A stretch of DNA of 36,983 nucleotides from Lentisphaeria bacterium (lineage in GTDB: Bacteria; Verrucomicrobiota; Lentisphaeria; Victivallales; Victivallaceae): contig JAFTJQ010000022.1 in the NCBI GenBank assembly GCA_017456285.1, forward strand, positions 1-36,983, written 5' to 3'. A model generated the notes under the pieces. It was not told where the DNA came from, made no database searches, and saw only the letters and a list, made by a program, of their open reading frames with translations. Numbering within the stretch: the first letter of the stretch is position 1; the number at the start of each line of letters is the position of its first letter. The position numbers were made by a program, and so were the translations under genes. Below are positions 1 through 36,983 of this stretch, piece by piece.

Positions 1-48
1 AAGAATCCAGAAAAAATAATTTTGTTGATTATGTGGACATTCGTACTT

Positions 49-328
49 TTGTCCTGTCAACGGATTTTTTGAAATGAGGTTTCGAAAGGCAAAAACTTTT
101 AAAAAAGTTGTTGCCTTCGTCCATGACTATGGATAAAAATTTTGAGATGTGAAAATTTGAAAAATTTTCGCATCTCTTCTTGGTCAAGGTCGCTGACCTT
201 GCGTAGGGGTGTGGGGACGGCGTTAGTCCCCACAAAAAAAACAATAGCTTCGACCTCCGCACAAGGTCAGCGACCTTGACCAAACAGATGCTTCGCATCT
301 TTCACGTTCTCGCGATTTTACAGGACAA
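49..328. repeat. Nested inverted-repeat element (non-coding)
   Basis: No credible gene lies in 1-399. The 9-bp sequence TTGTCCTGT at 49-57 recurs inverted at 320-328. Inside are hairpins at 88-115, 146-174 and 287-299. A long inverted pair at about 180-203 and 258-283 is complementary except for a 2-nt insertion, and each arm has its own internal palindrome (AAGGTC GCT GACCTT in the left arm). A GTGGGGA/TCCCCAC stem lies at 211-233. This looks like a palindromic intergenic element, possibly MITE- or REP-like. No transposase or target duplication is visible. Confidence 0.5.
182..240 (+). repeat. Structured repeat, first copy
   Basis: GGTCAAG (182-188), CCTTGCGTAG (197-206), a GTGGGGA/TCCCCAC stem (211-217 with 227-233), GCGTTAG (220-226) and an A-run match the order of elements at 15482-15552. 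It lies within the larger inverted-repeat element at 49-328. Confidence 0.5.
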
Positions 329-399
329 GTTTGGCATAATTCAACCACAGTACTTTCTTAAAAAAGCGGCTGCATCCCATCAATATTTTCAATATTAAT

Positions 400-2193
400 T
401 TACAGGAGTTTTTCAAGTTCGATAACTGTCGAATTAAAGTATTCAAGTGCTGCTTCAATCGGTTCGCTTCTGCTCAAGTCAACCCCTGCATCAAGCATGA
501 TATCCAAAACATCTTTGCTGTCCCCCGCTTTCAAAAAGCCGAAATAAGCATCGATTTTATCCTTATTGCCTGACAGAATATTTTGCGACAACTGAATCGC
601 TGCCGCCATTCCGGTTGCGTACTTATAGACATAAAAATTATAATAGAAATGCGGAATTCTCGCCCACTCCATTTCAATTAACTTATCAGCATTAGTAATT
701 ACTTCGCCGTAGTAGTCGTTATTTATTTTGAAGTACAACTCTGACAAGAGATCTCCTGACAAAGGCGTATTACCTTCCGCAAGTTTATGAATTTCAAGTT
801 CAAACTCGGCAAACATGGTTTGACGGTAGAGTGTGGCTCTGATTTCATCAAGCAACTGACCGAGCAGATAAGCTCTAAGTTCCTGATTGTCAGAGTTTTT
901 CAAAAGATAATCAAAAAGCAGCAACTCATTGGTAATGGAAGCAACTTCAGCCACAAAAATACTGTATAAAGCATAATGAAACTCCTGATTGCTATTTGAG
1001 TAATAGCTGTGCATTGAATGCCCCAATTCATGTGCCAGAGTAAAAACATCATTCAATGTTCCGTTGAAATTCAAAAGCAAATACGGATAAGAATCATAGC
1101 AACCGCTTGAATATGCCCCTGATCTCTTTCCTTTATTCTCCATAACATCGACCCAACGTTCCGCAAAAGCACGATCCAGTAATTTGCCATACTCTTCACC
1201 CAAAGGAGCAAGAGCCTTTTTGACCAACTCTTTAGCCTCTTCCCATGAGTATTCGCTTTTGACATTTTTGACCAAAGGATTATAGAGGTCATACATATTC
1301 AGCGATTTTAATTTCATCACTTTTTTGCGAAGTTTCAAGTAGCGTGAGAGATAGGGTATTTTGCTTTTTACGGTTTTAATCAAATTCAAGTAGACCTCGC
1401 AAGAGACATTATCATCTGCCAAAGATGCTTCCAAACTCGAAGTGTAATTCCGCAACTTCGCACTTACGCTGTGTCTTTTGGTTGTACCATCCAAAGTCGC
1501 GGCGAAAGTATTGCGATAGTTATTGTAAGTAGAGAACATTTTTTTGAAAGCTCTTTCTCGCACCTTGCGATTACTGCTCTCCATAAAAAGTCGATAATTA
1601 CCATGAGAAAGTTCGATAGATTTGCCCTTTTCATCTCGAATTTTTCCGAAAGACATATCCGCATCATTCAACACGGAAAAAACCTCATCAGAGTTTGACA
1701 GGACATCCGAATAAAGTCCTAAAATACGCTCCTCTTTCTCACTTAAAGTGTGCGGTTTTTCCCGCAAAAGTTCAAGCAGACTGCGTTTATAAAAAGCCAA
1801 AACCGGCGAATTGATAAGCGAATTTAATTTATCCTCATTGCAAGCAAGAATTTCAGGTTCAAAAAACGCTGTGGCACCTGATACTTCCGCAAAATAAGTT
1901 GCCATTTTGTTTAAACGAGATTTGTTTTTATTGTTTGAAGTATCCTCATCGGATTTCAAGTGAGCATAAGTATAGAGTTTCTCGGCAAGTCTGGTTAATT
2001 CATCAACTGCTTCGATCGCGGCTTTTAGTGTTTCAGCCGACTCCGTCACATTGCCCTTAAATGATACAACTTTTTCCAAAAGCGCAGGCAATTTGCCGTA
2101 ATCACTCTCATAAGCATCTTCGCTTGCATACAACACTGTTAAATCCCATTGCATAGAATCGGGAACTTCACATCTTTTCAATAATTCTGCCAT
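400..2193 (-). CDS. pepF: Oligoendopeptidase F (peptidase family M3)
   Basis: This is a 597-residue zinc metallopeptidase of the M3B family, which normally cleaves short peptides in the cytoplasm. The zinc-binding HELGH motif is at residues 388-392, and E416 in the following AEVAS segment sits where the third zinc ligand is expected. The N-terminal half is alpha-helical, like the PepF N-terminal domain, and the length is typical of the family (about 600). There is no signal peptide. The start is supported by an AAGGGG Shine-Dalgarno a few bases upstream. The gene diverges from metG across a 160-bp intergenic region. It looks intact and is probably housekeeping, not part of the glycan loci. 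The family assignment is secure; the peptide specificity cannot be read from sequence. Confidence 0.96.
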   Translation of the reverse strand: MAELLKRCEVPDSMQWDLTVLYASEDAYESDYGKLPALLEKVVSFKGNVTESAETLKAAIEAVDELTRLAEKLYTYAHLKSDEDTSNNKNKSRLNKMATYFAEVSGATAFFEPEILACNEDKLNSLINSPVLAFYKRSLLELLREKPHTLSEKEERILGLYSDVLSNSDEVFSVLNDADMSFGKIRDEKGKSIELSHGNYRLFMESSNRKVRERAFKKMFSTYNNYRNTFAATLDGTTKRHSVSAKLRNYTSSLEASLADDNVSCEVYLNLIKTVKSKIPYLSRYLKLRKKVMKLKSLNMYDLYNPLVKNVKSEYSWEEAKELVKKALAPLGEEYGKLLDRAFAERWVDVMENKGKRSGAYSSGCYDSYPYLLLNFNGTLNDVFTLAHELGHSMHSYYSNSNQEFHYALYSIFVAEVASITNELLLFDYLLKNSDNQELRAYLLGQLLDEIRATLYRQTMFAEFELEIHKLAEGNTPLSGDLLSELYFKINNDYYGEVITNADKLIEMEWARIPHFYYNFYVYKYATGMAAAIQLSQNILSGNKDKIDAYFGFLKAGDSKDVLDIMLDAGVDLSRSEPIEAALEYFNSTVIELEKLL

Positions 2194-2227
2194 AATAACC
2201 CCTTTGATTTTGTATAATATTCAGCAT

Positions 2228-2255
2228 AATATAGCACAATATCGGCAAAGCACAA
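2228..2255 (-). promoter_or_regulatory. Candidate promoter for pepF
   Basis: Read on the minus strand, TTGTGC (2250-2255) and TATATT (2228-2233) are 16 bp apart and point at pepF. The -35 box is imperfect, so this is tentative. Confidence 0.35.
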
Positions 2256-2285
2256 GAAAATCTTTCAAATTTCTATCTTTTTTTA

Positions 2286-2313
2286 TTGAAATTTATATAA
2301 AACGTGGTAAATT
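2286..2313 (+). promoter_or_regulatory. Candidate promoter for metG
   Basis: TTGAAA (2286-2291) and TAAATT (2308-2313) are 16 bp apart upstream of metG. A perfect TATAAT also occurs at 2324-2329 without a good -35 box and very near the Shine-Dalgarno, so the exact promoter is uncertain. Confidence 0.3.
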
Positions 2314-2353
2314 ATTGAACGAGTATAATTTTTTTAGAGAAAGGATCTTTTTT

Positions 2354-4252
2354 ATGGATAAATTTTATGTAACAACTCCGATTTATTATGTTAATGACAA
2401 ACCGCATATCGGACACGCTTACACAACCGTGCTTGCCGACGTGCTGGCAAGATTTCACCGCTCACTCGATATTCCGACTTTTTTCCTTACCGGAACTGAT
2501 GAACACGGTCAGAAAGTAGAGAAAGCGGCAAAACTTCGCAACGAAGACCCGCAGAAACATTGCGATGAGACAGTTGAGCGATTCAAAGAATTATGGGTAA
2601 AACTCGGAATTACCAATGATTACTTTATTCGCACCACCAACAGCGACCACAAAAAAGTCGTACAGGAAGTTTTGCAGGAACTTTACGACAGAGGCGAAAT
2701 TTACAAGGGCGACTTCACCGGTCACTACTGCGTCGGCTGCGAGAAATTTTTAACCGAAAAAGATTTAGTTGACGGCAAATGCCCCGACTGTAATCGTGAA
2801 GTTACTCAAATTGTCGAATCAAATTATTTTTTCAAAATGAGCAAATATCAGGATTGGTTGATTGATTATATTGAAACTCATCCGAACTTCATTCAGCCGT
2901 CATTCAGAGCTAATGAGACCTTGGGTTTTCTCCGCAAAGGGCTGAAAGACCTCTGCATTTCCCGTCACAAATCCCGCTTAAGCTGGGGTATCGAACTGCC
3001 GTTTGATAAAGATTATGTATGCTATGTTTGGTTCGATGCTTTGATTAACTATATCTCCGGAGTCGGATACAAAAAAGATGCGGAGATGTTCGCTAAATAC
3101 TGGCCGGCGTCAAAGCACTTGATCGGCAAAGATATTCTGACTACCCATACCGTCTATTGGCCGACTATGCTCAAAGCAATGAATGTCGAAATGCCTGAAA
3201 CTATTTTTGCTCACGGCTGGTGGTTGACAGGTCGTGAAAAAATGAGCAAGTCACTTGGCAATGTCATTAACCCCATGGATATGATTGAGAAGTGCGGAGT
3301 TGATGCATTCAGATACTTCCTGCTTGCGGAGATGTCTCCGGGTAATGACGCTTCATTTACCGAAGAAACTTTTACCGCCAGATACAATAGCGATTTGGCA
3401 AATGACCTCGGTAACTTTTTCAGCCGTATTCAGAAAATGACACTTCGCAGTTTTGACGGAATTATTCCTGAAGCAGTTGCAGTAGGCGAGGACGAAGCAG
3501 AACTTATCGAAGTAACCCGCAATGGCAGAACCTTGATGGAAAAAGCCCTCGCAGAAATGAAACTTGATGCCGGTATCAATGCCGTAATGGATATTGTCCG
3601 TGCAGGAAACCGTTACTTGGAAAAAACTGCTCCGTGGACTTTGGCAAAAAAAGGTGAAATTGATAAACTTAAAACTGTTCTTTACACCAGTTGCAATGCC
3701 ATTTACCATGTATCTGTGCTTTTGAGTGCAGTTATGCCTGAAAAAATGGCTGAATTACAGAAAAACTTGGGCGTTGCAGTTTGTGATAAAATCAGCACCC
3801 TTGATGTTGACAAAAATGTAGTTGCCAACTCAAAAATGGCTGATTGCGGCGGACTTTTCCCCCGTATCGTTGAGGAAAAAGTTGAAGCAAAAGCAGAAAA
3901 ACCCAAAGAAGTTGAAGTAAATGTCGCAAGTTTGGTAACTATTGACGAATTTTTCAAAACTCAACTCAAAACTGCCAAAATTCTACAAGCAGAAAAAGTT
4001 GAGGGGGCAGATAAATTGCTCAAACTTCAAATTCAAGTCGGCGAGGAAACCCGTCAATTGGTAGCAGGAATCGCTCTCTACTACAAGCCGGAGGAGATTA
4101 TCGGCAAAAATATCGTAATTGTTGCCAATTTAGTCCCTGCCAAAATCCGTGGTATTGAGTCACAGGGAATGCTGCTTGCTGCTAAAATCGGCAAGGAGTT
4201 AAAACTTATTACTACTGACGGAGAAATCGCTTCAGGTGCATCTGTCGGATAA
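2354..4252 (+). CDS. metG: Methionyl-tRNA synthetase
   Basis: This class I aminoacyl-tRNA synthetase charges tRNA-Met and is 632 residues from the chosen start. Visible features are the HIGH signature at residues 18-21, a CxxC/CxxC zinc knuckle at C126, C129, C143 and C146, and KMSKS at 296-300. An anticodon-binding helical domain follows. A C-terminal EMAP-II/Arc1p-like tRNA-binding OB domain covers roughly residues 530-632, after a charged, lysine/glutamate-rich linker. The frame is open back to 2204, but ATG 2354 begins the conserved MDKFYVTTPIYYVN N-terminus and is preceded by GAGAAAGGA. A strong terminator follows. This is a housekeeping gene and looks intact. Confidence 0.98.
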   Translation: MDKFYVTTPIYYVNDKPHIGHAYTTVLADVLARFHRSLDIPTFFLTGTDEHGQKVEKAAKLRNEDPQKHCDETVERFKELWVKLGITNDYFIRTTNSDHKKVVQEVLQELYDRGEIYKGDFTGHYCVGCEKFLTEKDLVDGKCPDCNREVTQIVESNYFFKMSKYQDWLIDYIETHPNFIQPSFRANETLGFLRKGLKDLCISRHKSRLSWGIELPFDKDYVCYVWFDALINYISGVGYKKDAEMFAKYWPASKHLIGKDILTTHTVYWPTMLKAMNVEMPETIFAHGWWLTGREKMSKSLGNVINPMDMIEKCGVDAFRYFLLAEMSPGNDASFTEETFTARYNSDLANDLGNFFSRIQKMTLRSFDGIIPEAVAVGEDEAELIEVTRNGRTLMEKALAEMKLDAGINAVMDIVRAGNRYLEKTAPWTLAKKGEIDKLKTVLYTSCNAIYHVSVLLSAVMPEKMAELQKNLGVAVCDKISTLDVDKNVVANSKMADCGGLFPRIVEEKVEAKAEKPKEVEVNVASLVTIDEFFKTQLKTAKILQAEKVEGADKLLKLQIQVGEETRQLVAGIALYYKPEEIIGKNIVIVANLVPAKIRGIESQGMLLAAKIGKELKLITTDGEIASGASVG

Positions 4253-4271
4253 AGCAAGTTACTAAAATTAT

Positions 4272-4308
4272 AGGCTGTTGCAAGTTCGTTGCAACAGCCT
4301 GTTTTTTT
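4272..4308 (+). terminator. Rho-independent terminator after metG
   Basis: A perfect 12-bp stem (4272-4283 with 4289-4300) and a 5-nt loop are followed by G and seven T (4302-4308), 20 bp after the metG stop codon. lacZ converges from the other side; its own terminator is not obvious, and this hairpin may serve both directions. Confidence 0.9.
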
Positions 4309-4350
4309 AACATGATATTAACTCACGCTCTCGGCAAGTTTTTTTATAAT

Positions 4351-7473
<3,123 letters not shown>

Positions 7474-7518
7474 TCAATTAATCATAATAAATTATAAAAA
7501 AACGATTCCCTCTTTATT

Positions 7519-7546
7519 AATATATGTCTTCGTTGACAATTGTCAA
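7519..7546 (-). promoter_or_regulatory. lacZ promoter with palindromic operator-like site
   Basis: On the minus strand, TTGACA (7541-7546) and TATATT (7519-7524) are 16 bp apart, about 60 bp before the lacZ start. The perfect 14-bp palindrome TTGACAATTGTCAA (7533-7546) covers the -35 box and the adjacent spacer, a position suited to a repressor. The regulator is unknown. Confidence 0.6.
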
Positions 7547-7566
7547 GTTTCCTAACAAAAAAATTA

Positions 7567-8355
7567 TTATATATTTCTCGAATCTGTAAAGACATCTGAA
7601 CTATCGTAGAAATAGAACCAATTACGACTGTAATCACTATTATCTTTCATATAATCTTTCAATAGTTGCGGTTTAACGCTTTCGACGTGACCATCAATAA
7701 AACTCATATTGAAATGATCGCCGTGGCGGTAACGCAATCCGCTGCCCCAACCATTAATAATAGCACTGTGTCCGATTATAGTTTGGTCTGCATTTGCACC
7801 ATAACGGGATTCAGTAACATAATGAAGTGTACTGGTATTTTTAACTTTAGTTGAAATAATGTACTGCTGACGGCGATTTTCTGCGGTTGTGTTAGTAGAA
7901 GCATTAGCAGGGCCGACATTAATAATATTTTGAGCATAAGGAGAACGATTATCCCAAGCGTCTTTTTCAAAAATATGTGCACCGAAGCATCTGCCGAGCA
8001 TATCATCTTCATTCTTTGAATGGCGGGTTGACGGACAATATGCGGCACCTGAATGCGGATCAAGGAAACCCTCTTCCGCCAAAAGAGATGCCCATGAAAA
8101 AGCCTTGGTTTTAAGTTTATCACGATAAACCATTTCCGGCAAAAGCACCCACATGTCATTGTAAGAATCTGCATACATGGCAGCGGCGGTTGTTGACTGC
8201 TTCAAATTACTCACGCAAGTAATATTTCTGGCTTTTTCCCTTGCCTTATTGAGTGCGGGGAGCAACATTCCTGCCAAAATTGCGATAATAGCAATTACGA
8301 CCAGCAATTCAGTGAGGGTGAAATACAATAAATTTTGTTCGGTTAATTTTTTCAT
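7567..8355 (-). CDS. Type II secretion/type IV pilin-like protein with H-X9-DG domain
   Basis: This 262-residue pseudopilin starts with a short leader, then [20 protein letters not shown], a hydrophobic alpha-1 helix that anchors in the inner membrane and packs into pilus-like fibres. The residue before the expected cleavage point is Y11 instead of the usual glycine; E16 is the conserved +5 glutamate. Near the C-terminus, a histidine nine residues before DG (H-X9-DG, in FIDGHVE) marks the family expanded in Lentisphaerota, Planctomycetota and Verrucomicrobiota. The start is set by GAAAGG about 9 bp upstream. It lies 42 bp after the AraC gene and 108 bp before lacZ. Its function is not known; a role in envelope fibres or in substrate capture is inference only. 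Confidence 0.9.
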
Positions 8356-8397
8356 AATTTTTTCCTTTCGTGCTTGTTAAAAAATTGAATTTCCGAA

Positions 8398-9294
8398 TCA
8401 ATCCCTTTTTATGTTATTAATCATATATAAAAAATCCGACAAATCAGGCGATAATTCAGATAAAACATCCAAATATCTCTCCTGTTTGGGATACAACATT
8501 CTGCATTTGGCGGTAAATTCTCCTGCCGTAACCCCCAACTTCTGCTTGAATACTCTGGCAAAATAATCCGAATTACGCCAACCTGTCATTTGCGATACTC
8601 TGGCACAGGTCAAACGATTCTCTTCAAGCAACTGCAATGCCGCAAGCAAACGAATATTGATAATATACTCTCTGGCCTTGCAATTATATTTATTTTTGAA
8701 CAATCGGCAAAGTTGTTCTCCACAGCACCCTGCATGTCTGGCAATTTCTGCTACGGTAAGATCGCAACGTGCTGAATTAATTTTGATATACCGTGTTGCA
8801 ACATCCAAAGTACTTCTGCTCTGCTGATTAATCTCCGCATTGAATGCCCGTTTAAGCAGTAACTCTATTTCAGCTAACAGCATTTTGCCGTGCAATTTTA
8901 TCAATTCAATCGGAGCATTTACTAAATGCCAACGCTCCATTTGCTCCAGATGCGAACAAACCAAGTCCGCTTCCTCAATATACTCATAGGAGCAAATTGC
9001 CGATTCAGAAAAGCACGAGCAATCCAACAAACTTTTGCCGATTCCCAAAACTAATCGGTGCTTCATGTCTTCGACACTCATGCTCTGATGCTTTCCGCCG
9101 GGAGGAACTATCTTTAACTCTCCGCAGCGGCTATTATTCTGCCGGGGGATGAAAGATAATTCCCAGTGTTTATGAAAATGCAAATTTGCAAGTTCCGAAT
9201 CGTCGCTAAATTCAACTTGAATAATATATTTCGAATTTACCGCTTCATTCAAGATATTTAATATCTGTCTTTGTGCCGACGTCAAAATTGCCAT
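8398..9294 (-). CDS. AraC-family transcriptional regulator
   Basis: This 298-residue regulator has two parts. The N-terminal portion contains a cupin-like HFHKHWELSFIP stretch (about residues 36-48) and KIVPPGGKHQS, typical of the sugar-binding barrel of AraC proteins. The C-terminal portion has two helix-turn-helix motifs: LTVAEIARHAGCCGEQLCRLF, then the TCARVSQMTGWRNSDYFARVF segment. It starts 23 bp after the end of the sialidase-like gene, with GGGAAAG before the ATG, so the two are probably co-transcribed. It most likely controls this minus-strand locus in response to a sugar, but the ligand cannot be read from sequence. Confidence 0.92.
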   Translation of the reverse strand: MAILTSAQRQILNILNEAVNSKYIIQVEFSDDSELANLHFHKHWELSFIPRQNNSRCGELKIVPPGGKHQSMSVEDMKHRLVLGIGKSLLDCSCFSESAICSYEYIEEADLVCSHLEQMERWHLVNAPIELIKLHGKMLLAEIELLLKRAFNAEINQQSRSTLDVATRYIKINSARCDLTVAEIARHAGCCGEQLCRLFKNKYNCKAREYIINIRLLAALQLLEENRLTCARVSQMTGWRNSDYFARVFKQKLGVTAGEFTAKCRMLYPKQERYLDVLSELSPDLSDFLYMINNIKRD

Positions 9295-9317
9295 AAACTT
9301 TCCCGAAAATTCAATAA

Positions 9318-11024
9318 TTATTCAAATTTCCACCCGATGTAACTCAAATCTACTGCACCTCGGAAGCCGCCGCTACCGTCTCCCCAAGCAATAACCAACG
9401 GTGATTTGGTGTCGGTGAGTTTACCGGTAGCAATAAGTTCGCCGTCACGGTAAATATTGTAAGTGCCTGCATTTTTGTCAGCTTGCATTGAAAATTTGTG
9501 GAAGCCTTGAGAATTATCTATTTTAATATCTTTCCAGCCGTGGTTATGCAAGTAACGGACAAAATCACGAGCAATTGCCACTCCGCCGGAATATCTTTTC
9601 TCATCCTCAGCATTTCCAATAACAAAACTGGTATAAATTTGCGGTTCTTTGACATCATGTGCCATTATGCGAACCTCATAATCAACTTTAACTTTAGTCG
9701 CATTATCAGGATTGTTAGTTGACCTTAAAGAACTCCAGCATGAACCGTGACGGGTTGAGCCCTCTCGCATAGATACCATACGCAATACCGGATGCGGTCG
9801 TTCAGGAATCTCAACAATTTCCAAATAAGCCTGATCGTCCTCGCTTTTTTTGCGGTAGCCTGCATTGGTAGCAATACGCAAATCCTGCGGCAGACGTTTA
9901 ACGGCAGGAGAATAAAAAACCGTGTATTCCTTGGCTCTCGGATCATCATCAAGCGACAACAAGACAATTGACGGATCTTGAACAAGTTTGAAACGTGAAA
10001 CTACGATACGATTAAAAAGTGAAGAGTTGCGGCTTGACCCGAAATCACTCTCATCATAGAAAATAGCAATTTCACTCGGTGCAGTTTCAATAATTGAAGC
10101 ATAAGAGCTTGTGGAGCCTTTGTAAATACAAATTTTCTGATAATTTTTTCCGGTTCCGGTAAAGTCAACAAAAAGATACAAATTCGGTCTGCCGGTAACT
10201 ACCGCCAAAGTTCCGTCTGCAAGTTTGATTGCATGCGGTGATGCGCCGAAAGAGACAGATTTTTCTTCTGCTGACCAAGTTTTACCGCCGTCAGTTGAGC
10301 GTTTCTGCTTGGCAGGGCCATTGCCATCAACTCGATAAATTGCCAAAATACTTTTGTCCTTCAACTCAACAATAGTGGTTTCGTCGGGGCCCTCAACAGT
10401 TTTTTTAGCTTCATCATCGGCAATTAAAGAGAGGAATTGCCAAGTTTGACCGTCATCTTTGGATTCAAGCAAAAAATTGTGCAGTTTAGCGGCATTAACT
10501 TTTCTGCCGTAACCAGCTACAATCAATCTGCCATCGCTTAAGCGAATACAATCCCGATGCAGGAAACCGATTGAAGTTACATACGGAAATTTAACCTCGC
10601 ACTTGCGAGTTTTAGGTTTATTGGTCGCTTTATCACGTTCAGTAATTACAACGGTATGAACATCAGAATCCTGACGGCTCGAACAACCGACAGAACATTT
10701 TTCTCCTTTCAAATTCTCATAAGCATTAATACCATTGACGGTGCCGATTCCCTTTTCAGGCTTTTTCCAAGTCACACCATTATCAGTAGAATATTCACTG
10801 CATCCATGCTCGTCAACCGCATGCACCCCCGCAGAGTGGCTTAAAAAAATCGTACCGTCAGAAAAACGATGTGCCCACACAAAATTCAAGTGATATGTCG
10901 CACTCTCGACAGTATTGCTGGAAATCGGAATTAGTTTCCCACCGTTAATAAGTACCTCATCGGCACAAACTCTCCCCAAAGCAATTACTGAAAACGCCAT
11001 GACCAACGAAAATAAATTTCTCAT
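9318..11024 (-). CDS. Secreted sialidase-like BNR-repeat protein
   Basis: This 568-residue protein has an N-terminal signal peptide (MRNLFSLVMAFSVIALGRVCA). It has three Asp-box/BNR motifs of the S-x-D-x-G-x-T-W type at about residues 79-86, 188-195 and 243-250, the mark of a six-bladed sialidase-type propeller. The C-terminal 150 residues look like a beta-sandwich (FHKFSMQADKNAGTYNIYRD), similar to LamG-type domains. I do not see the canonical FRIP/YRIP motif of GH33 sialidases, so activity on sialic acid is unproven; another exo-glycosidase of the sialidase superfamily or a binding protein is possible. GAAAGGAT precedes the ATG. It is probably the first gene of a unit with the AraC and pseudopilin genes. 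Confidence 0.85.
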   Translation of the reverse strand: MRNLFSLVMAFSVIALGRVCADEVLINGGKLIPISSNTVESATYHLNFVWAHRFSDGTIFLSHSAGVHAVDEHGCSEYSTDNGVTWKKPEKGIGTVNGINAYENLKGEKCSVGCSSRQDSDVHTVVITERDKATNKPKTRKCEVKFPYVTSIGFLHRDCIRLSDGRLIVAGYGRKVNAAKLHNFLLESKDDGQTWQFLSLIADDEAKKTVEGPDETTIVELKDKSILAIYRVDGNGPAKQKRSTDGGKTWSAEEKSVSFGASPHAIKLADGTLAVVTGRPNLYLFVDFTGTGKNYQKICIYKGSTSSYASIIETAPSEIAIFYDESDFGSSRNSSLFNRIVVSRFKLVQDPSIVLLSLDDDPRAKEYTVFYSPAVKRLPQDLRIATNAGYRKKSEDDQAYLEIVEIPERPHPVLRMVSMREGSTRHGSCWSSLRSTNNPDNATKVKVDYEVRIMAHDVKEPQIYTSFVIGNAEDEKRYSGGVAIARDFVRYLHNHGWKDIKIDNSQGFHKFSMQADKNAGTYNIYRDGELIATGKLTDTKSPLVIAWGDGSGGFRGAVDLSYIGWKFE

Positions 11025-11080
11025 TTTTTTAATCCTTTCAGTCGTTAAATATTTATAATCAGAAACATACTCTATTAAAT

Positions 11081-11108
11081 ATTATACCGCATAAAACTAA
11101 AAAAACAA
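11081..11108 (-). promoter_or_regulatory. Candidate promoter for the sialidase-AraC-pseudopilin unit
   Basis: On the minus strand, TATAAT (11081-11086) lies 16 bp from TTGTTT (11103-11108), about 57 bp before the sialidase-like start codon. The -10 is perfect and the -35 partial. Confidence 0.45.
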
Positions 11109-11248
11109 CTATTCCAAACTGTAAAAAACCAACATAATTACTGTACTTTTGCGAATAAACAATTTTCCTTTTTTTATATTGTTATTTGAGATAATATCAT
11201 TAAAATTATCTAAACCGAATTTTTTTGCAATTTTTTTAGAAATATCAT

Positions 11249-11276
11249 TTGCATTTTTTCGCTCAAGCGGTATATT
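11249..11276 (+). promoter_or_regulatory. Promoter of tRNA-Glu
   Basis: TTGCAT (11249-11254) and TATATT (11271-11276) are 16 bp apart and end 18 bp before the tRNA, the expected distance for a stable-RNA promoter. Confidence 0.6.
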
Positions 11277-11294
11277 AAAAAGTAAGCACTAAGC

Positions 11295-11370
11295 GTCCCT
11301 ATCGTCTAGAGGCCTAGGACATCGGGTTCTCATCCCGACAACCGGGGTTCGAATCCCCGTGGGGATGCCA
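11295..11370 (+). tRNA. tRNA-Glu (anticodon CTC)
   Basis: This is a 76-nt cloverleaf. The acceptor arms GTCCCTA and TGGGGAT pair with two G-U wobbles. The D arm GTCTAGAGGCCTAGGAC is nearly that of E. coli tRNA-Glu. The anticodon stem TCGGG/CCCGA encloses loop TTCTCAT with anticodon CTC at 11329-11331, which reads GAG. The T arm is CGGGG-TTCGAAT-CCCCG. The discriminator G and an encoded CCA end the gene. A T-run follows immediately. Confidence 0.96.
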
Positions 11371-11398
11371 TTTTTTTTGCCAATTTTGGCAAAAAAAA
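11371..11398. repeat. 28-bp perfect palindrome after tRNA-Glu
   Basis: Eight T, GCCAATTTTGGC, and eight A form a perfect palindrome directly after the tRNA CCA. A nearly identical copy with seven leading T lies at 11545-11571. The two copies bracket the 61-bp direct repeats. The T-run touching the CCA may help end tRNA transcription, but the order (T-run before stem) is not that of a standard terminator. Confidence 0.6.
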
Positions 11399-11457
11399 TT
11401 ATGAACGCAGGGGAATGGCGAAGTGTAACGAGCCAATCCCATAAAGCCATTTTTTTG
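11397..11457 (+). repeat. 61-bp direct repeat, copy 1
   Basis: This copy runs from AATTATGAACGCAGGGG to AAAGCC plus a T-run and G. It matches 11492-11552 at every base but one. Inside, GGGAATGGC (11411-11419) pairs with GCCAATCCC (11432-11440) except for one A-A mismatch, so it can form a hairpin. A second hairpin at 11445-11471 joins its T-run to a following A-run. Confidence 0.85.
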
Positions 11458-11491
11458 TTTAAAAAAAGGCTCAAGAGAATAATTATTTTAT

Positions 11492-11552
11492 AATTATGAA
11501 CGCAGGGGAATGGCGAAGTGCAACGAGCCAATCCCATAAAGCCATTTTTTTG
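11492..11552 (+). repeat. 61-bp direct repeat, copy 2
   Basis: This is the second copy, exactly 95 bp after the first, with one substitution (GTGCAACG for GTGTAACG) in the hairpin loop. It runs into the second copy of the T/A palindrome. Confidence 0.85.
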
Positions 11553-11573
11553 CCAATTTTGGCAAAAAAAATT

Positions 11574-11665
11574 ATGACGGTGTAATGGCGAGACGAGTTT
11601 GGTTAACTCGCCACCGTGGAATAGCATATCACCGTCATGAGAGAGCAAGACAGAAGTCTTGCTCT
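11574..11665. repeat. Nested and adjacent hairpins
   Basis: ATGACGGTG (11574-11582) pairs with CACCGTCAT (11630-11638), enclosing GGCGAG (11587-11592)/CTCGCC (11607-11612). A separate perfect 10-bp stem, AGAGCAAGAC (11642-11651) with GTCTTGCTCT (11656-11665), follows. No gene is visible in 11371-11848; all of it is repeats, hairpins and the terminator of the minus-strand gene. Confidence 0.6.
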
Positions 11666-11759
11666 GGATCCAGTATAAGAACCATTAGGTTCGCGTTTAG
11701 TCGCACTTTATGTGCGATACAAACCGTAATTCTTAATTATGAATTATAAATTATGCATT

Positions 11760-11794
11760 AAAAAAATAGTGGAGCGAAAAATTTTTCGCTCCAC
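11760..11794 (-). terminator. Rho-independent terminator of the Sel1/LRR gene
   Basis: The perfect 26-bp palindrome GTGGAGCGAAAAA/TTTTTCGCTCCAC (11769-11794) is followed on the minus strand by TA and seven T. It sits 55 bp beyond the stop codon of the minus-strand gene. Confidence 0.85.
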
Positions 11795-11848
11795 ACAAAC
11801 TATAATTACCTATCTTCCACAGCCTTGGCAAAGGAAGATGAATTTTAT

Positions 11849-14800
11849 TTAGTATTTTATGACCTCACAATCAAATGGGAATGCGTAGACTACAATTGCA
11901 CAATTCTTCGGCACTCGAACTTCTTTTAAATTTTTGCAACCAAAAAACGCCTCAAATCCAATTGTAGTCACGCTATTTGGTATTGTCACGCTTTGCAATT
12001 TGTAGCAATTATTAAACGCCCTTTTTCCAATTGTTGTCACGCTATTTGGAATTACCACGCTTTGCAATTTGTAGCAATTATAAAATGCACTATTTCCAAT
12101 TTCAGTCACGCCATTCCCAATTGTCACGCTTTGCAAATTGTCGCAACTCTCAAACGCACACTTCCCAATTGTCGTTACGCTATCTGGGATTACCACGCTT
12201 TGCAATTTGTAGCACCACCCAAACGCCACATCTCCAATTGTTGTCACGCTATCTGGGATTACCACGCTTTGCAAATTATAGCAACCAGAAAACGCCTCCT
12301 CTCCAATTGTAGTCACGCTATCTGGAATAACACATTTAGTGATATTTTTATTATTACATTCCACTAATGTTTTATAATCTCTTGAAAATCTCATACCTTG
12401 CGTTGCCGCAATACATATCTTTAATAATTCTTTTGCTTGTTTATGATTGTTTGAACTTGCTTTTTCAAGTAAAACAACAGCTTGTTCATAATCACCTTTG
12501 TCAAAATAATATTTACCTAAAACATATTGAGCCTCCGCATATCCTTGATCTGCCGATTTTTTAAGCCATAAAATTGCATTAGTATCATCCTTGTTCTCTA
12601 AATAATATTTACCCAAAACACATTGGGCTTCTGCATAACCTTGCTCGGCTGATTTTTCAAACCATAATATTGCATTAGCATCATCCTTGTTCTCTAAATA
12701 ATATTTACCCAAAACACATTGGGCTTCCGCATAACCTTGCTCGGCTGATTTTTCAAACCATAACATTGCATTAGTATCATCTTTTTGTGATAAAAAATAT
12801 TTTCCTAACTCACATTGTGCTTTTGCATCATTCTTTTCTGTTGCCAATATATAAATACTGATTTCTTCTGATTCAAGTTGTTGTTTTGCTTCGCTATGTC
12901 CCTGTTCTGCCGACTTGCGATACCATTTTACCGCTTCAGCTATATTTTTTGTAACACCATCGCCATTTTTATAACATACACCCAAACTATATTGAGCTTC
13001 TGCAAATCCTTGCTCGGCTGATTTTTGCAACCACGACATCGCACCACTTTGATTGCCTTGTTCTGAATAATATTTGTATAATTCATATTGGGCTTTGAGA
13101 TCATTCTTTTCCGTTGCCAAAATATAAAGACTGATTTCTTCGGATGCAAGTTGTTTTTTTGCTTCGCTATGTCCATGTTCTGCTGCTTTACGATACCATT
13201 TTACCGCTTCAGTATAGTTTTCAAATACTTCTATTCCAGTGTAATATAAATTACCTAACAAATATTGAGCTTCTGCATAGCCTTGGTCTGCCGATTTTTG
13301 CAACCATTGCATAGCACTATTTGAATTACCTTGTTCAATACCTTGTTCTAAATAATATTCACCCAAATCACATTGAGCCTTTGCATCATTCTTTTCTGTT
13401 GCCAATATATAAAGGCTGATTTCTTCTGATTCAAGTTGTTTTTTTGCTTCGCTATGTCCTTGCACGGCTGCTTTACGATACCACTTGATAGCTTCTACAT
13501 AATTTTTAGAATTATAGTAGAACTCTGCCATTTGATATTGAGCAACAGCATATCCGTTTTCTGCTGATTTTTGCAACCACGACATAGCACTACTTTGATT
13601 GCCTTGTTCTGAATAATATTTGTATAATTCATATTGGGCTTTGACATCACTCTTCTCAGTCGCCAAAATATAAAGACTAATTTCTTCTGATTCAAGCTGT
13701 TTTTTTGCTTCTGCATGGTTTTGTTCTGACGCCTTGCGATACCATTTTACCGCTTCAGTATAGTTTTTAAATACTTCTATTCCAGTGTAATATAAATTAC
13801 CTAACAAATATTGAGCTTCTACATAGCCTTGGTCTGCCGATTTTTGCAACCATTGCATAGCACTATTTGAATTACCTTGTTCTAAATAATATTTTCCTAA
13901 TTCATATTGCGCATTTGCAAATCCCTGCTCTGCCGCATTGCAATACCATTTTACAGCTTCGACATAATCTTTCTTTTCAAAATAATATTTACCCAATTCA
14001 TATTGGGCAATCTCATGTCCCTTGTCGGCTGATTTGTGATAATATTCAATGGCTTGCTTATAATTACCTTTTTCATAATATTTTTTTGCAGTTTTATATT
14101 GATAGAAGGCGGAAGAAAAATACATTACTAAAATTACAACAATTGTCACAATGGTTCCAACTATAACTCCAATAGTTTTTAATATTTTTTTACGGCTTTT
14201 CTTTTCTAACTTTTCGATATCCTCGAAAGGAGTTATTAATTCTACTGTAAGTATTTTTTGCTCGTCAGTATTTTCAAAATAAAAATTATACAGAACATTA
14301 CATTCTTCTTCCAATCTTTTTTCTATTTTTTCCCGAGTATCAACATCCAAACGAAGCACTCCCCATACGCGGATATATCGTTCTAACAATCTAATTCTAT
14401 GAGTACGTTCGTTACGATATTGCAAATCTCTGTTGCGTCTTCGCAGGTCTTCTTCCTCCCATAATAAACTAAATTTAAATTTTTCTTTTAATTTTTCATC
14501 TGCATAATAAGATGCCATCCAAAATGTTTTATTATCCAAAAAATTTGAAATTTTATCAAAATTATCTTCATCATTCCAGTTGCTTTCTGCTAAAAATTTA
14601 TAAAAATATGCCCAACCATTTTTTGGATTCTTTTCAATAAGTTTATCACAATATTCAATTACCGATTTAAAATCACTTGATTTCATGAAAGATTTTACTC
14701 TTTGTAATAATGGTTCTTTTTTTTCAGTTGCATTATTTTGTTTATCAATTTCAGTTATATCCATGTTCGGATTTGTAAGAATTGTAATTATGTCAATCAC

Positions 14801-15061
14801 GACCCAAATAACAGAAAAAAGTAAAGTACACACAAAGATAGTTAACAATAATTGCAATATTCCCTTCTTTTTATCTCCTGCATAAAAACTATGTATCCCT
14901 AATCCGCCCAAAAAAACAGCCAAAATAATATATGTCATTCTCCTCTCTTTTAATTCTTTTAATTTTTCATCAACTATCCTACCACAATTATGACATACTT
15001 TTGCGTTCACATGAATTTGCTCAAAGCAATACGGACACTCTTTAAATTCCATTTCCGACAT
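11849..15061 (-). CDS. Zinc-ribbon/TM2/Sel1-repeat/BspA-LRR membrane protein
   Basis: This is a 1070-residue multidomain protein. Residues 9-26 form a CxxC-CxxC zinc ribbon (C9, C12, C23, C26). Residues 42-97 are a TM2 domain with two membrane segments (LGGLGIHSFYAG). A charged helical region follows, with a third membrane segment at about 296-318 (VIVGTIVTIVVILVMYF). Residues from about 321 to 880 are Sel1/TPR-like repeats (for example AEAQYxLGxxYY and EAVKWYRKAAEQGHSEAK). Residues 906-1070 are seven 23-residue BspA-type leucine-rich repeats (VVIPDSVTTIGxxAF). There is no cleavable signal peptide. Sel1 repeats bind protein partners and BspA LRRs are usually surface or adhesive, so the topology is puzzling. 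Near-identical internal DNA repeats show recent expansion. AAGGGAG precedes the ATG. It appears monocistronic; its function is unknown. Confidence 0.9.
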   Translation of the reverse strand: MSEMEFKECPYCFEQIHVNAKVCHNCGRIVDEKLKELKERRMTYIILAVFLGGLGIHSFYAGDKKKGILQLLLTIFVCTLLFSVIWVVIDIITILTNPNMDITEIDKQNNATEKKEPLLQRVKSFMKSSDFKSVIEYCDKLIEKNPKNGWAYFYKFLAESNWNDEDNFDKISNFLDNKTFWMASYYADEKLKEKFKFSLLWEEEDLRRRNRDLQYRNERTHRIRLLERYIRVWGVLRLDVDTREKIEKRLEEECNVLYNFYFENTDEQKILTVELITPFEDIEKLEKKSRKKILKTIGVIVGTIVTIVVILVMYFSSAFYQYKTAKKYYEKGNYKQAIEYYHKSADKGHEIAQYELGKYYFEKKDYVEAVKWYCNAAEQGFANAQYELGKYYLEQGNSNSAMQWLQKSADQGYVEAQYLLGNLYYTGIEVFKNYTEAVKWYRKASEQNHAEAKKQLESEEISLYILATEKSDVKAQYELYKYYSEQGNQSSAMSWLQKSAENGYAVAQYQMAEFYYNSKNYVEAIKWYRKAAVQGHSEAKKQLESEEISLYILATEKNDAKAQCDLGEYYLEQGIEQGNSNSAMQWLQKSADQGYAEAQYLLGNLYYTGIEVFENYTEAVKWYRKAAEHGHSEAKKQLASEEISLYILATEKNDLKAQYELYKYYSEQGNQSGAMSWLQKSAEQGFAEAQYSLGVCYKNGDGVTKNIAEAVKWYRKSAEQGHSEAKQQLESEEISIYILATEKNDAKAQCELGKYFLSQKDDTNAMLWFEKSAEQGYAEAQCVLGKYYLENKDDANAILWFEKSAEQGYAEAQCVLGKYYLENKDDTNAILWLKKSADQGYAEAQYVLGKYYFDKGDYEQAVVLLEKASSNNHKQAKELLKICIAATQGMRFSRDYKTLVECNNKNITKCVIPDSVTTIGEEAFSGCYNLQSVVIPDSVTTIGDVAFGWCYKLQSVVIPDSVTTIGKCAFESCDNLQSVTIGNGVTEIGNSAFYNCYKLQSVVIPNSVTTIGKRAFNNCYKLQSVTIPNSVTTIGFEAFFGCKNLKEVRVPKNCAIVVYAFPFDCEVIKY
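11852..12346 (-). repeat. Seven 69-bp LRR-encoding repeats
   Basis: The repeats encode 23-residue BspA-type LRR units at residues 906-1070 of the minus-strand protein. The middle copies are very similar at DNA level (CACGCTTTGCAA and GCAACAATTGG-like segments recur every 69 bp). The last unit is degenerate. Confidence 0.8.
12586..12777 (-). repeat. Two 96-bp tandem repeats inside the Sel1 region
   Basis: Copies at 12586-12681 and 12682-12777 are almost identical and encode a 32-residue Sel1-type unit (WFEKSAEQGYAEAQCVLGKY core). Divergence appears only near the end of the second copy. This is a recent in-frame duplication. Confidence 0.8.
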
Positions 15062-15103
15062 AATAAACTCCCTTGTTTTTTTATCTTATAAATTGCACAA
15101 AAC

Positions 15104-15131
15104 ATCTTAATACAGAGCAGATAATTATCAA
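15104..15131 (-). promoter_or_regulatory. Candidate promoter of the Sel1/LRR gene
   Basis: On the minus strand, TTGATA (15126-15131) and TAAGAT (15104-15109) are 16 bp apart, about 43 bp before the start codon. Confidence 0.4.
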
Positions 15132-15211
15132 TAACAATATCGATAGATAATATAACATGTAAAAAAAATTTTACAAACTTATCCAATTGATTTTTTATAG
15201 TTTTTTGAAAA

Positions 15212-15475
15212 GGAGATTTGAGTGGCGTCGAAAATCTCCGTTAGTTGGCAAACCGTGGCAAAAGATAAAAGCATCATTCCGCAAAAAAGCGGGATGATGT
15301 CTTTTTATATTTTGCCACATTTACACTCACCAAACCGCCTGCGACCTACCAAACTCACAAGTACTTCCGTCCAGCCTGATGGCTGGTTGCATGGGGTATG
15401 GGGGGCTGCAACCAAGCCACCCATAAAAACAAAAAAATGGAATTTAGAGTTTTGTGAAGCAAAACTATAAATTCC
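15212..15475. repeat. Series of hairpins in an intergenic region
   Basis: Successive inverted repeats are: GGAGATTT/AAATCTCC (15212-15239); a long imperfect stem with about 28-bp arms starting GTGGCAAAA and ending TTTTGCCAC (15255-15318); CCAGCC/GGCTGG (15371-15386), which overlaps and competes with GGTTGCA/TGCAACC (15385-15413); and a 16-bp stem with one mismatch (15439-15475). No convincing gene is present in 15062-15540. Confidence 0.65.
15272..15306 (+). terminator. Terminator-like hairpin without an obvious upstream gene
   Basis: CATCATTCCGC (15272-15282) pairs with GCGGGATGATG (15289-15299) around six A, followed by TCTTTTTA. It has the form of a rho-independent terminator on the plus strand, but no plus-strand gene lies upstream in 15062-15271. 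It may end a small untranslated RNA or be part of the larger hairpin 15255-15318. Confidence 0.5.
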
Positions 15476-15481
15476 AATCTC

Positions 15482-15552
15482 GGTCAAGTGCTGTTGCCCT
15501 TGCGTAGAGGGGGTTATAGTGGAAAGGTAGCGTTAGCCTCCCCCTAAAAAAA
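15482..15552 (+). repeat. Structured repeat, second copy of the 182-240 element
   Basis: GGTCAAG (15482), CCTTGCGTAG (about 15498), an AGGGGG/CCCCCT stem (15508-15513 with 15540-15545), GCGTTAG (15530-15536) and seven A occur in the same order as in 182-240. The stem arms and loop length differ between the copies. Confidence 0.5.
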
Positions 15553-15744
15553 GACAGCATTAGTTGCGAAACAATTTTTGCTTTTGAGATATATTGTATC
15601 AAGGATTTGTCGCGAGGGGGGGAGAGAATTGGTTTGCTCTTTTGGGCGGTATTGATTTGGGTAAAGTAATTTGTAGTTTTGTTCTTCTTTGGATTTTATA
15701 CCGGTTTTTTCAATGATAAGTTTCCATGCTTCATTTTCAGACAT
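15544..15744 (-). CDS. Possible small hypothetical protein or gene remnant
   Basis: This is a 66-residue open frame with start MSENEAWKLIIEKTG and no recognised family. The first 50 residues have ordinary hydrophilic composition, but the end runs into the structured repeat at 15482-15552, and only a weak AGG lies before the ATG. It could be a small gene, or the 5' part of a gene cut by the repeat element. The call is weak. Confidence 0.25.
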   Translation of the reverse strand: MSENEAWKLIIEKTGIKSKEEQNYKLLYPNQYRPKEQTNSLPPSRQILDTIYLKSKNCFATNAVFF

Positions 15745-15875
15745 CCAACCTATCGAGGGGATTTTCCCGGTTAATTTGAATTGACATCAACTGTAACACA
15801 GATTTTCCCGACCCAACATAACTAACATTGAAAAACAGCATATCGCCAAGACGAAATAACACATATAAAAAAGGA

Positions 15876-15920
15876 AATTATACTATGCATTTTCCCTTTA
15901 TTGCACTATATTAATATTAA
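15876..15920 (+). promoter_or_regulatory. Promoter block of the symporter gene (matches 20932-20976)
   Basis: TATATT (15907-15912) is a good -10 box. Exactly 17 bp upstream, where a -35 box belongs, is TATGCA (15884-15889) in the context ATACTATGCA. About four fifths of the bases from AAAT (15878) to TATATTA are shared without gaps with the block before the GH127 gene. The 5' leader would be about 43 nt in each. A missing -35 consensus with a conserved motif in its place suggests activator dependence, possibly on the AraC protein at 20055. Confidence 0.6.
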
Positions 15921-15961
15921 TAATGAATTAAAGCAATAATTTACCGAAGAAAGGAGTTTTT

Positions 15962-17983
15962 ATGAATTTACACTGGATTGATTGGCTGATTTTAGGAACT
16001 ATTTTGCTCTTGCTTATATTATTTACTGTGCATAGCCGACAATATGTACGAAGTGTTGCGGATTTTATCGCCGCCAATAGAGTCGGCAGGAGATTTTTGC
16101 TTTCAATTGCCACCGGTTTCGGCGGTGCAATATCATTGATTGCAATTTGGGAAATGACCTACAGCCGCGGATTTCCTCCTCAATGGTGGACGATTATGAG
16201 CATGCCGGTCGGGTTACTGCTGGCATTGACCGGATTTATTTTTTATCGTTTCCGTCAAACCAGATGTCTGACTATGGCACAATTTTTTGAGATTCGTTAT
16301 TCTCGACGCTTTCGATACTTTTCGGCGATTCTCTGCTGGATTTCAGGGGCATTAAATTATGGTATTTTCCCATTAATTACGGCGAGATTTGTAATTTATT
16401 TTTTCGGTTTACCTGAAAATGCATTTTGCATAGGCGATTTTGAAGTTTCATCATTATCATTAGTAATGTTAATTTATTTAGGGATTGCTCTGTATATTGC
16501 TTGTGCCGGCGGACAAGTAGCGATTATGATTACCGACTTTCTCCAAGGTTTTATGATGCTTGGGATTTTTGTCGTATTGATGGTCTTTTTCCTCTATAAA
16601 TACGGTTGGAACGATTTAATGACAGGATTACATTTTGCTCCGGAGGGGCAATCCATGATTAATCCATTCAAAACGAGTGATGTTGCAGATTTTGACGTTT
16701 GGTACTTCCTGATCGGTATTTTCAATATGATCTACAATCGAGGCAGCTGGCAAGGAAGCTCCGGTTATCAAGCCGCCGCTAAAACTCCTCACGAAATGAA
16801 AATCGGAAATGCAATCAGTTCCTGGAGAATGTTTGTTTCCAATGTTTGCTTTTTGATAATTCCTTTGAGTGCTTATGCGATTTTGCACAACTCTTTGCTC
16901 GAACCGGCATTAAGCGACAAGGTCAATACCGCTGTAGCAAATTTGCCTGAATACCTGCAAACTCAAATGGCAGTACCGATTTTTTTGGCGGAAGTATTGC
17001 CTATTGGCTTGACGGGATTAGTAGCGGTAATCATTCTTGCCTGTGCGATAAGTTGCGATGACACATATCTGCATAGTTGGGGAACTATTCTCGTGCAAGA
17101 TGTGATTTTGCCGATTCGCAACAAACCGATTACCCCCTCAAAGCACATGCTTTTATTGAGGCTTTCAATTGTCGGAGTGGCATTATTCGGATTTACATTC
17201 AGTCTTTTTGTCAATTATCTGCAAGAAAGTTTAGGAGTTAATTTTTTAATTTATATGTATTTTGCAATTACCGGTTCTATCTATTTAGGCGGTGCAGGTG
17301 CGGTTATTATCGGCGGCCTGTATTGGAAAAAAGGAACCTCTTTCGGCGCATGGTGTGCAATGATTGTCGGTACAATTATCTCCTTCGGCGGAGTTGTGAT
17401 TGAACAATGCTGGAATAGAGGCGTCAGCAATTTCCTATTATCCATATTCCCGAATTGGGAGTTTCTGCAAAACAATTTGGAGACTCCGCCATTTAATGGA
17501 CAGTGGGTATTTATGACTGCTATGGCGGCATCTTGTATTCTCTATGTAGTTGCTTCGCTTTTAGGTCCGCGGGAAAACTATGATATGGATAAGCTTTTGC
17601 ATCGCGGCAAATATCATATTGAATCTGATACTGCCCACGGAGACAGCGAAACAAACGAAAAGTCTGCGAAATTCAGTTTCTCTAAATTAATCGGCATTAC
17701 AGACGAATTTACTAAAAAAGACCGCATCCTTTATTGGGCGACTTTTTGGTGGTCTATGGGCTGGTGGATTATCTTTGTAATTGGAACAATTATTTGTTTA
17801 ATTCGAGATATTCCTGACAAGGCTTGGGAAATTTTCTGGTTTATTCAAATCTGGATGATGGTAATTATCGGAGTTGCCTGTACAATTTGGATTGCCAAAG
17901 GCGGAATCAAGGATTTATTAGCAATGTTTAAAGATTTGAAAGATATGCCGAGAGATATGACCGATGATGGCATAGTTAAGTAA
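15962..17983 (+). CDS. Sodium:solute symporter (SSS family)
   Basis: This 673-residue integral membrane transporter of the SSF/SSS type has about 13-14 hydrophobic segments. It begins with a periplasmic-out N-terminus and first helix (IDWLILGTILLLLILFTVH). SVADFIAANRVGRRFLLSIATGFGG is typical of the first repeat of sugar SSS carriers, followed by the conserved small-residue and aromatic helices. A hydrophilic loop near residues 540-590 precedes the last helices. AGAAAGGAG lies 7-8 bp before the ATG. It is the first gene of the plus-strand glycan locus and its likely importer, taking up a mono- or oligosaccharide with sodium. The substrate cannot be read from sequence; rhamnose-containing sugars are inferred from the neighbours. 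Confidence 0.93.
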   Translation: MNLHWIDWLILGTILLLLILFTVHSRQYVRSVADFIAANRVGRRFLLSIATGFGGAISLIAIWEMTYSRGFPPQWWTIMSMPVGLLLALTGFIFYRFRQTRCLTMAQFFEIRYSRRFRYFSAILCWISGALNYGIFPLITARFVIYFFGLPENAFCIGDFEVSSLSLVMLIYLGIALYIACAGGQVAIMITDFLQGFMMLGIFVVLMVFFLYKYGWNDLMTGLHFAPEGQSMINPFKTSDVADFDVWYFLIGIFNMIYNRGSWQGSSGYQAAAKTPHEMKIGNAISSWRMFVSNVCFLIIPLSAYAILHNSLLEPALSDKVNTAVANLPEYLQTQMAVPIFLAEVLPIGLTGLVAVIILACAISCDDTYLHSWGTILVQDVILPIRNKPITPSKHMLLLRLSIVGVALFGFTFSLFVNYLQESLGVNFLIYMYFAITGSIYLGGAGAVIIGGLYWKKGTSFGAWCAMIVGTIISFGGVVIEQCWNRGVSNFLLSIFPNWEFLQNNLETPPFNGQWVFMTAMAASCILYVVASLLGPRENYDMDKLLHRGKYHIESDTAHGDSETNEKSAKFSFSKLIGITDEFTKKDRILYWATFWWSMGWWIIFVIGTIICLIRDIPDKAWEIFWFIQIWMMVIIGVACTIWIAKGGIKDLLAMFKDLKDMPRDMTDDGIVK

Positions 17984-18012
17984 TTTTGATTTTTTCTGAT
18001 AACGGTACTGAT

Positions 18013-20052
18013 ATGTTGAAAGTTAATCAAAAAAACGAAAATTCAAACCCGAAAATTAACGATACTGCCAATGCAGCTCCTATGTCTCTGCACATAGATA
18101 AGCCGATTAGCGACAATATGGTTTGGCAGCATGGCAAAATAAATCGTATCTGCGGGACTGCAATTGCAGGAGAACGGGTTGATGCCCGAATTAATGGCGC
18201 AACCTATTCAACTTTTGCCTCTCCCTATAATGGCAGATTTACCATTTATATCCCTCCGCAAGCACCTGCAAGCGGACTTACTTTACAAATTTCCTGCCGC
18301 CATGAAGAAAAAACTTTTTCTGACATTGCTTTCGGCAATGTCTATTTGATTGCAGGTCAATCAAATATGGAATTTATGTTAAAACTATGCTACCCGTCCA
18401 TAGAAGCTATTGATCAAACAACTTTGCCGCATATAAGTTACTTCAAACCTCAAATAACCCTATTCCCGAGTAAACAGACTGAAATTCAAGGGCATTGGGA
18501 GAAACTTGATAGCGTCAATGCTCTCGAATTTTCCGGATTGGGGGTGTTTTTTGCCTCTCTGCTTTACCTAAAAATTTCAATTCCTATCGGCATTATTGAT
18601 ATTTCTCTCGGAGGAGTAAATTTAGAGTCATGGGTGGATTATGAGCATTTAAGTACAATAACTTTTTATCGTCAGGAATTACAGGAGTATGAACTGAAAA
18701 TTACTCGTGACCAATTACTCTGCTTGCCCAATTTGGCAGATAACGATCAAAAACTTTTTGCCGAACTTGATAAAATGTTTCCCGAAGAGCCGCACGATTC
18801 AGGCTTAACGGAAAAGTTTTACTCAAGGGATTTTGATGATAGCAAATGGGAGACAATGCGACTTCCTGACAGCTGGACTCAAGCCGGACACAATCATGCA
18901 GGGATTTTTTGGTTCAGACGAGAAATAATACTAAAACACGGCGAAGAACTGCACAATTACAAACTCCATTTGGGCGCAATTGATAAATCCGATATAACAT
19001 TTATGAACGGAACGAAAATCGGCGAATCAGGCGACATGAAAAAATTTGACGCCTGGAACAAAAAAAGAGTTTATGATATACCCAAAGGCATCATGCAAGC
19101 AGGTCGTAATATTTTAGCAATCAGAGCCGCATCATTGGTTTCAATTTGCAATGACGGCGGCTTGACCGGGCCCGCAGAAGAGATGTTTCTTATTTCTGAT
19201 GACGGTTCTATAAAATATGAACTTACCGGAATTTGGAAGTATCAGGAGACCTTTGATGCAGGAATTGAAGGTATGACCTGCATGCGGAAATTCGGCAGCG
19301 GCGGACCGAATTCATTTCACATGTTCTTTGACAATATGATTTATCCATTAGCGGCAACAGAAATTTGCGGAGTAATTTTTTATCAGGGCGAGGCTAATGC
19401 AATTTGCATGAGTCATACCTATTATGAATTACTGAAAAATATGATTGCTTCGTGGCGGCAGAACTTCCGAAATGCCGAATTACCATTTTATATTATTCAA
19501 TTGCCGAACTACCATAACCCGCATGTTTTTGCTCCACACAGTCAATGGGCGTTGATTCGTGAAGCTCAAAAAGAAGCGGCATTGCAAATGCAAGTTGATT
19601 ATATTGTTACAATCGGATTAGGTGAAGTTGATGAGTTGCATCCACGCAATAAATTGGCTGTTGCCAAAATAATTACCGACAAAGAAGGCAAAAAATTTCA
19701 TAATCAAAAAACTCCCGCAACTCCTGAATTATTGTCGGTGGAAAAAAGCAATGAAAAATTGATTTTGAAATTTTCTGAAGCTCTCCGACAGCAAGCTGTA
19801 TACGGTTTTGCTGTGAGCGGTACAGACTTGGAAGTTTTTGCTGCTCAAGCGGAATTTATAGATGATTACACTATTGCAATTTGGTCTGATGAAGTACCTG
19901 AAGCATACGCTGTGTGGTATGCATGGGCAGATAATCCCGAATTTGCAAATTTAGTAAGCAGTGAAAATATTGCCGTATCTCCATTCAGAGTTACACTTGA
20001 CGGCAAAAAAGTTATTGGTAAAAATTTAGTTCATTCATATAGTGAAAGGTAA
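18013..20052 (+). CDS. Sialate O-acetylesterase-like SGNH esterase
   Basis: From ATG 18013 this is a 679-residue protein. The SGNH block AGQSNMEF carries the nucleophile S117, FYQGEANA follows in the second half, and DELHPRNKLAVA near residue 540 supplies the catalytic Asp/His. A jelly-roll domain resembling the GH2 sugar-binding domain (SKWETMRLPDSW to NILAIRAAS, about 265-370) is inserted, as in bacterial sialate O-acetylesterases. No signal peptide is visible, so it may deacetylate imported sugars in the cytoplasm. In this rhamnose context the real substrate could be acetylated rhamnogalacturonan-type oligosaccharides and not sialate. The start is uncertain: TTG 17986, ATG 18013 and ATG 18082 are all possible and none has a good Shine-Dalgarno. 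It follows the symporter gene within 30 bp. Confidence 0.87.
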   Translation: MLKVNQKNENSNPKINDTANAAPMSLHIDKPISDNMVWQHGKINRICGTAIAGERVDARINGATYSTFASPYNGRFTIYIPPQAPASGLTLQISCRHEEKTFSDIAFGNVYLIAGQSNMEFMLKLCYPSIEAIDQTTLPHISYFKPQITLFPSKQTEIQGHWEKLDSVNALEFSGLGVFFASLLYLKISIPIGIIDISLGGVNLESWVDYEHLSTITFYRQELQEYELKITRDQLLCLPNLADNDQKLFAELDKMFPEEPHDSGLTEKFYSRDFDDSKWETMRLPDSWTQAGHNHAGIFWFRREIILKHGEELHNYKLHLGAIDKSDITFMNGTKIGESGDMKKFDAWNKKRVYDIPKGIMQAGRNILAIRAASLVSICNDGGLTGPAEEMFLISDDGSIKYELTGIWKYQETFDAGIEGMTCMRKFGSGGPNSFHMFFDNMIYPLAATEICGVIFYQGEANAICMSHTYYELLKNMIASWRQNFRNAELPFYIIQLPNYHNPHVFAPHSQWALIREAQKEAALQMQVDYIVTIGLGEVDELHPRNKLAVAKIITDKEGKKFHNQKTPATPELLSVEKSNEKLILKFSEALRQQAVYGFAVSGTDLEVFAAQAEFIDDYTIAIWSDEVPEAYAVWYAWADNPEFANLVSSENIAVSPFRVTLDGKKVIGKNLVHSYSER

Positions 20053-20054
20053 TT

Positions 20055-20939
20055 ATGAGTACTTCAATTAGAGAATTTCATATTAAAGATTATCAGCAAA
20101 CTAATTTGCCTTTGGCAGTTTGGAAATCCATTCCCAATCAAAGACATGAGCCGCCGCATAGGCATGATTGTTATGAAATTATGTTTATATTAAACGGAGC
20201 AGGTGTTTGTATCATCAATGATCAACATTATTCCATGAATAAGGGAAGTGTATTTTTCATCCGTCCTGAAGACATTCACAGTTTTCAGGTTGATTTAGGA
20301 ACAAATTTTTTCAATGTGATTTTTACGGAAAATATGTTCACGGGAAATAATCGTCAACTCTATCTGAAAATGCTGTCACTTTTTGAGGACAGCCGAAAAA
20401 TCACTTTGCCGATGATGTCAGAACGTATATTGGAAAATACTTTGCAAGATATTGTAACCGAATTATCCGGCTATCAACTTTATTCATCAATTGCAAGTCA
20501 TTCGCTTTTTATCTATTTTATTGTACTGCTTTTGAGAAATAATTTATCGAGCAGCAACAATACGGAGTACATCGAGGATGACTTGAAGTTGAGCAGAGTT
20601 TTTAATTACATTGCTAAGCATATAGATGAAAAAATATCTTTGACACAACTTTCAAAAATTGTCGGATATACACCGAAATATTTCAGTAAATTTTTTAAGA
20701 AAATAACCGGCATCTCAGTTTCCGCTTATATTATCAGGTGTCGTATTGAACTTGCTCAAAGTGAATTAAAGTATTCTAACAAAACTTTATCGGAAATCGC
20801 TTACGAACACGGATTTTGTGATGCGACGCATTTTTCAAAAACCTTTACTAAAATCATTGGGGTATCGCCGAGTATGTACAGACAAAATGTCAGAAGAACT
20901 TTCGGTGAGACGAAACAATACTTAAAAAAAGAGAAATAA
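20055..20939 (+). CDS. AraC-family transcriptional regulator with cupin domain
   Basis: This 294-residue protein has an N-terminal cupin sensor domain (HEPPHRHDCYEIMFILNGAG, then MNKGSVFFIRPEDIHSF) at about residues 30-80. Its C-terminal pair of helix-turn-helix motifs is ISLTQLSKIVGYTPKYFSKFF, then LSEIAYEHGFCDATHFSKTF, with the family ending GVSPSMYRQN. The start codon lies 3 bp after the previous stop, with GAAAGG just before it, so it is translated with the symporter and esterase genes. It is the natural candidate to bind the shared motif upstream of 15962 and 21022 in response to a sugar such as rhamnose. The ligand is not shown by the sequence. Confidence 0.93.
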   Translation: MSTSIREFHIKDYQQTNLPLAVWKSIPNQRHEPPHRHDCYEIMFILNGAGVCIINDQHYSMNKGSVFFIRPEDIHSFQVDLGTNFFNVIFTENMFTGNNRQLYLKMLSLFEDSRKITLPMMSERILENTLQDIVTELSGYQLYSSIASHSLFIYFIVLLLRNNLSSSNNTEYIEDDLKLSRVFNYIAKHIDEKISLTQLSKIVGYTPKYFSKFFKKITGISVSAYIIRCRIELAQSELKYSNKTLSEIAYEHGFCDATHFSKTFTKIIGVSPSMYRQNVRRTFGETKQYLKKEK

Positions 20940-20976
20940 TACTATGCAATATCTTTTTTCTACGGTATATTATTTA
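20932..20976 (+). promoter_or_regulatory. Promoter block of the GH127 gene (matches 15876-15920)
   Basis: TATGCA (20943-20948) lies exactly 17 bp before TATATT (20966-20971), in the same ATACTATGCA context as before the symporter gene. It begins inside the stop region of the AraC gene and gives a leader of about 44 nt to ATG 21022. Confidence 0.6.
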
Positions 20977-21011
20977 ATATGAATATAATATGGATTTAAT
21001 TAATATTTTAT

Positions 21012-21015
21012 GGAG
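21012..21015 (+). promoter_or_regulatory. Shine-Dalgarno GGAG deciding the GH127 start
   Basis: GGAG lies 6 bp before ATG 21022. The earlier in-frame ATG at 21010 would overlap this site and has no ribosome-binding site of its own. Confidence 0.7.
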
Positions 21016-21021
21016 TATAAC

Positions 21022-22734
21022 ATGCAATTAAAATATAATTTTTTACCTGCAGGGGCAGTTAAATTAAAAGGAATTTTGGGCGATAAACTCAATTTGAGTA
21101 TTGCTAATCGCTTAAAGAAAATAGATTATGACAATTTAGTTGCACCATTCAAATACAGAAGCGAAAACGATAATCGCTGGAGAGGTGAGTTCTGGGGCAA
21201 GGTTGTGCGTTCAGCAATTAACTCATATTACTCTACCAAAGATGAAGAATTATTGGCAATTATCAAGAAAACCGTGCAGGATATTATATCATGCCAAAGT
21301 CCAGACGGTTGTATAAGTTCATACCCTGACGAATTACAAGCAAATGGCTGGGATATTTGGGGCAGAAAATATGTACTGCTGGGATTACTGCGTTACTCTG
21401 ACGTACTCGAAAAATCCGCGCAAGTAAAAAATTGCTGCATAAAAATGCTGGAACACATTATGACCCAAATGGGGCCTAATGCGAAAAATATTGCTGATTC
21501 ATGCAATAATTTCAATTGGGGTCTGCCGCCTGCTTCTATTTTGGGAGCAGTTGTCGGGGTATGGAGGATTTCTGGAGATGATAAATTTTTAGATTACGCT
21601 AAATGGATAATTGACAGCGGTTGCTGTTCCAGACATGATATTTTTCATGCGGTTGATATTGGTTTGGAACTTCGCGATATTGCCGGTGCTAAAGCCTATG
21701 AAATGATGAGTTGTTTTCAGGGAATGGCTGAATTGTCTATGGAAAAAGAAAATCCCTCTTACAATGACACCGTTTTGAAATTCTACAATAAAGTCCGCAG
21801 TGAAGAACTCTTTATCACCGGGGCTGCAGGTACCGGAAGCAGTGGTGAATTTTGGGGAGGCGGTGTGGTAAATCAGACCGGTGACGGCGGCCCTTTGGGA
21901 AGATTAGGAGAAACCTGCGTTACTGTAACTTGGATTCACTATTGCGATAGAATTTTACGTCTGTTGGGCGAAGAATCTGCTATTGATGAATTGGAAAAAG
22001 TTTTTTATAACGCCCTTACCGGAGCAATGGTCCCTGATGGCTCATGGTGGATTCATGACAATCCGACTCCTTTAACCGGAAATGGGTCAAAAATTCCGGC
22101 AGCCGACCAAATGGAGGCTGTTGCCGGTACTCCTTACGGACATGATTGCTGTGTAGCTCAAGGCCCTGAGGGCTTGGCTTTTGCACCATTATTGGCGGCA
22201 TTGGAGTTTGACGGAGGAATTGCATTTAATTTTTATGAAGACATGGCAGTTGAATATCATGCACCGAACGGAGAAATGATTAACTTTGATATTACCGGAA
22301 ATTATCCGCTGGGAAATGATGTCAATTTGAAAATATCTTGCTCAAAAAGCAATAATTTTGCCATAAAATTACATATTCCTGAATGGTGGAATGAAAATTG
22401 TAAATTAAGTTTGCCTGATGGTTCTATAGTTCAGAATGTTATCCCCGGCAAATACTATTTATTGCAACGCACCTGGAATAATGGGGATATTATTAGATTC
22501 CACTTTGATTATGCGATTACCCGCTTTACCTCAAAAGATGATGCGTATGTTGCTTACAAGCGTGGCGGATTAGTTTTGGCTGCAGATTCACGCTGCGATG
22601 GTAAAAATATCTCTGATATTAAAGATAACTTTTTGGTAACTTGTCAAGTAGATGGCAGAATATTATGTGATTATATTTCCGCCGGAAATCTTTTTACAAA
22701 AGAGAATACTTTACAGGTTTGGTTTAGAAAATAG
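21022..22734 (+). CDS. GH127-type beta-L-arabinofuranosidase-like glycosidase
   Basis: This 570-residue protein of the DUF1680/GH127 group begins with the conserved LVAPFKYRSE and WRGEFWGK blocks and WDIWGRKYVLLGLL. The cysteine/zinc catalytic set known from Bifidobacterium HypBA1 is complete: E297 and C299 in GETC, and the C376-C377 pair in HDCCVAQG. The spacing from C299 to C376 (77) equals that recalled for C340 to C417 in HypBA1. E276 in SSGEFWGG is the likely acid/base. Retaining hydrolysis with a cysteine nucleophile is expected. Arabinofuranose is the founding substrate, but related families act on other sugars of plant cell walls, so specificity is open. No signal peptide is seen, so it is probably cytoplasmic. 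It has its own promoter, matching that of the symporter. Confidence 0.88.
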   Translation: MQLKYNFLPAGAVKLKGILGDKLNLSIANRLKKIDYDNLVAPFKYRSENDNRWRGEFWGKVVRSAINSYYSTKDEELLAIIKKTVQDIISCQSPDGCISSYPDELQANGWDIWGRKYVLLGLLRYSDVLEKSAQVKNCCIKMLEHIMTQMGPNAKNIADSCNNFNWGLPPASILGAVVGVWRISGDDKFLDYAKWIIDSGCCSRHDIFHAVDIGLELRDIAGAKAYEMMSCFQGMAELSMEKENPSYNDTVLKFYNKVRSEELFITGAAGTGSSGEFWGGGVVNQTGDGGPLGRLGETCVTVTWIHYCDRILRLLGEESAIDELEKVFYNALTGAMVPDGSWWIHDNPTPLTGNGSKIPAADQMEAVAGTPYGHDCCVAQGPEGLAFAPLLAALEFDGGIAFNFYEDMAVEYHAPNGEMINFDITGNYPLGNDVNLKISCSKSNNFAIKLHIPEWWNENCKLSLPDGSIVQNVIPGKYYLLQRTWNNGDIIRFHFDYAITRFTSKDDAYVAYKRGGLVLAADSRCDGKNISDIKDNFLVTCQVDGRILCDYISAGNLFTKENTLQVWFRK

Positions 22735-22964
22735 AATGAAGAAATATTCAGGAAAATATTTCTTAATTAACAATAATTTTACAATGAAAGGAAAAATTAA
22801 TATTTTAGATAGGACTGACCGAGTTAAGATAAAAAATTAAATTTGTTATATTAGCAATAGTCAGTTAGCCCGTAACAATTATCAAGAATGAAAGGTAAAA
22901 AACAAACGTGAATTTTTTTAACCCCGAAAACAAAAAATTTATTAACAGTAAAAAGGAGATTATT

Positions 22965-23726
22965 ATGAAAAATTTATTTAAGTTCACCCTTATCGAATTG
23001 TTGGTAGTTATCGCAATTATCGCTATCCTTGCAGGTATGTTACTTCCTGCATTGAACAAGGCTCGCGACAAAGCACGAGCTGCATCATGCGTTAATAACT
23101 TAAAACAAATCAGTTTATCTATGACTATGTACACCGGAGATAATGATGATTACTATGCACCGGTATCAGAAGCCAGAGCTAATGATTATTCAAAAGACGG
23201 AGAAAATCCGTGGGGATATGTTCTTTACAATGAATCATATTTGAAAAACCCCGGAACACTCTACTGCCCGTCATTGAGAGGCTCATATTCAGACCCTGCA
23301 TATACAAACAGTTTCTTCAAAAACTACACAACCTCTCAAAGCGTTTTCCGTAATATCGGTTATGCTTACAATGGACACTTCGGTGGTTTTGCACCTTGGA
23401 GAGCGAATATTCAGGTAGTTCAAGTAGGTTCAGTTCAGAATGCAAGCGGCAAACCGCTTTTTGTTGAATCATTGTGCGACAGTGCTACATGGGGAATTTT
23501 AAGCAGCAGCGGTACCTTCCCGTATCACATGTTCAATTATGAAATAAAAAATGGTGTTATTGCCAACTTCGGAGTTGTTCATGGCGGCAGCACCTTGAAT
23601 CCGCAAAGCTATCAAGGTATCGGTAATGTCGCATTTGCTGACGGTCACGTTGAAGGTTTGCAGGAAGCAAACAGAAAAGACAGATACTGGAAAACAGAAG
23701 ATTCTATCAGACCGGAGAAAAAGTAA
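22965..23726 (+). CDS. Type II secretion/type IV pilin-like protein with H-X9-DG domain
   Basis: This 253-residue pseudopilin has the N-terminus [18 protein letters not shown], then an uninterrupted hydrophobic helix ending [16 protein letters not shown]6 stands at the -1 position in place of glycine; E11 is the conserved +5 glutamate. The C-terminal [10 protein letters not shown] block marks the H-X9-DG family. The frame is open upstream to 22908, but AAGGAG 7 bp before ATG 22965 fixes the start. The 230 bp before it (22735-22964) hold only a weak AT-rich hairpin (22739-22764) and no clear promoter. It lies 25 bp before the LamG gene and is probably co-transcribed with it. It is a distant paralogue of the pseudopilin at 7567-8355. 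Confidence 0.9.
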
Positions 23727-23751
23727 CTTTTTAACATAACGAGGAAAAGTG

Positions 23752-24465
23752 ATGAGAAAAAACATATTTTTATTGGCAGTTTTAGGATTATTTACTGCCG
23801 TATCTGCAGTTGAAACTGCTTACTATTCATTTAATGAAACTGCTTTGGCAAACGGAACTGCGGCTAAAGGCAAAATTGTTCGCGGCAGTGATGTTACCGA
23901 TGAAACTATGCTGACTCAAGGAATTGACGGCAAAGCAATTTTAATTGGAAACAGCAGCAACAAAACCGATAAACAAACTATCGAATTTATCCCTGCAACT
24001 CCGATTTCAGGGAAAGAGGGTGCTGTCAGTTTCTGGGTACGAAATAATGACTGGAAACCTGCAGACAGCAAAAACTTCCATCACTTTTTCTCTGCATTCA
24101 GTGCCAGAGAGAGATTAATTGTCTATAAGTACATTGAACACAGCAATTTAATCTTCTTCCTCGGCAACTTAAACGATGCACAAAAAAATAAATCCGTACA
24201 AGGCAGTATCAAAGATTGGCAAATAGGTTCTTGGCACAATGTTTGCGTAAGCTGGAATGCTGAAAAAATGGCGCTTTATTTGGATGGTAAATTACTTGCC
24301 GAATCTCCCAGAAAAGATAATTCCTCTGATTTTACCAAATTTCAATTAGGAGAGTATTGGGCAGGCAATCCGGGCAGTACTTCAATTGACGAGTTGAGAA
24401 TTTTTAATAACTTCCTCTCTTTGGAAGATGTCCAAGCAGAATATAGCAAATATTCAGCAAAATAA
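23752..24465 (+). CDS. Secreted single-domain LamG/concanavalin-like protein
   Basis: This 237-residue protein has a signal peptide (MRKNIFLLAVLGLFTAVSA) followed by one LamG/concanavalin A-like sandwich (about 22-235) with the typical GAVSFWVRNNDW, WHNVCVSWN and LYLDGKLLAES strands and a closing SIDELRIFNNFLS. GAGGA before ATG 23752 favours this over GTG 23749. It is strikingly similar, over its full length, to the N-terminal domain of the next protein (TDKQTIE, YKYIEH, ESPRKD, GEYWxGNPGxTSIDEL are shared). It probably binds a carbohydrate outside the cytoplasm; no catalytic residues are evident. It lies in the operon between a pseudopilin gene and the large LamG protein gene. Confidence 0.85.
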   Translation: MRKNIFLLAVLGLFTAVSAVETAYYSFNETALANGTAAKGKIVRGSDVTDETMLTQGIDGKAILIGNSSNKTDKQTIEFIPATPISGKEGAVSFWVRNNDWKPADSKNFHHFFSAFSARERLIVYKYIEHSNLIFFLGNLNDAQKNKSVQGSIKDWQIGSWHNVCVSWNAEKMALYLDGKLLAESPRKDNSSDFTKFQLGEYWAGNPGSTSIDELRIFNNFLSLEDVQAEYSKYSAK

Positions 24466-24516
24466 AATCAATCTAAAACTAAAAACTACAGAAAAATAAT
24501 TAAGGAGTATATTTGT

Positions 24517-27500
24517 ATGAATCTACGGTGGGGGAAATGTGCTTTTTTCACAGCAGCAATAATGTCTGCAAATGCCATTTGGGCAGCAGACCCTTCGATA
24601 TATTTTTCATTTGACCGCTCAATGCGAGCAAACTACGGAGGTGTTCCTGATGGTCAAATGGAAGTAGCAGGTATTTCTGATGAACGGGGAGTAAATGGCA
24701 AGGTAGTCCGCGGAAGCGATAAAACTCCTGATACCATGCTCACAAACGGCATTACAGGGAAAGCTTTGATTATCGGAAACAGCAAAAATAAAACCGATAA
24801 ACAAACCATTGAATATACTCCGTTTACACCAATTTCAGGTGAAGTTGGCAGTGTTAGTTTTTGGATGAACCCAAATGATTGGGAAGCTGCGAAAAGCAAA
24901 AATTTCCATATAATTTTCAGTGCTTTCGGCAAAACCGACCGTATTCTTATCTACAAATACATTGAACATGCTAATTTAGTTTTTACTATCGGCAACTTGA
25001 ATGGAATTTATACTTCGATTCAAAGCAGCATGGCTAAATGGGAGAAAAATTCATGGCACCACGTCTGTGCAGTATGGACTCCCAAAGTTTTATCACTCTA
25101 TCTGGACGGACAATTAGTTGCCGAATCTCCCAGAAAAGATAAAGCCGGAAATTTCAGTCGCTTTTTATTAGGTGAATACTGGAGTGGAAATCCCGGCAAC
25201 ACCTCAATTGATGAATTGAAAATTTTTAAGCAGTCTCTTACCGCAAATGATGTTCGCAATGAGTATTTGCGTTTGGCTGACAAAGCCACCTCATCTACCG
25301 CTCCGATCGTAATGCAAGTAGGAAAATCCGCCGTCGAACTCGATGGGATTATCAAAGACGGTGAATATGCAACTGCATTTACTGCCATGAATAATTCAAT
25401 GAATGCACCGGTGCAATATTCTTCACAGCAGTCAAGCTGCTTTTTCTCATATGATGATGAGTATTTGTATGCAGCAATGAAAACCCCTGCAAATAACGGA
25501 GTTAAAAAATCTCATGACAGCCGTGATGCAAATATCTGGGAAGATGATGCAATTGAACTTTTTGTAGCTGAATTAGACAGCAAAAAAGATTTTTACCAGT
25601 TTATTTTTAATGCAGGCAGCGGCTTATACGATGCTAAAAATCGCAAAGCCGACTGGAATGGCGAAAATATCATTTCCAAATCATCTGTAATTAACGGAAT
25701 TTGGAATTTTGAGTGTGCAATCCCCTGGAAAAGTTTGGACTACACCCCGAATAAATTAAACTCTTTCAGAATAAACATGGCAAGAGATTTCGTCAAAACA
25801 AATGATTGGACTTGTATTGCCCCGGGTGATTATTTTGCTGTACCATCTTATGCAGAAATTATTCTTAACCCTGAAGCACCGCATCTGGAACTTACCCCAT
25901 TCGGAGAATTAAGTGCCGGAACTATTGACAGCAACTTAAAAATTAAGAGCGTTGTTCAGGACACTATTGATAGCAAAATGGGTATCAAAGCAAGTGTATT
26001 CCCCTTCAATTTTGAACAGAAAAAGCAGGTGAATGCAGGTGAAAACTTTGTCGCTGACTTGAAAGGAAAAACTCCGGAAAGCGGAAACTTTGATATTTTA
26101 ATTAAATCAGATAAATTCGGTATCATCTACAAAAATATCGTAACTTATAAATCATTGCTCCCCGTAAGACTTGCTTGTATCTACACTGACATCCCGGAAC
26201 AGCAATTAGTTATGGAGCTTGAAAACAGTCGCTTGAATGCCGGTAAAAATCAATTGAAAGTGATTTTGGAAGATGTCAAAACTAAAAAAATCGTTTTTGA
26301 TGAAACTAAAATTATTCCGCAGGATGAATTAAAAGTTGCAATTAAATACTCTATCAAAAATGTACCTAATGGGGAATATATTTTGCGTTATTCATTCTTA
26401 ACCCCCGCAAACAAAGTAATTGCAAGCGACTATGAGGGTTATGCGAAATACGGCGAAAAACGTCCATGGACAGATACTCAATACGGCTTGGATGATATTA
26501 TTCCTCCGCCGTGGACTCCGATCAAAACAAACAATAATAGTTTTGCTTGTTGGGGAAGAACTTTTCAATTCGGCGGCAATGGTTTTATCAATTCAATGAC
26601 CTCACAGAATTTGGAATTACTCAACAACCCGATTGAATTATTGGTAAATAAAAAAGCAGTAAAATTCAAATCTGAAATCAAAGAACAGGGTAATTCATAT
26701 ACCATTTATAAACTTACCCCTGTCGATTCTCCGATTAATTTGGAGATATTGGTCAAAGCAGAATTTGACGGACTGCTCTACTTCACGGTTAATTTACTGC
26801 CGAATAACCAAGTTACCTTGGATTCTTTAGCGATTAATATCCCAATGAATCGCAAGTATGTAAGCGGTTTCGATGATTGTGATAATATTATTAATAAAAT
26901 TGACCTCTTGAATGGCGGAGATAAATCTTTCTATATCAACCCGGTCACCACTCCTTATTTCTGGTGCGGCGGAGATGATGTGGGAATTATGGGCGGTTCT
27001 GCAAGCCGTCGCGGCTGGTATCTGAAAGACAAAGCCAAAGGTATGCAGATAATTTGTCGAGGCGATACGGTAAATATCAATCTTACTTTTGTAGATACAC
27101 CATTAAAAATTGATGCCGCAAGAAGTTTGGAATTTTATTTGCAGCCGACTCCGGTTAAGCCCAAAACCAAGGATTTAAGAAATTTGCGAATCCATGACAA
27201 TATGATTTGCTGGGGAGATTATGTTTCTTTATACTTCGGGCATAAACGTCCCGGATTATACAGCATGAGACATATAAATTATTTCCGTGACCAGCAAGAG
27301 AATAAAGGCAAAAGAGTATTCTATTATAATGCAACTAAAGGGGTTTCTCCTGTCTCTCCCGAATGGAATTACTTCGGAAAACTCTGGCATTGCAACCCGC
27401 CGAAACTTGGCGAATACATGCGTGATGCTCAAACTCCGAATCGTGCGGCTCGAAACTTCTATTTATCAACTTTCGGCTGTCTTAACTGCAAAGACTTCTA

Positions 27501-28401
27501 CGAGTACAAACTTGATTCGATCTGCGGATTTTTGATGGAACCTGACTTTAAGGTAAAGGATTTGTATTTTGACTTGACTTGGCCCCGCCCATGTGCAAAT
27601 GAAACTCATGGTTGTATCTGGACAGATGAATTCGGATACAAGCATCGTGAAAGTGACTTAAAGCCATTGCGTGACATTCTGAAAAGAATCTATATCCAAA
27701 TGAAGCAAAAAAATTCAGATGCCATGTTCCGAGGACACGTTATTTCCACCCGTCTGCCATCCGATGTATTTTTTGACAGTATTTGGGTAGGAGAATTATA
27801 TGACCGTCATATTTTGAATGGGCCGAGTTATTACAATGTGCTTACTCCGCATTTGGTTCGAGTTGCCTATGCTTCCCGTAATGCGGAAATGGAAATGGCA
27901 TTTATTCCGCAATTTGATCGTGCCTTGATGTTATTTGCACCCGATAAATATGCTAAACTCAATCCGAAAGAACCTGCCATGGACAAAGCAATTTGCCACT
28001 TCCTCGGTTATATGCTTGTACATGATTTAGGAAGTACTCCGACTCCGAAAGATTGGCGTATGAAAGAATTTTTTGACGCCAAAGATTTGATTGTCGGTCG
28101 CGGTGGAGATTATACATTCTATCCGTACTGGAAAGAAGAAACCTCTCCCGTTAAGCCTTCATTTTTCGGTAAATACTGCATGGTAAGTACATTTGCAGGT
28201 AAAAACAGTGCCTCTATCGTGCTTTTGAATGACTCTGATGCGGTGCAAAAATTTGACTTGTCAATTGATTGCAATCAACTTGGCTTGCCTATGAATATTG
28301 ACGGAGATGAAATCATAAGCAAGAAAAAAGTATCGATCAAAAACGGCAAACTCTCTTTGGAATTAGCCCCGAGAGAACTGAAAATTGTTGTTTTTAAGTA
28401 A
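24517..28401 (+). CDS. Very large secreted LamG/CBM9-like glycoside-hydrolase-like protein
   Basis: This 1294-residue protein has a signal peptide (ending SANAIWA). Domains in order are: a LamG domain (about 25-255) homologous to the preceding gene product; a CBM9-like beta-sandwich (about 265-450) with WEDDAIELFVAELD; a further beta-rich region (about 450-640); and a C-terminal half starting YGLDDIIPPPWTPI. That block resembles the uncharacterised DUF6067-type GH-like proteins of Lentisphaerota and Planctomycetota (recognised from memory, not searched). A barrel-like part includes DLTWPRPCANETHGCIWTDE, where D/E residues could be catalytic. A final beta domain ends at the C-terminus. AAGGAG precedes the ATG. 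It is likely exported and may attack or bind the target glycan. Its activity is unknown. Confidence 0.85.
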   Translation: MNLRWGKCAFFTAAIMSANAIWAADPSIYFSFDRSMRANYGGVPDGQMEVAGISDERGVNGKVVRGSDKTPDTMLTNGITGKALIIGNSKNKTDKQTIEYTPFTPISGEVGSVSFWMNPNDWEAAKSKNFHIIFSAFGKTDRILIYKYIEHANLVFTIGNLNGIYTSIQSSMAKWEKNSWHHVCAVWTPKVLSLYLDGQLVAESPRKDKAGNFSRFLLGEYWSGNPGNTSIDELKIFKQSLTANDVRNEYLRLADKATSSTAPIVMQVGKSAVELDGIIKDGEYATAFTAMNNSMNAPVQYSSQQSSCFFSYDDEYLYAAMKTPANNGVKKSHDSRDANIWEDDAIELFVAELDSKKDFYQFIFNAGSGLYDAKNRKADWNGENIISKSSVINGIWNFECAIPWKSLDYTPNKLNSFRINMARDFVKTNDWTCIAPGDYFAVPSYAEIILNPEAPHLELTPFGELSAGTIDSNLKIKSVVQDTIDSKMGIKASVFPFNFEQKKQVNAGENFVADLKGKTPESGNFDILIKSDKFGIIYKNIVTYKSLLPVRLACIYTDIPEQQLVMELENSRLNAGKNQLKVILEDVKTKKIVFDETKIIPQDELKVAIKYSIKNVPNGEYILRYSFLTPANKVIASDYEGYAKYGEKRPWTDTQYGLDDIIPPPWTPIKTNNNSFACWGRTFQFGGNGFINSMTSQNLELLNNPIELLVNKKAVKFKSEIKEQGNSYTIYKLTPVDSPINLEILVKAEFDGLLYFTVNLLPNNQVTLDSLAINIPMNRKYVSGFDDCDNIINKIDLLNGGDKSFYINPVTTPYFWCGGDDVGIMGGSASRRGWYLKDKAKGMQIICRGDTVNINLTFVDTPLKIDAARSLEFYLQPTPVKPKTKDLRNLRIHDNMICWGDYVSLYFGHKRPGLYSMRHINYFRDQQENKGKRVFYYNATKGVSPVSPEWNYFGKLWHCNPPKLGEYMRDAQTPNRAARNFYLSTFGCLNCKDFYEYKLDSICGFLMEPDFKVKDLYFDLTWPRPCANETHGCIWTDEFGYKHRESDLKPLRDILKRIYIQMKQKNSDAMFRGHVISTRLPSDVFFDSIWVGELYDRHILNGPSYYNVLTPHLVRVAYASRNAEMEMAFIPQFDRALMLFAPDKYAKLNPKEPAMDKAICHFLGYMLVHDLGSTPTPKDWRMKEFFDAKDLIVGRGGDYTFYPYWKEETSPVKPSFFGKYCMVSTFAGKNSASIVLLNDSDAVQKFDLSIDCNQLGLPMNIDGDEIISKKKVSIKNGKLSLELAPRELKIVVFK

Positions 28402-28434
28402 TGACGGACAAAAAAATAAAAAGGAAGGTTTTTC

Positions 28435-30468
28435 ATGTTAAAAAAAGTTTTGTATTTACTTGGAGTGTTACTGATGATTACAATGCAAAGTTATGGCAAT
28501 GAAGATAAAAATTTCTTGCCGATATTACGGGAAAAAGCAATTTTTGTATTCGATAAAATGCCTGATTGCTGGAACAATCCGGAAGTTTTTACCGTTCCGA
28601 AATTCACTGAAGTAAACCGTAAAGATATGCCGTTTGAATATCCTGCACACATTAAAGTTGGATATTTAGACAGTATGCCTTATCAAGGCAAGCCGACCAA
28701 AGTTTTCGCAGTTTACGGATTCCCGGAGAAAAAACTTAATAACAATGAAAAATTTCCCGCAGTTGTTTTAGTGCATGGCGGTGGCGGCACTGCTTATACA
28801 CATTGGGTTGACCATTGGACTAAACGCGGCTATGCGGCAATTGCAGTAGATACTATGGCAGGTAAACCATTAAAAAGTTTTGAAGGTGCAGACAGCAGAG
28901 CCGCAAATGATGTTGAACCGGGGCCGAGTGATTTTTTTGCAGACAACTTGCCGCTTGAAGACCGTTGGCCTTTTCACGGAGCGGCGGCAATTATCAAAGC
29001 TCATAGTTTCATCAGTTCTCTCCCCGAAGTAGATAAAAATCGAACCGCCATGGCCGGAATTTCATGGGGGGCAGTTCTCGGCGGTATTGCCGCAGGGGTA
29101 GATCAAAGATTCAAAGCCGTTTCATTGGTTTACGGTTGCGGTTATGTTGACGATGCAACTTTTATTGCCGACCAATACTTGCGTCCGTTAGGTTTCTGGA
29201 AAGCACTGGGTTGGCTGGAGCCATGGGACCCTGCCCTGTACTTAAAAAAAACTGCAACTCCGATTCAATTCGTCTCTGACCCGCAGGATGCGGCTTTCTG
29301 GCCTCGTTCATGGCAAAGAACTACAATTTCTCCCAAAGGAGAAGTATATCGAACCTTGCGAAATGGTTTAGGTCATTCACATACAGCCGGCATGACTGTG
29401 GAGACAGAAGAATTTATTGATTCTATGCTGGGCTGTATTCCTGAAGCAATTCCGCAAGTAACAAACTTGGAAATAAAAGACCGCAAATTAACAATTCAAT
29501 GGAAAAATATCAATGCAGACGCGGTTTTGGAATTAGTTTATACCGACGGCGATTGGAGCAAAAAAGCACAAAAATGGCTCAATAAAACCATTACAAAAAA
29601 TTATCGAGGCGAGGAAATCACTTTCGATATTCCTGAAAATGCAAAATGCTGTTACGTAAATATCATTACCGATAAAGGAAGAAATTATAGCAGTTCATAC
29701 CGTTTAATGCCGATAAAACTGCAATTTATCGGTACCGGAGCAGCAGACTATGATTGGTCAAAATATGGTGAAAAAGGAATTTTGGGCAGTGCCACAACCT
29801 TAATTGACGACCATATTTTAATTGACTGCGGCACAACTGCCGCCGCTGCATTAAAAAGATTCAAGGCGGATTACCCAAAAATTACTGATATTGTCATTAC
29901 TCATAACCATAGCGACCACTGTGAAATCGAGAATATTCGCAAAGTAGCAGCAGGCAGAAAAATTAATCTCTATGCCTCTCCGCAAGTTTGTGAAAAAATG
30001 AAGGATATTTGTACCGTCCACCCGTTAAAACCCGGAGATAAATTCACTATCGGCGAATATACTTTTACCACTCTTATCGGTAATCATGTATTGGTTGATC
30101 CAAATGAATTTGCCTTCAATTATTTGATTCACGGCAAAGGCAAAAATATCCTTTACGCTTTGGATACTTCATGGTTAAGCTCCCATGCCCATAAACTCAT
30201 AGGCAACACCTATTTGAATGCGATTATTTGGGATGCAACTATGTCAGAACCGGGGGACTGGAGAATTTTTGACCATTGCGATACCTATATGATCAGAATT
30301 ATGCGTGAAGCCTTTGAACAAGCACAAACGATTGATGCAGAAACTATTAACTGGTTCAATCACAGAGCAAGAACTCTTTGGCCGACTTCGATTGCAGCAC
30401 AGGAGAAAATTGCCGACCGTGAAAAGGCTAAACTTTGTCACGAAGGCGAAATTTTTTATCTGCAGTAA
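28435..30468 (+). CDS. Secreted alpha/beta-hydrolase (acetylxylan-esterase-like) fused to a metallo-beta-lactamase domain
   Basis: This 677-residue protein has a signal peptide (MLKKVLYLLGVLLMITMQSYG). Residues 60-335 form an alpha/beta-hydrolase of the acetylxylan esterase/dienelactone hydrolase kind. They include VVLVHGGGGTAYTHW, nucleophile S210 in GISWG, an acid at D282 or D285, and H314 or H316 in GLGHSHTAG. A short beta-rich linker (about 340-425) follows. Residues 428-677 are a metallo-beta-lactamase fold with H490, H492, D494 and H495 (HNHSDH), H551, D577 and H643 as metal ligands. Both active sites look complete. The frame is continuous with no sign of a sequencing join. AAGGAAGG precedes the ATG. 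It may deacetylate or delactonise glycans outside the cytoplasm; the role of the second domain is unknown. Confidence 0.88.
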   Translation: MLKKVLYLLGVLLMITMQSYGNEDKNFLPILREKAIFVFDKMPDCWNNPEVFTVPKFTEVNRKDMPFEYPAHIKVGYLDSMPYQGKPTKVFAVYGFPEKKLNNNEKFPAVVLVHGGGGTAYTHWVDHWTKRGYAAIAVDTMAGKPLKSFEGADSRAANDVEPGPSDFFADNLPLEDRWPFHGAAAIIKAHSFISSLPEVDKNRTAMAGISWGAVLGGIAAGVDQRFKAVSLVYGCGYVDDATFIADQYLRPLGFWKALGWLEPWDPALYLKKTATPIQFVSDPQDAAFWPRSWQRTTISPKGEVYRTLRNGLGHSHTAGMTVETEEFIDSMLGCIPEAIPQVTNLEIKDRKLTIQWKNINADAVLELVYTDGDWSKKAQKWLNKTITKNYRGEEITFDIPENAKCCYVNIITDKGRNYSSSYRLMPIKLQFIGTGAADYDWSKYGEKGILGSATTLIDDHILIDCGTTAAAALKRFKADYPKITDIVITHNHSDHCEIENIRKVAAGRKINLYASPQVCEKMKDICTVHPLKPGDKFTIGEYTFTTLIGNHVLVDPNEFAFNYLIHGKGKNILYALDTSWLSSHAHKLIGNTYLNAIIWDATMSEPGDWRIFDHCDTYMIRIMREAFEQAQTIDAETINWFNHRARTLWPTSIAAQEKIADREKAKLCHEGEIFYLQ

Positions 30469-30494
30469 ATTGAGAACTATCAGGAAAATATAAC

Positions 30495-32741
30495 ATGACA
30501 AAAGCTGATTTTATCTGGGCGAAACCGCCTTTTGAAAAACATCATTCAGTTGATTTTCGCAAAAAATTTACTGTAAAAAACGCCACTGAAGGCATAATCA
30601 AAATTTGTGCCGAAAGCGACTTCGTTCTCTATTTGGACGGCGTAGAAATTCTGCGGAATCAATATCAGGATTATCCTGAATATCTGCATTATCAGGAAAC
30701 TGAATTTAAATTATCTGACGGTGAGCATGTACTTGCCGTCGAGGGATATTATTGCGGAGATGATTTCCAGACTATGGTCAAAAAGGATACGCCTTTTTTG
30801 TACTTGGACATGGAATTTGGCAACGGGGAAAAAATTGTTTCCGATAGTTCTTTCAAAGTCAGAAGAAGTCCGATTTTAAATCGCAGCCGACTCGATAAAG
30901 TTAATCGCCAATTGGGAATGGTTTTCTGTGTAGATATGCGGCTCGCCGACAACTGGAGAGAATTAAATTATGATGACAGCGACTGGGAAAATGCTGAAGT
31001 TGTTATGAATCAAAATTTACCGGAAACTATTACTCCTGTTAAACTGCATTTTTTGCCGACCATTAAAGGTAAAATTATTAAAAACACCACGCTTTTGCGT
31101 GATTTAATAAAGGCTGAAAATGAAACTTTTGCCGAATCCGCTTATAATGACCAACTTAATGTGGCAGCAAATGAAGCTAATGGCAGCTGTCTCATTTTTG
31201 ACCTGGGCGGAAAAGAATTTGGTTTCTTGGAAGTGCAAATTGATGCTGATAAAGGCACAATCGTCGATATTTCTCACGGAGAACATTTAGAGAAAAATCG
31301 TGTACATTCCAGAATGGGCGAAAGAAATTTTACAGACCGTCTGATTGCTTGCGGCGGCAAATCATGTTGGACGATTCCACGGAAAATCGGCGGTCGATAT
31401 ATTCAATTAAATATCATTGGCTCTTGCCGTAGTGCAGATGTTGTATTTCATCCCATAAGGGCAGTTGAAAAATGTCAATTAGCTTTGGCACAAGGTAATA
31501 AAAATGATTGTATTTTATGGCAAATGTCATTAAAAACATTGGAGTTATGTATGGGGGATCACTATATGGATTGCCCATGGCGAGAACAGGCTCTTTACGG
31601 TTATGACTCCCGACATCAAATGCTTTTCGGCTATGGAGTTTACGGCAACTACGATTATGTAAAAAGCAATCTCTCGCTGCTTTGCCGAAGCATTATGCCC
31701 AACGGCTTATCAGCAATAACAGCTCCCAGTATTTTAGATCCGCAGATTCCATTATTCAGCATGATTCTGGCAACTTCGATGAAAGAACTTGTTCAATATT
31801 CAGGCGATAACTCTATCTATGAGCAGGAAAAAAAGAGTCTTAAGCGTATTGAAGAGGCTTTGCTGAAAAACTATTCTCCGGAATCAGGTTTATATGGAGT
31901 GCCGACAGATAAAGGGGTTTGGAATTTCTATGAATGGACAACCGGACTTGATGGATTAGGAGCAAATGGAGATAGCACAGACTTTTCTCACTTAAACGGT
32001 GCAAAGCAGATAGATGCCGCTTATAATCTATTTTTGGTAGAATTTTTTGATTCCATGTTTGCTTTAAGCCGAGAAGAAAAATACAAGCAGAAACGAGAGC
32101 AATTAATTACGGCAATACAAAAACACTTTTTTGATTATCAAAATCATTGCATGAGAACGAATTTCTCAACTGAAGAAACATTTGAACTTATTCAGGCTTT
32201 GGCTTTGTATGTAAAAGCAGTTCCTGAAGCAGAAAGAAACTTTGTATGGCAGAGTGTAATTGATAATAAGCATACCCCCCTAACCTTGAGTTCGCTTTTT
32301 TATTTGATTGAAGCATTAATGAATGATGACGGTATGATGTCCGAGCAACTGTCAGAATACGCTCAAAAAAGATTAAACGACAGCATGGAACCGATGCTGA
32401 AAAGCACAGGCGATACCCTTTGGGAAACCATTGACGGGGCTAAAGCCTTTGATGATGCAGGTAGTTTGTGTCACGGCTGGAGTGCATTGCCTTTATATTT
32501 TTTCCAACGTTATGTTCTCGGAGTGAAAGTTTCAGTACAGGGAGAAAATATTTTGGAAATCAATCCTCATCTGCTTGGCAGAGAACAAGTTTCAGGCGAA
32601 GTTTTTACCCGATACGGAGTGCTTAAACTTGAAGCAAATTCGTTCGGCGAATTAAAAATTACCGCACCTGCTCAGTGCGAAATAGTGCTTACCCCATCAG
32701 CAAAAAAGAATTTTGCAAATATAAAAATTAAACAATATTGA
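30495..32741 (+). CDS. Alpha-L-rhamnosidase, GH78 type
   Basis: This 748-residue protein has an N-terminal jelly-roll region like those of GH78 enzymes (about 1-180, including LADNWRELNYDDSDWENAEV). A second beta region follows, then an (alpha/alpha)6 barrel from about 330 to 660, and a C-terminal beta domain. The signature MGDHYMDCPWREQALYGYD holds D359 and E364, the spacing of the conserved Asp and general-acid Glu in GH78 (D-x4-E). It would release terminal alpha-L-rhamnose by inversion. No signal peptide is seen, so it probably acts on imported oligosaccharides. AGGAAA precedes the ATG. Its stop codon lies 17 bp before the GH94 start. The family call is firm; the aglycone is unknown. Confidence 0.9.
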   Translation: MTKADFIWAKPPFEKHHSVDFRKKFTVKNATEGIIKICAESDFVLYLDGVEILRNQYQDYPEYLHYQETEFKLSDGEHVLAVEGYYCGDDFQTMVKKDTPFLYLDMEFGNGEKIVSDSSFKVRRSPILNRSRLDKVNRQLGMVFCVDMRLADNWRELNYDDSDWENAEVVMNQNLPETITPVKLHFLPTIKGKIIKNTTLLRDLIKAENETFAESAYNDQLNVAANEANGSCLIFDLGGKEFGFLEVQIDADKGTIVDISHGEHLEKNRVHSRMGERNFTDRLIACGGKSCWTIPRKIGGRYIQLNIIGSCRSADVVFHPIRAVEKCQLALAQGNKNDCILWQMSLKTLELCMGDHYMDCPWREQALYGYDSRHQMLFGYGVYGNYDYVKSNLSLLCRSIMPNGLSAITAPSILDPQIPLFSMILATSMKELVQYSGDNSIYEQEKKSLKRIEEALLKNYSPESGLYGVPTDKGVWNFYEWTTGLDGLGANGDSTDFSHLNGAKQIDAAYNLFLVEFFDSMFALSREEKYKQKREQLITAIQKHFFDYQNHCMRTNFSTEETFELIQALALYVKAVPEAERNFVWQSVIDNKHTPLTLSSLFYLIEALMNDDGMMSEQLSEYAQKRLNDSMEPMLKSTGDTLWETIDGAKAFDDAGSLCHGWSALPLYFFQRYVLGVKVSVQGENILEINPHLLGREQVSGEVFTRYGVLKLEANSFGELKITAPAQCEIVLTPSAKKNFANIKIKQY

Positions 32742-32758
32742 CAGAAAAAGGATATTTA

Positions 32759-35035
32759 ATGACTAACGGATATGAAAAATACGGCTATTTCGATTACGAA
32801 AAAAAAGAGTTTGTAATTACCAATAGCGCAACGCCCAGACCTTGGCTTAATTATGCCTGGAATTTAACTTGCTATTCGGCAATTGACCAAAGAGGTACAG
32901 GCTGTTTTACCTATCGTGATTCAGAGGGTAATCGCTCCGAACTTTTGAAAGATCGTTTTATCTATATAAAAGATTTAGCCGATAATGAATTTTGGACTGT
33001 CGGCTGGGGCAAAATATGCAAAAAAGAGGCAATATATAATTGCCGTCACGGACTGGGATATAGTGTAATAACTTGCTTATACAAGGGAATTTCCGTCAAG
33101 TGGACAATTACCGTAAGTGAAAATTCTTGCGAAGTCTGGGAAATTTGTGTAGAAAACCTCCGTGAAAACAATGCAAATATTGCCGTTTATGCAGGAATTA
33201 AATTCTCTTTAGGCGGCTGGGAGCCATACGGCAGTTTGGAAAATTTTGCCGAAGCATATCCGATTGCCAATAATATTTTGTATGCCCATAATCGCTCCAA
33301 CGAACGACCGAATGTCAGAAATGACGGATATTTTGCAATTTCTCAGAAAGAGTGTTATTATGAACTTTCAGAAATCACATTTTTAGGAGATTATTATCGT
33401 AATTATGATCAACCACAAGGGGTTATTGAACCTAACTTAAGCAACAGCAGTGCGATGAATGAAAATATGACGGGAATATTTCAATATCATTTGAACTTGG
33501 ATAAAGGTTCTCAAAATAGAAGTTACTGTGTTGCTGAAAGCGTTTTCAGCGAAAGTGATTTAATTGATATTAATCAAAAAACTACTGCTGATTTTTTTAA
33601 TCAGGCATTACTTTTTGCTAAAAAGAAAACTGCTGTTTTTGATCGCATTAAATTGGAGTTGCCCGATAAAGAATGGAGCCACTTTTTCGACGTTTGGGGC
33701 AAACAGCAGTTAGCATTTGTAAAAGATTTTGCCAGATTATTTTTGATGGGATTCAGAGATACCTTGCAAGATGCAATGGCATATTGTGCTTATAATCCCA
33801 AAGAAGCCGGAAAATCGATTTTAACAACCCTGCGTTATCAACTATCTGACGGAAGTTGTTTGCGTGGCTGGTGTCCTTTGGATACCCACAAATACGGGGA
33901 TAGCGGAGTATGGATTGCCATGGCGATTGCCGAATATCTGAAAGAATCAGGAGATTCCGAATTTCTGCAAATAGAAGTTCCTTATTACGACGGTGGCAGT
34001 GCGACTGTTGCAGACCACTTGGCTCAATCGTTGCGTTTTTTTGAAGAGAATGCAGGAGCACATGGGTTGCCGAAATTATTTTTCGGAGATTGGAATGACT
34101 CCTTGAATATCGGCAGAAAAGGTAATGGAGAAAGTGTCTGGCTGGCAATGGCTTTGGTAAAAGCGTATGAGGATGCGGCGGAAATTGCCTCTTTTGCAGG
34201 CGATGAAGCTTTAGCAGCTTCACGGAAAATTAAAGCCGAAAATATGCGTACTATCATTGACCGAACCTGCTGGGACGGCGAATGGTATTTGCGTGGATTC
34301 GATGATGACGGCAATAAAATCGGTTCAAAAGAGTGCGAAAACGGAAAAATTTTCAGCGAGCCGCAGAGTTGGTGTGTTTTAGCCAAACTAAATCCTGAAC
34401 ACATTAAAACAGCTCAAAAATCAGTCGATAAATATTTAAGAACTCCGAATGGATTAATGGTCTGTTATCCGCCGTATCAGAAATATCAGGCAAATGTCGG
34501 ACGTATCTCCTGCATGGCTCCGGGTTGGGGTGAAAACGGCAGCTGCTATTGTCATGCTTCTGCATTTCAAGTAACTGCCGAAGCAATGCTGCATGATGCG
34601 GATAAGGCTTTTGAAACACTGGAAAGCATCATGCCGTTTCATAGTAAATTAAATGTGGATATAAGCAGACTTGAACCATATGCATTCAGCAATATGTTCA
34701 GGGGACCGAATAATTTGCGAAGCGGAGAAACCTTTAAGGGCTGGACAAGCGGTACAGTTGCCTGGGCTCAACGGGCAATGACTCATTATCTGCTTGGAAT
34801 ACGCAGTGAATTTAATGGGCTGCGTATTGATCCTGTTTTACCTGCTGATTATAAATTTGCCAAAGTCAATCGAATTTTTCGCAATACTGAATTTGAAATT
34901 ACAATGACGGCAGGTAATGACTGCTGCAATGATAAAAAATTATCAATTTGTATTGACGGTGAATTTTTAGAGGATAATTTAATCACGAATAAATATTTTG
35001 ACGGGAAAAAGCATATTGTCAAAGTAATATTTTAA
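32759..35035 (+). CDS. GH94 glycoside phosphorylase (cellobiose/chitobiose phosphorylase-like)
   Basis: This 758-residue protein begins with YGYFDYEKKEFVITNSATPRPW, the standard start of GH94 phosphorylases. It continues with a beta-sandwich, a helical linker and an (alpha/alpha)6 barrel. GDWNDSLNIGRKGNGESVW (443-461) contains the catalytic region, with D444 or D447 as general acid. DTHKYGDSGVWIAMAIAEYL and the late FRGPNN and GWTSGTVAW blocks are also typical. It would cleave a beta-glucosidic or related disaccharide with phosphate, giving a sugar 1-phosphate. No signal peptide is seen, as expected for an enzyme that needs cytoplasmic phosphate. ATG 32759 with AAAGGA upstream is preferred over TTG 32738, which overlaps the previous gene. 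The substrate is not known and could be a rhamnose-containing disaccharide. Confidence 0.91.
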   Translation: MTNGYEKYGYFDYEKKEFVITNSATPRPWLNYAWNLTCYSAIDQRGTGCFTYRDSEGNRSELLKDRFIYIKDLADNEFWTVGWGKICKKEAIYNCRHGLGYSVITCLYKGISVKWTITVSENSCEVWEICVENLRENNANIAVYAGIKFSLGGWEPYGSLENFAEAYPIANNILYAHNRSNERPNVRNDGYFAISQKECYYELSEITFLGDYYRNYDQPQGVIEPNLSNSSAMNENMTGIFQYHLNLDKGSQNRSYCVAESVFSESDLIDINQKTTADFFNQALLFAKKKTAVFDRIKLELPDKEWSHFFDVWGKQQLAFVKDFARLFLMGFRDTLQDAMAYCAYNPKEAGKSILTTLRYQLSDGSCLRGWCPLDTHKYGDSGVWIAMAIAEYLKESGDSEFLQIEVPYYDGGSATVADHLAQSLRFFEENAGAHGLPKLFFGDWNDSLNIGRKGNGESVWLAMALVKAYEDAAEIASFAGDEALAASRKIKAENMRTIIDRTCWDGEWYLRGFDDDGNKIGSKECENGKIFSEPQSWCVLAKLNPEHIKTAQKSVDKYLRTPNGLMVCYPPYQKYQANVGRISCMAPGWGENGSCYCHASAFQVTAEAMLHDADKAFETLESIMPFHSKLNVDISRLEPYAFSNMFRGPNNLRSGETFKGWTSGTVAWAQRAMTHYLLGIRSEFNGLRIDPVLPADYKFAKVNRIFRNTEFEITMTAGNDCCNDKKLSICIDGEFLEDNLITNKYFDGKKHIVKVIF

Positions 35036-35062
35036 TTTATTACTCAGGAGAAGTTATTTAAT

Positions 35063-36196
35063 ATGAATAAAAAAATTAATATCGCAGTAATCGGTTGCGG
35101 CAATCGTTCGCAAGAGGTGGTAAAAAATTTATTGAGAGACAGCAATGGTAATGTCAAAATTACCACGGTTTTTGATCCTGACCGCGAAGTCGCTAAAACG
35201 GCTATCGCTAAATGGGATTCAAATGAAACTGAAATTTGCAGTTCTTATCAAAGTGCTATTGATAGAAGTGATATTGAGTGGGTTATGGTTTTCTCGCCGA
35301 ACTCATTTCATAGGGAACATATCGTCTATGCTTTTGAACATGACAAACATGTTTTCTCTGAAAAGCCATTAGCAACAAGTATTGAAGATTGCCTGGCGAT
35401 CAATACCGCCCATGAAAAATCAAAAAAACATTTTGCTACAGGTTTTGTGCTTCGCTATGCTCCGATATATCGAAAAGCCAAAGAGATTATAAATTCAGGA
35501 ATCTTGGGCAAATTGATTTTGATTGAGGCTAATGAAAATATCGAGAGTGATCACGGCGGATATATTATGTGCAATTGGCGTCGTCACAGCAAAGTCGCAG
35601 GTCCGCATATTTTAGAAAAATGCTGTCATGATTTAGACTTAATTGAGTGGTATGTCGGCGATGTGCCAAGTCGAATTGCGGCATTTAACGGCAGAGCTAT
35701 GTTTACTGACGAAAACAAAAATCTTATGCAGAAATATGGCGCAGAAAAATTCATGAACTGGCCTGACCCGCACCGAGTTGACACCCCTTTTACCAGTGAT
35801 TCTGATTTAATGGATAATTTGGTCAGCATCTCTGAATTCAGAAATCAGGTGCGAGTTGTTTTCAGTTACACTATGAGCAATATTATTCCTGAACGGAGAA
35901 TGTCGTTCAACTTTACCGAGGGCAATTTAGTCCTTGATTTGTACAAAAGCAGTTTAATTTACCGCAATATCGGCGAAGAAGAGATTCACTATTTTAACTT
36001 TCACGGCGATCATCATGCCGGCGGAGATGATTATATTATGAAAGAATTATACGCCACAATGACTGATGATGTCCCCCCTAAATGCAGTGGCAAAGAGGGG
36101 CTTTTGAGTGCAGTGTATGCTATGGCGATCGATCAAGCGGCAGTAAATGGAAATGTCGTTGATTTGAACGAAATTTGGGCAAAGTTAAATATTTAA
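35063..36196 (+). CDS. Gfo/Idh/MocA-family NAD(P)-dependent oxidoreductase
   Basis: This 377-residue protein has an N-terminal Rossmann fold with the dinucleotide motif GCGNRS at residues 11-16 and the family signature EKP at 100-102 (K101 is the usual catalytic lysine). The C-terminal alpha/beta domain carries LEKCCHDLDLIEW, where H189 and nearby D190/D192 are likely catalytic. The length is normal for the family. No Tat signal is seen, so it is cytoplasmic. AGGAGAAG precedes the ATG. Members oxidise or reduce sugar hydroxyls; some use a transient oxidation to help break glycosidic bonds. The locus suggests a sugar substrate from the rhamnose glycan, but that is inference. Confidence 0.93.
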   Translation: MNKKINIAVIGCGNRSQEVVKNLLRDSNGNVKITTVFDPDREVAKTAIAKWDSNETEICSSYQSAIDRSDIEWVMVFSPNSFHREHIVYAFEHDKHVFSEKPLATSIEDCLAINTAHEKSKKHFATGFVLRYAPIYRKAKEIINSGILGKLILIEANENIESDHGGYIMCNWRRHSKVAGPHILEKCCHDLDLIEWYVGDVPSRIAAFNGRAMFTDENKNLMQKYGAEKFMNWPDPHRVDTPFTSDSDLMDNLVSISEFRNQVRVVFSYTMSNIIPERRMSFNFTEGNLVLDLYKSSLIYRNIGEEEIHYFNFHGDHHAGGDDYIMKELYATMTDDVPPKCSGKEGLLSAVYAMAIDQAAVNGNVVDLNEIWAKLNI

Positions 36197-36212
36197 TAAA
36201 CGGAGATGAAAA

Positions 36213-36983
36213 ATGAAACAAAATTACCGAATCGCAAAAGAAATTTATGAGGATAAAGGCATCGACACCGAGAAAGTTTTAACCGATTTATCAAAAATTG
36301 CACTTTCTATTCACGCGTGGCAGGCTGATGATGTTACCGGATTTGAAAATACCGGTCATGCCTTAACGGGGGGATGTCAAGTTACAGGAAATTATCCGGG
36401 CAGAGCGAGAAATGCCGATGAAACCCGTGAAGATTTGGAATTTGCAATGAAGTTCATCCCCGGGAAACATCGAGTTTGCCTGCAAGCTCATCAGGTCGAT
36501 AAAATGTTTCCGAATACCGACCGAGATGAATTCTCTATTGACAACTTTGCAACTTGGAGAAATTGGTCGCAAGCAAAATCAATTCCGCTTGACATTGCAC
36601 CTGTTTTCTATTCACACCCCAAACTTGACCATGGTTTATCACTCTCCCACCCTGACAAGGGGATCAGAGATTTCTGGATAAATCACGGCAAAGCAATCCG
36701 CCATGTTGCTGCCGAGTTCGGCAAAGTTTCAGGCAGTGCGAGCGTTTGTAATTTCTGGATGCCCGACGGCTTCAAGGATATTCCCGCCGATAAACTTGCA
36801 CCGAGAGTGCGAATGGCAGAGTCATTAAATACTATTTTTGCTGAAAAAATCAGTGACGAATTAGAACTTGATGCTTTGGAATCTAAATTATTCGGTATCG
36901 GTACCGAAAGTTGTACAATTACTTCGCATGATTTTTGCTTAACTTACAGTGCATTGCATGATATTTTGATCTGCCTTGACAGC
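36213..36983 (+). CDS. rhaA: L-rhamnose isomerase (partial, cut by the window end)
   Basis: This is a 257-codon open frame starting at ATG 36213, preceded by CGGAGATG, and running off the right edge with no stop codon. It corresponds to about 60% of a typical 420-residue enzyme. LSIHAWQADDVTGFE (31-45), LPRVRMAESL-like segments, and GTESCTITSHDF with E232 and ICLDS with D256 match the RhaA family. E232 and D256 lie where metal ligands are expected. The enzyme interconverts L-rhamnose and L-rhamnulose in the cytoplasm. It follows the oxidoreductase by 16 bp and is clearly in the same operon. rhaB/rhaD equivalents, if present, would lie beyond the window. Confidence 0.95.
   Translation, partial: MKQNYRIAKEIYEDKGIDTEKVLTDLSKIALSIHAWQADDVTGFENTGHALTGGCQVTGNYPGRARNADETREDLEFAMKFIPGKHRVCLQAHQVDKMFPNTDRDEFSIDNFATWRNWSQAKSIPLDIAPVFYSHPKLDHGLSLSHPDKGIRDFWINHGKAIRHVAAEFGKVSGSASVCNFWMPDGFKDIPADKLAPRVRMAESLNTIFAEKISDELELDALESKLFGIGTESCTITSHDFCLTYSALHDILICLDS

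Follow-up and report, generated by a model that had tools for sequence, protein, structure and literature searches.

A candidate paired operator shared by two promoters beside an AraC/RhaS-like regulator gene in a Lentisphaeria bacterium

For the Escherichia coli araBAD operon, AraC acts at araI1-araI2, the half-sites of which form a direct repeat spaced by approximately 21 bp upstream of a poor -35 box. Activators of the RhaS type, such as that of rhaBAD, also use a direct repeat adjoining the -35 box. In Pseudomonas aeruginosa, the AraC-family regulator SphR has few genomic sites; each is a pair of directly repeated 15-bp elements separated by 6-8 bp, and they are located at its target promoters (PMC3900636). 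The principle is already well known, and the locus described here is an ordinary but well-defined regulatory unit.

The locus was found in a 36,983-nucleotide stretch of DNA from a Lentisphaeria bacterium (the window). It resembles araBAD in its direct repeat of about 21 bp, its poor -35 boxes and the position of the regulator gene beside the targets. However, araI2 overlaps the -35 box by a few bases, whereas here the 10-bp core abuts it; in addition, the half-site sequence is unrelated, and no araO2-like site is demonstrated here. The direct repeat adjoining the -35 box is shared with rhaBAD and RhaS activators, and the regulator shows its best full-length resemblance to RhaS (109 bits). In contrast to the present locus, rhaBAD has half-sites with a longer centre spacing in textbook descriptions; the target here is a GH127 gene instead of rhamnose catabolism, and the score lies under the RhaS equivalog cut-off of 288 bits. 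With SphR, the locus has in common a similar period (21-23 bp in SphR) and very few genomic sites, placed at target promoters, whereas SphR was proven by experiment and differs in sequence, ligand and organism (PMC3900636). A literature search for the lineage, as assumed in the search, found no promoter work and no mapped AraC regulon. The analysis thus offers a predicted operator, a promoter structure and a two-target regulon for an AraC-family regulator in this lineage.

Two transcription units and the AraC/RhaS-like regulator

Promoter A precedes an operon of three genes on the forward strand, with 2 bp between each. They encode a protein of the sodium:solute symporter family (15962-17983; Pfam PF00474), a SASA-type carbohydrate esterase (17986-20052; PF03629) and the AraC/RhaS-like regulator (20055-20939; PF12833, PF02311). 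Promoter B is followed on the same strand by a GH127 gene (beta-L-arabinofuranosidase-like; 21022-22734; PF07944, PF20736), for which the start at 21022 was preferred over that at 21010 because of the GGAG at 21012-21015. The distance from the end of the -10 box to the ATG is 50 bp at promoter A and, with ATG 21022, 51 bp at promoter B. The equal leaders of 43-44 nt described in the initial annotation are obtained if the second reading frame begins at this ATG and transcription starts 7 nt past the -10 box.

The regulator contains a double helix-turn-helix (PF12833, 1.2e-20, residues 199-277, together with PF00165) and an N-terminal sensor domain of the cupin/AraC_binding type (PF02311, 9.9e-13; PF07883, 3.4e-7), both characteristic of the AraC/XylS family. 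Over its full length it resembles RhaS, RhaR and AraC, with RhaS the best (NCBIfam). For the RhaS equivalog NF010028, the cut-off is 288 bits and the regulator scores 109.3; the protein is probably RhaS-like in its working and should not be filed as RhaS. Homologues of the regulator align over residues ~5-281, so operator B (see below) falls in codons at the very end of the araC-like gene (ETKQYLKKEK) that are not conserved.

In the relatives G063, G064 and G088, a single contig carries both the best regulator homologue and a GH127 homologue, separated by 0.2-4.4 kb. A search of 137 genomes of the order turned up no close orthologue of the regulator (best identity 37-38%), and a wider genome collection yielded only distant proteins. 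Thus, no phylogenetic footprint was possible. Locus L004 of G025 was rejected as an orthologous locus because its context is unrelated. The genome itself encodes at least 27 AraC-family proteins. A second AraC-family gene of the window (8398-9294, reverse strand) is divergent and adjoins the gene for a BNR-repeat protein (9318-11024).

The conserved block, the putative paired operator and the -35 boxes

The conserved block shared by the two promoters is GACGAAAYAAYACWTAWAAAAARRRAAATWATACTATGCA, which spans 15850-15889 at promoter A and 20909-20948 at promoter B and is identical at 33/40 positions. It lies 26 bp upstream of the block proposed in the initial annotation, in which 15876-15920 and 20932-20976 were aligned at roughly four-fifths identity. 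As written, that alignment is 3 bp out of register and gives 18/45 identities, and even with the register corrected the identity is only 30/45. Upstream of 15849, the likeness of A and B is at chance level; beyond TATGCA, nothing but TATATT and the GGAG of the ribosome-binding site is noticeably alike. It had also been stated that intergenic DNA elsewhere in the window does not match. This holds only in part: an exception is 11241-11284, which matches at 27/44 because the ordinary promoter pattern of the genome, ATCATTTGCA-N17-TATATT, is present there.

Compared with 852 upstream regions of the genome, the next-best match to either block reached at most 27/40. An identity of 33/40 at any register was seen in 5 of 6,000 random upstream-region pairs, and the A/B pair ranked first among 335 promoter pairs near araC-family genes. 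When the regions were anchored on the -10 box, 33/40 was reached by 10 of 164,451 pairs, a set that excludes the A/B pair because region B ends at the araC stop codon; most of those inspected among the 10 were promoters of paralogous prepilin-like genes. No similar upstream block was present at the 51%-identical symporter gene on C78.

The best internal repeat of each block is at 21 bp, in an identical register in A and B. At operator A, the distal half-site GAAATAACAC (15853-15862) is followed 21 bp downstream by the proximal half-site GAAATTATAC (15874-15883). At operator B, the distal half-site GAAACAATAC (20912-20921) lies inside the araC-like gene, at its 3' end, and the proximal half-site GAAATAATAC (20933-20942) spans the stop codon of this gene. 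All four are on the forward strand and form direct repeats with 21-bp spacing and the consensus GAAAYWAYAC, which possibly extends 3'. An AraC-type operator has its two half-sites pointing the same way, offset by some two turns of the helix, upstream of the promoter; the repeats at A and B agree with this arrangement. The proximal half-sites end at 15883 and 20942 and the -35 boxes start at 15884 and 20943, which fits the adjoining or overlapping placement of the activator site in class II activation.

When 2.39 Mb of the genome was searched with GAAAYWAYAC-N11-GAAAYWAYAC, two sites were found at 0 mismatches, both at this locus, and none at one or two; since the consensus was drawn from these same two operators, the 0-mismatch counts are partly circular and demonstrate isolation, which is not proof of function. 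The genomic background of paired operators begins at three mismatches. Half-site pairs at spacings of 12-33 other than 21 were absent from the genome at 0-1 mismatches, and the paired operator had no occurrence in the 77 other genomes of the family (78 including this one). Single half-sites numbered 41 in the genome; 0.6 would be expected per window length, and the window contains five, four of them at the two promoters. In simulated pairs with 33/40 identity, an equal repeat at 21 bp arose in 0.2-0.5% of cases and one at any spacing of 12-28 in 1.7%. Because blocks A and B are alike, the internal repeat counts once as evidence, not twice, and it is only moderately significant. Promoters neighboring other araC genes carried 21-bp repeats in 8.6% versus 6.2%, with no clear excess, which speaks against the repeat as a general trait of such promoters. 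A degenerate operator scan of eight relatives gave the control level among the matches listed.

To judge the -35 boxes, the vegetative promoter was derived from upstream regions in 2.39 Mb of the genome. A two-box matrix built on 518 regions (~500 promoters) gave the consensus NTTGMA-N17-TATATTA. Matrix scores above 7 were obtained for 518 real and 120 shuffled regions, and the spacer of the 518 predicted promoters was 17 bp in 374 and 18 bp in 130. The usual -10 box of the genome is TATATT, and a TTG lies ahead of it, at -22 to -20 counted from the first base of the box. Both promoters have a perfect -10 box (TATATTA), with TATATT at 15907-15912 in A and at 20966-20971 in B. The -35 box is TATGCA in each case (15884-15889 and 20943-20948, forward strand) and is weak when compared with NTTGMA: a single substitution separates it from TTTGCA, at the first T of the near-invariant TTG core. 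Its score, from a matrix trained with the TTG core, places it in the weakest 1% of -35 boxes across the 518 predicted promoters that have a perfect -10 box. A -35 box below the organism's norm, with the TTG core broken, is thus found at both A and B, as in class II promoters.

It had been proposed that a conserved motif replaces the -35 box. This view was not sustained, as TATGCA occupies the normal -35 position of the genome, 17 bp from the -10 box; judging from sequence, it appears to be a weakened or degraded -35 box in the standard place and no replacement. For the same reason, a loose genome scan returned many ATAATTTGCA-N17-TATATT sites, the position of TATGCA being the ordinary -35 pattern. 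The consensus NTTGMA-N17-TATATTA can serve as a usable yardstick for other promoters described as missing a -35 box.

The initial annotation had further pointed to ATACTATGCA-N17-TATATT at both promoters and suggested a genome-wide scan for it. The motif is indeed present at 15880-15912 and 20939-20971, against 0 expected from shuffled sequences, and the scan detected exactly 2 sites in 2,422,534 bases. Binding of the AraC protein to ATACTATGCA as such is nonetheless improbable: TATGCA occupies the place where a -35 box is normally found, and in five more genomic copies of ATACTATGCA no TATATT follows at 17 bp. The motif is best read as the end of a putative half-site (its last four bases, ATAC) fused to a degraded -35 box. 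As the site of binding we predict GAAAYWAYAC-N11-GAAAYWAYAC, most of which lies upstream of the block originally described.

Proposed regulation and alternative explanations

From the motif, its spacing and uniqueness, the weak -35 boxes and the gene order, we infer that the AraC/RhaS-like protein (20055-20939) probably activates, in the class II manner, both its own operon (symporter-esterase-araC) and GH127, with a probability of about 0.72. The predicted regulon is defined from two sites in one genome. That this protein controls uptake and GH127 together had already been suggested, and the finding of the paired 21-bp operator at both promoters only, with none elsewhere in the genome or in the 77 other family genomes, supports it. 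The regulator would sense a ligand, probably a saccharide, and bind both half-sites as a dimer; at 21 bp (two helical turns) apart, these would be presented on one face of the DNA. The vegetative sigma factor would normally read the TTG core, which TATGCA breaks at both promoters, and contact between the bound regulator and sigma region 4 could make up for the missing -35 contact. As a result, the symporter-esterase-araC operon would be switched on with positive autoregulation, and GH127 jointly with it.

A real shared operator could also be bound by another of the ~27 AraC-family regulators (e.g., that at 8398-9294) or by some other factor, possibly a repressor. With at least 27 such proteins encoded in the genome, the binding protein cannot be assigned from sequence alone, and a proximal site adjoining the -35 box would fit a repressor too. 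However, a weak -35 box with a perfect -10 box fits an activator instead, the operator is confined to the two promoters flanking the 20055-20939 gene, and the homologue of this regulator stays near GH127 in relatives; a different binder or mode of action is considered rather unlikely. A much smaller probability is given to ordinary vegetative promoters, in which TATGCA-N17-TATATT would be the -35/-10 pair of the lineage and the upstream likeness an A-rich coincidence. The 33/40 identity concerns DNA upstream of the -35 box, where vegetative promoters differ and the next-best region reaches 27/40, and the TTG core is broken at A and B alike, although the standard -35 spacing, the single-base difference from TTTGCA, and the 17-bp spacing and TATATT as genome norms would all suit this explanation.

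Slightly less probable still is that a local duplication of the araC 3' end/GH127 promoter left the likeness behind as a relic with no function. Such an origin would agree with the overlap of block B with the end of the araC-like coding sequence and with the location of block A on the same strand, 5 kb upstream, but the likeness ends at functional borders (upstream of 15849 and past the -35 box, except for the -10 box and GGAG), and half-sites, -35 and -10 boxes in register are not expected of a passive remnant. Class II activation by the 20055-20939 protein is the reading retained here. A more speculative reading concerns a single perfect half-site, GAAATAATACTA (also given as GAAATAATAC), at 18922-18931 on the forward strand, within the esterase gene and ~2-3 kb from both operators. 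This half-site could act as a remote third site of a looping switch, in which the operon between the promoters would be looped when uninduced and operator B would double as the regulator's coding tail; of all the possibilities considered, this was judged the most doubtful.

Further promoters in the window and the genome

Behind the GH127 gene, the sequence TTAAGA-N17-TATATT at 22824-22852, in which TG precedes the -10 box, may be a promoter of its own ahead of a DUF1559 gene. It carries no operator, so the downstream LamG, GH123-like, rhamnosidase, GH94 and GFO/IDH/MocA genes may fall outside the two-site regulon.

Promoters almost identical to one another, in which AAACTATTGAC or GGGTATTGAC takes the -35 position, were observed at L114:11135, L157:7190 and 8223 (-), L163:6025, L080:6569 (-), L035:16065 (-) and L086:18251. 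All five of the genes scanned behind these promoters (5/5) encode a DUF1559 domain, an N-methylation (prepilin-like) domain or both; on L114 the copies run on into TTGTGCTATAATATT. These promoters appear to form a class of their own. The regions upstream of 7612, 10731 and 11907 on L025 have AACTGTCTTCGATGACAGATA-like DNA in common, a further candidate shared operator. The regions upstream of L069:5543 and L109:875 (-), on two contigs, are identical at 40/40 positions, which suggests a duplicated segment or redundant contigs.
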